Assembly (NCBI RefSeq): GCF_000025325.1
Contig: NC_013743.1
Location: 3,782,001 to 3,846,000 of the forward strand
Length of the DNA: 64,000 bases
Source of the DNA: Haloterrigena turkmenica DSM 5511
GTDB lineage: Archaea; Halobacteriota; Halobacteria; Halobacteriales; Natrialbaceae
Direction of reading: 5' to 3'
The notes beneath the pieces were generated by a model. That model was not told the origin of the DNA. It searched no databases and saw nothing but the letters and a program-made list of their open reading frames with translations. Below are positions 1-64,000 of this stretch, piece after piece. A program made the position numbers and the translations under genes. Each line of letters begins with the position of its first letter. Positions within the stretch are counted from its first letter, which is position 1.

Positions 1-100
1 GTTTCGTCGCATACGCACAGGTAGGGGCTCGAGCGAGATAAATTCTGCCCGCGACTCGAGGTCAAAAGAGCCGGTGGCTTCCGCGCGAGCGGACGCGGAG

Positions 101-559
101 CTACTCGGGTAGCGTCACCAGCCCGTCGTCGAGCGCGTCGGACAACACCTCGCGCGCGTGTCCGTCGGGGTCGACGTTCTCGTAGACCGCCTTCACCTCG
201 CCGTCGGCGAGGAAGAAGGTCGTCCGCGCGGTGACGCCGCTGTCCCGCAGATCGACGTCGAACGTCTCGGCGATCTCGCCGTCCGGATCGGCCAGCAGAT
301 CGAACTCAAGGCCCGCCGCCTCGCAGAACGCGTCGTGGGAGTCGACGTCGTCGGCGGAGACGCCGTATATCTCGACGCCGGCGTCCTCGTAGCTCTCGCG
401 TTCGCGCTGGAACTGGTTCGCCTCGATCGTACAGCCGGGCGTGTCGTCCTTCGGGTAGAAGTACAGCACCGTCGGCTCCTCGAACTCGAGGGAGACCTCC
501 TCGCCGTCCTGGTTCGGTGCGGTCACGGTCGGCGCGTCGTCGCCGTCGTCGAGCGTCAT
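101..559 (-). CDS. bcp: Thiol peroxidase, Bcp/AhpC-TSA peroxiredoxin family
   Basis: A 152-residue cytosolic peroxiredoxin that would reduce hydrogen peroxide and organic peroxides with electrons from thioredoxin-type partners. The peroxidatic cysteine C43 sits in the classic TPGCT motif, preceded by the YFYPKDDTPG strand-turn typical of Bcp. The extra cysteine five residues later seen in E. coli Bcp is missing. C79 (AFCEAAG) is the only other cysteine and could be the resolving one, or the enzyme could be 1-Cys. Length is normal for the family. It is a single gene, and the nearest gene (CBS protein) is divergent. No regulatory site is obvious. Confidence 0.95.
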   Translation of the reverse strand: MTLDDGDDAPTVTAPNQDGEEVSLEFEEPTVLYFYPKDDTPGCTIEANQFQRERESYEDAGVEIYGVSADDVDSHDAFCEAAGLEFDLLADPDGEIAETFDVDLRDSGVTARTTFFLADGEVKAVYENVDPDGHAREVLSDALDDGLVTLPE

Positions 560-676
560 GGACAGGGGTACCGCGGGGACGCGGAAAACCGTTTGCGGTG
601 CTGGGCCCGCTATCGCGGGTCGCGTTCAGGTGAAAGCCTCGCGCTGAATAGCCAGCCGGCAGTCTCTCTTCCCGCT

Positions 677-1102
677 ATGTCAGTCGGCGAACTCGGTCCG
701 AACGACGTCGTAACGGCAGGTCCGAACACCGAACTCGAAACGGTCGCACAGCGGCTGGCCTCGAACAACGTCGGCGCCGCGGTCGTCACCGAGGGCGAGG
801 AGCCGGTCGGGATCGTCACCGACCGCGACATCGCCCTCGAGGTGGCCCAGAGCGATGACGTCGCCGCGACACCGGCCGAGGACGTGATGACGGCGGGGCT
901 GACGACGCTGCAGGAGGACGCGGACGCGATCGAGGTCTCGCGGGCGATCAAGGAGGAGAACGCGCGCCGCTTCCCGGTCGTCGACGAGAACGGCGAACTG
1001 ACGGGGATCGTCACGCTCGACGACCTCGTCGCGACGATCGGCGAGCAACTGGGCAACGTCGCCGACACGATCGAGTCGCAGTCGCCCGACTACAGTCCGT
1101 AG
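677..1102 (+). CDS. CBS domain-pair protein
   Basis: A 141-residue protein made almost wholly of two CBS domains (about residues 8-62 and 72-130), each with the GIVT(D/L) motif that ends a CBS repeat. Stand-alone CBS pairs usually bind adenosyl nucleotides and act as energy or ligand sensors; the partner here is unknown. I chose the ATG at MSVGELGPNDV. The reading frame is open much further upstream, but that part only mirrors the divergent peroxiredoxin gene and is not acidic. The gene appears monocistronic. Confidence 0.9.
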   Translation: MSVGELGPNDVVTAGPNTELETVAQRLASNNVGAAVVTEGEEPVGIVTDRDIALEVAQSDDVAATPAEDVMTAGLTTLQEDADAIEVSRAIKEENARRFPVVDENGELTGIVTLDDLVATIGEQLGNVADTIESQSPDYSP

Positions 1103-1128
1103 CCATCCTATTCCGTTATCTCGAGCGA

Positions 1129-1458
1129 CTAGTCGGCGCTCACTCGATCGTGGACGGCGATGACCCGTTCGCCGCGTTCGGTGAGCGTTACCGTCTTCCG
1201 GTCTCGGTCGTACGCGACCGCATCCCGGGCGGATAACCGCGGGACGTGCGAGTGGTGCAACGAGAGATTGATCCGCTCGATTTCCGCGTCCGAGATGTCG
1301 GGAGCCGGTTTCCCCTTGCACTTTCGTGCCACGTCCGCCGCTGCGTCGGCCAGCGAAACGGGAGCGTCGTGTCGATCGAGGCACTCGAGGAGCGCGCGAC
1401 GGTAGGCGTGGCTCAACAGGCGGAGCGCGACGTCTTGTGATACTCCCTCATTCGTCAT
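1129..1458 (-). CDS. DUF7344-type winged-helix DNA-binding protein
   Basis: A 109-residue haloarchaeal protein of the DUF7344 type: an N-terminal helix VALRLLSHAYRRALLECL followed by a winged-helix fold ending in a beta-wing (VAYDRDRKTVTLTERGERV). Such proteins are thought to be ArsR/MarR-like regulators, often encoded near HTH_10 genes as here. Start chosen at MTNEGVSQDV; the 17 residues upstream in frame are hydrophobic and unlike the family. No partner domain is present. The DNA target is unknown. Confidence 0.82.
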   Translation of the reverse strand: MTNEGVSQDVALRLLSHAYRRALLECLDRHDAPVSLADAAADVARKCKGKPAPDISDAEIERINLSLHHSHVPRLSARDAVAYDRDRKTVTLTERGERVIAVHDRVSAD

Positions 1459-1540
1459 TTGATTGACTAGGCGATACGATCGGAAGAGTAGCAAACTTGC
1501 CCCGAGCAAGATATTATGAGGAGCGGCTACCAGACGGAGG

Positions 1541-2200
1541 TTACGTCGACTCGGAATCCCGCTCCGCAGGCAACGTCGCGAAGACGAGGTTCTCGGTGCC
1601 CCGGCGGAGGAGTTCGGAGATCGCCTGGTGGGAGATGTCGAGGTCGTCCGCGAGTTCGTCGGTCGTCGTCTCCCGCGGGACGCGGTAGTAGCCGCGCTCT
1701 GCGGCGGCCACGAGCGCGTCCCGCTGTGCCGCGGTGAGGACCTGCACTCCGCGGTCCGGGCGCGTCAGTTCGGTCAGGCTCAGCAGGCGAAAGGAGTGTC
1801 CGCGGTCCGCGAGCTGGTCGCGGAACGCGTCGAACTGCTCGCGGTCGGCAAAGTGGAAGTCGACCCGCCACTCCCCCTCCGCGAGCCGCGCCTCGAGCAG
1901 TGATCCCTCCTTGTCGAGGTACGAATCGATTCGCCGCTTCACGTCTTCGGTCCACTCGACGTGGTAGAACGCCGCCTCGTCGAACCGATCGCTCGCGACG
2001 ATTTCGTCGATCGACGGATCCGACCGGAACGCCGCCTCGACGGCGTCGAACTCCGCATCGGCGGCCCAGAGACAGGGCATCACCCACTCGGTGCTGTGCG
2101 CGGCGATTCGCTCCGCCTCGACCTCGAGCCCGGGAACGGCGCTCGCGGCGTGGTCGAGGGCCAGCGCTTCCGGCGGGATGGAAATGGACGCGCGTAGCAT
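1541..2200 (-). CDS. HTH_10 (bacterio-opsin activator-like) transcriptional regulator
   Basis: A 219-residue regulator with an N-terminal alpha/beta sensor region (residues 1-150) and a C-terminal HTH_10 helix-turn-helix (about 155-210, with the LTAAQRDALVAAAERGYY and DELADDLDISHQAISE segments). This is the layout of haloarchaeal Bat-family regulators. The effector is unknown. The start is the ATG at MLRASISIPP; upstream sequence in frame runs back over the divergent protease promoter and is not plausible protein. The divergent S2P protease gene 130 bp away is a possible target. Confidence 0.88.
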   Translation of the reverse strand: MLRASISIPPEALALDHAASAVPGLEVEAERIAAHSTEWVMPCLWAADAEFDAVEAAFRSDPSIDEIVASDRFDEAAFYHVEWTEDVKRRIDSYLDKEGSLLEARLAEGEWRVDFHFADREQFDAFRDQLADRGHSFRLLSLTELTRPDRGVQVLTAAQRDALVAAAERGYYRVPRETTTDELADDLDISHQAISELLRRGTENLVFATLPAERDSEST

Positions 2201-2332
2201 ACCGTACGTAGCATCTCCAGCGAGAAAAAGCCGCGAGGGGATTTCGACTCGAATCGGGACGGAGCGGACCAGCGGGTTCGCGCGGCGTCCGCATCCCCAA
2301 CACCTAACAGCGTTCTCTCGAGTAAACACGCC

Positions 2333-3460
2333 GTGAACTACACAGTCTTCCGCGTCTGGGGAATCCCGATCCGCGTGCACGTCTCGCTGCTCGTCTTCGT
2401 TCCGGTGCTCGTCTGGCTTATCGGCAGCGGTGAACAGCTCGCCGCGTACGAGGTCGTCATCAACGCCACGACGCCCGCAACGGTCGACGCGGCGAGCCTC
2501 TCCGACGCCGACCGCTGGCTCATCGGGGCCCTCGCGGCCGTCGGGCTGTTCGCGAGCGTCACCGTCCACGAACTGGGCCACGCGTGGGTCGCGATGCGCT
2601 ACGATATCGAGGTCGAGTCGATCACGCTCTGGATTCTCGGCGGACTGGCGAGTCTCACCGAGATGCCCAGGGAGTGGAACCGCGAGTTCTGGATCGCCGT
2701 CGCCGGCCCCATCGCGAGCCTCCTCGTCGGGGCCGCCTGCATCGGCGCGCTCGTCGTCGTCCCCGAGTCGGCGACGGTCGCCGTCTTCGCGATCGGGCTG
2801 CTCGGCGTCATGAACGTCTCGCTGGTGGCGTTCAACATGCTCCCCGCGTTTCCGATGGACGGCGGGCGAGTGTTGCGGGCCGTGCTCGCGCGCAACCGCT
2901 CGTACGTCAGCGCCACCCGGACGGCCGCCCGCGCCGGAACGCTGTTCGCGATCCTGTTCATCTTCCTGGGCGTCGTCGTGACGTTCAGCCCGATCCTCGT
3001 GCTGGTCGCGCTCTTCATCTACGTCAGTGCAACCAGCGAATCCCGTGCGGTCGTTCTCGGCGACCTCCTCTCGGGACTGACCGTGACGGACCTCCTCGAG
3101 CCCCGGGGATCGGTTCCGGTCGACGCGACCGTCGAAACCGTGTTCGCTCGCCTGCTCGCCGCGCGGCGGACGGACCTCCCCGTCGTCGACGAGAACGGTG
3201 CGATCGTCGGCGCGATCACCGCGACCGCGCTGCGCGACGTCGGGCCGGCGGAGTACGAGACGACGACCGTCGGCGACGTCACGACGACGGACCTCCCGCG
3301 CATCGACGCCGAGACGAGCGCGTTCGACGCGCTCCAGACGTTACAGCGAAGCCGGTCCGACGTCGGATTCGTCGTGCGCGACGGCGAGCCCGTCGGACTG
3401 GTCTCGCGGGCCGACTTCGCCGCGGCGCTCGAGCTCCGGCGCGACACGACGGCGTTCTAG
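2333..3460 (+). CDS. Site-2 protease family (M50) zinc metalloprotease with two CBS domains
   Basis: A 375-residue integral membrane protease. The zinc-binding HELGH (residues 79-83) lies in a transmembrane helix, and the third ligand is the Asp of the FPMDGGR motif (D176), both hallmarks of S2P/SpoIVFB-type intramembrane proteases. About six membrane helices cover residues 12-235; two CBS domains fill residues 245-370 and probably sense nucleotides. The start is a GTG. The family cleaves membrane-embedded substrates such as anti-sigma factors in bacteria; archaeal substrates are not established. The divergent HTH_10 gene may be functionally linked. Confidence 0.94.
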   Translation: MNYTVFRVWGIPIRVHVSLLVFVPVLVWLIGSGEQLAAYEVVINATTPATVDAASLSDADRWLIGALAAVGLFASVTVHELGHAWVAMRYDIEVESITLWILGGLASLTEMPREWNREFWIAVAGPIASLLVGAACIGALVVVPESATVAVFAIGLLGVMNVSLVAFNMLPAFPMDGGRVLRAVLARNRSYVSATRTAARAGTLFAILFIFLGVVVTFSPILVLVALFIYVSATSESRAVVLGDLLSGLTVTDLLEPRGSVPVDATVETVFARLLAARRTDLPVVDENGAIVGAITATALRDVGPAEYETTTVGDVTTTDLPRIDAETSAFDALQTLQRSRSDVGFVVRDGEPVGLVSRADFAAALELRRDTTAF

Positions 3461-3568
3461 CGGTTCGAGTGTCGTCCGGTAGCGAACGCCGATAGTGAAC
3501 CGCCTCGGAGTCAAGCCCCGGAGAATTCGCCTCGACAGACTGTAAAACGGAGTCTCGACGGCGGACGA

Positions 3569-4387
3569 CTACTCGACGACGTGTTCGGTGTCGTACGAGC
3601 CCAGTCGACGGACCCAGCCGTTCTCGGCCAGTTCCTCGAGATCCTCGATCGCCTCCTTCGTCCGGGCCTCGTAGAGGCCGGCCTCGAAGTCGACGTGGAA
3701 CATGTAATCGCCGAGTCGCTGCCCGCTGGGGCGGGACTCGACTCGCGTGAGGTTGATGTCCCGATCGGCGAACGGCTCGAGGAGTTCGAGCAGGAGACCG
3801 GGGTAGTTCGCGTTGGGGTAGACGACGAGCGAACTCTTGCCGCCGCCCTTCGAGCGCTCCTCGGCGGGCGCCAGCGCGAAGAATCGGGTCGCGTTCGAGT
3901 CCTGGTCCTGAATGTCCTCGGCGAGCACCTCGAGGGTCGGTTCGTCGTCGGCGTTGGCCGGATGCCCGATCCCCGCGACGGAGGGATCCTCGCGGGCGAA
4001 CTCGACGCCCTGGGCGGTGCTGGCGACCGCCTCGAGGGTGGCGTCGGGATACTCGCGCTCGAGGTAGGTACGACACTGCGCCAGCGCCTGGGAGTGGCTG
4101 GCGATGGTGTCGAACTCCGGCCCCTGGGCGAGCAGCGCGTGGCGGATCGGGGTGACGATCTCGCGGACGACGGCGACGTCGTACTCCGCGAGCGCGTCCA
4201 AGCTCTCCGTGACCGAGCCCTCGATGCTGTTCTCGATCGGGATCACGCCGCGATCGTACTCGCCGCCGGCGACGGCGTCGACGATCGCCGTCACCGACTG
4301 TCGGAAGTCGATCTCGTTGCCGTCCGCGACCGCCGTCGCCGCCCGGTGCGAGTAGGTTCCTTCGGGACCCAGCGTAACTGCGACCAT
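3569..4387 (-). CDS. pheA: Prephenate dehydratase
   Basis: A 272-residue enzyme that decarboxylates and dehydrates prephenate to phenylpyruvate for phenylalanine synthesis. The N-terminal PDT domain (1-180) opens with the LGPEGTYSH motif and carries the PIENS motif (GVIPIENSIEGSV). The C-terminal ACT domain (about 190-265) has the ESRPS motif that binds phenylalanine for feedback inhibition. No chorismate mutase domain is fused, as is usual in archaea. It stands alone between unrelated genes, so regulation is probably allosteric. Confidence 0.96.
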   Translation of the reverse strand: MVAVTLGPEGTYSHRAATAVADGNEIDFRQSVTAIVDAVAGGEYDRGVIPIENSIEGSVTESLDALAEYDVAVVREIVTPIRHALLAQGPEFDTIASHSQALAQCRTYLEREYPDATLEAVASTAQGVEFAREDPSVAGIGHPANADDEPTLEVLAEDIQDQDSNATRFFALAPAEERSKGGGKSSLVVYPNANYPGLLLELLEPFADRDINLTRVESRPSGQRLGDYMFHVDFEAGLYEARTKEAIEDLEELAENGWVRRLGSYDTEHVVE

Positions 4388-4456
4388 CGGCTGGTGATAG
4401 CGGGGATGGGATCAAAAGGCCTCGGGTCCGTCTCGAGCGCTGTCAGCGGCGGCGAC

Positions 4457-4822
4457 TCAGGCCGTCGCCGTGACGATGTCGCCTTCGTACTCGGCGATCG
4501 CGTCCAGGACGGCCTCGCGGTCGTCGGGGTCGACGTCGAACTCCCGGAGCGTCGCGTCGAGGTGCTCGACGATGACGTAGAAGTCGGGTCTCGTGATCCC
4601 GAGGTCGTCGTGTGCGGCCTCCATGTTCTCGCCCGAGTAGTCGACGGGGCCGCCCGCGACCGCGCTGATGAACTGGGTCTGGTGGGCCCGCTGTTTCTGC
4701 ATGTCGACGTCCTCGAAGTAGTGGGCGACCTGTTCGTCCTCCACTACGCGTTCGTAGAACTGGTCGACGACCGCACCGATCGCGTCCTGTCCGCCGAGTC
4801 GTTCGTACAGAGTTTCGCTCAT
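4457..4822 (-). CDS. Group 1 truncated haemoglobin
   Basis: A 121-residue 2/2 globin. The family pattern begins with LYERLGG and continues with the VVDQFYERVVED helix. The distal pocket has YF (about residues 40-41) and the proximal haem ligand is the histidine of AAHDDLGI. Such proteins bind O2 or NO and are linked to nitrosative or oxygen stress. A TATA-like ccatttaa about 31 nt before the start suggests a transcript with a very short leader. The divergent neighbour is the haem operon, a sensible setting for a haem protein, though co-regulation is only inferred. Confidence 0.93.
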   Translation of the reverse strand: MSETLYERLGGQDAIGAVVDQFYERVVEDEQVAHYFEDVDMQKQRAHQTQFISAVAGGPVDYSGENMEAAHDDLGITRPDFYVIVEHLDATLREFDVDPDDREAVLDAIAEYEGDIVTATA

Positions 4823-4849
4823 CCGACCGGCCCTACGAATGACGGAAAG

Positions 4850-4857
4850 TTAAATGG
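4850..4857 (-). promoter_or_regulatory. TATA box of the truncated haemoglobin gene
   Basis: The minus strand reads ccatttaa, centred about 31 nt upstream of the ATG at 4822. This spacing puts transcription start within a few bases of the start codon. Confidence 0.55.
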
Positions 4858-4992
4858 TCTCTCGAATATGTTCGCGCGAAAATTCATGTTGCCTGGTCAC
4901 AAATACCATACAACTTCTCGCGCGGACGACGTTCACCGATCGTCGCCCGACAAGCGTGCGCTTTTCATACCCCAGGCGCCGACTGTTCTCCC

Positions 4993-6135
4993 ATGAGAAC
5001 GCGCGGGACGCTGCGACTGGCGACTCGGGGATCCACACTCGCCCGGCGACAGGCTTCACTGGTCAAGGAGGCTTTAGAGGACCGGCGCTACGAGGTGGAA
5101 CTGGTCACCGTCGAGACGACGGGCGACCAGATCAGGGACGAACTGATTCATCGACTGGGGAAGACGGGCGCGTTCGTCCGCGAACTCGACGAGCGCGTCC
5201 TCGAGGGCGACCTCGACGGCGCCGTCCACTCGATGAAGGACATGCCGACCGAACAGCCACAGGACCTCGTCACGGCGGCGGTGCCCGAGCGCGGGCCGCC
5301 GGGAGACGTCCTCATCACGCCTGACGGCTCGACCCTTGAGGAGCTTCCGGACGGGGCGACCGTCGGCACCTCGAGTCTCCGCCGGCGGGCTCAGCTCCTC
5401 TCGGAGCGCCCGGATCTCGAGGTCGAGCCCCTGCGCGGGAACGTGGACACGCGCCTCGAGAAGCTGCTGGCGCCGTCGCTGCAGGAAGAACACCAGGAGC
5501 GTTCGGAGGCCGACAAGGAGCGCAAGGGGAACGCCGGCGACGACGACTACGAACCGGAATACGACCGCACCGTCGACGAGTGGTTCGACGACCTCTCGGA
5601 ACTCGAGCGACAGGCGATGGAGCGCGAGGTCGAAACCGAGTACGACGCGATCGTCCTCGCGCAGTCGGGACTCGAGCGCAGCGGCCTCGCCCACTCCGTC
5701 GACTATCGGGAGCTCCCGACGGGGACGTTCGTTCCCGCGCCGGGACAGGGGGCGCTCGCGGTGACCGCCCGCGACGGCGAGACGGCACGCGACATCCAGT
5801 CGGCGATCGACTTCCCGCGGAGCCGCGTCGAGACGACCGTCGAGCGGACGATTCTCGCCGAACTCGGCGGCGGCTGTATCGCGCCGGTCGGCATCTACGC
5901 GGTCGTCCAAGGCGAGTACGTCCACGCCACGGTCAACGTCTTCGACCGCGACGGCGAGGAGTCCGTCGAGGGGAGCCGCGACCTGCCGGTCGAGGCCCAC
6001 GCCGAGGCCGCCCGCGAGTTCGCTCGCGATCTCGCGGACCGCGGCGCGGCCGAACTCATCGAGGCCGCCCGCGAGGACGCCGAGAGCGACGAGGGAGAGA
6101 GCGTCGCCGAGGAAGATAAGCCCGAGGGGAAATAG
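4993..6135 (+). CDS. hemC: Hydroxymethylbilane synthase (porphobilinogen deaminase)
   Basis: A 380-residue enzyme that joins four porphobilinogens into hydroxymethylbilane. Seen: RLATRGSTLAR at the N-terminus, the HSMKDMPTE active-site loop (residues 79-87), GTSSLRRRAQL (126-135), RGNVDTRL, and C295 in LGGGC, which anchors the dipyrromethane cofactor. An acidic, charged insertion of about 55 residues (160-215) makes it longer than the usual 310. The C-terminal tail is also acidic. It is the first gene of an operon with cobA (14-nt gap) and hemD. Confidence 0.97.
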   Translation: MRTRGTLRLATRGSTLARRQASLVKEALEDRRYEVELVTVETTGDQIRDELIHRLGKTGAFVRELDERVLEGDLDGAVHSMKDMPTEQPQDLVTAAVPERGPPGDVLITPDGSTLEELPDGATVGTSSLRRRAQLLSERPDLEVEPLRGNVDTRLEKLLAPSLQEEHQERSEADKERKGNAGDDDYEPEYDRTVDEWFDDLSELERQAMEREVETEYDAIVLAQSGLERSGLAHSVDYRELPTGTFVPAPGQGALAVTARDGETARDIQSAIDFPRSRVETTVERTILAELGGGCIAPVGIYAVVQGEYVHATVNVFDRDGEESVEGSRDLPVEAHAEAAREFARDLADRGAAELIEAAREDAESDEGESVAEEDKPEGK

Positions 6136-6149
6136 CTAGCCGATAACGA

Positions 6150-6968
6150 ATGTCAGGCACTACCATCGACGCCGAACCGGGCACCGTCTACCTCGTCGGT
6201 AGCGGCCCCGGCGACCCCGATCTGCTGACCGTCAAGGCCAAGCGATTGCTCGAGGAAAGCGATGTCGTCCTCCACGACAAACTGCCGGGTCCGGAGATCA
6301 TCGATCTCCTGCCCGAGGACCGCCGCGAGGACGTCGGGAAGCGCGCTCACGGCGACCGCACGCCCCAGTCGGAGATCAACGAGCGACTGGTCGAACTCGC
6401 CCGCGAGGGCAAAACCGTCGTCCGCCTGAAGGGCGGCGACTCCTTCGTCTTCGGCCGCGGCGGCGAGGAGGCCGAGTACCTCGCGGCCCACGACGTTCCC
6501 TTCGAGGTCGTCCCCGCGGTCACCTCGGCCATCGCCGCACCCGCGGTCGCCGGCATCCCGGTCACCCACCGCGATCACGCCTCTTCGGTGTCGTTCGTCA
6601 CGGGCCACGAGGACCCGACCAAGGCGGAGTCGGCGGTCGACTGGGAGGCCCTCGCGGCGACGGGCGGCACCATCGTCGTCCTGATGGGCGTCGGCCGCCT
6701 GCCCGACTACACGAAGGCGCTGCTCGAGGCCGGGATGGCCCCCGAGACGCCCGTCGCCCTCGTCGAACGGGGCACCTGGCCCGACCAGCAGGTCGCGACG
6801 GGGACCCTCGAGACCATCGTCGACGCCCGAGATGAGGTCGGGATCGAACCCCCCGCGGTGACGGTGATCGGCGACGTCGCCGGCACCCGCGAGTCGGTCG
6901 TCGACTTTCTGGAGAACGATTACGGCGCGGTCGGCGCCGACGAAGAGGCCACCGGAGGCGACCGATGA
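6150..6968 (+). CDS. cobA: Uroporphyrinogen-III C-methyltransferase (SUMT)
   Basis: A 272-residue SAM-dependent methylase that turns uroporphyrinogen III into precorrin-2. Family motifs are clear: VGSGPGDPDLLT near residue 17, VRLKGGDSFVFGRGGEE around 95-110, VTHRDHASS and the C-terminal PPAVTVIGDV. It lies between hemC and hemD and overlaps hemD by 4 nt. Archaea without the classic HemE route make haem through precorrin-2 and sirohaem, so SUMT here probably feeds both haem and cobalamin. Confidence 0.97.
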   Translation: MSGTTIDAEPGTVYLVGSGPGDPDLLTVKAKRLLEESDVVLHDKLPGPEIIDLLPEDRREDVGKRAHGDRTPQSEINERLVELAREGKTVVRLKGGDSFVFGRGGEEAEYLAAHDVPFEVVPAVTSAIAAPAVAGIPVTHRDHASSVSFVTGHEDPTKAESAVDWEALAATGGTIVVLMGVGRLPDYTKALLEAGMAPETPVALVERGTWPDQQVATGTLETIVDARDEVGIEPPAVTVIGDVAGTRESVVDFLENDYGAVGADEEATGGDR

Positions 6969-7732
6969 GCGAAGCAGAACCGTCCGAGGCGACCGACAGA
7001 CCCACCGTCGCCGTCTTCCGCCCCGACGACGAGCGCCTCGAGTCGGCCGCGGCCCTGCTCTCCGAACTCGGCGCCGAGCCGGTTCCGGACCCGATGCTGG
7101 CCGTCGAGGCGACCGGCGCGACCCCGCGGACCGACGCCGACTACGTCGTCTTCACGAGCAAGACCGGCGCGGAACTCGTCTCTGAAGCGGGCTGGGAGCC
7201 CGGCGATCAGACCGTCTGTGCCATCGGCCCCGCGACGGCCGACGCGCTCCGCGCGGAGGGGTACGCGGTCGATCTCGTCCCCGAGAAGTTCACCTCGAGC
7301 GGCCTCGTCGCCGCCCTGGAAGACCGCGTCGCGGGCGCCCGCATCGAGGTCGCCCGCAGCGACCACGGCAGCGCGGTCCTGCTCGACGGCTTCGAGGACG
7401 CGGGCGCGTACGTCCACGAGACGATCCTCTACCGGCTGGTCCGTCCCGACGGCAGCGGCAAGTCGGCCGCGTTGGCCGCCGAGGGCGACCTCGACGCCGT
7501 CTGCTTCACCTCGTCGCTGACCGTCGACCACTTCCTCGAGGCCGCGGCCGACCGAGGGGTTCGGGACGCGGCGCTCGAGGGGCTCGCCGCGGCCACCGTC
7601 GGCGTCATCGGCGAGCCGACGGCCGAGACCGCCGCCGAGCGGGGAATCGACGTCGACGTCGTGCCCAAGGAAGCCACGTTCGACGCGCTCGCGCGGGAGA
7701 CGGTCGCGGCCGTCCGACCCGGTCGCGAGTAA
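6965..7732 (+). CDS. hemD: Uroporphyrinogen-III synthase
   Basis: A 255-residue enzyme that closes and flips ring D of hydroxymethylbilane to give uroporphyrinogen III. HemD is poorly conserved, but the two-lobed pattern is visible: ADYVVFTSKTGAEL in the first half, FTSSLTVDHFL and GVIGEPTAETAAERG in the second. The ATG overlaps the cobA stop by 4 nt, which implies translational coupling. The assignment rests on motifs plus operon context. Confidence 0.93.
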   Translation: MSEAEPSEATDRPTVAVFRPDDERLESAAALLSELGAEPVPDPMLAVEATGATPRTDADYVVFTSKTGAELVSEAGWEPGDQTVCAIGPATADALRAEGYAVDLVPEKFTSSGLVAALEDRVAGARIEVARSDHGSAVLLDGFEDAGAYVHETILYRLVRPDGSGKSAALAAEGDLDAVCFTSSLTVDHFLEAAADRGVRDAALEGLAAATVGVIGEPTAETAAERGIDVDVVPKEATFDALARETVAAVRPGRE

Positions 7733-7851
7733 CGGCTCGCGACTCGACGCCGTCGGGCAGATCGCGACTGCAGAAAAGCCGTGCAGGACCGTCACAACCC
7801 GCGTTAGCAAGGATAATCCCTACTCCTGATGGACCCCATGTTTCGACTACT

Positions 7852-8214
7852 GTGTCAGTACAATCGTCCCTCGGAAAGCGACTCGACCCGCCGGGTTCGA
7901 TCGGCGTGCGCCTCACGTTTCTCGTATTCTGGGGGATCGATGCGGTCGCCGCAACCCTGTTCTTTCTCGTCCCCTACGCGAGCGAGCTCAATCCCGTCAC
8001 CGTCTTCTTCTATCAGCTGTTCGGACTCCCCGGGGTCCTGCTCGCCGCGGCGTGCTACGCCGCGGTCGTGATACTGATCGGCCACGTCCTCTCGGACCCG
8101 ATGGATATCCGGTTCGTCGCCATCGTCGTCGGACTGTACGTCCTGTTCGCGGCGAACAACGTGCTCCTGCTCATGTACCGCGAACCACTGCCGGAGCTAC
8201 TTGGGCTGTGGTGA
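7852..8214 (+). CDS. Small conserved membrane protein of unknown function
   Basis: A 120-residue protein starting at GTG, with about three or four hydrophobic helices (roughly 20-45, 58-80, 83-112) and few charged residues. I do not recognise a family. It sits 120 bp after hemD, but there is no sign of coupling and the RecJ-like gene downstream has its own TATA element. Membrane location is the only supported statement. Confidence 0.72.
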   Translation: MSVQSSLGKRLDPPGSIGVRLTFLVFWGIDAVAATLFFLVPYASELNPVTVFFYQLFGLPGVLLAAACYAAVVILIGHVLSDPMDIRFVAIVVGLYVLFAANNVLLLMYREPLPELLGLW

Positions 8215-8254
8215 GACGCCAACGGTGACGCCGACCGCCGACGGATGACCGGAG

Positions 8255-8262
8255 GTTTATCC
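8255..8262 (+). promoter_or_regulatory. TATA box of the DHH nuclease gene
   Basis: gtttatcc, centred about 37 nt before the ATG at 8295, gives a short leader of roughly ten bases. Confidence 0.45.
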
Positions 8263-8294
8263 CGAATGCCGCCCCATCATCGACCGATGTACCG

Positions 8295-9797
8295 ATGACC
8301 GATCCGGTTCCCGAACTCGCCGATCGCGCCGCCGCCTGCGCCGACCGTCTCCTCGATGCCGATCGCGTCCTGCTGGCCTCCCACATCGACGCCGACGGAC
8401 TCACCAGCGCCGCGATCGCCGCACAGGCCTTAGAGCGCGCGGCGATACCCTTCGAGACGGTTTTCGAGAAACAACTCGACCAGGACGCCATCGCCGACAT
8501 CGCGGCGACCGACTACGACACCGTCCTCTTTACCGACTTCGGGAGCGGCCAGCTGGAGATCATCGGCGAACATGAGGACGCGGGCGCCTTCACTCCCGTC
8601 ATCGCCGACCACCACCAGCCCGCCGACCGCGACACCGAGTTCCACCTGAACCCCCTGCTGTTCGGGATCGACGGCGCCTCCGAACTCTCCGGCGCCGGCG
8701 CGAGTTACGTCCTCGCGCGAGCGCTCGCGGACACCGCGGACCGGTCGGCGGAACTGTGTTCCGATGGGGGAATGGTCACCGCCTCGGGCGCGACCGACGT
8801 CCGCGCCGATAACCGCGATCTGGCCGCCCTCGCGGTCGTCGGCGCCGTCGGCGACATGCAGGCCTCCGGCGGGGAACTCCACGGCGCTAACGAGAAGATC
8901 GTCGCGGAAGGCGTCGAGGCCGGCGTCCTCGAGACCGGCAAGGATCTGGCGCTCTACGGGAAACAGACCCGGCCGCTGCCGAAGCTGCTCGAGTACGCTA
9001 CCGACGTCCACATTCCCGGCATCTCGAACGACGAGAACGGCGCGCTCCGGTTTCTGGACGGTCTCGACCTCGAGTTGAAACGCGACGGCGAGTGGCGCCG
9101 CTGGTCGGGACTGACCAACGACGAAAAGCAGACCGTCGCCAGCGCGCTCGTCAAGCGGGCCGTCTCGACAGGCGTCCCCGCGACGAAGATCGACCAGCTC
9201 GTGAGTACGGCGTACGTCCTCCCCGAAGAGCCGGTCGGCACGGAGCTCCGGGACGCCAGCGAGTTCTCGACGCTGCTGAACGCGACTGCCCGCTACGAGC
9301 GCGCCGACGTCGGCCTCGGGGTCTGTCTCGGGGACCGCGACGGAGCGCTCGAGCGCGCCCGGAAACTGCTGCGCAACCACCGGCGCAACCTCTCGGAGGG
9401 GATCGACCTCGTCACGCGCGAGGGCGTCACCCACGAGGACCATCTCCAGTGGTTCCACGCGGGCGATGAGATCCGCGAGACCATCGTCGGCATCGTCGCC
9501 GGCATGGCGATGGGCAACGAGGGGATCAGCCGCTCGAAGCCGATTCTCGCGTTCGCGGAGAAGAGCGCGGAGGGTGACGCCGCCGAGAACGGCCAGGAGG
9601 TCAAGGTCTCCTCGCGTGGCACCCACACCCTCGTCCGGCAGGGACTGGACCTCTCTACGGTCATGGGCGAGGCCTCGCGGGCCGTCGGCGGCGACGGCGG
9701 CGGACACAACGTCGCCGCTGGCGCGACGGTACCCAAAGGAAAAGAAGACGCGTTCATCGAACGCGCCGACGAAATCGTCGGCGAGCAACTCTCCTGA
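8295..9797 (+). CDS. DHH family single-stranded DNA exonuclease, RecJ/GAN-like
   Basis: A 500-residue DHH phosphoesterase. Metal-binding motifs: HIDADG (residues 30-35), the Asp of FTDFG (D81) and DHH (105-107). The DHHA1 region near the C-terminus has the glycine-rich GGDGGGHNVAAG. Archaeal members include GAN, a 5'-3' exonuclease that binds the GINS replication complex. Haloarchaea encode several RecJ-like paralogues, so the exact role (replication, repair or RNA turnover) is not settled by sequence. The gene is single and its start is well placed after a TATA element. Confidence 0.92.
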   Translation: MTDPVPELADRAAACADRLLDADRVLLASHIDADGLTSAAIAAQALERAAIPFETVFEKQLDQDAIADIAATDYDTVLFTDFGSGQLEIIGEHEDAGAFTPVIADHHQPADRDTEFHLNPLLFGIDGASELSGAGASYVLARALADTADRSAELCSDGGMVTASGATDVRADNRDLAALAVVGAVGDMQASGGELHGANEKIVAEGVEAGVLETGKDLALYGKQTRPLPKLLEYATDVHIPGISNDENGALRFLDGLDLELKRDGEWRRWSGLTNDEKQTVASALVKRAVSTGVPATKIDQLVSTAYVLPEEPVGTELRDASEFSTLLNATARYERADVGLGVCLGDRDGALERARKLLRNHRRNLSEGIDLVTREGVTHEDHLQWFHAGDEIRETIVGIVAGMAMGNEGISRSKPILAFAEKSAEGDAAENGQEVKVSSRGTHTLVRQGLDLSTVMGEASRAVGGDGGGHNVAAGATVPKGKEDAFIERADEIVGEQLS

Positions 9798-9842
9798 CGA
9801 AAGTCGAACGGTAGCCGACTCGAGTCACAGCCCGCGGCGAAC

Positions 9843-10592
9843 TCAGGTCGACCGGTCCATCGAGGCCGGCACCGTCGGCACCAGCGGCGCCCGGGAGGTC
9901 AGCAGATACGACCCCTTCCGGACCGCGCCCTTGGCGTACTGGACCGAGCTCTTTCGAATCGGCGTCCGCTTGCCGCGGATCTGGGTCCGACCCTCGAGGA
10001 TGGCCGCGACGAGCTCGTCGCCGTCGATGTCGGCCCCGGTGGCAGCGTCGGGCGAGACGAGGATTTCGGTGTAGGCCTTACCGACGTTAGGCAGGTAGTG
10101 GGCGTCGCTGGCGCCGATCTGGGGATACTCGTGGCGACGGGCGAACGTCCGAGCGCGTCGGTTGCGGTAGCCGGTAAAGACCATGGAGTTGTAGGTCTCG
10201 ATCGCGTCGACATCCTCGATGCGACGCTTGCGAACGCCGTGGCGGCTGCGCTGGAACGGGTGGGGGACGATCGCGATGCCGCCGAGGTCGCGGACGGCCG
10301 CGACGGTTTCCGTGAAGGGCTGGCCGGGATCGGGCCGTTCCTCGACGCCGATCGCCAGCAGGTGGCCGTGGCGGGTTGACACCTCGACGCCGGGAATGCC
10401 GATCAGGCCGTACTCCGGCGCGAGTTCGGCCGCGCGGAGCGACTCGCCGATCTCGTCGTGGTCGGTGATAACGACCCCGTCGAGTCCGATGTCGGCGGCC
10501 TGCTCGAGGATGAGTTCGATCGGTTCGTGTCCATCGTAGGAGTCGTCGGAGTGAACGTGAAAATCGATCGCGAGCGGAATCTGAGTCGTCAT
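9843..10592 (-). CDS. PHP domain phosphoesterase
   Basis: A 249-residue protein of the polymerase-and-histidinol-phosphatase superfamily. The metal-binding motifs are visible: FHVHSDDSYDG (H12, H14), ITDHDEIG, HGHLLAIG and IVPHPFQRS. Stand-alone PHP proteins of this type hydrolyse small phosphate esters (for example 3',5'-bisnucleotides or histidinol-phosphate-like compounds); the substrate cannot be told from sequence. The gene is convergent with the RecJ-like gene and divergent from an unknown cluster. Confidence 0.9.
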   Translation of the reverse strand: MTTQIPLAIDFHVHSDDSYDGHEPIELILEQAADIGLDGVVITDHDEIGESLRAAELAPEYGLIGIPGVEVSTRHGHLLAIGVEERPDPGQPFTETVAAVRDLGGIAIVPHPFQRSRHGVRKRRIEDVDAIETYNSMVFTGYRNRRARTFARRHEYPQIGASDAHYLPNVGKAYTEILVSPDAATGADIDGDELVAAILEGRTQIRGKRTPIRKSSVQYAKGAVRKGSYLLTSRAPLVPTVPASMDRST

Positions 10593-10932
10593 AGCGGGAT
10601 CAGGGCGGGGGACGCTACGGCCAGTACCGCGCAGGTCCGCATAAACGCTGTGTTGCCGCTCGAGGGTCGATCGATACCCAGATTCAATATAGCATTATCA
10701 GATTTATAGTGACGAGAACCGCCCCGTGACGGACCGATCGACGACTCCAGCGAAGCGACCGAAGAGAACGACGAGGCGTCGAAACGGGGGCAGTCGGTCG
10801 AACGACGCAGAAAATCCGACCCGCCGAGAGGAGTCAGGACCGGTGGAGGCGGGCAATCGCTCGTTTCCGACGATCAGTGTGCGATCCGCGGCAGCAGACG
10901 ACGCCGATCGAGATCGACTCGCCTCGAGAGGA

Positions 10933-10946
10933 TTAGGCCACCCTAA
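10933..10946. promoter_or_regulatory. DtxR/SirR-like operator, upstream copy
   Basis: TTAGG-CCAC-CCTAA, a perfect 5-bp inverted repeat with a 4-nt spacer, the same architecture as the second copy 36 bp downstream. It lies just before the TATA-like cttatgtt (10958-10965), where a bound repressor would block TBP/TFB. The match to metal-dependent DtxR-family boxes is by resemblance only. Confidence 0.55.
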
Positions 10947-10967
10947 AGTTCGGTGGACTTATGTTGT

Positions 10968-10983
10968 TTTAGGTAGGCCTAAA
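10968..10983. promoter_or_regulatory. DtxR/SirR-like operator, downstream copy
   Basis: TTTAGG-TAGG-CCTAAA, a perfect 6-bp inverted repeat between the TATA-like element and the expected transcription start (about 10988). Corynebacterial DtxR boxes share the TTAGG...CCTAA ends, and haloarchaeal Idr/SirR sites are similar. Centre-to-centre spacing with the other copy is 36 bp. Confidence 0.58.
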
Positions 10984-11094
10984 GAACGAACGGCGGTCCC
11001 CGCTACCGTGACTCGGCGCGACGACGATTCCGCTCCTGACGGGTCGTGGCGCCGCGCGACCGCCCTGCTGTCCGCCGAGAGACTGGAGGAAACC

Positions 11095-11994
11095 ATGGTC
11101 GGAACGACACTCAGAGAGATTCGCCACGAGATCGAACGGCTGGCCAGCGACGACGGCGACTACTACGTCGTCTGCGCTCGCTCCGGCGAGCGGCCCGTCC
11201 CCGTCGCCGGCCACCGGTTCGCGACCCGCACGGCCGCGGCCGACGCGGCTCGAGTGACCGAACAGTACCGGGCAGCGCTCAGACGGTACGATCCGCAGTT
11301 GCCCTACTATGACCCAATCGTCCGGCAGGAACAGCCGCTACACGTCGGCGACGGGCCCGACGACCCTAGCGAAGACACGGGCCCAATCTCCCCGCAGCCC
11401 GTCGATCACGGCGGCGAGGCCGACGATCCGCTGATCAGTTTCTGTCACGACGTTTCCGGCGCCGTGTTCGAGGCCCTCTCGGAGAGCAATCACGACGAGG
11501 CCGAGACGGCGATCATGGAGACCTATCTGGCCGCGGCCGAGGCCACGACCGACCGGAACACGCTCTGTCTGGTGTTACTCGAGGCGATGGCGGCCGAACT
11601 CGAGCGACATCTGACCGTCGATGAACGGACGCGGCTGCTGCGGACCGCGGCGGCGAACCTCCCACCGGTTCCGTCGGCGACCGATCCCATCGAGGCGAGT
11701 CTGGCGCATCTGGACTCGCTGTCGCTGGTGCGAGCGTACGACGTCGCGCGCGAGCCGCGGACGGGGACCGACGCCTGGAGCGTCTCGCTGCGCGGGTACG
11801 CCATCGACTGCGACGGCCGGCGATTTCCGACGCTGCCGATCGGGATCGACATCCTGCGCCGGGCGTCCGAGGTGACCGCGGCGCTGAGCGTGACCGACGT
11901 GACCGCACTGGGCGAGGGCGACTGGGAACTCGTCGTGACCAGCGACGTCGAGGCGGCGGGCGGCCTCGTCTGTCTCAGGGAGGACGAGTCATGA
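11095..11994 (+). CDS. Haloarchaea-specific conserved protein of unknown function (two domains)
   Basis: A 299-residue protein. Residues 1-70 (MVGTTLREIRHEIE..., YYVVCARSGERPVPVAG, TEQYRAALRRYDPQLPYYD) form a small domain I know from haloarchaeal hypotheticals (DUF755x series; exact number not certain). Residues 110-299 form a second mainly helical then beta domain ending in WELVVTSDVEAAGG. No catalytic motif or membrane helix is visible. Start chosen for its ggagga site 4 nt upstream. Its stop overlaps the next ATG by 4 nt, so the two form an operon, apparently under the paired DtxR-like boxes. Confidence 0.8.
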   Translation: MVGTTLREIRHEIERLASDDGDYYVVCARSGERPVPVAGHRFATRTAAADAARVTEQYRAALRRYDPQLPYYDPIVRQEQPLHVGDGPDDPSEDTGPISPQPVDHGGEADDPLISFCHDVSGAVFEALSESNHDEAETAIMETYLAAAEATTDRNTLCLVLLEAMAAELERHLTVDERTRLLRTAAANLPPVPSATDPIEASLAHLDSLSLVRAYDVAREPRTGTDAWSVSLRGYAIDCDGRRFPTLPIGIDILRRASEVTAALSVTDVTALGEGDWELVVTSDVEAAGGLVCLREDES

Positions 11995-12785
11995 CGGACT
12001 CGACGGTCGTCCACCGTGCGGTGGCGTGTCTCGAGGACGAACGGGCCGACGTCGCCGACCGCGCCTCAGCCCTCGAGACGTTCGCACGACAGGTGCGGGA
12101 CGTGCCGACGGCGTCAGGACCCGCGCAAGCGGCCGTCGCCGTGCCAGCGACGCCGAAGGCGATGGCGACGGCGGTCGGATCGGCGGCCGCGACCCCGAAG
12201 CCGCCCGACGATCGCTGTGCGACCGTTAGAGAGGCGTTCGTCGACACCGTCGAGCCGCACACCATCGCGGCCGACGACGACTCGCTCGGCAAGACGATGG
12301 CGGCCGAGCTTTCGGAGGAGATCGCGGTCTCGCTGGCCGCTGAAGCCGATTGGACGCCGGCGCTCAAACGGGCCGTTCTCGAGGAAATCGAGACCCAGCG
12401 CCGGAAGACGGTGCTGCTCGAGGAGACGCTGCAGCGCGAGCGACGGACGCTCGAGGAGGCGATCGACGAAATCGACGAGATCGTCGCGTGGCTGCGAACG
12501 ACGGCCGACGAATCGCTGCTCCAGTGCGGGTTCGACGACCTACACGAGAAGCACGGCTGCCTCGAGGCCCATCGGGACCGTCTCGAGACGCTGATCGACG
12601 ATCGGCAGCGGCAGTTCTCCGGGGAGACGAACCCCCGTGGGACCGCCGACTACCGGGGGCTCGTCGCGGCGATCTACGCGGATCTCTCCGTTCAGTACCC
12701 GCTGCTATCGACCGCGACGCGGCTGTACGGGATCTGCGGCGACTGTCAGCGGACGGTTCGAGCGCATCTGGCGCGGCGCGTTTAA
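11991..12785 (+). CDS. DUF7260-type coiled-coil protein
   Basis: A 264-residue haloarchaeal protein resembling the DUF7260 family: VREAFVDTVEPH near residue 80, ALKRAVLEEIETQRRKTVLLEETLQRERR (a long amphipathic helix, about 125-170) and FDDLHEKHGCLEAHRDRLETL. No enzyme motif. Predicted cytosolic and largely helical, so probably structural or regulatory, but the function is unknown. It is translationally coupled (ATGA overlap) to the preceding unknown gene and converges on a third unknown gene. Confidence 0.82.
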   Translation: MTDSTVVHRAVACLEDERADVADRASALETFARQVRDVPTASGPAQAAVAVPATPKAMATAVGSAAATPKPPDDRCATVREAFVDTVEPHTIAADDDSLGKTMAAELSEEIAVSLAAEADWTPALKRAVLEEIETQRRKTVLLEETLQRERRTLEEAIDEIDEIVAWLRTTADESLLQCGFDDLHEKHGCLEAHRDRLETLIDDRQRQFSGETNPRGTADYRGLVAAIYADLSVQYPLLSTATRLYGICGDCQRTVRAHLARRV

Positions 12786-12809
12786 GTGATCGTCCGCTGG
12801 CGGCGCGGA

Positions 12810-13268
12810 CTACGACGACGACTTCGAGAGGCCGTCTGGGACGAAATCCGGAAGGGAAACGCTCTCGAGAACGTCTCGAACCTCGAGCGGATCGTCAGCC
12901 GCCGAGATGGTTTCGTGGATCCGTTCCATACACGTGAGGGCCCCGCTGATGGCGGCCCGACGGGTCGAGACGCGGCCGATCACCTCGGTGATCGTCTGGT
13001 CAGTGAGGAAGTACCGGTATCGCAGTTCCCAACACCGACAGAGCCCGAGTCCGGGGTGCGAGCGATCGGCGGCCGTTCGGTCCGCGATGAGCTCGAGCGG
13101 CGGCTGGCTGTAACGGTACTCGAACCGGCCGTCACAGCAGTCGATGGGTCCCCATCCCGGTGGTAATGCCTCGCATGGGATGGGGGGCTGATCGGGAGGC
13201 ATGTCCCTCCCTGAACCGGGCACGGGAGTGTCGGTTCCGCTTGCGTACGCATCGTTCGTATACCGCAT
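12810..13268 (-). CDS. Small conserved haloarchaeal protein of unknown function
   Basis: A 152-residue acidic protein. Notable features are the PPGWGPIDC segment near residue 37, FEYRYSQPPLELIADR, CRCWELRYRYFLTDQTITEVIGRVSTRRAA and a C-terminal helix-rich end DPLEVRDVLESVSLP. It resembles a family I have seen only in haloarchaea. Five cysteines (C32, two at CC around 44-45, CRC near 77-79) could bind a metal, but they are not in a standard zinc-finger arrangement. It converges on the DUF7260 gene with a 24-bp gap. Confidence 0.75.
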   Translation of the reverse strand: MRYTNDAYASGTDTPVPGSGRDMPPDQPPIPCEALPPGWGPIDCCDGRFEYRYSQPPLELIADRTAADRSHPGLGLCRCWELRYRYFLTDQTITEVIGRVSTRRAAISGALTCMERIHETISAADDPLEVRDVLESVSLPDFVPDGLSKSSS

Positions 13269-13374
13269 CCGCTACTGGGTCAGCGCCTTGTCATTCTTTC
13301 GCGAGTGACAGCTGCGAACCGCCAGCGGCCGACCGATCGTCCGACTTTTGTCTCCGCTCTCCGTCCCTCCGGGT

Positions 13375-13692
13375 ATGGCCGACTTCGATCCCGAGAAATT
13401 CGAAGACAAGTACGCCAACTACTTCCCGGAGCTCCAGCAGGCGTACAAGAACGCGTTCAATCGAATGAACGATCAGTACGACTCGGAACTGGTCCACGCG
13501 ATCGACCAGCAGGTGCTAAACGAGAGCGAACCCTTCTACGAGGGCGACGGCGAGTTCCGCATCGAGCTCCCCGACGACCCCTACGATCGACTCACGGGCG
13601 TGCTGGTCGAGCGGGATCGATTCGAGGAGGTCCTCGAGCGCCACGTCGAGGAGATCGAGACCGAACTGCAGCGAGTTTTCGGGTTCGCCTGA
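13375..13692 (+). CDS. DUF5783 family protein
   Basis: A 105-residue acidic protein matching the haloarchaeal DUF5783 type (MADFDPEKFEDKYANYFPEL..., SELVHAIDQQVLNESEPFYEG, DDPYDRLTGVLV). No membrane segment, cysteines or catalytic motif. The family is widely kept in haloarchaea, but its function is unknown. The start is the ATG at MADFDPE, since the nine residues upstream are not acidic. Confidence 0.88.
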   Translation: MADFDPEKFEDKYANYFPELQQAYKNAFNRMNDQYDSELVHAIDQQVLNESEPFYEGDGEFRIELPDDPYDRLTGVLVERDRFEEVLERHVEEIETELQRVFGFA

Positions 13693-13795
13693 TCCGGACC
13701 AGGCGACTCGAGGACCGCGATTCGGGCGTCGCGAGCGTCGGCAGCCGAACGGGTAGGACGGAAGGTTTAGGGGCACCCACATCCAAGGGTGGTCC

Positions 13796-14167
13796 ATGAG
13801 CACGGAATCCCAGAACGACGGGGACGACCTCGAAGACCGCGTCGCGAACTTCCTCCGCCGCAACTTCCCGCAGATCCAGATGCATGGCGGCAGCGCAGCG
13901 ATTCAGGACATCGACCGCGAGAGCGGCGAAGTCAGCATCGCCCTCGGCGGCGCCTGCAGCGGCTGTGGCATCTCGCCGATGACGATCCAGGCGATCAAGA
14001 GCCGGATGGTCAAGGAGATCCCCGAAATCGAGACGGTCAACGCCCACACCGGGATGGACGGCGGCGAGGCCGACATGGGCGGTGGCGACGGCATGAGCCC
14101 GTCGTTCCCCGGCGAAACCGTCGACGACGACGGCGACGCCGACGAAGGGCCGGAAGCACCGTTCTAG
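13796..14167 (+). CDS. NifU C-terminal-type Fe-S cluster scaffold protein
   Basis: A 123-residue protein of the Nfu/NifU-C family that carries or delivers iron-sulfur clusters. The domain spans residues 10-85 with the cluster-binding CSGC motif (C54, C57), preceded by HGGSAAIQDID and followed by GISPMTIQAIKSRMV. The C-terminal 40 residues are low-complexity, acidic and glycine-rich. It is cytosolic. It would serve maturation of the many Fe-S enzymes of the cell, including ferredoxins. No other SUF/ISC gene lies nearby. Confidence 0.94.
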   Translation: MSTESQNDGDDLEDRVANFLRRNFPQIQMHGGSAAIQDIDRESGEVSIALGGACSGCGISPMTIQAIKSRMVKEIPEIETVNAHTGMDGGEADMGGGDGMSPSFPGETVDDDGDADEGPEAPF

Positions 14168-14365
14168 CCGCCGGTCGTCCCGTGTAGTTCCAACCGAGTT
14201 TTTCGCTATTTCATCCGCCGAGAGGCAGTGGTTCAGCTCCCTTTCGCCGGAGTCCGCTGTGGAGCCGAGAAGCGCTCAGCGGCACCGCTGTAGGAGCCGC
14301 GATAAACGGATGCCGCGCCGACTTCGGGCGGCGCAAAACGAAGAATGTAGCGACCCCGATCGGCG

Positions 14366-14521
14366 CTACTCGAGCGATTTCGCCCGGTTCTGAAACTCGC
14401 CGCCGCATTCACACACACCGGGATGGGTGTTCGCTTCGACGACGGTTCCACACTCGAGACACTCGTATGTCGACGCCGATTCGGGGTCGTTCTCGCCTTC
14501 GACGTCCTGGTCGTGGGGCAT
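14366..14521 (-). CDS. Rubrerythrin-like zinc-ribbon small protein (DUF7129-like)
   Basis: A 51-residue protein with four cysteines in two pairs: YECLECGTVVEA (C21, C24) and GVCECGGEF (C37, C39), a compact zinc ribbon or rubredoxin-like knuckle. The acidic N-terminus is disordered. Haloarchaea encode many such small zinc proteins. The start is the ATG at MPHDQDVEG; an ATG nine codons further upstream (MIVDREVRR) is an alternative. Confidence 0.82.
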   Translation of the reverse strand: MPHDQDVEGENDPESASTYECLECGTVVEANTHPGVCECGGEFQNRAKSLE

Positions 14522-14592
14522 ACGACGCACTTCTCGGTCCACGATCATATATTCCGTGCAAGAGTATCGAAGGCGAGTAGCCGCGACGACGG

Positions 14593-15501
14593 TCAGCGCA
14601 GCTCGAGTTCTCGTTCCCACGTCCTGACCAGCGAGGTCAGGGCCCGGTTCGTCGGCACCTCGAGCCCCCGTTCGGCTGCCCGATCGACCACGTAGCCGTT
14701 GATGGCGTCGATCTCGGTGCGCCGCTCTGCGCGGACGTCCTGGTGCATTGAAGACGTGTTCGCGGCCGTCTCGCTCGCGACTGACTCGAGTGCGGCGAGC
14801 GCTTCGCGGTTCGAGAGCCCGACGTCACAGGCCCGTGCGACCCGGGCCGTCTCGCGGGCGGCGGCGCGGGAGAGGTCGGTCGCGTCGGCCTCGAGGACGG
14901 CCCCGTTTTCGGTCCGAGCCAGCGCCGTGACGGGGTTGATCCCGGCGTTAACGGCGAGTTTCTCCCAGAGGCGGCAGGGCATATCGTCGGCGACGGTCGT
15001 CTCGATCCCCGCGGTCGCGAACGCCTCGCCAACTCGATCCGCGGCGGCCGCGGGGCCGCCGTCTCGAGCCCCCAGTACGACCTCGCCGACGCCGGTACAC
15101 GCAACGACGCCCGGCTCGCGCAAAATCGCGCCGTAGGTCGCCGTTGCCGCGAGTATCGGGGCCTCGAGCCGCGCGGCGAGCGTCTCCTCGTTTCCCATGC
15201 CGTTTTGCAGGGAGCAGACGACGTCGAACGACCCCGTCGCGAGCGCGTCGGCGGCGGCCGCGGTGTCGAACGATTTGACCGTCACGACGGCCAGCTCCGC
15301 CTCGAGTCCCGTTCCGTCGGTTGTCGCCGCCGGGGACACGGTGAACGGGAAGCCGGCCGCCTCCCCCTCGAGCGTCAATCCCGACTCGCGGACGGCACGA
15401 GCGTGGGCCTCGCGGGCGACGAGCGTCACGTCGTGTTCGCGGGCGAGCAGCCCGCCGACGAGACTGCCGAGGCTTCCGGCCCCGAAGACGACGATCTCCA
15501 T
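14593..15501 (-). CDS. panE: Ketopantoate reductase (2-dehydropantoate 2-reductase)
   Basis: A 302-residue NADPH-dependent reductase making pantoate for coenzyme A. It opens with the Rossmann motif GAGSLGS (residues 7-13) and has VVTVKSFDT, NGMGNEE and LWEKLAVNAGINPVTAL, where the lysine and asparagine are the catalytic pair. The C-terminal helical domain contains SSMHQDV and EIDAINGY. Length is normal. Paralogues acting on other substrates exist, so pantoate synthesis is likely rather than proven. It is monocistronic. Confidence 0.92.
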   Translation of the reverse strand: MEIVVFGAGSLGSLVGGLLAREHDVTLVAREAHARAVRESGLTLEGEAAGFPFTVSPAATTDGTGLEAELAVVTVKSFDTAAAADALATGSFDVVCSLQNGMGNEETLAARLEAPILAATATYGAILREPGVVACTGVGEVVLGARDGGPAAAADRVGEAFATAGIETTVADDMPCRLWEKLAVNAGINPVTALARTENGAVLEADATDLSRAAARETARVARACDVGLSNREALAALESVASETAANTSSMHQDVRAERRTEIDAINGYVVDRAAERGLEVPTNRALTSLVRTWERELELR

Positions 15502-15552
15502 GGCTCGAGGTGGAACGAGCGGGCTGAAAACGGTTGTCGTCTGCGGGCCCGC

Positions 15553-15868
15553 TCAGTCCTCGGTCCAGTAGTAGCGGTTCTCGCGCTCGGTACCACAGGA
15601 CGGACACTCGTCCGGGATGTCGCGGTCGATCCGGCCCGTTTCGCCACACTCCCAGCAGCGCCACACGAGTTCGGCCTCGCCGAACTGCTGACCCGAGGGA
15701 CGTGTTCGACGCTCATTCCTTCGATCCCGTCACGCGAGGTGACGTAGAGCCCGTTCTCGTCGAACCCGCGGACCCGTCCGATCGTCTCACCGTTTTCGGT
15801 GTAAACCGTCGCTCCGAACCCCAGTCGCGACTGATTCTCGGCCGTGGTGTCTCACCGGTCGAATCTAC
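15553..15868 (-). pseudogene. Degenerate tandem copy of the rubredoxin-like DUF7130-type gene
   Basis: The minus strand still reads much of the intact neighbour at 15935-16273: TGETP near the start, then (another frame) VYTENGETIGRVRGFDENG, EGMSVEH, and after a further frame change FGEAELVWRCWECGETG and the YYWTED end. Compared with the intact gene the ATG is lost, there is at least one frame change in the first third, and one base is missing near 15698 (intact gcccgctcggg, copy gtccctcggg). Base identity in the last third remains high, so decay is recent. Sequencing error could explain one frameshift but not the lost start. Confidence 0.8.
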
Positions 15869-15934
15869 GCCGCGCGAGGTGATGAACCCTAATTCGCGAT
15901 ATAGAATAGGCCTCGGACGGCCGACCGACGCGGT

Positions 15935-16273
15935 TCAGTCCTCGGTCCAGTACATCAGGTTCTCCCGCTCGGTGCCGCAGTTCGGGCACTCGTCGGGAAG
16001 TCCCTTGTCGATGTCACCCATTTCGCCACACTCCATGCAGCGCCACATGAGTTCGGCCTCGCCGAACTCGTGACCCGAGCGGGCGTGTTCGACGCTCATC
16101 GCCTCGGCGCCCTCGCGCGTGGTGACGAAGAAGCCGCTCTGTTCGAAGCCCCGAACTTTCCCGAGTTCGTTCCCGTCCTCGTCGTAGACGACCTGCCCGA
16201 GATTGAGGTCCATGACCTCCTCGACGGCCTCTTGCTCGCCTTCTTTCGCCGGAGTCTCCCCAGTTTTGACCAT
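15935..16273 (-). CDS. Rubredoxin-like zinc-ribbon protein (DUF7130-type)
   Basis: A 112-residue protein. The N-terminal 60 residues form a small beta domain (VVYDEDGNELGKVRGFEQSGFFVTTREG). The C-terminus is a zinc ribbon, WRCMECGEMG...LPDECPNCGTE, with two CxxC pairs, ending in the conserved MYWTED. Such proteins are common in haloarchaea and of unknown role; metal binding is likely. The start ATG at MVKTGETP is supported by the degenerate copy downstream, which keeps TGETP. The two copies are a tandem duplication. Confidence 0.88.
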   Translation of the reverse strand: MVKTGETPAKEGEQEAVEEVMDLNLGQVVYDEDGNELGKVRGFEQSGFFVTTREGAEAMSVEHARSGHEFGEAELMWRCMECGEMGDIDKGLPDECPNCGTERENLMYWTED

Positions 16274-16719
16274 GGGCGAACGAACGCCGGCAACGTGAAT
16301 AAAGTCACAGCGTGCATTGTGCAAGCGACCGCTCGAGGCCCGTTCCCGGCCGGAAACAGCCGATCGTGCTGCTCGCCGATCGGCTATTACAAACTGTAAA
16401 CCAGAGACAGGGATACGGAAACCAGTGGAAGGGGTTAGCCCTGGCAATAGAAAACAATATACACTCCCTATCTAGATAGCTATCGTATGATAACCTCCCG
16501 CACAGTAGAGTTGCCCGACGGTCGGCGATCGGCCGGCCGGTGTGGTACCGACGGCACGGGGGTGAGAGCAGTACCGACCATTGCAAGGGAAAAGGTCGAC
16601 AACGATCGAGCGCTTTCGGTGGGTGTGTTGTTTCAGACGTCCGCGTTCGGTCGTCAGCTCGAGCGCTGTCCGGCCGTCGTCCCGTCTCCGAGTCACGCCG
16701 GCGGTAGCGCGAGGGAATC
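16274..16719. other. 446-bp intergenic region between divergent genes
   Basis: It contains the promoter side of the rubredoxin-like gene and, toward the hydrolase gene, an AT-rich patch with a TATA-like aacaatatac (16454-16463) and the perfect 12-bp palindrome ctatctagatag (16468-16479). An ORF starts at 16487, at leaderless distance, and runs into the hydrolase start. Apart from these nothing is recognisable. Confidence 0.5.
16468..16479. promoter_or_regulatory. 12-bp perfect palindrome next to a TATA element
   Basis: CTATCTAGATAG lies about 15 nt downstream of the TATA-like aacaatatac and just before the expected transcription start. This is a typical position for an archaeal repressor site. 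No family can be assigned. Confidence 0.4.
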
Positions 16720-16723
16720 ATGA
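16487..16723 (+). CDS. Possible small ORF upstream of and overlapping the hydrolase gene
   Basis: A 78-codon ORF with an ATG about 28 nt after a TATA-like element. Its stop overlaps the hydrolase ATG by 4 nt (ATGA), as in coupled cistrons. Against it: the product is not acidic, resembles no family I know, and its codons lack the strong G/C third-position bias of neighbours. It may instead be the 5' untranslated region of the hydrolase mRNA. Confidence 0.28.
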   Translation: MITSRTVELPDGRRSAGRCGTDGTGVRAVPTIAREKVDNDRALSVGVLFQTSAFGRQLERCPAVVPSPSHAGGSARES

Positions 16724-17628
16724 CGGGGACCGGCGTCGCAACGGTCGGTGACTGTCGAATCGCCTACCGGCGCGCGGGGACGAGCGGCCCGCCCGTCGTC
16801 CTCTGTCACGGCGCCGGGATCGACGACGCGACGGTGTCGTGGCGCCACGCCATCGACGCCCTCTCCGAGGACTACCGCGTCTACGCGATCGACTGGCCTG
16901 AGTACGGCCGCAGCACCGGCTCGGTCACCCACACGATCGAGACCTACGTCGACGTCCTCGCCGGCTTTCTCGAGTCGCTCCCCTACGAGCGGGTCTCGTT
17001 GGTCGGAATCTCGATGGGCGGGGGCGCGGCGCTGGGCTACGCGCTCGAGCGACCCGACCGGATCGAGCAGTTGGCGCTCGTGGATAGCTACGGGCTGGGC
17101 GGGCGGCTTCCTAACGCCCTCCCGTGGAAACTGCTGTCGCGGGTACCCGGGATGACGGAGTTCGGCAAGATCGCCGCCGGGGCCACCACCGATAGCGTCA
17201 GGCTGGTCCTCGACAGTCTCGTCGCCGATTCGGGCGGCCTCTCCGACGAATTCGTCGACGACGCCCGGGCGAAGCTGATGGAGCCCGGCTCGATCCAGGC
17301 CTTCAAGGAATTTCAGGGGAACGAACTCTCGTACGACGGCCGCGTCGCGACGAACTTCGTCGACGACCTCGAGTCGCTATCCGTCCCGACGCTGCTGATC
17401 CACGGCGAGGAGGACCCACTCGTTCCCCTCGAGTGGTCGGTGCGAGCGGCGGAACTGATTCCGGAGGCCGAGCTGGACGTGATCGAAAACTGCGGTCACT
17501 GGGCGCCTCGAGAGCGCCCCGAGCGGTTCAACGAGAGCCTCCGAAACTGGCTTCCGGACCGCCGCTGTGCGCCGACACCCGAGTATCCGCTGGCCGAGAT
17601 GCCCGGGATCACTCGCGTCGGCGATTGA
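16720..17628 (+). CDS. Alpha/beta hydrolase
   Basis: A 302-residue hydrolase of the alpha/beta fold. The oxyanion region is HGAGIDD (30-36), the nucleophile is S98 in GISMGG, the acid is the Asp in HGEEDPLVP and the base is the His in NCGHWAPRE. A helical cap lies around 130-215. Such enzymes cleave esters, lactones or C-C bonds; nothing nearby fixes the substrate. No signal peptide is visible, so it is probably cytosolic. The gene may be preceded by a coupled small ORF and ends next to a hairpin-rich region shared with polC. Confidence 0.92.
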   Translation: MTGTGVATVGDCRIAYRRAGTSGPPVVLCHGAGIDDATVSWRHAIDALSEDYRVYAIDWPEYGRSTGSVTHTIETYVDVLAGFLESLPYERVSLVGISMGGGAALGYALERPDRIEQLALVDSYGLGGRLPNALPWKLLSRVPGMTEFGKIAAGATTDSVRLVLDSLVADSGGLSDEFVDDARAKLMEPGSIQAFKEFQGNELSYDGRVATNFVDDLESLSVPTLLIHGEEDPLVPLEWSVRAAELIPEAELDVIENCGHWAPRERPERFNESLRNWLPDRRCAPTPEYPLAEMPGITRVGD

Positions 17629-17657
17629 TTACGGTCGACTAATTTCGATGGCCGGAA

Positions 17658-17866
17658 GCACGGCTCGAGCAACGCGAGAGCCGTGCGATCCGGGGGAGGG
17701 CAGGCGTTCATCCGTTACGACCGCGAGAGAGCGCCGCAGGCGCTCTCGAGCGGGCCGACGACCGATGTGAACGAACGACTGAAAGGAGTGAGAGAACGGA
17801 GGGCGGAGTGCTTTTCATCAACGTTTTGCCGAGTGCGGTCGCGGAGCGACCGCACGCAGAGCAAAA
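17658..17866. repeat. Cluster of three strong hairpins between convergent genes
   Basis: Three perfect stems: 17658-17686 (9 bp, 11-nt loop), 17727-17747 (9 bp GAGAGCGCC, loop GCA) and 17833-17855 (10 bp GTGCGGTCGC, loop GGA). The last is nested in outer arms TTTTGC (17824-17829) and GCAAAA (17861-17866). The two short loops are of GNA type closed by C-G. The segment between hairpins (gaacgaacgactg, ggagtgag) resembles motifs of the 34.6-kb repeat. Lying between the hydrolase and polC stops, it may act as a two-way terminator or be a dispersed repeat. Confidence 0.6.
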
Positions 17867-17873
17867 GGTTGTT

Positions 17874-20800
17874 TCACATGAAGTCTTCAATCCCACTCTG
17901 CTTGTTCTTGTCGTTCTCGAAGATGCTCTCGAGCGAGCGCTCGAGCACCTCTAACCGCTGTTTCGTGTAGTCGCGACAATCGTACTCGTCGGCGACCTTG
18001 ATCGCGGTCTGCATGTACTTGTTGACCGAGCCCTTGTGGACGGTGAGGTTGACGCGGCCGCCGCATTCGCGGCAGTCGCCGGTCAGGGGCATTCGGCGGA
18101 ACTTCTCGCCGCAGTCGAGACAGCGGGTCTCCTGTCGGGAGAAGGCCCGCAGGTTCCCGATCAGGTCCGGCAGGAAGTGGTACTCGATGACCCGCTCGGC
18201 GACGTCAGTCTCGTCGACGGCCTCGAGTTTCCGCGAGAGCTCGAGCTGGGCGTCCATCTTGTCCATCATCGAGCCCAACGTCTTGTACGCCGAGAGGTCG
18301 GGCCCCATCGCGATGTCGGTGGTGTCGTGGGTGTGTTCGAAGCCGGTGTATTCGAGGTCGGTGCCGAGGTTCTCCTCGGCGATCTGGACGTCGACCTCCT
18401 CGGGATCGGCCTGCTCGCGGGTCGCGAGGTAGAACTCGCGGGGATACTGCGAGACGACGTCCATGTTGTGGGCCTCGTCGTCGATCTCCGAGGGGTCGAT
18501 GCGGGAGGACATGACGAGCGGGGCGTCCATCTTCCCCCCGCGCTGGTCGGGCAGGAAAGACTTACTGAAGTTGAGAAGTCCGTCGAGTAGCAGCATCACG
18601 CAATCTTCGTCACCGTCGCAGTTGCGCCGTTTCGCGGCGTGAAAGTACGGATGAGCGTATCCGACTGCCGCGCTCGTGAAACCGATAACTCTCCCGACAG
18701 TTGCCGCGCTCGTGTGGGGTGCCATCCCGAACACCAGCTCTCCGACCAGTTCCTGCCGATCCTCGAACTCGTAGAACGGCTCGAGGCCGTAGTACTGCTC
18801 CAAGAGATCGTCGATGAAGTCGGCGGTCTGGAGCATGTGCTCGGCGGCGCCGTCCGAGAGGACGATATCCTGTACTTTCAGCTCCACGAGCTGGTCCTCG
18901 TGGGTCAGCGGCTCGCCGTGGATATCCTCCTCGTATCCCAGCGCCTGTAGCTGGCCGACGTCGACGTCGAGTTCGCTGGCGCGGACGGACGTGACCGGGA
19001 GGTCGGTCATGTCGTAGCGGACGGTGCCATCCTTGAACGCCGAGACGTCGTGTTTCGCGCGCAGGATCCCCTTCTCGATGGGTTCGGGGATCTTGTTCGA
19101 CGAGGTCAACCCCTTGACGCCTTTCAGGATGTCGAAGGCGTTCTCGCGTTCCCCGACCGACTCGAGGGCCGAGCGGAACTCGTCGTTGACGTCGACCTCG
19201 CGGTTCTCGACGCAGGTTCCCTCGCGTTCACAGCGGTCGCACTCGACGCGGCCGGCGTCGTCGGGCTCGAGGGACTCGTCGCAGTCGGGACAGCGGTAGT
19301 CGGGTTCGGTCCGCGCGTCGCAGTCCGGACAGCGGTTCTTGAACGTCTCCGTCGCGCAGTCGGGACAGCGCTGGCGGCCGACTTGGAGTTCGACGACGCC
19401 CGGCGTGTCGGACATCGTCTCGGCGTGCTTGGCGGCGTCGGCGACGTTGCGCTGTGCGCCGCCGGCCTCGCCGATCGGGAACAGCGTGTGCACGGGCGGG
19501 CTGAGGTCGCGGCTCTCTGACTTCTCCGGGCGTCCCATCCGGTTGCCGATCCGCGTGGGGGCGCGCTCGCGCACCTGAAACGGTGCGACTTCGTTGACAG
19601 CCTCGATGGCGTTGGCGCCGTCGGGTTCGTCCTCGCGGCCCCAGTTGCGGGCCCGCTCCGAGAGGTCGTCCGCGGACCACGTGCGCTCGAGTTCGATGCT
19701 CGGTTCCTCCTCCCCTCCGTCACGGTCGGCGTCGAGATCTAAGGCGGCGCCGTCGGCGACGGCTCGCCGCGGTTCGCAGCCGACGGTGCGGACGAACGGC
19801 CGCCAGTCGTCGATTTCGATGCGGTCCGCGTCGGGGCGCTGGCGGTGCTCGATGACAATCGTCTCGAGGGCGTCGGCGACGACGTCGGCGTATGCGAGGA
19901 CGAGGATGCTGTCGTCCCCGTTGCCGTTCACGCTGCCGTCGCCGTCCTGCTCGATCCGTCCCTCGGCGACCGCCGCCGCGAGGTCACAGAAGGCGTCGAC
20001 CGAAATGTCGTGCCAGAGGTAGGTGTACTCGGGGTGGAGCGGCGCGTCGTACTCGACGGCCCACTCGAGGGCTTCCTCGGGCTCGGGGAACTCGAGGTCG
20101 ATTCGGGGGTCGTCCTCGAGGGCCTGGACGTCGGCGCCGGCGGCCGCTAAGTCCTGGACCCACCACTCGTAGGTGTAGGAGGCGGGCGCGAGCGGGTGGT
20201 TGTTCTCGACGAACTCGCCGTAGTTGACGAGGTACTCGCCCAGGTCCAGAATCTTCTCGACGCCGTTTCTGATCTCGAGGGCGTCCTCGGGGTCGTCGAT
20301 CCGGCGGACGTCACCGTTGGCGAGTTTGACCGTCGGCCCCTCGATGGAGTCGACGGGGACGACCCCCGCCGCCTTGCCGGGGCGTTCGGTCTTGATTTGG
20401 GTCCCGGTCGCGAGGAAGTCGTCGACCAGATGCATCGCGGCGGGGTGGACGCCGGCGGTCGCGAAGCCGTGGTTGCGCGCGCGACCGTAGCGCAGTCGGA
20501 ACCCGCCCTCCGCGCAGGGGTGAGAGAAGACGGGGCGGCCGGCGATCAGGTCCCGGAGGAACTTCGTGGACTCCTCGACGCGCGGGGGACCCTGCGGTTC
20601 GTCGGCGTCGTCGCCGTCCGCGGGGTCCTCGCCCTCGCTCTCGTCGGCAGCCTCATCCTCGTCGGCGTCGTCCTCGCCGTCCCCTTCGTCGGCCGCGTCG
20701 TCGTAGTAGGTGCCATCGATCAGGTCCTGGAGCCACGGCCAGTCGATCTCGTCCAGGTTGCGGGTGTAGCGCTGGATCTTCGGCGCCTTGAGCGCGATCC

Positions 20801-21542
20801 CCTCGGCCATGACCAGACACATCCCGCCGCGGGCGCTGTTGGTGTCGACCCGCTCCAAGTCGCGAAAGCCCGAGACCTCCTCGTCGCCGGTGGCCTCGCC
20901 GTCCAACATGATCGGCATGTGCTTGGCGATGAACTTCGTCTCCTTGTCCTTGGGCGTGTACTGGAGACCGGTCTCCTTGTCGTAGAGGGCGATCTCCTCG
21001 GCGTAGCGCTCGATCTCCTCGTCGCGGGCGCTGAACTGCTCGATCCCCACGAGGGCGCGGGTGTAGTCGGCGACGAGCACCGAGAGGGCCTGCGCCGTGC
21101 CGCCCGCCGAGCGGATCGGGCCGGCGTAGTAGACGTTGACGAACTCCGTCCCGTCGTCGTTCTCTAAGATCTCGACCTTGTCGATCCCCTCGATGGGCGC
21201 CGCGACGACCCCCTCGGTCAGCAGGGCGACCGCGGTGCGGACCGCGCCCTCGACCTTCCCGGCCTTGGACTCGTAGTCGCCGACCCGGCCCTCGGCGAAG
21301 TCCTCTGCGAGTTCGAGGGCGGCCTCCTCGCGGCTCATCTCCCCCTCGAGTTCGCGGACGCGCTCGGCGACGCCGTCGATCCCGAGGATGTTCTCGACGC
21401 GGTCGGCCATGTCCCGCGCGGTCGGAATCTCGACCTCGGGTTTCGGGTCCGCGCCGCGCTCCTTGGCTCGTTCGGCGACGTCGAAGGCCTCGTCTAACTG
21501 GGACTCGAGCCGCTCGAAGTAGCGTTCGTCTGCCTCGCGCAT
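17874..21542 (-). CDS. polC: DNA polymerase D large subunit DP2
   Basis: A 1222-residue catalytic subunit of the archaeal replicative polymerase PolD. Seen: the N-terminal DP2 region with YYAGPIRSAGGTAQAL (about 138), an acidic haloarchaeal insertion around 270-310, a zinc-ribbon block with repeated CPDC pairs (about 720-785), the catalytic region NCDGDEDCVMLLLDGLLNFS (aspartates of the DGDED and LLDG segments) and a C-terminal zinc module CLDCGEKF...CRECGG. The last residues QSGIEDFM fit a PCNA-interacting PIP box. No intein interrupts it. The small exonuclease subunit DP1 is not in this window. Confidence 0.98.
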   Translation of the reverse strand: MREADERYFERLESQLDEAFDVAERAKERGADPKPEVEIPTARDMADRVENILGIDGVAERVRELEGEMSREEAALELAEDFAEGRVGDYESKAGKVEGAVRTAVALLTEGVVAAPIEGIDKVEILENDDGTEFVNVYYAGPIRSAGGTAQALSVLVADYTRALVGIEQFSARDEEIERYAEEIALYDKETGLQYTPKDKETKFIAKHMPIMLDGEATGDEEVSGFRDLERVDTNSARGGMCLVMAEGIALKAPKIQRYTRNLDEIDWPWLQDLIDGTYYDDAADEGDGEDDADEDEAADESEGEDPADGDDADEPQGPPRVEESTKFLRDLIAGRPVFSHPCAEGGFRLRYGRARNHGFATAGVHPAAMHLVDDFLATGTQIKTERPGKAAGVVPVDSIEGPTVKLANGDVRRIDDPEDALEIRNGVEKILDLGEYLVNYGEFVENNHPLAPASYTYEWWVQDLAAAGADVQALEDDPRIDLEFPEPEEALEWAVEYDAPLHPEYTYLWHDISVDAFCDLAAAVAEGRIEQDGDGSVNGNGDDSILVLAYADVVADALETIVIEHRQRPDADRIEIDDWRPFVRTVGCEPRRAVADGAALDLDADRDGGEEEPSIELERTWSADDLSERARNWGREDEPDGANAIEAVNEVAPFQVRERAPTRIGNRMGRPEKSESRDLSPPVHTLFPIGEAGGAQRNVADAAKHAETMSDTPGVVELQVGRQRCPDCATETFKNRCPDCDARTEPDYRCPDCDESLEPDDAGRVECDRCEREGTCVENREVDVNDEFRSALESVGERENAFDILKGVKGLTSSNKIPEPIEKGILRAKHDVSAFKDGTVRYDMTDLPVTSVRASELDVDVGQLQALGYEEDIHGEPLTHEDQLVELKVQDIVLSDGAAEHMLQTADFIDDLLEQYYGLEPFYEFEDRQELVGELVFGMAPHTSAATVGRVIGFTSAAVGYAHPYFHAAKRRNCDGDEDCVMLLLDGLLNFSKSFLPDQRGGKMDAPLVMSSRIDPSEIDDEAHNMDVVSQYPREFYLATREQADPEEVDVQIAEENLGTDLEYTGFEHTHDTTDIAMGPDLSAYKTLGSMMDKMDAQLELSRKLEAVDETDVAERVIEYHFLPDLIGNLRAFSRQETRCLDCGEKFRRMPLTGDCRECGGRVNLTVHKGSVNKYMQTAIKVADEYDCRDYTKQRLEVLERSLESIFENDKNKQSGIEDFM

Positions 21543-21543
21543 G

Positions 21544-21963
21544 TCAGAGCCACAGGTCCAGTTCGGTGGTCTCGTCGTACTCGCGCTCGAGGGGCTCCTC
21601 GAAGACGCGCATGTAGACCTCGCCGGCCCAGACGGTCGCCTCGTTCAGGTGGCCGGAATACGTCGTCCCCTCGTCGTCCGAGAGGACGGCGTGGGTGTGT
21701 GCGAATCGGTCGTCATCCAGCCACGAGACGTTGCCGACGCAGCTGGCGACCTCGAGCGGTTCGTCGAACTCGATCGGGTAGTACTCGCACTCCGCTTGAT
21801 CGTAAAACCAGAGTTCCGCGTCCCGGACCGCGCCGAGGGCGGTAAACCAGGCCGCGTCGGCCTCGACCTCCTCGGCGAGCGACTCGATCTCGGCCCGCCA
21901 GTCGGCGCCGTGCTCGAGGCGGGCGACGTACTCGCCCGTGGTTTCGACGGCTCGATAGTTCAT
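21544..21963 (-). CDS. PPC (DUF296) domain protein
   Basis: A 139-residue single-domain protein of the PPC/DUF296 family (plants-and-prokaryotes conserved, found in AT-hook proteins of plants). Seen: YVARLEHGADWRAEIESLA, AAWFTALGAVRDAELWFYD, HTHAVLSDDEG and GHLNEATVWAGEVYMRVFEE, the metal-site histidines and beta core of the fold. Archaeal and bacterial members form trimers; their role is unclear though DNA binding is often assumed. Only one base separates its stop from the polC start, so the two are co-transcribed. Confidence 0.93.
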   Translation of the reverse strand: MNYRAVETTGEYVARLEHGADWRAEIESLAEEVEADAAWFTALGAVRDAELWFYDQAECEYYPIEFDEPLEVASCVGNVSWLDDDRFAHTHAVLSDDEGTTYSGHLNEATVWAGEVYMRVFEEPLEREYDETTELDLWL

Positions 21964-22307
21964 ACCAATGTGCTGTGTTCGGCCGGAAGAAAAAGACCAC
22001 GGGTTGGCGCGCGGACGACGGTCCGCCTCGGCCGGCGCGATACCGTGGTAGAGGGAGGTCGCGTCCGACGTCCGCGCGCATATCGAGGGGCGCGTTGATA
22101 TAAATAAACGATACATTCAGAGATATTATAGTGTTTTTGTCAATATCGATGAAGAAGAATATCGCCATTAATGTACAGTATAATGCAATAACGTGCGAAA
22201 ACGAGACTAACAGGATCTAGTACTAGTCCATTAGGGATCAGTAACAACTGATTTGCATTCGTTAGACGGTTGATACCAAAATAGATCGATTGGTATCACC
22301 AACCAAG
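21964..22307. other. 344-bp AT-rich promoter region
   Basis: This stretch separates the PPC-polC operon (minus) from the peptide ABC operon (plus). It is strikingly AT-rich from 22095 to 22300. Toward the minus strand, gtttatttatatc near 22093-22112 may be the TATA element. Toward the plus strand it carries ctagtactag (22215-22224) and a perfect 9-bp inverted repeat at 22271-22298, ten bases before the ATG. Confidence 0.5.
22271..22298. promoter_or_regulatory. Candidate operator before the peptide ABC transporter operon
   Basis: TGATACCAA and TTGGTATCA form a perfect 9-bp inverted repeat with a 10-nt spacer, ending nine bases before the ATG at 22308. A dimeric repressor bound here would cover the start region. 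I cannot name the regulator. Confidence 0.5.
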
Positions 22308-23888
22308 ATGGTGGTGAACCAGTCAACGACGCGGCGGCACCTCCTCGCTTCGGGGGCCGCGATTTCCGCGTCAGTCATCGCAGGGTGCATCGGCGGCGGC
22401 GGTGGCGGCGACGGGAAAGCCTTCCGCTTCACGCAAGAGCAGTCGCGAGAGGAGCAGTTCGATCCCGTCGTCTCGAACGACGCGTACAGCTTTCAGGTGA
22501 TTCAGCTCGTCTTCGACGGGCTCTACGAGTACAGCGAAGGACTCGAGCTCCAGCCGAAACTCGCGACGGGCGAGCCGACCGTCGAGCGCGACGGCACGCG
22601 GTACATCTTCGAGATCGTAGAGGGTGCCACGTTCCACAACGGAAACGAAGTGACCGCCGGAGATGTCGCGCACTCCTTTACCGCGCCGGTCGAGGAGGAG
22701 ACGGAGAACGCCTCGGAGTACGACATGATCGAGAGCACCGAGGTCATCGACGACTATCAGCTCCAGGTCGACCTCGGGGAGGATCCGTACGGCCCGTTCG
22801 AACTCGCGACGATGGGCGTGACGGTGGTCCCAGAGAGCGCTCGAACCGAGGACCGCGAGGCGTTCAACACGAATCCGATCGGCTCGGGACCGTTCACCTT
22901 CGCCGAACTCCAAGAGAACGAGTACGTCGAGATCGAACGCAACGACGACTACTGGGACGACCTCGAGCCGAACCTCCAGCGGGTCCGCTTCGAAGCTCAC
23001 GACGACAACGCGGGTCGCGTCTCCGACATCCGGTCGGGGAACACCGACGCCATCGCCGGCGTGCCCAACGAGGACTGGAGCGTCCTCGAGAACGAGGAGA
23101 ACGTCACTCTTCATTCGGCGGAGAGTCCGACGTTCATGTACATGGCGTTTAATTGTAACGAGGGGCCGACAACGAGTCCCGAAGTGCGGCGAGCGATCGC
23201 CCACTCGTTCTCGATGTCGGACTTCATCGAGTCGAACGCCGCGAACGTGGCGTCGCCGATGTACAGTCCGATCCCGCCCGTCGTCAATGAGGTCTGGGGC
23301 TTCCCCGAGGACGAGTATCAGGAACTGTTGCCGTCGTACGACCCCGAGGAGGCGCAGTCGCTACTCGACGAACACGCGCCCGACGGCTTCACGCCGACGA
23401 TCATCACGCCGGAGGGAATCCGCGCCCAGTTAGCCGAACGGATCGCGACTCGGTTGGACGAGATCGGGTACGGTGCGGACGTACAGGTACTGGACTTCGC
23501 GACGCTGGTCGACACCTACACCAGCGGAAGCGCCGACGACTACCAGATGTACCTGCTGGGCTGGACCGGCGGTCCCGATCCGGACTACTACCTCTACCCG
23601 CTGTTCCACGAGAGTCAGGCGGGAACGAATCAGGGCCACTTCTACGGCGGGAGCGACGGGTTCCACGAGGCGATCGCCGAGGGACGCAACTCCGCTGGAC
23701 AGGAGGAGCGCTACGACATTTACGAGCCCGTCATCCGAGAGATCGTCGAACAACTGCCTGCCCTCCCGGCGTTCACGCAGGACAACACGATGGCCTCGCG
23801 CAACTACGTCCAGGACCTGCAGGCACACCCGGAAGTGACGCGGAACCCGACGCTCGTCGCAGAGTATACGAACGTATCGATGGAGTGA
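22308..23888 (+). CDS. Peptide/nickel-type ABC transporter substrate-binding lipoprotein
   Basis: A 526-residue solute-binding protein of family 5 (SBP_bac_5, DppA/OppA-like). The N-terminus has a twin-arginine signal TTRRHLLAS, a hydrophobic run and the lipobox VIAGC, so it is probably Tat-exported and lipid-anchored outside the cell. The mature part has the typical YEYSEGLELQPKLATG, WTGGPDPDYYLYPLF and late EQLPALPAFTQ segments. First gene of a five-gene operon. The ATG after ccaag was preferred to an upstream TTG. The substrate (peptide, sugar or nickel chelate) is not determined by sequence. Confidence 0.95.
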   Translation: MVVNQSTTRRHLLASGAAISASVIAGCIGGGGGGDGKAFRFTQEQSREEQFDPVVSNDAYSFQVIQLVFDGLYEYSEGLELQPKLATGEPTVERDGTRYIFEIVEGATFHNGNEVTAGDVAHSFTAPVEEETENASEYDMIESTEVIDDYQLQVDLGEDPYGPFELATMGVTVVPESARTEDREAFNTNPIGSGPFTFAELQENEYVEIERNDDYWDDLEPNLQRVRFEAHDDNAGRVSDIRSGNTDAIAGVPNEDWSVLENEENVTLHSAESPTFMYMAFNCNEGPTTSPEVRRAIAHSFSMSDFIESNAANVASPMYSPIPPVVNEVWGFPEDEYQELLPSYDPEEAQSLLDEHAPDGFTPTIITPEGIRAQLAERIATRLDEIGYGADVQVLDFATLVDTYTSGSADDYQMYLLGWTGGPDPDYYLYPLFHESQAGTNQGHFYGGSDGFHEAIAEGRNSAGQEERYDIYEPVIREIVEQLPALPAFTQDNTMASRNYVQDLQAHPEVTRNPTLVAEYTNVSME

Positions 23889-23987
23889 TCTGGCGACCCG
23901 ACGCCGCGTCCCGGTTCCGAACGGTTCCGCACGGATCAGGAGGCGGCCGACCGGGGGCCACGAAACGACCGACCGACTCGCGAACAC

Positions 23988-24989
23988 ATGAAACTGCTCA
24001 AGTACACGATACATAGAGTCTTGCAGGCGATTCCCGTCCTGATCGGGATCTCCGTCATCACGTTCCTCCTCGCGAACCTCGGACCGGGCGATCCGGTCAG
24101 CCTCATGCTGCAGGGACAGGAACACAGCGAGGAACTGGTTCGATCGATCGAACAGCGGTACGGACTCGATAGACCGCTGCACGAACGGTACCTGACGTAT
24201 ATGGCCGGCCTCGTACAGGGTGACCTCGGCCGGAGCATCCACTACCAGCGACCGGTCGCCGGCCTCATGCTGGATCGGCTCGGACCGACGCTCCTGCTGG
24301 TGCTGTCGGCGTACGCGTTCGCGCTGGTCACGGCGATACCGCTCGGCGTTATCGCCGCCGACAGACGTAACGAACCGACCGATCACGTCTCGAGAATCGT
24401 CGCGCTCGTCGGCGTCAGTACCCCGTCGTTCTGGATCGGGATCGTCCTGATCCTCGTCTTCGCGGTCAAACTCGGGTGGCTTCCCTCGAGCGGGCTCGTC
24501 TACCCGTGGCGACCGCCGAGCGCCTACCGGTGGATCGACGGCCACCTTGAGCTGTACTATCAGTCGTTGCGGCACCTGCTGCTTCCGATGATCGCGCTGG
24601 GAACCCTGCAGATGGCGACGATCATGCGCGTCGAGCGCACGCAGATGATCGAGTCGCTGCAGGGCGAGTACGTCAGGCTGGCTCGCGCGTACGGCGTCCC
24701 CGAGCGGACGGTCCTGCGGAAGCACGCCTTTCAGCCGGCACAGCTCCCGATCATCACAATCGTCGGTCTCAACCTCTCGACCGCGATCGGCGGCGCGGTG
24801 CTGGTCGAAACGGTCTTCGACATCAACGGGATGGGACGGCTGTTCATCGACGCGATCCAGTCGAACGACTATCAGTTGGTGATGGGGATCACGATGACGC
24901 TCGGCGCGCTGTTCGTGATCGGCGTCATCATCACGGACATCTCGTACGCGTACATCGACCCGCGAGTCACCTACGGTGAGAGAAACTAA
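23988..24989 (+). CDS. DppB-like ABC transporter permease
   Basis: A 333-residue inner-membrane permease with about six helices. The family N-terminus LLKYTIHRVLQAIPVLIGISVI is followed by the hallmark LGPGDPV. The EAA loop (VRLARAYGVPERTVLRKHAF, about 225-245) contacts the ATPases. It pairs with the DppC-like permease two bases downstream. A 99-bp gap after the binding-protein gene is the largest in the operon, allowing the binding protein to be made in excess. Confidence 0.95.
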   Translation: MKLLKYTIHRVLQAIPVLIGISVITFLLANLGPGDPVSLMLQGQEHSEELVRSIEQRYGLDRPLHERYLTYMAGLVQGDLGRSIHYQRPVAGLMLDRLGPTLLLVLSAYAFALVTAIPLGVIAADRRNEPTDHVSRIVALVGVSTPSFWIGIVLILVFAVKLGWLPSSGLVYPWRPPSAYRWIDGHLELYYQSLRHLLLPMIALGTLQMATIMRVERTQMIESLQGEYVRLARAYGVPERTVLRKHAFQPAQLPIITIVGLNLSTAIGGAVLVETVFDINGMGRLFIDAIQSNDYQLVMGITMTLGALFVIGVIITDISYAYIDPRVTYGERN

Positions 24990-24991
24990 CC

Positions 24992-26029
24992 ATGGCAGTC
25001 GGCGAATCACAACTCGGAGGCGGTACCGACTCGGTATCGGACGAGGAGGACGAGGTCGAAGCTCGCGTCGGCTGGCGGTACACCGTCGCGCGAATCAGAC
25101 GGGACACGACGGCCCGATGGGGGCTGTACATCGTGACGTTCGTCTTGGTCGTCGCGGTATACGCGCTGATCGACAGCAACCTCTCGCGGCTCACGTTCGG
25201 GCAGGTCTCCGACTACACGTTCGCGCAGTTGCTACCGATCTTCGATCACCCCACGCACATCCCGCCGCCGGGCGAGGGACGGCAGAACGTGCCGCCGTAC
25301 TTCCCGCTCGCCGACCAGCCGTGGAACCCCTTACCGGCAGGCGGCACGCTCGAGTATCCGCTCGGAACCGATCCCGCTGGGCGGGACTACTTCACCCGCA
25401 TCGTCTACGGCACGCAGGTCTCGGTGTTCGTCGGTCTGGCCTCGACGTTCATCGGACTCTCCGGCGGGACGATCGTCGGCGCGGTCGCCGGCTACTACGG
25501 CGGCCGGGTCGACGACGTCCTGATGCGGATCGTCGAGACGGTGTACGCGATCCCGCCGCTGATCCTCATCATCGTCTTCACCGTCTTCGTCGGCGGTGCG
25601 AACATCTGGTACGCGGTGCTCGGCGTCGGGATCGCGTTCGTCCCGGTCTTCGCTCGCATCATCCGAAGTCGGGTCCTGAGTATCCGCGAGATGGACTACA
25701 TCGAGGCGGCCCAGGCGGCCGGCGTGAAGGATCGGAACGTCATCATGCGGCACGTCGTTCCGAACAGCTTCGCGCCGGTGCTGGTGTACGCGACGCTGCA
25801 GATCGGCGTGACGATCCTCATCGTCGCCGGACTCTCCTTCCTCGGGTACGGCGCACAGCCGCCGACTCCCGACTGGGGACAGATGCTCAACGTCGCCCAC
25901 AGCAACCACATGCACTCGAACATCTGGCTCTCGATCTGGCCGGGACTGGCGATCATGATCACCATCATGGGCTTCAACCTGTTCGGCGACGGCTTACAGG
26001 ACGCCCTCGACCCGCGGATCAACGACTAA
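24992..26029 (+). CDS. DppC-like ABC transporter permease
   Basis: A 345-residue permease. After an acidic cytosolic tail (1-30) and a first helix (about 46-62) comes an external loop of some 65 residues rich in proline. The characteristic GTDPAGRDYFTRIVYG follows, then five further helices. The EAA loop is YIEAAQAAGVKDRNVIMRHV. The long loop between helix 1 and the GTD motif is larger than in bacterial DppC. It forms the membrane channel with the DppB-like protein; the next gene starts 2 bp after the stop. Confidence 0.95.
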   Translation: MAVGESQLGGGTDSVSDEEDEVEARVGWRYTVARIRRDTTARWGLYIVTFVLVVAVYALIDSNLSRLTFGQVSDYTFAQLLPIFDHPTHIPPPGEGRQNVPPYFPLADQPWNPLPAGGTLEYPLGTDPAGRDYFTRIVYGTQVSVFVGLASTFIGLSGGTIVGAVAGYYGGRVDDVLMRIVETVYAIPPLILIIVFTVFVGGANIWYAVLGVGIAFVPVFARIIRSRVLSIREMDYIEAAQAAGVKDRNVIMRHVVPNSFAPVLVYATLQIGVTILIVAGLSFLGYGAQPPTPDWGQMLNVAHSNHMHSNIWLSIWPGLAIMITIMGFNLFGDGLQDALDPRIND

Positions 26030-26030
26030 C

Positions 26031-27200
26031 ATGAGTTCCGAACCACTCCTTCGCGTCGAGAACCTCAAGACGCAGTTCTTCACGGAAGCCGGTACAGTGC
26101 GCGCAGTCGACGGGATCTCCTTCGAGGTCCACGAGGGCGAGATCGTCGGCCTCGTCGGCGAGAGCGGCGCCGGCAAGTCGGTCGCCTCGATGAGCCTGCT
26201 GCGGCTCGTCGAGGATCCCGGCGAGATCGTTGCCGGCGAGATCACCTACAAGGGCGAGACGATCTTCGGCCTCGAGGAGGGGCCGAACGGCGAACTCCGG
26301 GAACGGGACGACGTGCTCTCGAACGAGGAGATCCGGACCCGGATCCGGGGTAACGAGATCGCCGTCATCTTTCAGGACCCGATGGAGTCGCTCAACCCCG
26401 TCTTCACGGTGGGCGGCCAGCTCCGGGAGTTCATCGAACTCAACCGCGGACTCCCAGAGGACGAGGCGAAAGCGGAGGCGATCGACATGCTCCGGGAGGT
26501 CGGCATCCCCGATCCCGAGCAGCGCTACGAGGAGTACCCACACCAGTTCTCCGGCGGGATGCGCCAGCGCGTGCTCATCGCGATGGCCTTAGCCTGCGAG
26601 CCCAGCCTCATCATCGCCGACGAGCCGACGACGGCCCTTGACGTCACCGTGGAGGGCCAGATCCTCGACCTCGTCGACGAGCTCCAGGCGAAGTACGGGA
26701 CGAGTTTCATCTGGGTCACCCACGATCTGGGCGTCGTCGCGGAGATCTGCGACCGCGTGAACGTCATGTACCTCGGCGAGATCATCGAGCAGGCCTCCGT
26801 GGACGACCTGTTCTACGACACCCAACACCCCTACACGAGCGCTCTGCTCGACTCGATGCCCCGCCCCGACCGAACCGTCGACGAGCTCGAGCCCATCGAG
26901 GGCGTGATGCCCGAAGCGATCGACCCGCCCTCGGGCTGTCGGTTCCACCCGCGCTGTCCCGACGCGCGGGAGGTCTGCAAGCGGGTTCACCCCGAGCCGA
27001 AAGTCGTCGCAGGCGACGGCGAACCCCATCGAGCGGCCTGCGTGAAACACGACGTCTTCGACGTGGGCTACGAGGAGAGCCCGCCGCTCGAGGGCCGCGA
27101 GCCGACGTCGAGCGGGGAGGACACCGCCAGCGCCGACTCCGACTCCGGCCTCGCCGCGAACCCGACGGCCGACGACGGCGGAGGTGAGAACCGTGAGTAG
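26031..27200 (+). CDS. DppD-like ABC transporter ATP-binding protein
   Basis: A 389-residue ATPase. Walker A GESGAGKS (about 43-50), signature FSGGMRQRV, Walker [13 protein letters not shown] and H-loop VTHDLG are all intact. The C-terminal oligopeptide/dipeptide domain carries [18 protein letters not shown] and a later cysteine, the four-cysteine motif of DppD that can hold an Fe-S cluster in some homologues. The last 45 residues are acidic and disordered. It overlaps the start of the next ATPase gene. Confidence 0.95.
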
Positions 27201-28536
27201 CGGGCTTCGGTTGGGCGACGACAGCGGCTACGAGGGGGACGGCCCGCTGCTCGAGCTCGAGGCCGTCTCGAAGTACTTCGCCCAGGAGTCAGGGCTGTTC
27301 GCGGGGCTGCAGTTCGAGCCGGACCGGTTCCCGCCGATCAGTATGGACCCCGGGACGGTGCAGGCGGTCGACGACGTCTCCCTCGAGATTCGGCCCGGCG
27401 AGACGCTCGGACTCGTCGGCGAATCCGGCTGCGGGAAGAGCACGCTCGGCCGAACGATCCTGCGCCTGCTCGAGCCGACCGAGGGAGACATCTACTTCAA
27501 GGGCCGGAATCTGGCCGACCTCGGCGGCGAGGAGCTTCGGCGGACGCGCTCGGACATGCAAATGATCTTTCAGGACCCCCAGTCCTCGCTCGATCCCCGG
27601 ATGAAGGTCGGCCAGATCATCGAGGAGCCGATGCGGGCCCACGACATGTTAGACGACGAGGGACGGGAGGCGCGGGCGAAGGAACTGCTCGAGAAGGTCG
27701 GGCTCGACCCGCGCCACTATAACCGCCACCCCCACGCGTTCTCGGGGGGCCAGCGCCAGCGGATCAACCTCGCGCGAGCGCTGTCGGTCGATCCCGACTT
27801 CGTGGTCTGCGACGAACCGGTCTCCGCGCTCGACGTCTCGATTCAGGCTCAAGTGATGAACACGATGGACGAACTCCAGGAGGAGTTCGGCCTCACCTAC
27901 CTCTTCATCGCCCACGACCTCTCGGTCATCCGCTACGTCTCCGACCGCGTGGCGGTGATGTATCTGGGTCACATCGTCGAGGTCGCCGAGAAGGAGGAAT
28001 TGTTCGAGAACCCTCAGCACCCCTACACGAAGGCGTTACTCGAGTCCATCCCCGTCCCCGATCCGCGCGAGGAGGGCGTCCGCGGCGTCCTCGAGGGCGA
28101 GGTGCCGAGTCCGCAGAATCCGCCCTCGGGCTGTCGGTTCCGGACGCGGTGTCCGCGACTGATCGCGCCGGCGGAGTACGACCTGACCGATGAGGAGTGG
28201 GCCCACACCCGCGCGTTCATGCGGGCGGTCAAACGCCGGACCTTCGAGGCGATGCCGGCCGCCGAGCTCCGTCAAGAGTTCTTCGGCGGCCAGCCGCCCG
28301 GCGGCGAGGCCGGCGAGATCGTCGCCGAGGCGATCGACCGGCTCGCGACCGACCGCGACGGCGGCTCGAGCGGGGACGACGCGGCCGTCACCGACGACGA
28401 CTGGGACGAGGTGAGTTCCCTCCTGCTCGAGTCGTTCGCAGAACGGAGCATCTGCGCCGAGGAGCGACCCGCGTACGACCTCGAGCCGGCGGTCGGGTCG
28501 GGCGAACACTTCGCCGCGTGTCACCTTCACCGCTGA
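27193..28536 (+). CDS. DppF-like ABC transporter ATP-binding protein with split C-terminal domain
   Basis: A 447-residue ATPase with Walker A GESGCGKS, signature FSGGQRQR, Walker [13 protein letters not shown] and H-loop IAHDLS. GTG 27193 is chosen because ggaggtga ends six bases upstream; it overlaps the preceding stop. The usual compact cysteine motif at the end is split: CRFRTRCP comes first, then about 100 extra residues (helical [20 protein letters not shown], then an acidic linker), then [10 protein letters not shown]...FAACHLHR. Last gene of the operon. Confidence 0.94.
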
Positions 28537-28722
28537 CGGTTCGACATCGATCTCGCCATTGTATCTGATTTCGTACCCTTGATATCCTTTCTCTAGGATC
28601 GGAAATTGGTGTCGATAAATCACCCAAATTCGGCATCGAATAGGTCTAGAACGCCCGTTCGGTCGATAGTAGAATCTCTGGCCGTTACCGCTGGAACCAC
28701 ACGATCTTTCATCTCGAAAATA

Positions 28723-28729
28723 CTTATAT
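28723..28729 (+). promoter_or_regulatory. TATA box of the small ORF at 28755
   Basis: cttatat in an AT-rich context, centred 29 nt before an ATG, the arrangement of a leaderless haloarchaeal promoter. Confidence 0.5.
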
Positions 28730-28748
28730 GCGTGCCGCACTTCTTTAC

Positions 28749-29114
28749 TCATACATGAGTAAGATACTCGCAACCGTCACGGCAGGCACGCAGCGACTGG
28801 CAAAGACTCGACGAACGATCCGACACTCTCCCGAGTTCGGAGAGGACCGCACGACGAACGAGGACGGCACTCCCGCGACGCGTATCCCGACCGGCGGATT
28901 CCTCACCGGGTGAGGACGACCGCAATGTCCGCCGGGAGCGATCGCGACCCCCCTCCTTCCACTCGAGACTGACTTCGTAGCGACCGCCCCGGTTGCAGCA
29001 ACCGGTCTCCGCTGGCTCGACAGTCGTTCGCACGGCGTTGTACCGTTCGACCGCCTCCCGCAACCAGCGTTCGACGCCCGTTTCGGTTCCACTCGAAGCG
29101 ACCGTTCTAGACAT
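28749..29114 (-). CDS. Possible unknown ORF, antisense to the 52-aa candidate
   Basis: A 121-codon ORF. Its first half (VERWLREAVERYNAVRTTVE, RYEVSLEWKEGG) has haloarchaeal-like composition and codons. The second half is serine/arginine-rich and looks like antisense read-through of the small plus-strand ORF. No clear TATA box precedes it. A real gene may be shorter, or this may be a decayed gene. Function unknown. Confidence 0.3.
   Translation of the reverse strand: MSRTVASSGTETGVERWLREAVERYNAVRTTVEPAETGCCNRGGRYEVSLEWKEGGRDRSRRTLRSSSPGEESAGRDTRRGSAVLVRRAVLSELGRVSDRSSSLCQSLRACRDGCEYLTHV
28755..28913 (+). CDS. Candidate small leaderless protein (52 aa)
   Basis: Encodes a 52-residue peptide starting MSKILATVTAGTQRLAKTRR and ending IPTGGFLTG. 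It is basic in its first half, which is unusual for this organism, and matches no family I know. A well-spaced TATA box supports transcription. An ORF on the other strand covers the same bases; only one of the two is likely to be real. Confidence 0.4.
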   Translation: MSKILATVTAGTQRLAKTRRTIRHSPEFGEDRTTNEDGTPATRIPTGGFLTG

Positions 29115-29174
29115 CCGTTACCAACCCACAGAGTGGGTGAAACCACTTTGACAGCCGACGGTGTAGCGGGCGGT

Positions 29175-29657
29175 ATGGAGCTTCGACCAGCCACCCTCGA
29201 GGACCGTCCGGCGATCAGGAGCGTCGCTCGCGCCACCTGGCACGACACGTACGACGAACTCGAGCCCGACGCGATCGACGAGACGATCGACGACTGGTAC
29301 GGCGACGAGCAACTCGAGGAGGCCCTCTCGGAACCGGGGACGGCGTTTCTCGTCGCCGAGATCGACGACGCGGTCGTCGGCTTCACCCACGGCGTCGTCA
29401 GCGGGGCGGAGGGCGACGTCCTCCGGATGGCGGTGCACCCGGACCACCAGGGGCAGGGAATCGGGACGGCGTTGCACGAACGACTGTGCGAGGACCTGCA
29501 GGACTTCAACATGGAGCGCATGCGGGCGATCGACCTCGCCTCCAACGAGGGCGGCCGAGCGTTCTACGAGCGACAGGGATTCGAGCAGACTGGCGAGGGG
29601 ACCGTCGAGATGGGCGGCGAAGAGCGCCGGGAAGTCGTCTACACGCTCGAGCTCTGA
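29175..29657 (+). CDS. GNAT family N-acetyltransferase
   Basis: A 160-residue acetyl-CoA-dependent acetyltransferase. The first strand is MELRPATLEDRPAIRSV; the acetyl-CoA pyrophosphate-binding motif A is VLRMAVHPDHQGQGIGTALHE (about 85-105). NEGGRAFYERQGFEQTG marks motif B. The substrate may be a small amine, an antibiotic-like compound or a protein N-terminus and cannot be told from sequence. The start was placed at the ATG before ELRPATL; the frame extends upstream without conserved sequence. Confidence 0.92.
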   Translation: MELRPATLEDRPAIRSVARATWHDTYDELEPDAIDETIDDWYGDEQLEEALSEPGTAFLVAEIDDAVVGFTHGVVSGAEGDVLRMAVHPDHQGQGIGTALHERLCEDLQDFNMERMRAIDLASNEGGRAFYERQGFEQTGEGTVEMGGEERREVVYTLEL

Positions 29658-29862
29658 TCGTCGGGACCTCGGCGCTCGAATCGGACGAGCGAGTCGCATC
29701 CGAGCGATTGTTCTCGAGACGCCGTGCCGATCGCTGACTGTTCGCTGACAATCGCTCGTACTGGAGAGCATACGGCGGCGAACGCAGCGTAGCCGGCGCT
29801 CTCTGTAGCGAGCGGTCAATCTATTGACCGTCGCCACACCGACCGGCAGAGGCTACCAGCAA

Positions 29863-29869
29863 TTATATA
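29863..29869 (+). promoter_or_regulatory. TATA box of the metal-exporter gene
   Basis: ttatata; transcription should start near 29892, inside the inverted repeat at 29880-29895, leaving a leader of about 53 nt that ends in the ribosome-binding site ggtgagg. Confidence 0.5.
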
Positions 29870-29879
29870 CAGTATGCTG

Positions 29880-29895
29880 CTAAACCCATGTTTAG
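29880..29895. promoter_or_regulatory. Candidate operator overlapping the transcription start of the exporter gene
   Basis: CTAAAC-CCAT-GTTTAG, a perfect 6-bp inverted repeat with a 4-nt spacer, just downstream of the TATA box. The arm-spacer layout equals that of the DtxR-like boxes at 10.93-10.98 kb, although the sequence differs. Because the gene encodes a putative metal exporter, a metal-sensing repressor of the MntR/SirR kind is a reasonable guess. Confidence 0.48.
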
Positions 29896-29944
29896 AGATG
29901 TCTAATCTTTTGTTGGACCCCGCACAAACGGCGGGTGAGGACCC

Positions 29945-31168
29945 GTGAACGAACTGCTGACCGTCCTCCTCGAGTCGCTGCGGGACGGTTACGTGCAGGT
30001 GAGCGCGTTCGTCGCGGTGACGGTGCTGGCGTTCGGACTGATCCAGTACCGGACCGACGGCGCCGTGCTCTCGGTCATCGAGGAGAACGAGCGACTGCAG
30101 GTACTGTTCGGCGGCCTCCTCGGGCTGACGCCCGGCTGTGGCGGCGCCATCGTCGTGATGCCGCTGTACGTCCGCGGCACGGTCAGCTTCGGGACTGTCG
30201 TCGCGACGCTGGGGGCGACCGCGGGCGATTCGGCGTTCGTCATCCTCGCGCTCGCGCCCGAAGCCGCGCTGTACGCCTACGCCATCGCCTTCGCGGCCTC
30301 CGTCGCGACCGGCTACCTCGTCGATTCCGTCGGACTGGGCGTCACTCGAGTCGACGACGCCGTCGCGAAGCTCTCACCGGCGATGGCCGACGGCGGCACC
30401 GTCGTCAACGGCGGCGTCGGACCGAATCCCACCCACGACTACTGCGGCCCGGCGCCGGCACACGCTCACGAAGCCGGCCCGGATCGAGAGTCTCGAGTTC
30501 TCACCCCGCTCTCGCACCTCGCACACGTGCTGTGGTGGGTCGCGGCCGTCGCGGGGCTCGTCCTCGGGAGCCTCTACCTGCTGCGCGGCGGTCCCGAGGT
30601 CGCGCTGACCGCGGGCCTCAGCTTCGACGGACTCTTCACCATCACCGGCATCGTCGGCGCGGCGCTGTCGCTGTACCTCTACGCGATCGGCCGCCACTAC
30701 GTCGGTGAGGGGGAGATCGCCCGGGCGCGCGACTCCTTCGGGTCGATCTACGACACGCTCACCCACGCGGCGATGGAGACGAGTTTCGTCACCGTCTGGG
30801 TACTCGTAGCGTTCCTCGTCTACGAGTACGCCGTCCTCCTCACGGGAATCGACGTCACGACCGTCGCCGCGGCGGCCGGGGTGCTCGCCCCGATCGGCGG
30901 CGCCGTCGTCGGCCTCATTCCGGGTTGCGGCCCCCAGATCCTGCTGGCGAGCGTCTATGCCGAGGGCGGACTACCGTTTTCGGCGCTGACCGCCAACGCG
31001 ATCGCCCAGGACGGCGACGCGCTGTTCCCGCTGCTGGCCGTCGACGCCAGAGCCGCGATCGTCGCCACGATCTACAACTTCCTGCCCGCGGTCGTCGTCG
31101 GCGTCGCGCTCCACCTGCTGTGGGCGCCCGTCTTCGGGATGGCGGAGTACGGGTTCGGCGTGCTCTGA
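29945..31168 (+). CDS. Putative 10-TM metal exporter (ArsP_2/PF11449-like 'putative manganese transporter')
   Basis: A 407-residue membrane protein with about ten helices in two similar halves. Each half carries a TPGCGG/IPGCGP motif: GLTPGCGGAIVVMPLYVRG (about 60) and GLIPGCGPQILLASVYAEGG (about 325), followed by a small-residue helix ending in an acidic motif (GDSAF, AQDGDALFPLL). The central loop is rich in histidine and cysteine (THDYCG, HAHEA). This matches the family annotated as a 10-TM heavy-metal or manganese exporter. Start GTG with ggtgagg upstream. Confidence 0.85.
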   Translation: MNELLTVLLESLRDGYVQVSAFVAVTVLAFGLIQYRTDGAVLSVIEENERLQVLFGGLLGLTPGCGGAIVVMPLYVRGTVSFGTVVATLGATAGDSAFVILALAPEAALYAYAIAFAASVATGYLVDSVGLGVTRVDDAVAKLSPAMADGGTVVNGGVGPNPTHDYCGPAPAHAHEAGPDRESRVLTPLSHLAHVLWWVAAVAGLVLGSLYLLRGGPEVALTAGLSFDGLFTITGIVGAALSLYLYAIGRHYVGEGEIARARDSFGSIYDTLTHAAMETSFVTVWVLVAFLVYEYAVLLTGIDVTTVAAAAGVLAPIGGAVVGLIPGCGPQILLASVYAEGGLPFSALTANAIAQDGDALFPLLAVDARAAIVATIYNFLPAVVVGVALHLLWAPVFGMAEYGFGVL

Positions 31169-31210
31169 TCGTTTCGAATCTGTTTTCGGCGGTCGTACGC
31201 GAACGCGTCG

Positions 31211-31705
31211 TCACTCGAACGCCGCGAGGCGACCGGTGTCCGTCCCGACGAAGACCGCCACGTCGGCGACCGTCGGCCCGGTCGCGATCCCGCCCTCGAG
31301 CGATTCGGTCCAGATTTCGTCGCCCGAGGCCGCCTCGAGGGCGTGGACGACCCCGTCGTCGGTCGCCGCGTAGACGGTGCCGTCGACGACCGCGACCTGG
31401 GCCTCGAGCGCGCCCGAGAGCGTCGTCGACCACCGTTCGGCGGGATCGTCCGTCGGCGCCGACGACGGGGTGTAGCCGTCGTTACCCGGCGTTCGCTGGA
31501 ACGACGACCAGTCGTCGGCCGCGACGCCCGTACTCGACGCGTCGCTGTCGGCATCGGTTTCGTCGTCCTCGTCGGTATCGGAATCCGCGTTCTGGTCACC
31601 GCTATCGTCGGTCTCGCCGTCCAGTAGACTCGTACAGCCGGCGGCGGCGCTCAGTGCTGCCGCGCTCCCCGTCATCGCCAGGTATCGGCGCCTCGAGGCG
31701 TTCAT
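31211..31705 (-). CDS. Short PQQ-type beta-propeller-repeat lipoprotein
   Basis: A 164-residue secreted lipoprotein: twin-arginine signal ASRRRYLAMTGSAAAL, lipobox AAGC (C23), an acidic linker of about 40 residues, then two repeats of the PQQ/YVTN-like blade (VAVVDGTVYAATDDGVVHALEAASGDEIW and ATGPTVADVAVFVGTDTGRLAAFE). Complete propellers need six to eight blades, so this is either a fragment or a protein that must oligomerise. The stop codon follows the second blade cleanly. Function unknown. Confidence 0.8.
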   Translation of the reverse strand: MNASRRRYLAMTGSAAALSAAAGCTSLLDGETDDSGDQNADSDTDEDDETDADSDASSTGVAADDWSSFQRTPGNDGYTPSSAPTDDPAERWSTTLSGALEAQVAVVDGTVYAATDDGVVHALEAASGDEIWTESLEGGIATGPTVADVAVFVGTDTGRLAAFE

Positions 31706-31786
31706 GCCTCGCACAGGTCAGTGAGGAATAATAAATTCGAAGGAAAGACCGGCCGTTAGCGGTGATCGAGCGGCGGCCCGACCGGG

Positions 31787-33850
31787 TCAGAACTCCTCGG
31801 TCGGGGGTGCGATCCCCTCGTCCTCGCCGCCGGCGAGGTCGAACTCCTCGCGCACTTCGCGGATGCGGTCCCGAATGTCTGCCGCCAGTTCGAACTCGAG
31901 GTTGCTCGCCGCTTCGTCCATGCGGTCCTCGAGTTCGGCGATGTAGCGTTCGGCCTCCTCCTCGTCCTCGATCTCGCGGCCCGAGACCTGCGTGGTCTCG
32001 GTCTTACTGCCGGGCAGGTTGGTCTCGCCGACCTCCTTCTCGATCGTGGTGGGCTCGAGGCCGTGCTCCTCGTTGTACTCCTGCTGGATCCGGCGGCGGC
32101 GCTGGGTCTCCTCGATCGCCGACTCCATGGCGTTCGAGGGATCGTCGGCGTAGAGGACGACCTCGCCGTTGACGTTTCGCGCCGCGCGCCCCATCGTCTG
32201 GACGAGCGTCGTTTCGCTGCGGAGGAAGCCCTCCTGATCGGCGTCTAAGATCGCGACGAGGGAGACCTCGGGGATGTCCAGCCCCTCCCGCAGGAGGTTG
32301 ATCCCGACGAGGACGTCGATCTCGCCCAGACGCAGCGAGCGAATGATCTCATGGCGCTCGAGGGTGTCGGTCTCGTCGTGCATGTACGCGACGTCGACGC
32401 CGGCCTCCTCGAGATACTCGGTCAGGTCCTCGGCCATCCGCTTCGTGAGGGTGGTGACGAGGGTGCGCTCGTCGCGCGCGATGCGCTCGTCGATGCGGTC
32501 CATCAGGTCGTCGATCTGGCCGCTGGCCGGCGAGACCTCGATCTCGGGGTCGACGAGGTGGGTGGGCCGAACGATCTGTTCGACGATCTGGTCGCTCTCC
32601 TCGCGCTCGTAGTCGCCCGGCGTCGCCGAGACGTACAGCGTCTGGTTCGTCTTCTCCTGGAACTCTTCGAACGTGAGCGGCCGGTTGTCGTAGGCCGTCG
32701 GGAGTCGGAAGCCGTTCTCGACCAACGAGTCCTTGCGCGACTTGTCGCCGGCGTACTGGCCGCGGACCTGCGGGAGGGTCACGTGGGACTCGTCGACGAC
32801 GGTCAGGAAGTCATCCGGGAAGTAGTCCAGCAGCGTGTACGGTGCGTCGCCCGACTCGCGGTCCGAGAGGTAGACCGAGTAGTTCTCGATGCCCGAACAG
32901 TAACCCGTCTCCTGCATCATCTCGAGGTCGAAGCTCGTTCGCTCCTCGATGCGCTGGGCGGCGATCATGTCGCCTTGTCGTTCGAAGTAGGAGATGCGCT
33001 TGTCGAGGTCGGTCCGGATCTCGTCCATCGCCTCCTCGAGCGTGGTCTCCGGGATCGAGTAGTGCTCTGCCGGGTGGACGAGGACGGCCTGCTGGTCGCC
33101 CTGGGTCTTCCCCTCGAGGGGGTCGACCTTCACCATGCGGTCGATCTCGTCGCCCCAGAGTTCCACACGGACGGCGTAGCGGCCGTACATCGGGTAGATC
33201 TCGACGGTGTCGCCCCGCACGCGGAAGGTCCCCTGCGTGAAGTCGACGTCGTTGCGCTCGTAGTTCAGGTCCACCAGCCGCTTCAGCAACTCGTCGCGGC
33301 CGACCTCCTCGCCGACCTCGAGTCGCATGGACATGTCGACGTAGTTGCGCGGGTCACCGAGGCCGTAGATCGCCGAGACCGAAGCGACGACGATGACGTC
33401 CTCGCGCGTGAGGAGGGAACGGGTGGCCGAGTGGCGCAGGCGGTCGATCTCGTCGTTGATCGAGGCGTCCTTGTCGATGTAGGTGTCGGTCTGCTCGACG
33501 TAGGCCTCGGGCTGGTAGTAGTCGTAGTAGGAGACGAAGTACTCGACGGCGTTCTCCGGGAAGAGGTTTCGGAACTCCTCGTAGAGCTGGGCCGCCAGCG
33601 TTTTGTTGTGGGCGATGACGAGGGTCGGCTTCTGGATCTCCTCGATCAGCCACGAGACGGTGTTGGTCTTCCCCGACCCCGTGACGCCCAGCAGGGTCTG
33701 CTTGTCCATCCCCTGTCGGAACCCCTCGGCTAGCTGTTCGATCGCCTCGGGCTGGTCGCCCGCGGGCTCGAAGGGCGCGTCGACCGTGAACGGCCGATCG
33801 ACGTCGGGACGATCCGGCTGGAGAGGGCCTCGAGAATCGGAGTCGCTCAT
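31787..33850 (-). CDS. uvrB: Excinuclease ABC subunit B
   Basis: A 687-residue DNA-damage recognition helicase of the bacterial-type nucleotide excision system that haloarchaea acquired. Walker A is VTGSGKT (56-62); the DNA-wedging beta-hairpin region [18 protein letters not shown] lies at about 105-122. Helicase motifs include [11 protein letters not shown] (DESH), MGRAARN and [10 protein letters not shown]. The C-terminal UVR motif ([19 protein letters not shown]) binds UvrC. UvrA and UvrC are not in this window. Start chosen at MSDSDSRGP; the longer frame runs into the upstream repeat element. Confidence 0.98.
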
Positions 33851-34223
33851 TAGCGGGATCAGGGCCTCGAGGTACTTTACGCGCTCGCATTGGGTGTCGT
33901 CGCGTTTGGATGAGATGTCCGAATTGCACTGACGACTGCCAACATCACGAAAGCCCCTGCCGCTATCGAGGAAGGTCGACGATGTAAGCACCGCAAGCCG
34001 GAGGCTGAGGAGCGCAGCGAGGTATTCGCGAGCAAAACGAGCGAATGCCAGCGAGAGCCGTAGGCTTTCGCTTGGCCCGGATGGTCGAGCACGGCAGGGG
34101 CTTTCATGGTGTCTGTAATAGCGTCGGAGTTCGAGGAGTAGACAGCACCGAAAACTCGGACTACAGCCAAACGTAGACAATGCCCGCCCAACCGTTATGC
34201 GTGGTCTCGTGCTGGATTCGACT
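33851..34223. other. 373-bp non-coding region holding a MITE-like repeat
   Basis: The core (33949-34105) is an element bounded by a perfect 14-bp inverted repeat. The remainder is plain promoter-side sequence for uvrB (minus) and the DUF7553 gene (plus). A 104-codon minus-strand ORF that covers the element is rich in S, R, H and A and is probably not a protein. Confidence 0.6.
33949..34105. repeat. MITE-like element with 14-bp perfect terminal inverted repeats
   Basis: The ends are GAAAGCCCCTGCCG (33949-33962) and its exact complement (34092-34105); weaker pairing extends a few bases on both sides (CAtCAc/CAcCAt outside, TCGA inside). The 157-bp interior is GC-rich, has no transposase, and holds small hairpins such as AGCC-GGA-GGCT and AGCC-GTA-GGCT with GNA-type loops. 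No target-site duplication is clear. It looks like a non-autonomous repeat; genome-wide copies would confirm it. Confidence 0.6.
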
Positions 34224-34490
34224 ATGACAGAGCAACTCCAGCAGGCCCGCGACGACCTCGAGGAAGCGGCCAAATCGGCCGACGACGACGTCCGGGACGA
34301 CATCCGCGAGACCACCGACGCGTTCGCCGACTACGTGATGGGCGACACCACGCCCGATCACGCGATCCTCGACGAACGGCTCAACACGCTCCGGCAGGTC
34401 CGCGAGCGGGCCGACGGCAATACCAAGGACAAGGTCGAAGAGGCGATCGAGGAAGTCGAGGACTACCGCGAGCAGGTCGACCAGGCCTGA
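34224..34490 (+). CDS. DUF7553-type small acidic protein
   Basis: An 88-residue, highly charged and entirely helical protein ([74 protein letters not shown]). It fits the haloarchaeal DUF7553 family, whose function is unknown. Probably a two- or three-helix cytosolic protein. Start at the second in-frame ATG, where the acidic sequence begins. Confidence 0.87.
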
Positions 34491-34531
34491 GCTGGTCGCT
34501 CGAGCGACTCGAGGAGCGTCGAGACGACTCG

Positions 34532-34536
34532 TTTTT
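34532..34536 (+). terminator. T-rich terminator after the DUF7553 gene
   Basis: TTTTT about 42 bases after the stop, in GC-rich surroundings; weak evidence for transcription termination. Confidence 0.28.
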
Positions 34537-34626
34537 CGCGAGAGGATCGATCGTCACCGGAGCGACTGGAGTAGCGATCGGATCCGACCATCGGCGCGCA
34601 GCGTCGCGGCGAGCGATAGCGAGGCA

Positions 34627-34726
34627 CGAACGGAGTGAGTGACTCGCATGCGAGACGCGACGCAACTCGCGAGGGACGAGCGAACGAACGGAGTGAGTGA
34701 GGGAGTCGGCTGGGGAGGGTGTGGAA
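34627..34726 (+). repeat. Dispersed repeat with exact 16-bp direct repeats and G-rich tail
   Basis: CGAACGGAGTGAGTGA occurs at 34627-34642 and 34685-34700. Between them is the palindrome CTCGCATGCGAG (34643-34654). The tail at 34706-34726 (TCGGCTGGGGAGGGTGTGG...) matches 18 of 21 bases of the reverse complement of 44521-44541. The gcgaacga...ggagtgag motif also recurs on that strand of the 44.6-kb array and, more loosely, at 17770-17800. This indicates a family of intergenic repeats. Confidence 0.6.
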
Positions 34727-34831
34727 CTCCCCGTTGCCAGCGCGAGAAAGAGGGGCAGTACGTCTTCCCGTATTTCGATTGGGGACTACCTGTACCGTCG
34801 GTTCGACTCGGCGGGCGGCGAGTAGCCGCGA

Positions 34832-35248
34832 TTACCGCTCTCGAGGCGAGCGCTCGCTGGTGCCGACATCGGCGTCGGTATCCCCCAGTAGAGCCTCGAA
34901 GCCGTACTGTTGGAACTGGTCGACGACCGCGGAGCGCTCCGCCTCGTCGACCGACTCGAGGAGCGCTGCCATCACGGCAGTCGCAGCGCGCTCGCCGGTC
35001 ACGTCGAGCGTCTCCATGCGCTGGTCGACCCGCGAGATGAACTCTTCCTCGGAGAACTGCTCCCCGGACTCGCCCTCGGTGAGGTGCTCGCTCAGGTCCG
35101 CGGGCAGTTCGGCCGCCAGGTCTTCGGCCTGATCGGTGCTCAGGCGCTCGCCGAGCGTCTCGAGGACGGCCCGCGTGGCGTCCGTCGCGCCGTCTTCGTC
35201 GGCGTCGGTGCGGTCGCTGACCGTCTCGACGATGGCTGCCCGTTCCAT
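34832..35248 (-). CDS. DUF2267 domain protein
   Basis: A 138-residue acidic, helical protein of the DUF2267 family: ATDATRAVLETLGERLSTDQAEDLAAELPADLSEHL, then FSEEEFISRVDQRM and a second similar half (AATAVMAALLESVDEAERSAVVDQF). The duplicated repeat is typical. Function is unknown; members are often stress-associated in halophiles. A closely related but frameshifted copy lies 105 bp upstream, so the pair is a tandem duplication. Start at MERAAIVETV, which aligns with the start of the neighbour (MERHDF). Confidence 0.86.
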   Translation of the reverse strand: MERAAIVETVSDRTDADEDGATDATRAVLETLGERLSTDQAEDLAAELPADLSEHLTEGESGEQFSEEEFISRVDQRMETLDVTGERAATAVMAALLESVDEAERSAVVDQFQQYGFEALLGDTDADVGTSERSPRER

Positions 35249-35353
35249 AGGCGTCTCCACGCCCACTCGCGCCCTGACTGTTCGGGCGGCAACTGCTGGG
35301 GCCGCGACAACGGTCACACCGGCCACTGCGACGCCGACCGCGAATCCGAGGCC

Positions 35354-35753
35354 TCAGCTCCGAGCGCCGGGTCCGGACTCCGGGATCGCCTCCTCGAAGT
35401 CGAGTTCCGCGAGCCGTTCGCGCAGTCGCTCGCCGTTCTCGTCGTCGACGTGCTCGAGCAGCGTGCCGATGACGCCCTCGACCAGTCGCTCCGGGTCGCC
35501 GACGGCAGCGCGGTCGGTTTGCTCCTCGATGCGCTCGAGGAACTCGTCGTAGTCGAAGCGACGCTCGGCGGAACCCTCGACGAGGTGGTCGCCGATCTCG
35601 TCGGGGAGTTGGCCGTCGAGGTGCTGCGAGCGGTCCTCGTCGAGCCGTTCGCCCAAGACCGACAGCACCGCCTGCGTCGCGTTTCGCGTGTCGGCTTCGC
35701 CCCGCGAGGTTCGCCTCGTACTGCACGGACTGGTAGAAGTCGTGTCGTTCCAT
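35354..35753 (-). pseudogene. Frameshifted DUF2267 domain gene
   Basis: Begins MERHDFYQSVQYEANLAG in one frame and continues EADTRNATQAVLSVLGERLDED...FEEAIPESGPGARS in the next. Together they give a full-length DUF2267 protein of about 132 residues that aligns with the intact neighbour (TDATRAVLETLGERL). The switch lies in a run of four C (35700-35703, GGGG on the coding strand); removing one base restores the frame. Either a very young pseudogene, a homopolymer sequencing error or a slippage site. All other positions look functional. Confidence 0.8.
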
Positions 35754-35915
35754 AGCGGCCCGTTGCACGGAGCCGTCCGTGGTGGTTGGACCAGAGAATG
35801 CTGGCGTCGCAGCGGGACCGCAGACGCGGTCGAACACCGGCGATAGCGCCGCGCTCGAGAGCGCCTCGCTCGAGCGACCGGCGATGCGTGGGAGCCCGAA
35901 CGGAACGCAACGATT

Positions 35916-36422
35916 TCACTCGAGCACCGACGACGGCCGTTTGAGGTACACCTCCTGTTCGGTCACCCGTCGATAGAGGTCGTACAGCGTCTCGACGGCG
36001 GCCTCGTCGGGCTCGAACCGGATGTGGGGCGCGCCGTAGTAGCCCCGACAGCTGATCAGAAAGAAGTACAGCGTCCGGTGGTGGGCCGGCGTCGCGTCGA
36101 CGACGCCTATCGACCGCCCGCCCAGATCGTCCGAGAAGTCGTTCAACAGCGCCGCGATGTCGTCGGCCAACTGCTCGTCCGGCCGGTATCGGGGCACCCC
36201 GAACGTCCGCTCCATGTGCGTCGTCGCCGCCTCGAGGAACGGGTTCGCGTCGAGTCCGGTCGGGTCGACGGCCCGAAACGTCTCGTAGAGGTCCAGAATC
36301 GTCGTGAGTTCCGCTCGGGTGACCGCGATCGGGAACACGGGCTCGCCGCGGGGCAGCGAGTAATCCGTGAACGCGTGCGACCGCGGGTCCGGCAGTCGGG
36401 AGAACACCTGCTCGAGCGACAT
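35916..36422 (-). CDS. Conserved haloarchaeal protein of unknown function
   Basis: A 168-residue soluble protein without recognised domain. Features: helical N-terminal half (LTTILDLYETFRAVDPTGL), LADDIAALLNDFSDDLGG, then a beta-rich part HHRTLYFFLISCRGYYGAPHIRFEPDEAAVETLYDLYRRV and EVYLKRPSSVLE at the end. The composition is acidic and codon use is typical, so it is real. No signal peptide or membrane helix. It may be co-transcribed with the gene upstream on the same strand (56-bp gap). Confidence 0.75.
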   Translation of the reverse strand: MSLEQVFSRLPDPRSHAFTDYSLPRGEPVFPIAVTRAELTTILDLYETFRAVDPTGLDANPFLEAATTHMERTFGVPRYRPDEQLADDIAALLNDFSDDLGGRSIGVVDATPAHHRTLYFFLISCRGYYGAPHIRFEPDEAAVETLYDLYRRVTEQEVYLKRPSSVLE

Positions 36423-36478
36423 GTGTGGTACCACAACGCAACCGAGTAAACGGTTACCGGTGGGCTCATCGAGTCGCG

Positions 36479-37003
36479 CTACTCGAGGCGAATCGTCGTC
36501 TCGTCGCTGGGCCGATACCGATCGGCGCCGGTCGCGACGAACGCCCGGAGTTCGTAGGTGCCGGGATCGGGGACGATCGACTCGCGGCGGTCGCCGTCGG
36601 TGCGCTCGAGGCGGCCGTTCCAGGTCACCCGAACCCGTTTGCGCTCCCCGCCGCGGAACCGAAACGTCGAGGGCCGCTCCGGGACGTAGCGGCGCTCGTC
36701 GCTGCCCTCGAGGTCGCCGTCGATCGTCCACCCCCAGCGGCGCCGCCGCGGCGTCGGCACCGAGACGGGCACCGGCAGCCGGTTTTTGAAGTCGACCGCG
36801 ATTTCGACCGGCTCGTCGCGCGCGTAGACGTCGCGGTCGGTCGCGATCGAGACGGCGACCGCCCGCCGGGCCAGCACCGCCGGAACCAGCGACGAGAGGA
36901 ACGTCGCGACCGTCGGTCGTGAGTCGTCGCGCTCGAGGCCGACGGCGTCCGCCGTCCGCGGACGCTCGGGCCCGCCGTCGCGTTGGGGCCGTGAACCGTC
37001 CAT
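36479..37003 (-). CDS. Conserved haloarchaeal protein, possible Ig-like beta-sandwich
   Basis: A 174-residue protein. After a polar tail (1-30) and a short hydrophobic stretch (TVATFLSSLVPAVLARRAVAV, about 31-50) it has the alternating pattern of a beta-sandwich: DVYARDEPVEIAVDFKNRLPVPVSVPTP, WTIDGDLEG, FRFRGGERKRVRVTWNGR, PGTYELRAFVAT, DETTIRLE. This resembles BsuPI-like or other immunoglobulin-type folds, but I cannot place it. Start chosen at MDGSRPQRD; the frame continues upstream with non-acidic sequence. Confidence 0.7.
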   Translation of the reverse strand: MDGSRPQRDGGPERPRTADAVGLERDDSRPTVATFLSSLVPAVLARRAVAVSIATDRDVYARDEPVEIAVDFKNRLPVPVSVPTPRRRRWGWTIDGDLEGSDERRYVPERPSTFRFRGGERKRVRVTWNGRLERTDGDRRESIVPDPGTYELRAFVATGADRYRPSDETTIRLE

Positions 37004-37264
37004 CGATCGAACGCTCGAGCCTCGCGTACTAAAATCGTTGGGCGCCGTACGGCCGTCGATCGCCGGAGACGCGTCGCGATCCGGCGAGTTCGAGGCGCCG
37101 ATCGGATGGATTCGAGTGGCTATCCGACGGGACTCCAGGCCCCGTTCGTGGGCATGTGAGGCGATGACAATATCACCACGTATAGTCGATAACACCGCCG
37201 TTACCAGGGGATACCGACGTCCGAGAACGGCTATTACAGTTCGGTCGCTACAGTAGGTTACAGA

Positions 37265-37714
37265 ATGATACCAGCTATCGAAACGGTACCGCTACAGACG
37301 TTCGACGGCCCGCTCGCAGCCGAACTGTTCCTCCTCGCTCGAGTCTTCTTCGGCGGCGTCCTCGCGTTCACGGGCGTGAACCACTTCCTCGATCTCGAGG
37401 GCATGGCCGGCTACGCCGAGCTGAAGGGCATTCCGGCACCGACGTTCTCGGTCGCGCTCTCCGGGTTCGTGCTCATAGCGGGCGGTCTCGGCGTCGTACT
37501 CGGCGTCTTTCCCGCACTCGCGGCGGGCGCGCTCGCCGTCTTCCTGCTCGTGGCGACGCCGACGATGCACGACTTCTGGGCCGTGCCCGAGGACCAGCGA
37601 CAGTCCGAGATGAACGCGTTCCTGAAGAACGTCGGCCTGCTGGGCGCGTCGCTGACGCTGGTCGCGCTCGGCGCCCTCGAGTGGCCCTACGCGATCGGGC
37701 TCGGTCTCTTCTGA
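37265..37714 (+). CDS. DoxX family membrane protein
   Basis: A 149-residue protein with four membrane helices (about 15-35, 55-75, 78-98, 118-140). The DoxX-family marks are FGGVLAFTGVNHFLDLEGMAGYAELKGIPAPTFSV and the later TPTMHDFWAVPEDQRQSEMNAFLKNVGLLGASL. DoxX-like proteins include quinone-linked oxidoreductase subunits and proteins of unknown role; nothing here singles out a partner. Monocistronic. Confidence 0.92.
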   Translation: MIPAIETVPLQTFDGPLAAELFLLARVFFGGVLAFTGVNHFLDLEGMAGYAELKGIPAPTFSVALSGFVLIAGGLGVVLGVFPALAAGALAVFLLVATPTMHDFWAVPEDQRQSEMNAFLKNVGLLGASLTLVALGALEWPYAIGLGLF

Positions 37715-37984
37715 GCGTCGCGAACGGAACCGGGAATCGAACCGCTCGTTTTCGGCTGTCTCACGTGTCTCGGTCGGTAGCCTACTCGAGCAGCGGTTGC
37801 AGTCGGCGACGGCGTCGTCCCGTTACAGCGCCGGCGAAACCGTCGGCTGCGCGCTCGGACGACAGGAGTCGTGACTACCCGCGTCAAAGAAGCCGTCGGA
37901 GGGAACCGATACGCGTCCGATCACCGGTGACCGGCGCGCGACCGAGTCCGCCGACGGGACAGAAATCCCGTATCCCACCCCCAA

Positions 37985-38149
37985 TTATCGCCATGCCGGA
38001 AGCGTCGGCGCGTCGTCAGCCTGCATGGAAAGCCAGGCGCCATCGGCCGAGATATCGGCGATGACGTACTCCGTACTCGAGTCCGTCGAGTCGATCGAAC
38101 CGACGACGGTGTCGTCGTCGGACGTCATGGCGTGGGGGTTCGTCGCCAT
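37985..38149 (-). CDS. DUF7556-type small protein
   Basis: A 54-residue protein with the haloarchaeal DUF7556 pattern: VVGSIDSTDSSTEYVIADISADGAWLSMQADDAPTLPAWR. It is acidic and probably a small beta domain; the function is unknown. A TATA box on the minus strand 27 nt before the ATG (38173-38179) indicates a leaderless transcript. Divergent from the four-CBS protein. Confidence 0.82.
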   Translation of the reverse strand: MATNPHAMTSDDDTVVGSIDSTDSSTEYVIADISADGAWLSMQADDAPTLPAWR

Positions 38150-38172
38150 GTATGAGAGTCTCTCCCAACCAC

Positions 38173-38179
38173 ATATAAA
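38173..38179 (-). promoter_or_regulatory. TATA box of the DUF7556-type gene
   Basis: The minus strand reads gtttatatg, centred about 27 nt before the ATG at 38149: leaderless spacing. Confidence 0.55.
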
Positions 38180-38247
38180 CTCATCGAATCGAACTATCCG
38201 ATCGAGTGACTGGTCGGGTCGGTATCGCGGGCACACGAAACACTGGG

Positions 38248-38253
38248 TTTATA
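38248..38253 (+). promoter_or_regulatory. TATA box of the four-CBS protein gene
   Basis: tttata, centred 28 nt before the ATG at 38279: leaderless spacing. It would also drive glyS downstream. Confidence 0.55.
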
Positions 38254-38278
38254 CTCATTTTCGCCGTACCGTGGGGAT

Positions 38279-39133
38279 ATGAACGTAGCCGACGCGATGA
38301 CGCCCCGCGAAGACGTGGTAACCGTCGAACTGCCGGGTTCGCGCTCGGACGTCCTCGAGTACCTTCAGGAGCGACCGTTCTCGTCCGTTCCGGTGCTCAA
38401 ATCGACTGAGGACGGCCTCGAGTACAGAGGGCTGATCTCCCGTGACGCGCTGATCGAACAGCCCGACGAGGACCAGCTCGTCATCCTGATGGACGAGGAC
38501 GTCCCGACGACGACGGCCGACACCAGCCTCGAGGACGTCGCGCGAACGATGGTCGAGGCGGGCGCGCGTCGCGTGCCGGTCGTGGACGGAGAGTTCGAAG
38601 GCATCGTCACGGTGACGGACGTGATCCACGCGATCGCGACGGGCGACCAGGAGACCGATGGAACCGTCGAGTCCTACGCGAGCAAGAACGTGAACACGAC
38701 CTACGAGGGCGCACCGCTCCCGGTCGCCGAGCGCGAACTCTCGTACGCGAACGTCCCCTACACCGTCGCGCTGGACGACGACGGCCGAATGAGCGGCGTC
38801 CTGACGGAGGTCGACGTCATCGACGTCGCTCGCATCGTCGAGGGCGAGGAGGAGACCGGCGACAACTTCGGCGATCAGGACGACGACTGGTCGTGGGAGG
38901 GGATCAAGGCCGTCGGCAGTCGCTACCTCCCCACGCGGGACATCGAGATTCCGGCCGAGCCGGTCAGCGAATTCATGAGCGACGACGTGGTGACGGTCTC
39001 GGCGAGCGCGTCGATTCAGGAGGCCGCACAGCGGATGATCAGCAACGATATCGAACAGATCCCGATGGTCACGGGCGAGGACCTCGTCGGCATCGTTTGT
39101 GACGTCGACCTACTGGAGGCACTCTATGAGTGA
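38279..39133 (+). CDS. Protein with four CBS domains
   Basis: A 284-residue protein built of four CBS repeats (about 1-60, 68-118, 135-185, 225-284), seen from VADAMTPREDVVTVE, FEGIVTVTDVIHAIA, MSGVLTEVDVIDVA and VSEFMSDDVVTVS with DLVGIVCDVDLLEAL. A linker with DDDWSWEGIKAVGSRYLP joins the pairs. Two CBS pairs usually form a disc binding adenine nucleotides. Its stop overlaps the glyS start by 8 nt, so it is translated together with glycyl-tRNA synthetase; whether it regulates it is unknown. Confidence 0.93.
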   Translation: MNVADAMTPREDVVTVELPGSRSDVLEYLQERPFSSVPVLKSTEDGLEYRGLISRDALIEQPDEDQLVILMDEDVPTTTADTSLEDVARTMVEAGARRVPVVDGEFEGIVTVTDVIHAIATGDQETDGTVESYASKNVNTTYEGAPLPVAERELSYANVPYTVALDDDGRMSGVLTEVDVIDVARIVEGEEETGDNFGDQDDDWSWEGIKAVGSRYLPTRDIEIPAEPVSEFMSDDVVTVSASASIQEAAQRMISNDIEQIPMVTGEDLVGIVCDVDLLEALYE

Positions 39134-40907
39134 GCAAGAACGCGCGGACGACAAGCGCGCGACCGCGACGACGAGCGAGGACCTGGTCGAACTGGCCAAG
39201 CGGCGGGGCTACTTCTTCCAGTCGTCGGGCGCCTACGGCGGCGTCGGCGGCTTCTACACCTTCGGCCCGCAGGGCGCGGCGCTGAAGGGCAACGTCGAGG
39301 ACGCCTGGCGCGACCGCTTCGCCGTCGCCGAGGGGAACATGGAGATCGACGCGCCCACCATCATGCCCGAGCCCGTCTTCGAGGCCTCGGGCCATCTGGA
39401 CGGCTTCGACGACATGCTCATCGAGTGTCCCGAGTGCGGCGAAAGTCACCGCGCCGACCACGTCGTCGAGGACAACACCGAGTACGAGGACGCCGAGAGC
39501 CTCCCCATCCCCGAGGTCGAAGAGGTCATCGCCGAGTACGAACTCGTCTGTCCGTCCTGCGGTGCGGGACTGGCGGGCCAGGCCGTCGACACGTTCAACC
39601 TCATGTTCGCGACGAACATCGGCCCCGGCGACTCCGATCCCGGCTACATGCGCCCCGAGACCGCACAGGGCATCTTCGTCGAGTTCCCGCGCCTGAAGGA
39701 GTACGCGCGCAACCAGCTTCCGTTCGGCGTCACCCAGATCGGTCGCGCCTACCGCAACGAGATCAGCCCCCGGCGCTCGATCATCCGCACGCGGGAGTTC
39801 ACGCAGGCCGAACTCGAGTACTTCGTCGACCCCGAGACGGACGAACCGGACCTCTCGACGGTCGCAGACGTCGAGGTTACCCTCTACCCGGCCAGCGAAC
39901 AGAACGAAGAGGACGGCGAGGAAATCCGGACGACGATCGGTGACGCCGTCGAGGAGGGGATCATCTCGAGCCCGTGGGTCGCCTACTTCCTGGGCGTCGC
40001 CAAGCCGTGGTACGACGCGGTCGGCGTCGACATGGACCGGTTCCGGTTCCGCCAGCACCTCTCGGGCGAGCGGGCCCACTACGCCAGCGACTGCTGGGAC
40101 GCGGAAAGCGAGGTCGACGGCAACTGGATCGAGATGGCCGGCTTCGCCTACCGGGGCGACTACGACCTCTCGAAACACGACGAGTACTCCGACGACCGCT
40201 TTACGATCTTCAAACAGTACGACGAACCGAAGACCGTCGAGCGCGCCACCGTCGACCCCGACATGAGCTATCTGGGTCCCGAGTTCGGCGGCGACGCCCA
40301 GGCCGTCGTCCAGAAACTCGATGACCTGGCCGCTCGAGACCGTGCCGCGTTCGAGGGCGACACCGTCGAGATAGACCTCGAGGGCGAGACCCACGAACTC
40401 CCGGTCGAGAAGACCCGCTTCGCGGTCGAGGAGCAGACCGAGGCCGGCGAGCACATCACGCCCCACGTCGTCGAACCCTCCTTCGGCGTGGACCGGCTGG
40501 TCTACACCGTCCTCCACCACGCCTACCGCGAGGACGAGGTCGACGGCGAAGAACGGACCTACCTCGACCTCGAGCCGGAAGTCGCGCCCACCTTCGTCGG
40601 CGTCTTCCCCCTCCAGAACGACGAGGAACTCGAGGCACAGGCGAACGAGATCGTCGCGGACCTGCGCGAGGTCGGCCTCTCGGTCACGTACGACGACTCG
40701 GGCAACATCGGCCGGCGCTACCGCCGTCAGGACGAAGTCGGCACGCCGTTCTGCGTGACCGTCGACTACGAGACCGTCGAGGACGAGGAGACGACCGTCA
40801 CCGTCCGCGAGCGGGACACGACCGACCAGAAGCGGCTCCCCGTCGACGACCTCGCGGAGACGCTGTCGGCGATCCGGGAAGGCGACCTCGCGTTCGAGGA
40901 ACTGTAG
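39126..40907 (+). CDS. glyS: Glycyl-tRNA synthetase
   Basis: A 593-residue class II alpha2-type synthetase that charges tRNA-Gly. Motif 1 region: RRGYFFQSSGAYGGVGGFYTFGPQGAAL (about 20-50). A zinc-binding insertion with CPECGESHR and CPSCGAGL (CxxC pairs near 100 and 150) is archaeal in type. Motif 2 is RNEISPRRSIIRTREFTQAELEYF, and motif 3 HVVEPSFGVDRLVYTVL. The anticodon-binding domain starts near 500 (PTFVGVFPLQNDEELEAQA). The chosen ATG overlaps the CBS gene; the frame extends 27 nt further without conserved sequence. Confidence 0.98.
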   Translation: MSEQERADDKRATATTSEDLVELAKRRGYFFQSSGAYGGVGGFYTFGPQGAALKGNVEDAWRDRFAVAEGNMEIDAPTIMPEPVFEASGHLDGFDDMLIECPECGESHRADHVVEDNTEYEDAESLPIPEVEEVIAEYELVCPSCGAGLAGQAVDTFNLMFATNIGPGDSDPGYMRPETAQGIFVEFPRLKEYARNQLPFGVTQIGRAYRNEISPRRSIIRTREFTQAELEYFVDPETDEPDLSTVADVEVTLYPASEQNEEDGEEIRTTIGDAVEEGIISSPWVAYFLGVAKPWYDAVGVDMDRFRFRQHLSGERAHYASDCWDAESEVDGNWIEMAGFAYRGDYDLSKHDEYSDDRFTIFKQYDEPKTVERATVDPDMSYLGPEFGGDAQAVVQKLDDLAARDRAAFEGDTVEIDLEGETHELPVEKTRFAVEEQTEAGEHITPHVVEPSFGVDRLVYTVLHHAYREDEVDGEERTYLDLEPEVAPTFVGVFPLQNDEELEAQANEIVADLREVGLSVTYDDSGNIGRRYRRQDEVGTPFCVTVDYETVEDEETTVTVRERDTTDQKRLPVDDLAETLSAIREGDLAFEEL

Positions 40908-40976
40908 CCCGACACCGGCCGATTCACCGTCTCGAGCGCGAATTCCGGTTTCGACGCCGCTACCCGCGAGATACCG

Positions 40977-40984
40977 TTTTATCC
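40977..40984 (+). promoter_or_regulatory. TATA box of the acetamidase/formamidase gene
   Basis: ttttatcc, centred 28 nt before the ATG at 41008: leaderless spacing. Confidence 0.5.
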
Positions 40985-41007
40985 CGTGGTGTCGTAGGAA
41001 GTATCAT

Positions 41008-41994
41008 ATGGGAGCCGAAGAGTTCGCGGTAGACCATCGGATCGACGCCGAAGACGACGCCGTTCACAGCGACTGGGACAACGGACGCGAGCCGGCCCTG
41101 ACGGTCCAGCCGGGGAACGTCGTCCGTGTCTCGTGTCGGGACGCGACGAACGGACAGCTCAACCCGGCGTCGACGCCCGCAGACGTCGCCGCGCTCGACA
41201 TCGATCTGATCCACGCGCTGACCGGCCCGATCGCGGTCGAGGGCGCCCGACCAGGAGATGTCCTCGAGGTCGAACTGCTCGACCTCGAACACGAGGGCGT
41301 CGGCTACACGCTGGTCCTCCCGGGACCGGCGGAGCTCGGAGTGTTGGCCGACGAGTTCCCCGACCCGGCGTTGCACGTCTGGGACCTCGAGGGCGACGTC
41401 GGCCGCTTCGTGGACGGGATCGAGGTGCCGCTGGCTCCGTTCCCCGGCATCGTCGGCGTCGCGCCCGCCGAGGACGGCGCCCACGGCACGTTTCCGCCGC
41501 GGGACGTCGGCGGGAACATGGACGTCAAGCAGCTCATGGCGGGCTCGAGGGTCTATCTCCCCGTGGCGGTCGAGGACGCCCTGTTCAGTATCGGCGACTG
41601 CCACGCCGCGCAGGGCGACGGGGAGGTCTGTGGGACCGGCATCGAAGCGCCGATGACCGTCACCTGCCGGTTCGACCTGCGCTCGGACCTGTCGATCGAC
41701 CGGCCGCAGTTCGAGACCGCGGGCCCGTTCACCCCGACCGGCCGTGACGAGCCGATGTACGGAACGACGGGCATCGCCGACGACCTGATGACGGCGACCA
41801 GACGAGCCGTCCGAAGCATGGTCGACCACCTCCAGGATGAGCGCGGGCTCGAGCGGGACGACGCCTACATGCTGTGTTCGACGGCCGTCGACCTGAAGAT
41901 AAACGAGGCCGTCAACGCGCCGAACTGGGTCGTCTCCGCGTACCTCCCGGAGAGCATCTTTCCGGAAGCGAAGCGGCGTCCCACGCGGGCGTAA
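41008..41994 (+). CDS. Acetamidase/formamidase family protein
   Basis: A 328-residue amidase of the FmdA/AmdA family, hydrolysing formamide, acetamide or similar short amides to ammonia and acid. Seen: the PGDVLEVELLDLE core (about 80-92), the GIVGVAPAEDGAHGTFPPRDVGGNMDVKQL segment (about 148-175) with HGTFPPR, and the metal-site stretch FSIGDCHAAQGDGEVCGTGIE (about 195-215). YMLCSTAVDLKINEAVNAPNWVVS closes the fold. Length is near the family norm. A single gene with no transporter nearby. Confidence 0.95.
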   Translation: MGAEEFAVDHRIDAEDDAVHSDWDNGREPALTVQPGNVVRVSCRDATNGQLNPASTPADVAALDIDLIHALTGPIAVEGARPGDVLEVELLDLEHEGVGYTLVLPGPAELGVLADEFPDPALHVWDLEGDVGRFVDGIEVPLAPFPGIVGVAPAEDGAHGTFPPRDVGGNMDVKQLMAGSRVYLPVAVEDALFSIGDCHAAQGDGEVCGTGIEAPMTVTCRFDLRSDLSIDRPQFETAGPFTPTGRDEPMYGTTGIADDLMTATRRAVRSMVDHLQDERGLERDDAYMLCSTAVDLKINEAVNAPNWVVSAYLPESIFPEAKRRPTRA

Positions 41995-42014
41995 CGTCCT
42001 TCTGATAGAATCCC

Positions 42015-42022
42015 ATTTATTC
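42015..42022 (+). promoter_or_regulatory. TATA-like element before the regulator operon
   Basis: atttattc, centred 25 nt before the ATG at 42043 and about 170 nt before the GTG of the PAS-HTH_10 gene. It fits a leaderless start of the small ORF or a long leader of the regulator. Confidence 0.42.
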
Positions 42023-42042
42023 CTCGGCCTCCTCTCACTCGT

Positions 42043-42192
42043 ATGGAGCAGCGCCGATTCGCCGAGACGCCGTCAGAGGGGGGCGAGCGTGCTCGACCGT
42101 TCGATGGCGACCAGCGCGACCGCGACCGGCCCGGCGAGAGGGACGACCGTCGGGGACGGAGCGCCCGACCGCACGAGGCGATGAGACGGTGA
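42043..42192 (+). CDS. Candidate small charged protein coupled to a PAS-HTH_10 regulator
   Basis: Encodes 49 residues starting MEQRRFAETPSEGGERARPF, followed by arginine/aspartate-rich disordered sequence ending PHEAMRR. The ATG is at leaderless distance from a TATA-like element. The stop overlaps the GTG of the next gene (GTGA), so ribosomes reading this ORF would deliver translation to the regulator. No homologue is known to me. It may be a leader peptide or simply untranslated leader. Confidence 0.4.
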   Translation: MEQRRFAETPSEGGERARPFDGDQRDRDRPGERDDRRGRSARPHEAMRR

Positions 42193-43328
42193 CGGAGTCC
42201 CCCGAAACCGCCGCGGGCGAGGAGCCGGCCGACGGCAGGGAAGACGAGTTCGTCCGGACCCCGCCCGAGGATCTGGCTCGGCGCGTGTTCGACGTGAACC
42301 CGGTCAGCACCGTCGTGATCGATTCGGCGGGAAACTACGCCTTCGCGAACGAACGAGCGGCGGAAACGCTCGGCCGGACGAACGAGGAGATCGTCGGCCG
42401 AGCGTACGACGACGCCGAGTGGAACATCTACTACGACGACGGGTCGCCCGTTCCGACGTCGGAGAACCCGGTCACGCGCGTCCTCGAGACGGGCGAGCCC
42501 GTCTTCGGCTTCGAACACTGGATCGAACTCCCCGACGGCTCCGAGCGGTGGCTCTCGAGCAATTCGGCCCCTGTACTGGACGACGACGGCGACGTGGAGT
42601 ACGTCGTCGTCTCCTTCGAGGACGCGACGGCGCTGAAGCGCCGCGAGGAGCGGTTGACCAGCGACCACGTCCGGCGCCTCGAGTTCCGCACGGACCGGGC
42701 CGCGGTCCCGCCCTCGCTTCGGGTCGCGGACGGCGAGATCCGACTCGAGGTCGACTCGGTCGTCCCGCTGCAAAACGGGACGACGGTCCAGTACATGGGG
42801 ACGTCGGACCTTCCAGCGAGCGAGTTCGTTACCGCCGTCGAGGAGGTCTCCCACTACCGCGACGCGCGGCTGCTCAGTTCGATCGACGGCTACCATCGCG
42901 TCGAGGCGACGGCGGAGTCGGAGACGGTCTCGCAGGTGTTTCCGGACCTCGGCGGCCGCGCCTGCGCCGTTGTCATCGCTCCCGACGAGGTCCGGTTTCT
43001 GGGCGAGTTGCCCGGCGACGTGGACCCCCGGCAGGCCGCGGCCGGGATCCGGTGGTTCCACCCCGAAGTCGAACTGGTCTCCGAGGACCTCGTCTACTCG
43101 CCGCAACTGCTGTACGGCGTCGTCGCCGACGCGCTCACCGAGCGACAGCTGTCGGCGCTCGACGCCGCCTACTTCGGCGGCTACTTCGATACGCCCCGAA
43201 CCAGCACCGGCGACGAGTTGGCCGACCGCTTCGACGTCACGCGCCAGACGTTCAACCAGCACCTGCGCAAGGCCCAGCGAACCGTCTTCCGACATCTCTT
43301 CGAGAAGTCCGGCGCGGACGCACGCTGA
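42189..43328 (+). CDS. PAS domain HTH_10 (Bat-like) transcriptional regulator
   Basis: A 379-residue regulator: PAS sensor (about 27-155; VFDVNPVSTVVIDSAGNYAFANERAAETLGRT, FEDATALKRREERL), a central alpha/beta region (165-310) typical of bacterio-opsin activators, and a C-terminal HTH_10 (about 318-372; LTERQLSALDAAYFGGYFDTPR, ADRFDVTRQTFNQHLRKAQRTVF). No GAF domain. The PAS signal (redox, light or ligand) is unknown. Start GTG overlaps the stop of a small upstream ORF. Confidence 0.93.
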   Translation: MTESPETAAGEEPADGREDEFVRTPPEDLARRVFDVNPVSTVVIDSAGNYAFANERAAETLGRTNEEIVGRAYDDAEWNIYYDDGSPVPTSENPVTRVLETGEPVFGFEHWIELPDGSERWLSSNSAPVLDDDGDVEYVVVSFEDATALKRREERLTSDHVRRLEFRTDRAAVPPSLRVADGEIRLEVDSVVPLQNGTTVQYMGTSDLPASEFVTAVEEVSHYRDARLLSSIDGYHRVEATAESETVSQVFPDLGGRACAVVIAPDEVRFLGELPGDVDPRQAAAGIRWFHPEVELVSEDLVYSPQLLYGVVADALTERQLSALDAAYFGGYFDTPRTSTGDELADRFDVTRQTFNQHLRKAQRTVFRHLFEKSGADAR

Positions 43329-43375
43329 CAGGTCAGCGTCCGCCCTTACTACGACCGCTTGCGTAGTGAAACGTA

Positions 43376-43732
43376 ATGGACGAGGATACGATCCACACAG
43401 ATGTCGTCCCCGCTCGACCGATCGGCGAGGACAGCGTCGGCCACGACCCCACCACGGAGACGTTTCACACCCGCTTCGATGCGGCGTTCGGAACGGAGCG
43501 CGACGCGGTCACCGAGGCGCTCACCGCCACGATCGTCGAGACCGTCGGCGCCGTCACGAACCGCGATCCCTGTAGCATGGCGCCGCTGTTCGCGACCGTC
43601 GATCCCGAGTCGCTCGCCGACCTCGTAACGTCGACTCGCGACCACCCGCTCACCGTGAGCTTTTCGTACGAGGACTGTCACGTGAGCGTCTCGAGCGACG
43701 GAACTGTCGTCGTCAAGCTCTCTAACGACTGA
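43376..43732 (+). CDS. HalOD1 output domain protein
   Basis: A 118-residue protein whose C-terminal two thirds match the HalOD1 domain, a small haloarchaeal output module of signal-transduction proteins: ALTATIVETVGAVTNRDPCSMAPLFATVDPESLADLV, then VSFSYEDCHVSVSSDGTVVVKL. As a stand-alone protein it probably takes part in a signalling chain by protein contact. It lies 47 bp after the PAS-HTH_10 regulator on the same strand, a suggestive neighbour. Confidence 0.87.
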   Translation: MDEDTIHTDVVPARPIGEDSVGHDPTTETFHTRFDAAFGTERDAVTEALTATIVETVGAVTNRDPCSMAPLFATVDPESLADLVTSTRDHPLTVSFSYEDCHVSVSSDGTVVVKLSND

Positions 43733-43828
43733 TTTCGTTTTCTCGGGAGCGGTGAATTGGCTTCCGAGCGCGGATCGTATCGAACGTAACCGACGGACTG
43801 AAGGTCGTCACCTTCGACGGGAGACCTG

Positions 43829-44419
43829 ATGGCTGACGAACTAAAGCGACGAGCCGTCCACGCGAGCGGGGCGGGACTGGTCGCGCTCTATCTCCTCGCC
43901 GCTCAGTTCGATCTCGGACTGACCTGGGATCGATTTCAGCTCCTGATGGGCCTCCTCGCGGTCGGGACGATCGCCCTCGAGTTCCTCCGGCTCTACGTCG
44001 GCCTCGAGTTGTCGCTCTACGACTCGCTGACCCGGGAGTACGAACAGAACCAGTTCGCCGGCTACGGCTACTACATGCTCAGCATGACGGTCGCCGTGTT
44101 GTTCTTCGAGCCCCGCGTCGCCCTCCCGGCGATGCTGATGCTCGCGATCGGCGATCCGATCAGCGGGACCGTCTCGGACGACAGCCTCAAGTTCGTCAAG
44201 GGGCCGAGGGTGCTGGTCACGATGTTCGTCGTCTCGGCGCTCATCGCCGCGCCCTTTCTCCACGAGACGCCGCTGGCCGTCGTCGCGGCCGCGATCGGCG
44301 CGACCGTCGCCGACGGCGTCAAACTCAGAATCGGCGACTACATCGTCGACGACAACCTGACGATCCCCATCTACGCCGGCCTGCTGGCGACGCTCGTCCT
44401 CGAGTTCGGGCCGGTTTAA
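43829..44419 (+). CDS. Dolichol kinase-like / polyprenol phosphate-metabolising membrane protein
   Basis: A 196-residue membrane protein with about six or seven helices, resembling the SEC59/DGK1/VTE5 group of CTP-dependent lipid kinases: ELKRRAVHASGAGLVALYLL at the N-terminus, then LMLAIGDPISGTVSDDSLKFVKGPRVLVTMFVVSALIA and AAIGATVADGVKLRIGDYIVDDNLTIPIYAG. The GDP and D(D)NLTIP motifs are typical. It probably phosphorylates dolichol or a similar polyprenol used in glycosylation. The substrate is inferred. Confidence 0.85.
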   Translation: MADELKRRAVHASGAGLVALYLLAAQFDLGLTWDRFQLLMGLLAVGTIALEFLRLYVGLELSLYDSLTREYEQNQFAGYGYYMLSMTVAVLFFEPRVALPAMLMLAIGDPISGTVSDDSLKFVKGPRVLVTMFVVSALIAAPFLHETPLAVVAAAIGATVADGVKLRIGDYIVDDNLTIPIYAGLLATLVLEFGPV

Positions 44420-44955
44420 AATTTATTCGTCCGATTTTCACAGTACAGGTGCGTCTTCAACGGTAACAGGAGTTGGGACGAACGGAAACACGCGTTCTAC
44501 TCATTCTGGCGGCTAGGGGTTGCCACTCCCTCCCCAACCGATTTCTCCTCACGGGTGCTTCGCACCCGTTCGGATGATTCGCGGAACCTTCGGTTCCGCG
44601 CTAACGCTCACTCCGTGCAGTCGTTCGCTCATCCACTGGAAGACGCTTCACGTCTTCCAAGCCGCTGTTCGCTCCGTCTGCTCACGGGCGCTTCGCGCCC
44701 GTTCGCATGGTATGCGAGACCTTCGGTCTCGCACTACTCACAGAGACCTCGCGCGGTATCGACGGCTGTCCTCACTCTCGATTACGGGTCACTTCGTTCC
44801 CCGTTCGCATTCGAGGTGCTCTCCAGTCGCACCTCGCTTCGCTCGGACAGCCGACAGCGCGCGCCACCGCAGAACGGGGTCACGGACTAGAGCGCAACGG
44901 AGAAAAGCGATAGTGAACGCGACTAAAACTACCGAAACCACGCTTCGGTCGCCGG
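44420..44955. other. 536-bp non-coding region dominated by a hairpin array
   Basis: It lies between the dolichol-kinase-like gene and the convergent ABC permease. 44521-44541 carries the repeat tail shared with 34.7 kb; 44551-44836 holds at least six hairpins. ORFs crossing it in several frames are serine/arginine-rich and are explained by the repeats. An AT patch after the stop (gtttaaaatttattc) may serve as terminator of the upstream gene. Confidence 0.65.
44521..44836. repeat. Hairpin array with a tandemly duplicated two-hairpin unit
   Basis: Perfect hairpins: H1 44551-44569 (8 bp), H2 44580-44600 (9 bp), H3 44637-44659 (9 bp, CTTCA loop), H4 44684-44702 (8 bp), H5 44713-44733 (9 bp), and a looser one at 44812-44836 (8 bp, 9-nt loop). 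H1, H2, H4 and H5 all have a TTC loop. H1+H2 and H4+H5 are a direct repeat about 133 bp apart with similar linkers (tcggatgatt, tcgcatggta). Stem differences are compensatory: T-A to C-G in H1/H4; three pairs in H2/H5. Confidence 0.75.
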
Positions 44956-45798
44956 TCAGAGGTCGGTCGTTCGGAACCGCCAGTAGCCGACACCGAGCGC
45001 GAGGACGATCCAGCCGGCCAGCACCGCGAGCGCGAACGCCGGCGTCTGGTAGAACGTCGGTTCCGGCGGCGGTCTGACGAACGTCCCGCCCTCGAGATCG
45101 GGAAAGAGCCCGGTGACGAGGTAGGTGTACGCCGCTATCGGATTCAGCGCGTCGACGAAGGCCACCCACTCGGGCGTCGTCGCGGGCCACGAGAAGCCGT
45201 GGGCGACGTAGAGCGCGATCCGCGGAAGCTGGGCCCACAGCTGGAAGAAGAAGAGCACGAAGACGCCGAACGCGGCGGCCGTCGCCCGGGTCGACGTACG
45301 GACGGTCGACGAGAGACCGACCGCGAGCGCGGTGAACGTCACGGCCAGCAGGACGAGGGCCGCGACGACGCCGGCGAACTGCGCGGGATCGACGGGCAGT
45401 CCCAGGGCCAGCCCCACCGGAACGGCGGCGACGAACGACACGACGATCGCCGCGGCGATCACGAGGCTCCGCGAGAGGAACGTTCCGACGACGACCGAGG
45501 CGCGATCGATCGGGAGGCCGAGGACCACCTTGAGGGCGCCGCTCGAGCGCTTTTCGACGACGGCGGACGCGAAGAAGGCCAGCGCCAGCAGCGGCGTAAC
45601 CATCGAGAACAGCGCGTACAGCCCCGTCGTCAGGGTGGGCGCGCTCCCGGACAGCCGCGCCGCCGTCCGCCCCTCGGAGTAGGTCAGGAGCGCGCCGAGG
45701 AGGACGTAGATCGCGCCCAGCATGTACACCTGCCGCTCGCGGACCGTGTCGAGCACGTCCTCGCGGACGAACAGCGCGAGGGCGGCCAGGTGACTCAC
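44956..45798 (-). CDS. ABC-2 type transporter permease
   Basis: A 280-residue membrane protein with six helices (about 28-48, 60-85, 110-135, 145-170, 180-200, 258-277). It has typical ABC-2/NosY-like features: an N-terminal amphipathic segment ALFVREDVLDTVRERQVYML, VVEKRSSGALKVVLGLPIDRASVVVGTFLSRS in the first cytosolic loop. It overlaps the upstream ATPase gene by 4 nt, so the two make one exporter. The cargo is unknown (drugs, lipids or a copper-chaperone-linked role as in NosFY are possible). Confidence 0.92.
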   Translation of the reverse strand: MSHLAALALFVREDVLDTVRERQVYMLGAIYVLLGALLTYSEGRTAARLSGSAPTLTTGLYALFSMVTPLLALAFFASAVVEKRSSGALKVVLGLPIDRASVVVGTFLSRSLVIAAAIVVSFVAAVPVGLALGLPVDPAQFAGVVAALVLLAVTFTALAVGLSSTVRTSTRATAAAFGVFVLFFFQLWAQLPRIALYVAHGFSWPATTPEWVAFVDALNPIAAYTYLVTGLFPDLEGGTFVRPPPEPTFYQTPAFALAVLAGWIVLALGVGYWRFRTTDL

Positions 45799-46730
45799 TG
45801 GGCGACACCCCGCGTGTAGCGTTCGAACAGGTCCTCAAGGGAGGTCTCGCTGGTCGTGACGTCCCGGACGGTCGCCGGCGAGTCGTAGAAGGCCGCGACG
45901 ACCGCCGCCTTCGCGGCGTCGTCGCAGGTCACCGTCACCGACGGCTCGTCGATCTCGACGTCGACCACGCCCTCGAGCGCTCGGACGTAGTCGACGACGT
46001 CGGCGGGGACCGCGGAGAGCGCGAGCGTCACGGCCGCTGAGCCGCCGGCGGACTCGCGCAACGCGTCGATCGAGTCGACGGCGACGAGTTCGCCGCCGTC
46101 CAGGATGCCGACGCGGTCGCAGACCGCCTCGACCTGCTCCATGATGTGACTCGAGAAGAAGACGGTCGCGCCGCGTTCGTTCTCCTCGCGGACGATTCGG
46201 CGCATGGTGCGCGCGCCGTTAGGGTCGAGCCCCGTCGAGGGCTCGTCCAGCACGAGGAGGTCCGGCCGGCCCGCCAGCGCCACGGCGAGCATGAGCCGCT
46301 GGGCCATCCCCTTCGAGTACTCCGCGACGGGGTAGTCGGCCGGGCCCTGCATCCCGACGCGGTCGATGAGGTCGTCGGGATCGTCGTCGGCGTCCTTGGC
46401 GTCGATGGCGAACTCGACGTGGTCGCGGCCCGTTCGGTCGCCGATCGGACCGTAGCCGTCGGGCAGGACGCCGATCCGATCACGGACGGCCGCGCTCTCG
46501 CTCGCGACGTCGCGGCCGAGGACGCGAATCGAGCCCGACGTGGGGGCGGCGTAGTCCAACAGGAGGTCGATGGTCGTTGACTTGCCGGCGCCGTTCGGGC
46601 CGAGAAAGCCGAAGATCTCGCCGGAGCGCACGGTGAGATCGAGGTCGTGGAGGGCGGTGACCGTTCGGCTTCCGCGGATGCCGAACCGCCGGTAGCGTTT
46701 GGTCACCCCGCGGAGTTCGATCGCAGACAT
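45795..46730 (-). CDS. ABC transporter ATP-binding protein
   Basis: A 311-residue ATPase. Walker A GPNGAGKST (44-52), the signature is YSKGMAQRL instead of LSGGQ (common in ABC-2 exporters), Walker B LLVLDEPSTGLDPNG and H-loop SSHIMEQVEAVCDRV. A C-terminal regulatory extension (220-311) ends SLEDLFERYTRGV. It energises the permease encoded just downstream. The divergent MFS gene begins 125 bp away, with an AT-rich ctattattatac between them that could serve both promoters. Confidence 0.94.
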   Translation of the reverse strand: MSAIELRGVTKRYRRFGIRGSRTVTALHDLDLTVRSGEIFGFLGPNGAGKSTTIDLLLDYAAPTSGSIRVLGRDVASESAAVRDRIGVLPDGYGPIGDRTGRDHVEFAIDAKDADDDPDDLIDRVGMQGPADYPVAEYSKGMAQRLMLAVALAGRPDLLVLDEPSTGLDPNGARTMRRIVREENERGATVFFSSHIMEQVEAVCDRVGILDGGELVAVDSIDALRESAGGSAAVTLALSAVPADVVDYVRALEGVVDVEIDEPSVTVTCDDAAKAAVVAAFYDSPATVRDVTTSETSLEDLFERYTRGVAQ

Positions 46731-46854
46731 ACGATCGACACGTCGGCGATCTATTATTATACTTTTGATGGGTTGGCCGGCGTCGGGTTCCGGTATCGGC
46801 AACACCGTACCGTTCAGGAGGCCTCAACACCGCCTGTCTCGAACGTGGAGGTCC

Positions 46855-48084
46855 GTGTCTCGGTTGCAGCGGTTCGAACGGGTGTCGCGGATTCGATCGG
46901 TGCTCGCGGAGGGTCGCGGGAAGATCCTGTTCGCCGTCGCGACCGGCTGGTGTTTCTCGATCGGCGTCCGACTCACCTATCCCGTGTTGTTACCCTTCCT
47001 GCGGGAGGCCTACGGCCTCGACCTGACGACGGCGGGATTCCTGCTGACGGCGCTGTGGCTCGCGTACGCGCTCGGACAGCTTCCCGGCGGGATCCTCGCC
47101 GACCGCCTCGGGGAGGGGAACATCCTCGTGGCGAGCTCGCTCGTCTCGGCGGTGGCGGTCGGCGTCGTCGCCATCGCGAACTCGGCGGCGCTGGTCTATC
47201 TCGCGACGGCCTGTTTCGGCTTCGGGACGGCGCTGTACGGCGTCGCCCGGTTCACTATCCTCTCGGACGTCTTCCCGAACAACGCGGGGACCGCGGTCGG
47301 CGTCACGATGGCCGCCGGCGAGGTCGGGAACGCCGCGCTCCCGCTCGCGGCCGGCGCCATCGCGACGACGCTGGCCTGGCAGTTCGGCTTCGGCCTCGCC
47401 GCGCCCGTCTTCCTGCTGGTCGCCGGCCTGCTGTGGGCCGTCGTCCCCGGCCGAACCTCCGGCGAGGGCAGCGCCGTCGACAGCCTCTCGCTCGAGACCG
47501 TCCGGTACGTCGCCGTCCAGCTGCGCCGCCGGGAGATCGTCGTCGTGACGGCGATCCAGATCCTCACCTACTGCGTCTGGCAGGCGTTTACGGGCTTCTA
47601 TCCGACCTACTTGATCGAGATCAAAGGGTTCTCGGAGGGGGTCGCCACGGCGCTGTTCAGCGCGTTCTTCGCGCTCGGGATCGTCGTCCAGCCGGCGACC
47701 GGGCGGCTCTACGACGAGTTCGGGATTCGACGGTCGCTACCGATCGTTCTGGGCGTCATGGCCGTCGCGCTCGTCGCCCTCCCGTTCCTCGAGGGGTTCT
47801 GGCCGGTCGTCGCCGGGACCGTGCTGCTCTCGAGTATCCTCGGGTACGGAACGATCACGCTGCCGTACATGACCGCGGCGTTCCCGACGGACATGCAGGG
47901 GACGGGCGTGGGATTCCTGCGGAGCACCTACATGACGATCGGCGCCGCGAGTCCGGTCCTGTTCGGCGCGCTCGCCGAACGGGGCTTTTTCGACGAGGGC
48001 TACGTCGTGCTGGCGGCGTTCGTCGTCTGTGCGATCGCGCTCGTTCGGTGGCTGCCGGGGCTCTCGGCGGCCGTGTCGGACTGA
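46855..48084 (+). CDS. MFS transporter
   Basis: A 409-residue carrier of the major facilitator superfamily with twelve helices. It has the loop 2-3 motif GILADRLGEGNILV (a variant of GxLaDrxGrr), a central charged loop (TSGEGSAVDSLSLETVRYVAVQLRRRE) and the matching second-half motif GRLYDEFGIRRSLPIV. GTG is preferred because ggagg sits four bases upstream; the longer frame reaches back into the divergent promoter. The substrate is unknown. Confidence 0.92.
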   Translation: MSRLQRFERVSRIRSVLAEGRGKILFAVATGWCFSIGVRLTYPVLLPFLREAYGLDLTTAGFLLTALWLAYALGQLPGGILADRLGEGNILVASSLVSAVAVGVVAIANSAALVYLATACFGFGTALYGVARFTILSDVFPNNAGTAVGVTMAAGEVGNAALPLAAGAIATTLAWQFGFGLAAPVFLLVAGLLWAVVPGRTSGEGSAVDSLSLETVRYVAVQLRRREIVVVTAIQILTYCVWQAFTGFYPTYLIEIKGFSEGVATALFSAFFALGIVVQPATGRLYDEFGIRRSLPIVLGVMAVALVALPFLEGFWPVVAGTVLLSSILGYGTITLPYMTAAFPTDMQGTGVGFLRSTYMTIGAASPVLFGALAERGFFDEGYVVLAAFVVCAIALVRWLPGLSAAVSD

Positions 48085-48103
48085 CCGGCGACCCGACGGC
48101 TCC

Positions 48104-49024
48104 TCACTGCCCCATCTCGGAGCGCTCGGGGATCGTTCCGACCATCGTCAGCGTGCGCCCGTCGACCGCGATGTCGTCGACCTCGCCGGCCAGCGTCCGA
48201 AGCTCCGTGCGAACGTCGTCGGTGATGTCGTCGGGATCGTCGAAGACGAACGCCCAGGTCGCCGTCTCGGGATCGCGCCCCGGCATCGACAGCCCCCAGC
48301 AGTAGATCTCGGGGATGTCGATGGTATCGACGAGCGGTTCCAGATACTCGCCGGTGACGAGGGGCTCCTCGGGCAGCGTCTCGAGGACGTGCGTCATCCA
48401 CGGGTCGACGTCCTCGAGTCGGTCGCGGTCGCCGTGTCTGGCGTCGATCGGGTTCTCGTAGCCGGTACCGAGGACTAGCGCGTCGTCGCCGACGGCGATC
48501 GGTCCCGCGGAGGTCTCGTCGGCGCCGTCGGCGACGGCGTAGCCGCCGTACTCGTCGGTGACGTCGTACTGTTCCGACTCCGCGAGTTGCGTCTCGAGCG
48601 CGTCGGCGTCGAACTGGCCGAGGACGACCTGCGTCGTCCCCTGGCTGACGAGCGCGTCGACCTGGTCCGGATAGACGTCGAGCACCTCGAGGACCGGCGA
48701 CTCGACGTCCTCGGCGGGCGGCAGGTCTTCCGCGTAATCGAACCGGCCGTTGCTCGCGTTGCCGTCGTCGAACAGCCACGCGCGGAACTCCCGGGCGTCC
48801 GACCAGTCGACCGTGACGCCGGGATCGGGCATCTGTTCTCGGCGAGCCTCGATGTCTCCCGCCGGGACGCCGTTGACCTGCTCGGTCGAGCCCTCCGTTC
48901 CGTCGTCGGAGCCGTTCTCGTTCGAATTCCCGTTACCACCGTCGTCGCCGCTCCCGAGACAGCCGGCGAGGCCGACGCCGGCGGCGACGACCAGTCCGCG
49001 CCGCGTCGTGGTCCACTCAGTCAT
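48104..49024 (-). CDS. Tat-exported lipoprotein of unknown function
   Basis: A 306-residue lipoprotein. TTRRGLVVAAGVGLAGC is a twin-arginine signal with lipobox ending in C22, followed by a glycine/asparagine/aspartate-rich linker to about residue 55. The rest is an acidic globular domain with no motif I recognise (VLEVLDVYPDQVDALVSQGTTQVVLGQF, GPIAVGDDALVLGTG, YCWGLSMPGRDPETATWAFVFDD). It is on the cell surface and convergent with the MFS gene. Confidence 0.85.
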   Translation of the reverse strand: MTEWTTTRRGLVVAAGVGLAGCLGSGDDGGNGNSNENGSDDGTEGSTEQVNGVPAGDIEARREQMPDPGVTVDWSDAREFRAWLFDDGNASNGRFDYAEDLPPAEDVESPVLEVLDVYPDQVDALVSQGTTQVVLGQFDADALETQLAESEQYDVTDEYGGYAVADGADETSAGPIAVGDDALVLGTGYENPIDARHGDRDRLEDVDPWMTHVLETLPEEPLVTGEYLEPLVDTIDIPEIYCWGLSMPGRDPETATWAFVFDDPDDITDDVRTELRTLAGEVDDIAVDGRTLTMVGTIPERSEMGQ

Positions 49025-49182
49025 GGTTTCGAGAACATCAGTACCGCTGAAAAGTACGCGGTGGATTATCAGTTTTCGAAGGACGACGAAAATTATCCAC
49101 TTCGGCGCGATTCACCGTCGATCGTTCCGGTGCGAGTGGCCGGCGAGACCGCTGTACCGGGCCGAAAACCGTTTCGAACCGG

Positions 49183-51546
49183 TCAGTGCCGTGTCGTCCG
49201 TTCTCGAGCCGATTCCATGAACGTCGCGTGGACGTCCGTCGTCGCCTCGTCGACCCGCTCCCGGCACCGCTCGTAGGTGCCGTCGGATTGCATCACCCAC
49301 CGGTTTCGGGTGTCCTGCAGGATCGTCTCGAGGATTTCGTCGAGACGCGACTGGAGCCGCGGGTCCTCGATCGGGGTGATCGCCTCGACGCGGTTGTCGA
49401 GGTTCCGGGTCATCCAGTCGGCCGAGCCGGTGTAGTAGCAGTCCTCGTCGCCCGCCCGGAAGTAGAAGATCCGCGAGTGCTCGAGGAACCGGCCGACGAC
49501 GCTGTGGACGTCGATGTTCTCGCTGACGTCCTCGAGTCCGGGCCGGAGCCGACAGATGTCGCGAACGATGAGATCGATATCGACGCCGGCCATCGACGCG
49601 CGGTAGAGTTCGCGGACGAGTTGCGGATCCTCTAACCGGTTCATCTTGGCGACGATGCGGGCGTCCTCGCCGTCGCGGGCGCGCTGGGCAACCGTCCGAA
49701 CGAGGTCGACAAACCGCTCGCGCATGTTGCCGGGAGCGACGAGCAGTTTGCGGTAGTCGCGGTGCATCGAGTGGCCCGTGAAGTAGTTGAACACGCGCAC
49801 GAGGTCCTGTCCGATGTCGGGATCGGCGGTCAGCAGGCCGAGATCCTCGTACTGCTTGGCGGTCTCGGAGTGATAGTTGCCGGTGCCGATGTGGGAGTAC
49901 AGTTGCACGCCGTCCTCTTCCTCCCGGACGACCAGCGAGGTCTTCGTGTGAGTCTTGTAGCCGATCGTCCCGTAGGCGACGTGGATCCCTTCCTCCTCGA
50001 GTTTCTTCGCCCACTCGAGGTTGTTCTCCTCGTCGAAGCGGGCTTTGAGTTCGACCATGACCGCGACCTGTTTGCCGTTGCGGGCGGCATCGATGAGCGT
50101 CTCGATGATCTTCGAGTCGCTGGCCGTGCGGTAGATCGCCGCCTTGATCGCCAGCACGTCCGGATCGTTGGCCGCCTCCTCGAGGAATCGCTGGACGGTG
50201 TCCTCGAAGGCGTGGTAGGGGTGGTGGACGAGGACGTCGCGGTCGCGGATCACGTCGAAGATGGGGCGACCGTCCTCGCGGGTTCCCAGCCGCGGGTGTG
50301 GCTGGGGCGTCCAGTCGGGCAACTGCAGTTCGGGCCGGTCGAGGGCAGCCAGTTCGAAGAAGTCCCGGTAGTCGAGCGGTCCGTCGAGATGGAACACCTC
50401 CCGCTCGTCGAGTTCGAGCTCCCGCCGGAGAATCTCGAGGACCTCCACGGGCGCGTCGCGTTCAATTTCGAGGCGGACGACGGTGGCGAACCGGCGCTCC
50501 TCCAGGACTTCCTCGATCATCTCGATGAGATCCTCGGCGACCTCCTCGTCGCGGCGAACCTCGGCGTTTCGCGTCACCCGGAACAGGGCCGTGTCGACGA
50601 CATCGACGTCCGGGAACAGCAGATCGAGGTTCGCTCGGACGACGTCCTCGAGGAGCACGTAGCGGTCGTCGTCGCCGAGCTGGACGAACCGGACCTGGTT
50701 TCGCGGGATCTTCACCCGCGAGAAGGTGAGATCGGCGCCGGGTCGTTCACGGGTCAGAACGCCGAGGGAAAGGCTCTGGTTCGAGATGAACGGGAACGGA
50801 TGGGCCGGATCGAACGTCAGCGGCGTCAGGGTCGGCAGGACCGAGCTCTCGAAGTAGTCCCGCACCTCCCGTCGCTCGGCGGCCGAGAGCTCGTCGTAGT
50901 CGACGATGTGGATCCCTTCCTCGTCGAGGGCGGGCCGGATCTCCTCGCGGTAGCAGCGACTCTGGCGCTCGAGCAGCGAGCGGGCCTCCGTCAGTGCCTC
51001 TCGCCACTGCTCGCGGGGCGTGCGGCCGTCAGGGGTCTCCTCGGTGATGCCGGCGGCGAGTTGCTGTTTCAGGCCGCCGACGCGCTTGCGGATGAACTCG
51101 TCGACGTTCTTCGTGAAGATCGCGAGGAACTTCACCCGCTCGAGCAGCGGGTTCTTCTCGTCGGTGGCCTCGTGGAGGACCCGCCGCTGGAAGGCGAGTT
51201 CGCTGAGTTCGCGGTTGAGGTAGTAGCGCGGATCCGAGAGGTTAACGGACTCGGCCCGGACGCCGCCCGCTCCCGAGGGCCGGTCGGTCGTCGTCGCGGC
51301 GTCCGCGACGCTCGTTTCGTCGACCGACAACGTGTCGGCGGGGAGAGCGCTGGTCGGCGCGGGTTCGTCGGCGTCGGAGCCACCGACCGCTGTCTCGACC
51401 GCATCGGGCTCGGACCCGGCTCCCTCGTCGGAATCAGCGGAAGGCGCGTCATCGGCATCCCCGTCGTACGCGAGCGACGCGTCGTCCTCGGCTCCCTCCT
51501 CGGCCGTCGCGTCGGTGTCGCTACTCGACGACCCGCCGTCGCTCAT
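49183..51546 (-). CDS. ppk1: Polyphosphate kinase 1
   Basis: A 787-residue enzyme that reversibly polymerises ATP gamma-phosphate into polyphosphate. Conserved blocks: YYLNRELSELAFQRRVLHEA (N domain), FVQLGDDDRYVLLEDV, HHPYHAFEDTVQRFLEEAA, AVMVELKARFDEENNLEWAKKLEEEG, the phosphohistidine region YSHIGTGNYH, and VVGRFLEHSRIFYF near the C-terminus. The first 120 residues are acidic and disordered. The frame is open 36 codons further to an ATG at 51654, through a (TCGG)5 tract, so the true start is uncertain. A phosphatase gene lies directly upstream. Confidence 0.95.
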   Translation of the reverse strand: MSDGGSSSSDTDATAEEGAEDDASLAYDGDADDAPSADSDEGAGSEPDAVETAVGGSDADEPAPTSALPADTLSVDETSVADAATTTDRPSGAGGVRAESVNLSDPRYYLNRELSELAFQRRVLHEATDEKNPLLERVKFLAIFTKNVDEFIRKRVGGLKQQLAAGITEETPDGRTPREQWREALTEARSLLERQSRCYREEIRPALDEEGIHIVDYDELSAAERREVRDYFESSVLPTLTPLTFDPAHPFPFISNQSLSLGVLTRERPGADLTFSRVKIPRNQVRFVQLGDDDRYVLLEDVVRANLDLLFPDVDVVDTALFRVTRNAEVRRDEEVAEDLIEMIEEVLEERRFATVVRLEIERDAPVEVLEILRRELELDEREVFHLDGPLDYRDFFELAALDRPELQLPDWTPQPHPRLGTREDGRPIFDVIRDRDVLVHHPYHAFEDTVQRFLEEAANDPDVLAIKAAIYRTASDSKIIETLIDAARNGKQVAVMVELKARFDEENNLEWAKKLEEEGIHVAYGTIGYKTHTKTSLVVREEEDGVQLYSHIGTGNYHSETAKQYEDLGLLTADPDIGQDLVRVFNYFTGHSMHRDYRKLLVAPGNMRERFVDLVRTVAQRARDGEDARIVAKMNRLEDPQLVRELYRASMAGVDIDLIVRDICRLRPGLEDVSENIDVHSVVGRFLEHSRIFYFRAGDEDCYYTGSADWMTRNLDNRVEAITPIEDPRLQSRLDEILETILQDTRNRWVMQSDGTYERCRERVDEATTDVHATFMESARERTTRH

Positions 51547-51587
51547 CGCTCGAGCGGTCGGCACGTCGTCGTCTCGATTCGTTCGGT

Positions 51588-51607
51588 TCGGTCGGTCGGT
51601 CGGTCGG
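51588..51607. repeat. (TCGG)5 tetranucleotide repeat at the ppk1 5' end
   Basis: Five uninterrupted TCGG units (CCGA on the coding strand) lie between the two possible ppk1 start codons, at 51654 and 51546. Loss or gain of a unit would break the frame from the outer start only. Confidence 0.65.
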
Positions 51608-51661
51608 TTCCACTGCTCCGCTCGGTCGGATTCGGACGTGTCATCCCCCCTCATCCCACTC

Positions 51662-52351
51662 TCACTCCGCAGGTTCGGCGAACTTCTCGTCCGGGCGCGG
51701 CTGGTGCTCGGGCGTCGAGATGCTCACGAACCGCTCGCCGCGGAGGTCGTAGGCCGTGAGCCGACCGCCGTAGACACAGCCCGTATCGAGGCCGACGGCC
51801 CACTCGCGTTCGACGGGCTCATCGAGCACGGTGTGGCCGAAAAAGACCCGCAGCGGGCCCGCGTACTCGTCGAACCAGAACGGGCCGTCGTAGCCGTCGC
51901 CGTTCGGACTCCGCATCGTCAGCAGGTCTCGATCCGAATGCTCCGAAAGCGAGCGCGCCGGATCGACGCCGCCGTGGACGACGAGGTTGTCGTCCCACGA
52001 GATGGCGGTCGGCAGCGACTCGAGGTACCGGTAATCGGCCGGTTCGAGCGCCTCGAGGTCGGCCTCGTCGTCGAGGAATTTCTGCTCGTTGTTCCCTCGG
52101 ACCGACCGCAGCTGCGGCGAGTCCCGCACCCGCTTGAGGACCGCCTTGCTGTCCGGTCCCTTCCGGACCAGATCCCCGACGAACACGCCGAGGTCGTTCG
52201 GGCCGAACTCGAGCGTCGAGAGCAACTGCTCGAGGGCGTCGAGACAGCCGTGAACGTCGCCGATCACGTAGACGTCGTCGTAGGAGTCGGCGTCGAGACG
52301 CTGATGATCGAACGATACCTCGTCGTCGGCAACTGGTGGAGCAATCGTCAC
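51662..52351 (-). CDS. PPP-type metallophosphoesterase (diadenosine tetraphosphatase/PrpA-like)
   Basis: A 229-residue calcineurin-like phosphatase. All metal motifs are present: GDVHG (residues 31-35), GDLVRKGPDS, GNNE (about 86) and VVHGGVDP, with a later FGHT histidine. This is the set of PrpA/ApaH and protein serine/threonine phosphatases. It could remove phosphate from proteins or cleave dinucleoside polyphosphates. It precedes ppk1 on the same strand with a gap of 7 or 115 bp depending on the ppk1 start, so joint control of phosphate metabolism is plausible. Confidence 0.92.
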   Translation of the reverse strand: MTIAPPVADDEVSFDHQRLDADSYDDVYVIGDVHGCLDALEQLLSTLEFGPNDLGVFVGDLVRKGPDSKAVLKRVRDSPQLRSVRGNNEQKFLDDEADLEALEPADYRYLESLPTAISWDDNLVVHGGVDPARSLSEHSDRDLLTMRSPNGDGYDGPFWFDEYAGPLRVFFGHTVLDEPVEREWAVGLDTGCVYGGRLTAYDLRGERFVSISTPEHQPRPDEKFAEPAE

Positions 52352-52768
52352 GAGTTTCCTACCAAAAAGCTTCGAAAAATCAGAGATAAGACGTTATATT
52401 TTACATACGTTGAAGTACGTACCAGTATATAGTCCATCATATCTAACTACAGAAAGAATTCAAATTGGCTCTCGGACCGAGAAGAGACGTCGGTCGGTCC
52501 GAAGTACGTACTTCGACGGCGAAGGAGAACGGTCGGGACGGGGCTCGAAACGGTGGGAGCGGGTCCGGCTAACGGGTTCGCGTCGGGACGGCAACTCGAT
52601 CGACAGCGAACTCGGTACTCTCGCCGGCGGGACGGCAAGCGCGGTCGGTAGCGATATCGGTCGCAGCGACCCGCGGGTTTCGAACGCGAAAGCCGGGGAT
52701 ACGTTTTCTAACGTATAGCTATTATCCAAAGTACTAAATATATATTAGTTAGTATTATTGAACGATTC
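52352..52768. other. 417-bp AT-rich intergenic region between divergent genes
   Basis: Both ends are AT-rich, the middle (52460-52690) is plain GC-rich sequence with basic-looking ORFs that I do not accept. Next to the plus-strand gene are an inverted repeat (52699-52716) and a long TATA-type tract actaaatatatattagt (52732-52748), 25-30 nt before the ATG. Next to the phosphatase gene there is gttatattttac (52391-52402). Confidence 0.5.
52699..52716. promoter_or_regulatory. Candidate operator upstream of the unknown gene at 52.8 kb
   Basis: ATACGTT-TTCT-AACGTAT is a perfect 7-bp inverted repeat with a 4-nt spacer, located just upstream of the TATA tract at 52732-52748, where activators or repressors of archaeal promoters bind. 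The regulator is unknown. Confidence 0.42.
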
Positions 52769-53299
52769 ATGGGAGGGGAACTCAGCATTCGCGTCGACGG
52801 AGAACGGACGCCGCCGCCGGTCGAGGGGCTCGACGCCGAGGACGGCGTGTGGCGACTCTCGCTCGAGCCACATCGCGATCTACTGGTCGATATCACGGGC
52901 GTCGAGCCGACGGACGAGTTCACGCGCCGCGAACTGGAGACCGTTCGGGCGCGACTCGAGGGGTACGTCGAGCGGGAGAAACGGACGCCCGACGAATCCG
53001 CGGGACGAGCGAACGAGGCGGCGGGGGATCACGCTCGCTCCCCTGTGGACCGACTGCGACGGCTCCTCGCGCTGCTCGTCGGCCGCGTTCCGCTGGTCGG
53101 GACGGTGACCGCCGATCGCGACTCGAGCGACCGACGGACCGACGCACAACGGTCGTACTCGCCGGAAACGGCCCAGCAGCTAGCCCGGGTGTTCCGGGCG
53201 GCGATCGACGATCGGCAGCGCGAGATTCCGGAGGCGACCGGGACCGTCTCGGTACCGGCCGCGACTACCGGCTCGTCCGCCAACGCGAGCGCGGACTGA
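52769..53299 (+). CDS. Haloarchaeal protein of unknown function
   Basis: A 176-residue protein. The first 75 residues are acidic with alternating beta-like and helical pattern (LSIRVDGERTPPPVEGLDAEDGVWRLSLEPHRDLLVDITGVEPTDEF). The middle is polar. A short hydrophobic stretch LRRLLALLVGRVPLVGTV (about 97-114) may touch the membrane. The C-terminus is helical (SPETAQQLARVFRAAIDDRQRE) then alanine/serine-rich. No known domain. The strong AT-rich promoter suggests it is expressed and regulated. Confidence 0.7.
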   Translation: MGGELSIRVDGERTPPPVEGLDAEDGVWRLSLEPHRDLLVDITGVEPTDEFTRRELETVRARLEGYVEREKRTPDESAGRANEAAGDHARSPVDRLRRLLALLVGRVPLVGTVTADRDSSDRRTDAQRSYSPETAQQLARVFRAAIDDRQREIPEATGTVSVPAATTGSSANASAD

Positions 53300-53379
53300 G
53301 CGGAGGATCTCTTCTGGAGCGGTTCGACACACGAACACGGGGTCGAGGTCGCGGTCGGTTCGCCCGCGATCCGGATCGA

Positions 53380-53880
53380 TCAGGCGTTCAGCCGCCAGAG
53401 TTCGAAATTGAGGACGGCGGCGAAGGTCACCCACGCGAGGTACGGGACGAGCAACGCCGCAGCGCGCCGATCGACTCGATCGAACGCGACGACGGTTCCG
53501 ACGATCAGTCCCCAGAGCGCGAGGATGACGCCGAGGGCCAACAGCGGGGCCTCGAGCGCGAAGAACGCGGGCGTCCAGACGACGTTGAACGCCATCTGGA
53601 GGGCGAACAGCCCGAGCGCGAGCCGTCGGCCGGCGCTATCGCTGCGCCAGACCAGCCACAGCGCGACGCCGAGCAGCGTGAACAGCGCCGTCCAGACGAG
53701 CGGAAACGCGATCGACGGCGGGTAGAACCACGGCTTCTCGAGGCTCCGAAACCAGGCGCTATCGGGCGACGAGAAGATACTGGGGGCGGCGCCGACGACG
53801 TTTACCAGCACCGCGAAGCCGAGCGCGCGAAGCAGCGAGTAGCGGTCGGAATCGCGACGAGTGGTTGTCCGGGTGGCCAT
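53380..53880 (-). CDS. TspO/MBR family protein
   Basis: A 166-residue membrane protein with the five helices of TspO (translocator protein). Family marks: WFRSLEKPWFYPPSIAFPLVWTALFTLLGVALWLVW (about 43-78) and QMAFNVVWTPAFFALEAPLLAL, with a tryptophan-rich porphyrin-binding groove. TspO proteins bind or degrade tetrapyrroles and are linked to stress and pigment control. Divergent from hef with a 137-bp gap; no pigment gene is adjacent. Confidence 0.94.
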   Translation of the reverse strand: MATRTTTRRDSDRYSLLRALGFAVLVNVVGAAPSIFSSPDSAWFRSLEKPWFYPPSIAFPLVWTALFTLLGVALWLVWRSDSAGRRLALGLFALQMAFNVVWTPAFFALEAPLLALGVILALWGLIVGTVVAFDRVDRRAAALLVPYLAWVTFAAVLNFELWRLNA

Positions 53881-54017
53881 ACGGACGCTACGTCGCGGAG
53901 GTGCTTATACCGGCAGTCGCCGGGCCAAACATCGGACTGAGACGGCGCGACGCGTTCGGGGATCACTTTCACCCCGCTTTCTCAACGCTTAACCGCGACC
54001 GTCTCGAATCGCCAGCA

Positions 54018-56480
54018 ATGGCAGCACAGGACGAGGAACCGCCCTCGATCGAGCATCCGCTTCTCGAGCCCGACTTTCTAGAACGGCGACTCTACCAGCT
54101 AAAGCTCGCGGGAACGGCCGCGAACGACCACACGCTCGTCTGTCTCCCCACCGGACTGGGGAAGACGACGGTGAGCCTGCTCGTCACCGCGCGCAGACTC
54201 GAGGAGGTCGGCGGGAAGTCGCTGATGCTCGCGCCGACGAAGCCCCTCGTCCAGCAACACGCCGACTTCTATCGCGAAGCCCTCCAAATTCCCGACGAGG
54301 AGATCGTCGTGTTTACGGGCGACGTCAGCCCCGACGATCGCGCCGCGATGTGGGAGGAAGCGACGGTCGTGATGGCGACCCCGCAGGTGATCGAGAACGA
54401 CCTCGTCGGCAGCCGGATCTCGCTCGCCGACGTGACCCACATCACGTTCGACGAGTGCCACCGCGCGACCGGCGACTACGCCTACAACTACATCGCCGAG
54501 CGCTACCACGCCGACGCGCGGGACCCGCTCGTCACCGGCATGTCGGCCTCGCCCGGCGGCGACGAGGAGGCCATCCTCGAGGTCTGTGAGAACCTCGGCC
54601 TCCGAGAGGTCGAGGTGATGACCGAGGAGGACGCCGACGTCGACGAGTTCACCCACGACACCGACGTCGAGTGGGAGCGCATCGACCTCCCCGAGGAGGT
54701 CATCGAGATCCGGGACGCGCTGAACGAGGTGATCAAAGAGCGCCTCGAGAAGCTGAAGGAACTGGGCGTGGCGTCCTCGACCCAGCCCGACCAGTCCCAG
54801 AAGGATCTGAACCGGATGCGCGCGGAGCTCCAGAAGCTGATCAACAACGACCAGTCGGAGGGCTTCGAGGGGATGTCCGTTCACGCGGAAATCATGAAGC
54901 TCCGGCAGGCCGTGACGCTAGTCGAAACCCAGAGCGTCGAAGCCGTCTGCCGGTACTTCGACCGCCAGCGCAACCAGGCCCGCTCGTCGGGCGCCTCGAA
55001 GGCGAGCCAGCGGCTGGTGTCGGACCCGCGAGTGCGGGAGGCGATGCGCAAAGCTGAGAGCTTCGACCAGCTCCATCCCAAATATCGCAAGACCAGAATG
55101 CTGCTCGCCGAGACGCTCGGCCTCGAGGGCGGCGAGCGCGTCATCGTCTTCACCGAGTCCCGCGACACCGCGGAGGCGCTGACGGACTTCCTCTCCGAGA
55201 GCTTCGACGCCAAGCGGTTCGTCGGCCAGGGCGACCGCGAGGGGAGCGACGGGATGACCCAGACCGAACAACAGGAAGTGCTCGATCAGTTCCGCGGCGG
55301 CGAGTTCGAGGTGCTCGTCTCCACCTCGGTCGCCGAAGAGGGGCTGGACGTGCCGGAAGTCGACCTCGTGCTGTTCTACGAGCCCGTCCCGACGGCGATC
55401 CGCTCGATCCAGCGCAAGGGCCGAACCGGCCGCCAGTCCGAGGGTCGGGTCGTCGTCCTGATGGCCGAGGACACCCGCGACGAGGCCTACTTCTGGATCT
55501 CGCGGCGCCGCGAGAAGGAGATGGAGTCGGAGCTGCGCGACCTGAAGGGGGTCGCCGACGATCTCGAGGAGGAGTTAGACGACTCCCAGCAGGCGCTGAC
55601 GGATTTCGACGACGACGCTCCGGAAAGCGAAGTGAAAGTGGACGACCGCGGTGAAAATCCCGACGCCGTCGGCGATTCTTCCAGTGGAAGCGAGGGGGTT
55701 TCGGAACAGCCCGGCCTCCGGGATTTCGCGGGCGACGACGGAGCCGAAGACGACGCCGGCGGAGGCGATAGGAGCGACGACGCTGCGGAAGACGAGGTCG
55801 AAACCCACGAACCCCACGCCGAGGGCGATGCGATCGAGGTCGTCGCCGACCAGCGCGAGATGGATGCCAACATCGCGCGGGACCTCTCGCGGCGCGAGGA
55901 GATCGAAGTGCGCCTCGAGACGCTCGAGGTCGGCGACTACGTCTGTTCGGACCGGGTGGTCGTCGAGCGCAAGTCCGTCGCGGACTTCGTCGACTCGCTG
56001 GTCGGCGGCGACCGGTCGGTCTTCGAGCAGGTCGGCGCGATGGCCCGCCACTACTCCCGCCCGATCGTGATCGTCGAGGGCGACGGACTGTACGAACAGC
56101 GGGACGTCCACCCGAACGCGGTTCGGGGCGCGCTCTCGAGTCTGGCCGTCGACTTCGGCGCGAGCGTCCTCCGGACGGAAGGCGAACAGGAGACGACCGA
56201 GCTGCTGGCGGTGATCGCCGGCCGCGAGCAGGAAACCGCCGATCGAGAGGTGTCGGTTCACGGCGAGAAGCAGTCCAAGACGCTCGCCGAACAGCAGGAG
56301 TACGTCGTCTCCTCGATCGCCGAGATCGGGCCCGTGACGGCGCGCTCGCTGCTCGAGGAGTTCGGCACGGTCGAGGCGGTGATGATCGCCAGCGAGGAGG
56401 AGTTACAGGACGCCGACGGCGTCGGGGCGGTGACCGCCGAGCGAATCCGGGAAGTGATCGGGAGCGAGTACACGGGGTAG
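54018..56480 (+). CDS. hef: Hef helicase-nuclease (XPF/FANCM-like)
   Basis: An 820-residue DNA repair protein that acts on stalled forks. The N-terminal SF2 helicase has Walker A PTGLGKT (44-50), DECH (145-148) and the late QRKGRTGRQSEGRVVVL motif VI. An insertion around 220-310 is the thumb-like domain. A long acidic linker (about 530-610) joins the ERCC4 nuclease, whose VERKSVADFVDSL motif is near residue 650. Helix-hairpin-helix repeats (VVSSIAEIGPVTARSLLEEF, DADGVGAVTAERIREVI) end the protein. Start set at MAAQDEEPPS; the longer frame crosses the divergent tspO promoter. Confidence 0.97.
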   Translation: MAAQDEEPPSIEHPLLEPDFLERRLYQLKLAGTAANDHTLVCLPTGLGKTTVSLLVTARRLEEVGGKSLMLAPTKPLVQQHADFYREALQIPDEEIVVFTGDVSPDDRAAMWEEATVVMATPQVIENDLVGSRISLADVTHITFDECHRATGDYAYNYIAERYHADARDPLVTGMSASPGGDEEAILEVCENLGLREVEVMTEEDADVDEFTHDTDVEWERIDLPEEVIEIRDALNEVIKERLEKLKELGVASSTQPDQSQKDLNRMRAELQKLINNDQSEGFEGMSVHAEIMKLRQAVTLVETQSVEAVCRYFDRQRNQARSSGASKASQRLVSDPRVREAMRKAESFDQLHPKYRKTRMLLAETLGLEGGERVIVFTESRDTAEALTDFLSESFDAKRFVGQGDREGSDGMTQTEQQEVLDQFRGGEFEVLVSTSVAEEGLDVPEVDLVLFYEPVPTAIRSIQRKGRTGRQSEGRVVVLMAEDTRDEAYFWISRRREKEMESELRDLKGVADDLEEELDDSQQALTDFDDDAPESEVKVDDRGENPDAVGDSSSGSEGVSEQPGLRDFAGDDGAEDDAGGGDRSDDAAEDEVETHEPHAEGDAIEVVADQREMDANIARDLSRREEIEVRLETLEVGDYVCSDRVVVERKSVADFVDSLVGGDRSVFEQVGAMARHYSRPIVIVEGDGLYEQRDVHPNAVRGALSSLAVDFGASVLRTEGEQETTELLAVIAGREQETADREVSVHGEKQSKTLAEQQEYVVSSIAEIGPVTARSLLEEFGTVEAVMIASEEELQDADGVGAVTAERIREVIGSEYTG

Positions 56481-56519
56481 TCGGTCCCGGTCGAACCCGA
56501 CCGCTCGCGCCGGTTCGAC

Positions 56520-57377
56520 TCAGTCGCTCGCGTCGGACGCGATTCCTTCCTCGCGGTCGTCGAGAACGGACATCCGACCGGCGTCGCCTTCCGCGCGGGC
56601 GACGATCCGCTCGGCCGCGTAGATGCTCCCCACGCCGAGGACGATGCCGGCCACGACGTCCATCAACCAGTGAATGCCCAGATACATCGTCGAGAAGACG
56701 ACGCTGGCGGCCACGAACGTCGCGAGCGGGAGCCAGCGGGGGTACTCCCGGCGCGAGCGCCACGCGAACAGTAGGACGACGACCGCCAGCGACGTGTGCA
56801 GCGACGGGAACACGTCCGTGTTCGCCGAGACCGCCGCCGTCATGTCCTGAGTCTGTGGATAGAAGCTGTACATGAGACCGTCGACGGTCGACAGGTGGTT
56901 GCGCGGGCCGTACGCGATAAACAGCGTGTAACAGATCGCGCCGATCACGTAGTTGAACACGTACGCGATGAGCAACTCCTTGAGGTGGCGCTGGGAGGAC
57001 AGCGCGAAGTAGAGGATCGGCGCGGTCACCAGGAGGAACGGGAAGCCGAACATGTACATGATCGAGAAGAATTCGAGCGTGGCCTGCGGAACGATATCCT
57101 GAAGGTGGGCAACGAACTCGCCTTCGGCGGCGTAGATTTCGGCCGTGATATCCCAATCGAGCGCGTGCGAGAGCTTCACGCTGTAGTCGTGGGTCAACCG
57201 CTTGGTCAGGAAGAACAGCGCCGCGGCGCCGAGATACGGGGCGACGTCCCGGAGTCGGTGATCGTACTCACCGATGGTTCGGCGGAGTTGCCGCCGATCG
57301 AGGCAGAGAACGCACGTCATCGTCACTCCAGCCAGGACGGCGAGGCCGGTCAGGAGGAGCATATTTAGCAGAGCCAT
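56520..57377 (-). CDS. PAP2 superfamily membrane phosphatase (AUR1-like)
   Basis: A 285-residue membrane protein with about six or seven helices. The phosphatase motifs are YGPRNHLSTVD (near 152), the central PSLHTSLAVVVLL (about 190) and YLGIHWLMDVVAGIVLG (about 232), with the catalytic histidines of PSLH and GIHW. Family members dephosphorylate lipid or polyprenyl phosphates or make phosphoinositol lipids. The exact substrate is unknown; a role in polyprenyl-phosphate or archaeal lipid recycling is possible. Convergent with hef. Confidence 0.9.
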   Translation of the reverse strand: MALLNMLLLTGLAVLAGVTMTCVLCLDRRQLRRTIGEYDHRLRDVAPYLGAAALFFLTKRLTHDYSVKLSHALDWDITAEIYAAEGEFVAHLQDIVPQATLEFFSIMYMFGFPFLLVTAPILYFALSSQRHLKELLIAYVFNYVIGAICYTLFIAYGPRNHLSTVDGLMYSFYPQTQDMTAAVSANTDVFPSLHTSLAVVVLLFAWRSRREYPRWLPLATFVAASVVFSTMYLGIHWLMDVVAGIVLGVGSIYAAERIVARAEGDAGRMSVLDDREEGIASDASD

Positions 57378-57609
57378 GTTCGTATCGGTCTCGTTATTCT
57401 AATAATTCTATATCTCCAGCTTATTTATATCTATTTACTCGAGCGAAGTACAAACTTGCGATCGCTCGAGGAGACGCGACGATTCGAAGATCCGTCTATC
57501 GACGTCTCTCGTCCGAATCAGCGGAGAAACCGTAGATATCGACGCTGTCCGCACTGCTGTCGCGGCTGTCGCCGGAGCGGGGACGCCGCGTCTCACCTCG
57601 GTGAGCGGA

Positions 57610-58755
57610 TCAACCCTCGTAGCCGGCGTACTCCATGAGATCCGCGAAGACGTCGGTGTTCATCGCATCGCGGTAGACGATGCCGTTGACCATCCCGCCG
57701 GGGTAGGAGGTCCCGTTCATGGCGTGGTTGACCTTGTGGCAGTGCATGAGATAGATGCCGGGGTCGGCGTCGGCCTCGAACTCGATGGTGTGGCGTTCGG
57801 CGGGCGCGACATTGGTGATGTCGTGTTCGTACTGGGCGGCTTCGGGAACCTGTCCGCCGTCCTTCTCGACGAGGCGGTACCGGTGGTTGTGCGTGTGCAT
57901 CGGGTGGGACATGTAGCCCGCGTTGACCATGTGAAGGCGGACGGTGTCGCCGTGGTCGACGATGATGGGCGACCCCTCCTCCGGGTGGAGCGTCCGCGGG
58001 AGGCTCTTCCCGTTGATCGTGAACACGTCAGGATTTCGCTGGCGCGGACTGTAGTCGACGTTCTCGCCGGCCATCTGCCGGTTGACCCGCGAGTCCCAGT
58101 CCTTGAGGGTGAAGAAGTACTCCTTGTCGGCGGGTTCGTATCCCTTCGGATCGACGCGGAAGATGCCGTACATCCCCATATCGATGTGCCGGTGGGTCTG
58201 GTAGTGGCAGTGATAGAAGTGCGTCCCGGGGACGTTCGCCGGAATCGTGTAGGTGTGTTTCTCACCGGGATAGACCGTCACCCCGGTCGTCGTGGGAACG
58301 CCGTCGTTCTTCCAGGACTTCCGTACGCCGTGGAAGTGAAGGGTGTGGGGATGGTCGGCGTCCGTGTTGTCCAGCGTGACTTCCATATCGTTCCCCTCCG
58401 TCGTCCGAAGGATCGGCCCGGGAACGCTCGGCTCGCCGTCGTCGGCCTGGAACGCCCAGACCTGCGGGAGCTCGATCGGTCCACCCATCGAATCTATCGG
58501 GTGGACGGGGTGGCGGGCCGTCACCGAACGCAGCGTCACGCTCCCGTCCTGCTCGTCGACCTGGACGACTTCGGGCGCGCTCGTCTGCGGGAGATCGGAC
58601 GACGCGTCCTCCTCGTCGCCGCTCGAGTCCGGCGACTCGGGATCGTCTCCCTGACCGCGGCTCATACAGCCGGCGAGGGCCGCCGCGCCGCCGGTAGCGA
58701 TCATCAGTTCGCGTCGCGAGAGTCCGGACCCGGGTGCGCCGATACGATCGTTCAT
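57610..58755 (-). CDS. Two-domain multicopper oxidase
   Basis: A 381-residue exported oxidase. Signal: SRRELMIATGGAAALAGC, a twin-arginine motif with lipobox cysteine, then an acidic linker to residue 60. Copper ligands are clear: LHFHGVRKS, THFYHCHYQTHRH, SHPMHTHNHR and IYLMHCHKVNHAM. With only two cupredoxin domains it belongs with the trimeric two-domain oxidases and copper nitrite reductase-like proteins; a type 1 site in domain 1 or 2 must be judged by modelling. Likely substrates are metal ions, phenols or nitrite, not resolved here. Confidence 0.94.
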   Translation of the reverse strand: MNDRIGAPGSGLSRRELMIATGGAAALAGCMSRGQGDDPESPDSSGDEEDASSDLPQTSAPEVVQVDEQDGSVTLRSVTARHPVHPIDSMGGPIELPQVWAFQADDGEPSVPGPILRTTEGNDMEVTLDNTDADHPHTLHFHGVRKSWKNDGVPTTTGVTVYPGEKHTYTIPANVPGTHFYHCHYQTHRHIDMGMYGIFRVDPKGYEPADKEYFFTLKDWDSRVNRQMAGENVDYSPRQRNPDVFTINGKSLPRTLHPEEGSPIIVDHGDTVRLHMVNAGYMSHPMHTHNHRYRLVEKDGGQVPEAAQYEHDITNVAPAERHTIEFEADADPGIYLMHCHKVNHAMNGTSYPGGMVNGIVYRDAMNTDVFADLMEYAGYEG

Positions 58756-59011
58756 AGACAGTTGTACCTATGAAGAGCCGCAGTATAACGGGGCGAGCCC
58801 GTTCTTACCGGGTGGGAAGCCCCGAGAACACGTTCCCCGAAACAGTTATGAGAGGGTGCACTCGCGACCGCGGTCGGCGCTCCGTTCGATCGCTAGGAGA
58901 TGGACTCGAGCGATCCGGACGGTGAAAAACAGTATCGAGCGACCCGACGGCCGACGGCGCTTCGACCGGCGCCGTCCGCTCGACCGGCGCGCCGTTGGAG
59001 AATCGGCGCGG

Positions 59012-59806
59012 TCAGCGTAGCGTCTCGAGGGTTTCGGCGGCCTCGTGGGCGGCCTCGAGGCACTCACGCGCGTATCGGGGATCGTCCGTTGCCGCAGCGT
59101 TCCCGGCGAACTTCTCGAGGGCCGCGACGAGCGAGTCGCGGGCGGCCTCGAGGTCGCCGTCGGCGGACCGAGCGGCCCCGCCGGCACCGGCGCCGTCGAT
59201 CGATCGCCGGTCGTCGGCGGGCGATCGGGCGGAGCGCTCGCGGTCGGCGTCGGTCGAACGCGTCGACGCCGAGCGGGCGGTCGACGGCTGCCGATCGCCT
59301 GCCGAGGCGGCGGTCGGTTGCTCCTCGTTCGCGACGTTCCGTTCGGTCGCCGCGGTCTCGTCGGCCGCCGGACTCGAGTCAGCCGTCTCGATCGCGTCGG
59401 TACTCCCCGCCTGCTGGCCGCGCTGTCGGTCCTGACGCGCGGCCGGAGTGTCCGTTTCGGACGTCTCGACCGTCTCCGAGCCGCCGGCCGCCGGGCTCGA
59501 GTCCTGACGACTCGGCTCGCGATCGGCGGCCGTCCCGTTGGGCGCCTCGTCGGCGGCGTCCTCGGCCGACTGGGCCTCGAGTTGGGTCCCCTCGACGGCG
59601 TCGGGGTTGCCGTGACAGCTCGGACAGAAGGTGGTGCCGTCCATCTGGAACAGGGGGTCGCCGCAGGTGCCGCAGTGGGCGTTGGTCATCGTCGCGCCCT
59701 TGAGCAGCAGGTCGCTCATACGCTGGGTGGCCTGTCGCTCCTCCTGGTCGCGCTCGTACTTTTCCCGGAGTTTCTCGCGCTCGGCTTCCTTGTCGAAGTC
59801 GCTCAT
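59012..59806 (-). CDS. Sjogren's syndrome/scleroderma autoantigen 1 family zinc protein
   Basis: A 264-residue protein with the archaeal Sssca1 module at its N-terminus: a charged coiled helix (EREKLREKYERDQEERQATQRMSDLLLKGATM), then the zinc ribbon HCGTCGDPLFQMDGTTFCPSCHG (C45, C48, C61, C64). Residues 75-215 are a disordered acidic, serine/alanine-rich linker. A C-terminal helical segment (DLEAARDSLVAALEKFA ... AREASLEAAHEAAETLE-like) ends it. Function unknown; nucleic-acid or protein binding is likely. Confidence 0.9.
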   Translation of the reverse strand: MSDFDKEAEREKLREKYERDQEERQATQRMSDLLLKGATMTNAHCGTCGDPLFQMDGTTFCPSCHGNPDAVEGTQLEAQSAEDAADEAPNGTAADREPSRQDSSPAAGGSETVETSETDTPAARQDRQRGQQAGSTDAIETADSSPAADETAATERNVANEEQPTAASAGDRQPSTARSASTRSTDADRERSARSPADDRRSIDGAGAGGAARSADGDLEAARDSLVAALEKFAGNAAATDDPRYARECLEAAHEAAETLETLR

Positions 59807-59857
59807 GGTCGTCTAGAGACGATGGAACGTCGAAAAAGCTGCGAAGGCGGACCCGAC

Positions 59858-60322
59858 TCAGGCGCGGTCCTCGAGTGCCGCCTCGACGGCGTCGACGGCC
59901 GCTTCGGGGGTTTCGACGGTCTCGAGGTCGACGTCGATCTCGGAGACGTCGTGGGTCTCGAGACCGACGACGGGTCGGTCGTAGATGCCCGCAAAGCCGA
60001 TCTCCGAGAGGGTGCCGACGCCGCCGGTGAGCGCGATCACCGCGTCGCCGTTCATTGGGACGAGCGCGTTCCGGGCGTGGCCGAGCCCCGTCGCGATCGG
60101 GACGTCGACGTAGTCGTTGGCCTGTGCGGTGCGGTCGCTCGGGAGGATTCCGATCGTCGTGGCGCCCTCAGCTTTCGCGCCGCGACAGACAGCTTCCATC
60201 GTCCCGCCGCGGCCGCCGCAGACAACCGTGTGGCCGCGAGCGCCGAGTTCCCGCCCGACGGCTTCCGCGCGGGCCGCCTGTTCGTCAGTGATCGCACCGC
60301 CGCCGATGACGCTGACGCGCAT
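59858..60322 (-). CDS. TIGR00725 family protein (LOG/lysine-decarboxylase-like Rossmann fold)
   Basis: A 154-residue Rossmann-type protein: MRVSVIGGGAITDEQAARAEAVG, VVCGGRGGTMEAVCRGA (about 34-50), TIGILPS and VIALTGGVGTLSEIGFA (about 98-114, the counterpart of the LOG PGGxGT motif). Related proteins are cytokinin-like phosphoribohydrolases or molybdenum-cofactor carriers. The lineage here is the short TIGR00725 type whose function is not settled. Start at MRVSVIGGG, where the first strand begins. Confidence 0.9.
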   Translation of the reverse strand: MRVSVIGGGAITDEQAARAEAVGRELGARGHTVVCGGRGGTMEAVCRGAKAEGATTIGILPSDRTAQANDYVDVPIATGLGHARNALVPMNGDAVIALTGGVGTLSEIGFAGIYDRPVVGLETHDVSEIDVDLETVETPEAAVDAVEAALEDRA

Positions 60323-60633
60323 ACCCGACCGACGGCGGGCATCGGCAATGATCGGTTCGGTTCCTCTTCGGCGGTCGCGTTCGTTTCCGCGCTCGTCGGC
60401 CTCGAGACGAGGCACTTGAGGGGAGACACCGCGAATCGCTCGAGGCCGTCGGTCGACGAACGTCGGATTTGTACCCGGTAAATGCGCAGGATGTGCTGGT
60501 TCGTGTAATTCTCTGGGGCGCAACGGGACGAGTACGGCAGTGGTCGACGATCGTCGAAATACAGCTCGTTGGACCGGGTAACGAAGCGGTTTCCGACGGA
60601 TTTAACGCGTAGCGTGGTAGAGATTTACGTGGT
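60323..60633. other. 311-bp intergenic region before mdh
   Basis: Between the divergent TIGR00725 and malate dehydrogenase genes. A TATA-like tttaac at 60601-60606 lies about 30 nt before the mdh ATG. I see no repeat, RNA gene or ORF worth reporting in the rest. Confidence 0.5.
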
Positions 60634-61548
60634 ATGACGAAAGTTAGCGTAGTCGGAGCGGCCGGCACGGTCGGGGCCGCTGCGGCGTACAACATCGCGC
60701 TTCGGGACATCGCCGACGAGCTCGTTCTGGTGGACATTCCGGACAAGGAAGACGACACGATCGGCCAGGCCGCCGACGTCAACCACGGCGCGGCCTACGA
60801 TTCGAACACGACGATCCGGCAGGGGGGCTACGAGGACACCGCCGGATCCGACGTCGTCGTTATCACCGCCGGCATCCCGCGCCAGCCGGGTCAGACCCGG
60901 ATCGACCTGGCCGGCGACAACGCGCCGATCATGGAGGACATCGGTTCCTCGATCGCCGAGCACAACGACGACTTCGTCACCGTCACCACGTCCAACCCCG
61001 TCGACCTGCTCAACCGCCACCTCTACGAGACGGGCGACCGCGCCCGCGAGAAGGTGATCGGCTTCGGCGGCCGACTCGACTCCGCTCGGTTCCGCTACGT
61101 CATCTCCCAGCGCTTCGACGCACCGGTCCAGAACGTCGAAGCGACGATCCTCGGCGAGCACGGCGACGCCCAGGTCCCCGTCTTCTCCAAGGTCCGCGTC
61201 GACGGACAGGATCCCGAGTTCGACGAGGACGAGAAGGACGACCTGCTCGAGGAGCTCCAGACCTCGGCGATGAACGTCATCGAGAAGAAGGGCGCGACCC
61301 AGTGGGGCCCGGCGACCGGCGTCGGCCACACGGTCGAGGCCATCGTTCGCGATACGGGCGAGGTGCTGCCCTGCAGCGTCAAACTCGAGGGCGAGTACGG
61401 GCAGGAGGACACGGCCTTCGGCGTCCCCGTCAAGCTCGGCTCCGACGGCGTCGAGGAGATCGTCGAGTGGGACCTCACCGAGTACGAGCGCAACCAGCTC
61501 GGCGAGGCCGCCGAGAAGCTCTCCGAGCAGTACGACAAGATCTCGTAA
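60634..61548 (+). CDS. mdh: Malate dehydrogenase
   Basis: A 304-residue NAD(P)-dependent enzyme of the LDH-like MDH group, linking malate and oxaloacetate in the citric acid cycle. Rossmann motif GAAGTVG (8-14), coenzyme-specificity aspartate in VLVDIP (D34), substrate loop [10 protein letters not shown] with R83 marking malate over lactate, TSNPVDLL (119-126) and the catalytic H176 in [10 protein letters not shown]. The acidic surface fits tetrameric halophilic MDH. A T6 run after the stop may terminate the transcript. Confidence 0.98.
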
Positions 61549-61575
61549 TCGCGGTCGTCTCGGTTTCGAGCCCGC

Positions 61576-61581
61576 TTTTTT
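61576..61581 (+). terminator. T-rich terminator of mdh
   Basis: TTTTTT 28 bases after the mdh stop; archaeal transcription commonly ends at such oligo-T runs. It lies between convergent mdh and P450 genes. Confidence 0.4.
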
Positions 61582-61620
61582 CGTCGACATCGGGGATAAA
61601 GAGACGCGTAGCGTCCGCAG

Positions 61621-62961
61621 CTACGGTCGGCGAACCCGCATTTCGACGGTCCCGGGATCGAGCGAGACCTCGATCGACGGATCGAGCGACGTCGAGACGC
61701 GGTCGAATCGGACCCGACGCGCGATCGTCGCCAGCGACAGTTTGAGCTCCGTCATCGCGAATCGCATGCCGATGCAGTGTCGCGGTCCCCCGCCGAAGGG
61801 GAAGGAGGCGTACTCGGGTCGATCGGCGTCGTCGAGCCAGCGCTCCGGACGGAACGAATCGGGAGCCGCCCACCAGCGCTCGTCACGGTGGATCCCGTAC
61901 ATGTTCAGCTGGATCGTCGTTCCAGGCGCGACGCGGACGCCGTCGAGGGACGTCGGCTCGCGGGGCTCTCGATGGAGGAACGGCAGCGGCGGATAGAGTC
62001 GCAACGCTTCACGGCCGACGGCCTCGGCGACGGTCAGTTCCGGGAGATCGGCGAACGTCGGGTCGCGGTCGCCGCAGACGGCCTCGACCTCCCGCTCGAG
62101 CCGTTCCCGAATTTCGTCGTCGGCCGCGAGGAACCAGCAGGCGTAGGTGAGCGCGGTCGCGGTCGTCTCGTGGCCCGCGAGCAGGAACGTCAACAGCTGA
62201 TCGGAGATCTCGTCGGCCGAGGGACGGGTCCCGTCGGGGTACTCGGCCGTCGCGAGCAGCGAGAGGAGGTCGTCACCCTCGGCGTCCGATTCCCGACGCT
62301 CCGTCAGGAGGTCCCCGACGAGCGCTTCGACGTCGGCTGTGGCGCGCTCGTACTCGCGTTCGGTTCGCCGCGGGAACCACGATGGCAACACGGCACCCGG
62401 CCCGAAGAAGTCGGCTTCGAGGTACGCGCCCATGGCGTCGACCCAGCGTCGCACGCGGTCGGCGCGGTCGCCCTCGAGCGGGAGGGCGAACAGCGACCGC
62501 GTGAGCGCGCCGAGAGTCAGCGCCGACAGCCGCTCGTTCACATCGATGACTCCTCCCTCAGGCCAGCTGGCGACTTCTCGGACGGTCTCGTCGACCATGA
62601 CCTCGGCGTACGATTCGATCCGCACCGGCGTGAACGCGTTCTGTAAGAGCAGTCGCTGCCGTCGCCACTGCTCGCCTTCGGAAAAGAACACGCCTTCGAT
62701 ACCGACTCCCTCGCCCAACTCGTGTTCGAACGATCCCCGCCAGAACTCGTCGCTCCGGGAGACCAGCACCGCCTCGACGAGATCGGGGCGGGAAACGACG
62801 ACGAACTCGCGACCGAACGCCTCGTACCGGGCGAGGTCGCCGTACTCGCGGATCGCTTCGAGGAACGCGAGCGGTTCGCGGGCGAACGAGATCGTGTTTC
62901 CGACGAACGGGAGGCCCCGAGGGCCCGGAAGCGAGGACGTCGACGGTCGTGCGTCGCTCAT
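61621..62961 (-). CDS. Cytochrome P450
   Basis: A 446-residue soluble P450 monooxygenase. All signatures are present: proline-rich LPGPRGLPFVG (11-21), I-helix LLAGHETT (260-267), the ExxR pair in GREALRLYPP (E318, R321), FRPERW and the haem-binding FPFGGGPRHCIG with ligand C396. No membrane anchor. It needs an electron donor; a three-cysteine ferredoxin gene lies 770 bp beyond its 5' end. The substrate is unknown; carotenoids or lipids are guesses. Start at MSDARPSTS rather than the upstream MSRRREPRA. Confidence 0.96.
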   Translation of the reverse strand: MSDARPSTSSLPGPRGLPFVGNTISFAREPLAFLEAIREYGDLARYEAFGREFVVVSRPDLVEAVLVSRSDEFWRGSFEHELGEGVGIEGVFFSEGEQWRRQRLLLQNAFTPVRIESYAEVMVDETVREVASWPEGGVIDVNERLSALTLGALTRSLFALPLEGDRADRVRRWVDAMGAYLEADFFGPGAVLPSWFPRRTEREYERATADVEALVGDLLTERRESDAEGDDLLSLLATAEYPDGTRPSADEISDQLLTFLLAGHETTATALTYACWFLAADDEIRERLEREVEAVCGDRDPTFADLPELTVAEAVGREALRLYPPLPFLHREPREPTSLDGVRVAPGTTIQLNMYGIHRDERWWAAPDSFRPERWLDDADRPEYASFPFGGGPRHCIGMRFAMTELKLSLATIARRVRFDRVSTSLDPSIEVSLDPGTVEMRVRRP

Positions 62962-63015
62962 AGCTCTCGGTTCACGCCGACGGGACATCGTCGCTCATTC
63001 GAAGCACTGAATCTC

Positions 63016-63022
63016 TTTATAT
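63016..63022 (+). promoter_or_regulatory. TATA box of the HTH_10 regulator gene
   Basis: tttatat, centred 24 nt before the GTG at 63043. This spacing decides the start codon by indicating a leaderless transcript. Confidence 0.55.
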
Positions 63023-63042
63023 GGGGCCGTCGAAGGTCCGCT

Positions 63043-63696
63043 GTGCAATCGGCCGACCTCACCCTTCGGCTCCCGCCCGCGATGCAGTCGCCGGCCCCCG
63101 AGGCGACGCTCGAGGCGGTCAGGCGCGAGGAGGTGCTCTCCTGGGAGATCGACCGCGAGGCCCAGCGGATTCGCTTCCTGTCGCTGATCGTCGGCGACCC
63201 AGACGTGCTCGGCGATCTGGCCGACGACCTCGAGCACATGTACCGATACGACCTCACGCCGGTCGACACCGATACGTTCTACGGCTACGTGGAGATGGAC
63301 CTCCGGAGCTCCGACGTGACGCTCCTCGAGGCGTTCGATCTTCCCGGCCTCGTGATCGTCCCACCGATGGTGTACACGGGCCGGGAGAACGTCCACATCA
63401 CCGTTCTCGGCGATCCCGAAGCGATGCCGACGCTGCTCGAGCGCATTCCCGACGGCGTCGGCGTCGAGGTCCGGCGCGTGAGCGAACACCAGCGTCGCGC
63501 GGAGACGCTCGCGGGGCGGCTCACCGCCCGCCAGTTCGAGGCGCTCGAGACCGCTCGGGAACTGGGCTACTTCGACGTCCCGCGAACGGGGTCGCTGGCC
63601 GAGGTCGCCGCTAAACTGGACTGTTCAGAGAGCGCGGCGTCGACGCTTCTCCGGACGGCGGAGGCCGCGCTGGTCGAGGCCGCCGTGGCTCGGTAA
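63043..63696 (+). CDS. HTH_10 (Bat-like) transcriptional regulator
   Basis: A 217-residue regulator. The N-terminal sensor region starts LTLRLPPAMQSPAPEATLEAV and includes EEVLSWEIDREAQRIRFLSLIVGDPD and FYGYVEMDLRSSDVTLLEAF. The C-terminal HTH_10 (about 160-215) has LTARQFEALETARELGYFDVPRTGSLAEVAAKLDCSESAASTLLRTAEAAL. GTG is chosen for its TATA spacing; the frame is open for 320 nt upstream but those bases are antisense P450. It sits between the P450 and ferredoxin genes and may control them. Confidence 0.9.
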   Translation: MQSADLTLRLPPAMQSPAPEATLEAVRREEVLSWEIDREAQRIRFLSLIVGDPDVLGDLADDLEHMYRYDLTPVDTDTFYGYVEMDLRSSDVTLLEAFDLPGLVIVPPMVYTGRENVHITVLGDPEAMPTLLERIPDGVGVEVRRVSEHQRRAETLAGRLTARQFEALETARELGYFDVPRTGSLAEVAAKLDCSESAASTLLRTAEAALVEAAVAR

Positions 63697-63730
63697 TGGT
63701 TCGACGAAGGCGAGGCGAAACCGAGGAAAA

Positions 63731-63976
63731 TCAGGGGATCAACTGCTCGCCGTCGTCGTCGTAGATTCTGATCGCGTCGACGGGACAGGTCCGGGCGGCG
63801 AACTTCGCGTCCAGCTCCGAGCCCTCGGGAACCTCGCGGGCGAAGACGCCGTCCTCGACCTCTTCCGAGTCGTTCAGGATCGCCTTCCCCTTCGACGTGT
63901 CCTTCTCGAAGGCGTCCCACTCGGCGACACATTGGTACATCCCGATACAGACCTCCTCGTCGAATTCGACCTTCAT
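63731..63976 (-). CDS. Three-cysteine ferredoxin, P450-type ([3Fe-4S] or [4Fe-4S])
   Basis: An 81-residue small ferredoxin. The cluster ligands are C10 and C16 (CIGMYQC) and C64 (RTCPVDAI). The usual middle cysteine of CxxCxxC is replaced by M13. Ferredoxins with a non-cysteine residue at this place are typical redox partners of bacterial cytochromes P450, and a P450 gene lies nearby on the same strand. No second cluster motif is present. It probably passes electrons in the cytosol. Confidence 0.93.
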   Translation of the reverse strand: MKVEFDEEVCIGMYQCVAEWDAFEKDTSKGKAILNDSEEVEDGVFAREVPEGSELDAKFAARTCPVDAIRIYDDDGEQLIP

Positions 63977-64000
63977 GCGTGAGAGTTGGATCGATCGTCG

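Follow-up and report, generated by a model that had tools for sequence, protein, structure and literature searches.

A 60-bp two-hairpin module of haloarchaeal genomes that enters other repeats without target duplication and is nested in a larger palindromic element

The SMR-A repeats of Haloquadratum walsbyi (HqIRS42, HqIRS43 and HqIRS55) are about 110 bp long, have prominent terminal inverted repeats and cause no target duplication (PMC3119063). They insert in the near-terminal palindromes of PATEs and of IS605-type elements, and their mobilisation was described in 2011 as enigmatic (PMC3119063). The PATEs of Haloquadratum have no transposase, carry near-terminal palindromes akin to those of IS605 and are also inserted without a target duplication (PMC3119063). 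In the literature on haloarchaeal REP-like repeats, nothing nearer than this study was found to the locus examined here, which lies in a stretch of 64,000 nucleotides from Haloterrigena turkmenica DSM 5511 (contig NC_013743.1, positions 3,782,001 to 3,846,000), referred to below as the window.

A first-pass annotation of the window had described two pairs of hairpins, with a TTC sequence in all four loops and with stems that differ between the pairs at four base pairs, every one changed on both arms. The coordinates, the letters, the loops and each of the two-sided differences were confirmed (Table 1). A mechanical repeat search independently recovered the pairs as a 60-nt direct repeat with a spacing of 133 nt. 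Five of the 20 hairpins in the 64-kb window with a stem of ≥8 and a loop of 3 to 5 fell in the 200 bases of this region, and folding relative to dinucleotide shuffles gave z values of -10.6 as DNA and -8.4 as RNA. The observation of paired hairpins was thus correct and far above chance. The region is flanked by convergent genes, one ending at position 44419 and encoding an uncharacterised membrane-like protein and the other, with its stop codon at 44956, encoding an ABC-2 permease (gene calls were derived from our own composition score). No credible coding was found between these positions, in agreement with the statement that no protein explains the region, and a search of Rfam at the gathering threshold and at an E value of ≤1 detected no RNA family, the only match being to Yfr1 below threshold.

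Table 1. Features of the window element and of a second carrier in the window
Feature	Position in window	Strand	Remarks
Whole modular palindromic element (carrier), left to right end	44492..44871 (about)	+	Ends common to dozens of copies
Right boundary of carrier, CACCGCA		+	Same boundary suggested when L012 and its orthologues are aligned
Conserved left end (LE), TGGC..GGGG..CCACNCCCTCCCCAGCCGATT	44500..44543	+	Model R1, E 3.5e-12 here
Two-hairpin unit, copy A (H1, H2), 60 bp	44544..44603	+	Model R2, 80.2 bits
H1, ACGGGTGC-TTC-GCACCCGT	44551-44569		
H2, CGCGGAACC-TTC-GGTTCCGCG	44580-44600		
H3 hairpin, TGGAAGACG-CTTCA-CGTCTTCCA	44637..44659	+	In ~50-bp module
Two-hairpin unit, copy B (H4, H5), 60 bp	44677..44736	+	Model R2, 84.8 bits
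H4, ACGGGCGC-TTC-GCGCCCGT	44684-44702		
H5, TGCGAGACC-TTC-GGTCTCGCA	44713-44733		
Right end (RE), CCTCGCGCGG, terminal CAGCGCGCGCCACCGCA	44747..44871	+	Extra hairpins in its loop
RE hypervariable stem	44763-44771 with 44845-44853	+	Stem covariation across copies
Second carrier of the window, without two-hairpin unit	34588..34755	-	R1 match G000:C1:3816705-3816750

Beyond the first-pass annotation, each hairpin pair was found to form one 60-bp module (the unit) with its own mobility, and at the window locus the module was found inside a larger chromosomal repeat (the carrier), whose family has ends of its own. The annotation had named a lack of further copies and of covariation in homologues as refuting; both further copies and such covariation were detected. 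At least 44 matches to the unit were detected in the H. turkmenica genome, every one of them chromosomal; all 37 units located within 500 bp of a left end were inside the carrier in a single orientation, and the other 7 stood alone. Units were present in at least 48 of 61 relatives, many of which had no left end, and, across the class, in at least 86 of the 145 genomes sampled, representing 41 of 59 genera (here and below, counts of units and left ends from genome searches are lower bounds). An exact-pattern scan of 84,980 species matched 26 stretches, all of which were haloarchaeal. The module of two triloop hairpins is distributed across haloarchaeal genomes as one unit.

The covariation noted between the four hairpins of the window was real and extended across the family of units. 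In an alignment of 36 units from many genera, 99.0% of stem cells were paired, with 77 cells changed on both sides versus 2 changed on one side, detection in this first set having required mostly paired arms. A covariance-model search that did not require perfect arms gave 65 matches, relaxed on pairing but fitted to the model, in which 98.1% of stem cells were paired and two-sided changes outnumbered one-sided changes by 131 to 12. The covariation score was reached by none of 500 shuffles and by no slid register. Watson-Crick pairs accounted for 1262 of 1301 stem cells, and 14 G-T and 8 A-C cells were observed. The outer helix of hairpin 1 (T-G-C/G-C-A) starts close to the start of the unit, encloses a tandem TC/TC (GA/GA on the opposite strand) and also covaries (GC 25, CG 8, AT 2). 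The unit begins with TCTGCTCACGG and ends with ..CCCGCGCTA, and these ends are not inverted copies of each other. Both arms of every module stem are kept complementary. The loop of hairpin 1 may carry ~45 extra bases with further hairpins, a hairpin-within-hairpin architecture seen at L016:2921-3024, L025:3220-3322, L027:3411-3515 and L035:3056-3158.

The boundaries of the unit were set by comparisons of filled and empty sites. In this genome, the tnpB element of contig C2 (L151) is empty and ends in GAAGCCCC-ACCCTCAAGGAGCGAACGGC..GTGGGGTAGTTCAC, whereas the same tnpB end in another genome (L053), located beside an OrfB_IS605/TnpB gene, is filled and reads GAAGCCCC-(60-bp unit)-ACCCTCAAGG.. 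with identical flanks. The filled end has exactly 60 bp extra at the junction GCCCC^ACCCTCAAGG, so that the unit lies within the terminal palindrome of the tnpB element, between GCCCC and ACCCT. Locus L040 and its orthologue L139 differed by exactly one unit (CACTCACTCCG^TTCGTTCGC versus CACTCACTTCGCTCGTTCGC) and also by exactly one ~50-bp H3 module, which orthologues either have or lack, precisely, at the fixed site CTCATC^CCTCGC; a systematic survey of H3 stems gave only ten clear cases. No target duplication was seen at either pair of sites. The filled and empty pairs define the insertion points and not the ancestral state, and hence not the direction of gain or loss. The unit occurs in unrelated contexts, namely, the carrier, tnpB ends of two types and intergenic sites of Haloarcula and Halorientalis. 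The module thus enters other repeats and a tnpB-element terminal palindrome precisely and without target duplication. A hairpin, GAGCGAAC..GTGAGCGA, is common to the carrier and the tnpB ends. The Haloarcula and Halorientalis units (L172-L188) are located between CCACCTTTTTCGTCG and CGAAAAACGTGG, T and A tracts that form an outer inverted repeat and resemble T tracts at which convergent transcripts end.

Domain searches of the four contigs of this genome (C1-C4) detected 13 matches to TnpB (Cas12f1-like TNB) and one decayed fragment of a Y1 transposase. No match to the Y1_Tnp domain was detected in five other genomes with 32 to 78 left ends each (G001, G002, G004, G043 and G031). A Y1 transposase was rejected as the present mobiliser and is not supported as a present requirement, because several copy-rich genomes have no detectable Y1.

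A search of the H. turkmenica genome with positions 44500-44900 gave at least 74 matches at ~40 places. When placed side by side, these copies shared the conserved left end and an RE hairpin ending in CAGCGCGCGCCACCGCA, with optional hairpin modules between the two and lengths of about 145 bp to about 420 bp among measured copies. Local pairing was rejected as the basis of the left end; GTGGCAA..TTGCCAC at this end pairs in only part of the copies, and model R1 was built without structure because conservation there is mainly at the level of sequence. R1 detected at least 93 left ends, all on the 3.89-Mb chromosome (C1) and none on the other replicons (1.55 Mb; p about 4e-14). Of these, 32 were arranged head to head, as 16 pairs, and neither tail-to-tail nor tandem pairs occurred among the R1 matches in the genome. 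The left ends of the head-to-head pairs were often 60 to 90 bases apart. Relatives of the same genus had between 55 and at least 96 left ends per genome, and occurrence outside the genus was patchy. The module is nested in a larger modular repeat that, in this genome, is confined to the chromosome.

Carrier copies were located between convergent genes in 19 of 46 cases, compared to 30 of 154 other gaps. The second carrier of the window is likewise between convergent genes, and its orthologous copy in two relatives has an extra inner hairpin that is missing here. Many copies occupied the same location in several species; in G002 the orthologous gap measured 53 bp and lacked the window copy, and in that of G005 neither a left nor a right end was detected. 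A clean empty site for the whole carrier was found neither at the window locus nor at L012, as the flanks had diverged too far or additional insertions were present. Downstream of the carrier at L012 is another palindrome-rich insertion (GCGGTTACCCGCCGGAGCGGGGTGAAACCCCGCGG..GGCAAAAG), which is missing from four relatives. Compared with two species, locus L036 carried a whole head-to-head pair in inverted form between its right ends, with an identity of 87.6% with the inside flipped versus 72.4% in direct alignment. The orthologues of L036:2975-3383 are L075 and L098, and L098 lacks the spacer as well as both left ends, right end there meeting right end.

The RE hairpin has a conserved loop (TCRCTNNYGYTC) and a 10-bp stem that differs in nearly every copy yet is paired. 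Over the ten inner pairs of 63 copies, 546 of 630 cells were Watson-Crick, compared to 250 expected from shuffled arms, a figure that is somewhat inflated because a copy was included only if at least 5 of its 10 pairs formed. When 39 copies were aligned without gaps, two-sided changes were seen at every one of the ten pairs. Double-sided cells numbered 105, compared to 28.5 after shuffling, and slid registers were far lower. At orthologous sites, the stem was often replaced wholesale and not altered pair by pair. An excess of A-C cells (28) over G-T cells (8) was detected in RE stems (P 0.004), a bias that might point to a folded minus-strand RNA. The difference in the units was not significant and in the opposite direction, and a shared strand asymmetry of wobble pairs was rejected as RE stems and units point opposite ways.

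The pairing evidence was weighed between a functional RNA and a palindrome maintained as DNA by comparison of the unit loops. In 60 distinct units, 22 types of H1 loop (GAA 20, TTC 6, plus 20 other types) and 16 types of H2 loop (TTC 26, GAA 4, plus 14 other types) were found. The reverse complement of a loop type was also present for 18 of 22 H1 types (P 0.0002) and 10 of 16 H2 types (P 0.0004), and such loops recurred on an identical stem; for example, GGGCGC carried GAA/TTC, GCA/TGC, GTA/TAC and AAA/TTT. Full inversion of a loop with concurrent changes in the arms is a predicted footprint of DNA template switching, whereas in rRNA hairpins GAAA outnumbers its reverse complement, UUUC, 99-fold (PMC8794818). 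The first-pass annotation had based its preference for a DNA-level role on the GCGAAGC mini-hairpin, an argument that fails because unit loops vary and flip and no strand-specific GAA loop is conserved. A role as DNA or palindrome-correcting mutation, both among the readings that it had offered, was the better reading on other grounds: the inverted loop pairs, the rarity of wobble pairs and the lack of an Rfam match favour a mobile palindrome acting as DNA, copied partly through template switching, over a functional RNA. A structured RNA or structured 3' UTR transcribed from the minus strand, with stems covarying under selection for the fold, would account for the strong covariation in units and RE stems and for the A-C excess of the latter. 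Read on this strand, tandem GA flanks the stems, and G..A stands in the tetraloop position of 24 of 41 RE loops of twelve bases. However, strict GNRA tetraloops were rejected, the third position being a purine in only 9 of the 24, with no purine bias; the A-C excess is missing from the units, whose loops, varying and inverting, are unlike those of rRNA, and which are found in unrelated contexts. We consider a structured RNA quite improbable. A folded minus strand, either RNA or single-stranded DNA, retains some plausibility from the minus-strand bias of RE stems and the GA repeats beside them.

Three further explanations were considered. One is a chromosomal structural element similar to BIMEs, in which a cruciform or hairpin serves bidirectional termination, nucleoid organisation or supercoiling; the exclusively chromosomal left ends, the enrichment between convergent genes, the retention of several copies at orthologous sites and the TTTTT and AAAAA tracts around the Haloarcula and Halorientalis units are consistent with it. 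We consider this quite unlikely: close species differ in presence, at the window site as elsewhere, distribution in the family is patchy, such a role needs no mobility into tnpB ends, and insertion is also safest in convergent gaps. The modules could instead have spread solely through gene conversion or ectopic recombination among copies, without the unit being mobile, and module swaps at fixed carrier sites, the wholly different RE stems at many orthologous sites and the inversion at L036 point in this direction. The same 60 bp is nevertheless found in two types of tnpB end and at carrier-free intergenic sites in Haloarcula, contexts that homologous exchange between carriers does not explain, and recombination as the sole process appears unlikely. 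It is rather doubtful, finally, that the repeats are remnants of a once active IS200/IS605-type family that was moved by a Y1 TnpA and is now inactive. The clean insertions without target duplication, the link to tnpB ends and the imbalance between TnpB and Y1 domains in the genome would suit such an origin, but no element combining these ends with a tnpA gene was found, and decaying stems should gain one-sided changes, which are rare.

The explanation that we regard as likely is a haloarchaeal, transposase-free mobile palindrome system operating at the DNA level. The module would be handled as a folded single DNA strand, and a putative activity would join it into hairpin regions. Template switching during replication may rewrite one arm from the other, sometimes flipping the loop, and the arms would stay paired because of this arm-to-arm copying, probably helped by selection for a palindrome able to fold and by exchange among copies; an RNA product would not be required. 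We infer template switching from these patterns and not from a dated event. The lack of a Y1_Tnp match in copy-rich genomes, the A-C excess of RE stems and the location of many carrier copies at the same site in several species, which also fits a retained function, count against this explanation. A more far-reaching version is a tentative possibility, in which nested hairpin modules throughout the class would leave their sites, or be copied, in the form of folded single-stranded DNA and would be joined into other hairpins without Y1 or target duplication, template switching being both the copying and the arm-correcting step.

The unit is a tractable case in which selection for a fold and palindrome-correcting replication can be tested as sources of covariation, a distinction that matters wherever covariation is taken as proof of a functional RNA, and it is a good place to ask how hairpins are copied and stay perfect. 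In relation to known systems, the unit resembles SMR-A in being short, non-coding and present in dozens of copies per genome (PMC3119063), in its insertion without target duplication (L151/L053 and L040/L139) and in its location within the terminal palindrome of an IS605-type tnpB element, as well as inside a PATE-like carrier. It differs in its length, which filled and empty sites put at 60 bp and not about 110 bp, and in having two tandem triloop hairpins and no terminal inverted repeat; as this length and the lack of terminal inverted repeats set it apart from the SMR-A description, it was not classed as SMR-A. The carrier is similar to PATEs in being transposase-free, non-coding, intergenic and heterogeneous (PMC3119063), with a palindrome beside its right end, and in being targeted by short repeats. 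Unlike PATEs, it has a recursive module architecture, head-to-head pairs and a hypervariable paired RE stem. No tnpA/tnpB element was found to have its ends, and comparison of orthologous loci gave no clean empty site for the whole element. The repeats share with the REP, BIME and REPIN repeats and their RAYTs an intergenic palindromic nature, about 100 copies, a composite structure and alternating orientation (PMC3116915, PMC2817692), but they are haloarchaeal, larger and branched, and the Y1 domain is missing from several copy-rich genomes. The unit comes with exact insertion sites, a covariance model and a contrast between two-sided and one-sided changes. Overall, the unit is a compact, palindrome-targeting small mobile repeat with a class-wide distribution, whereas those described earlier came from one haloarchaeon (PMC3119063).
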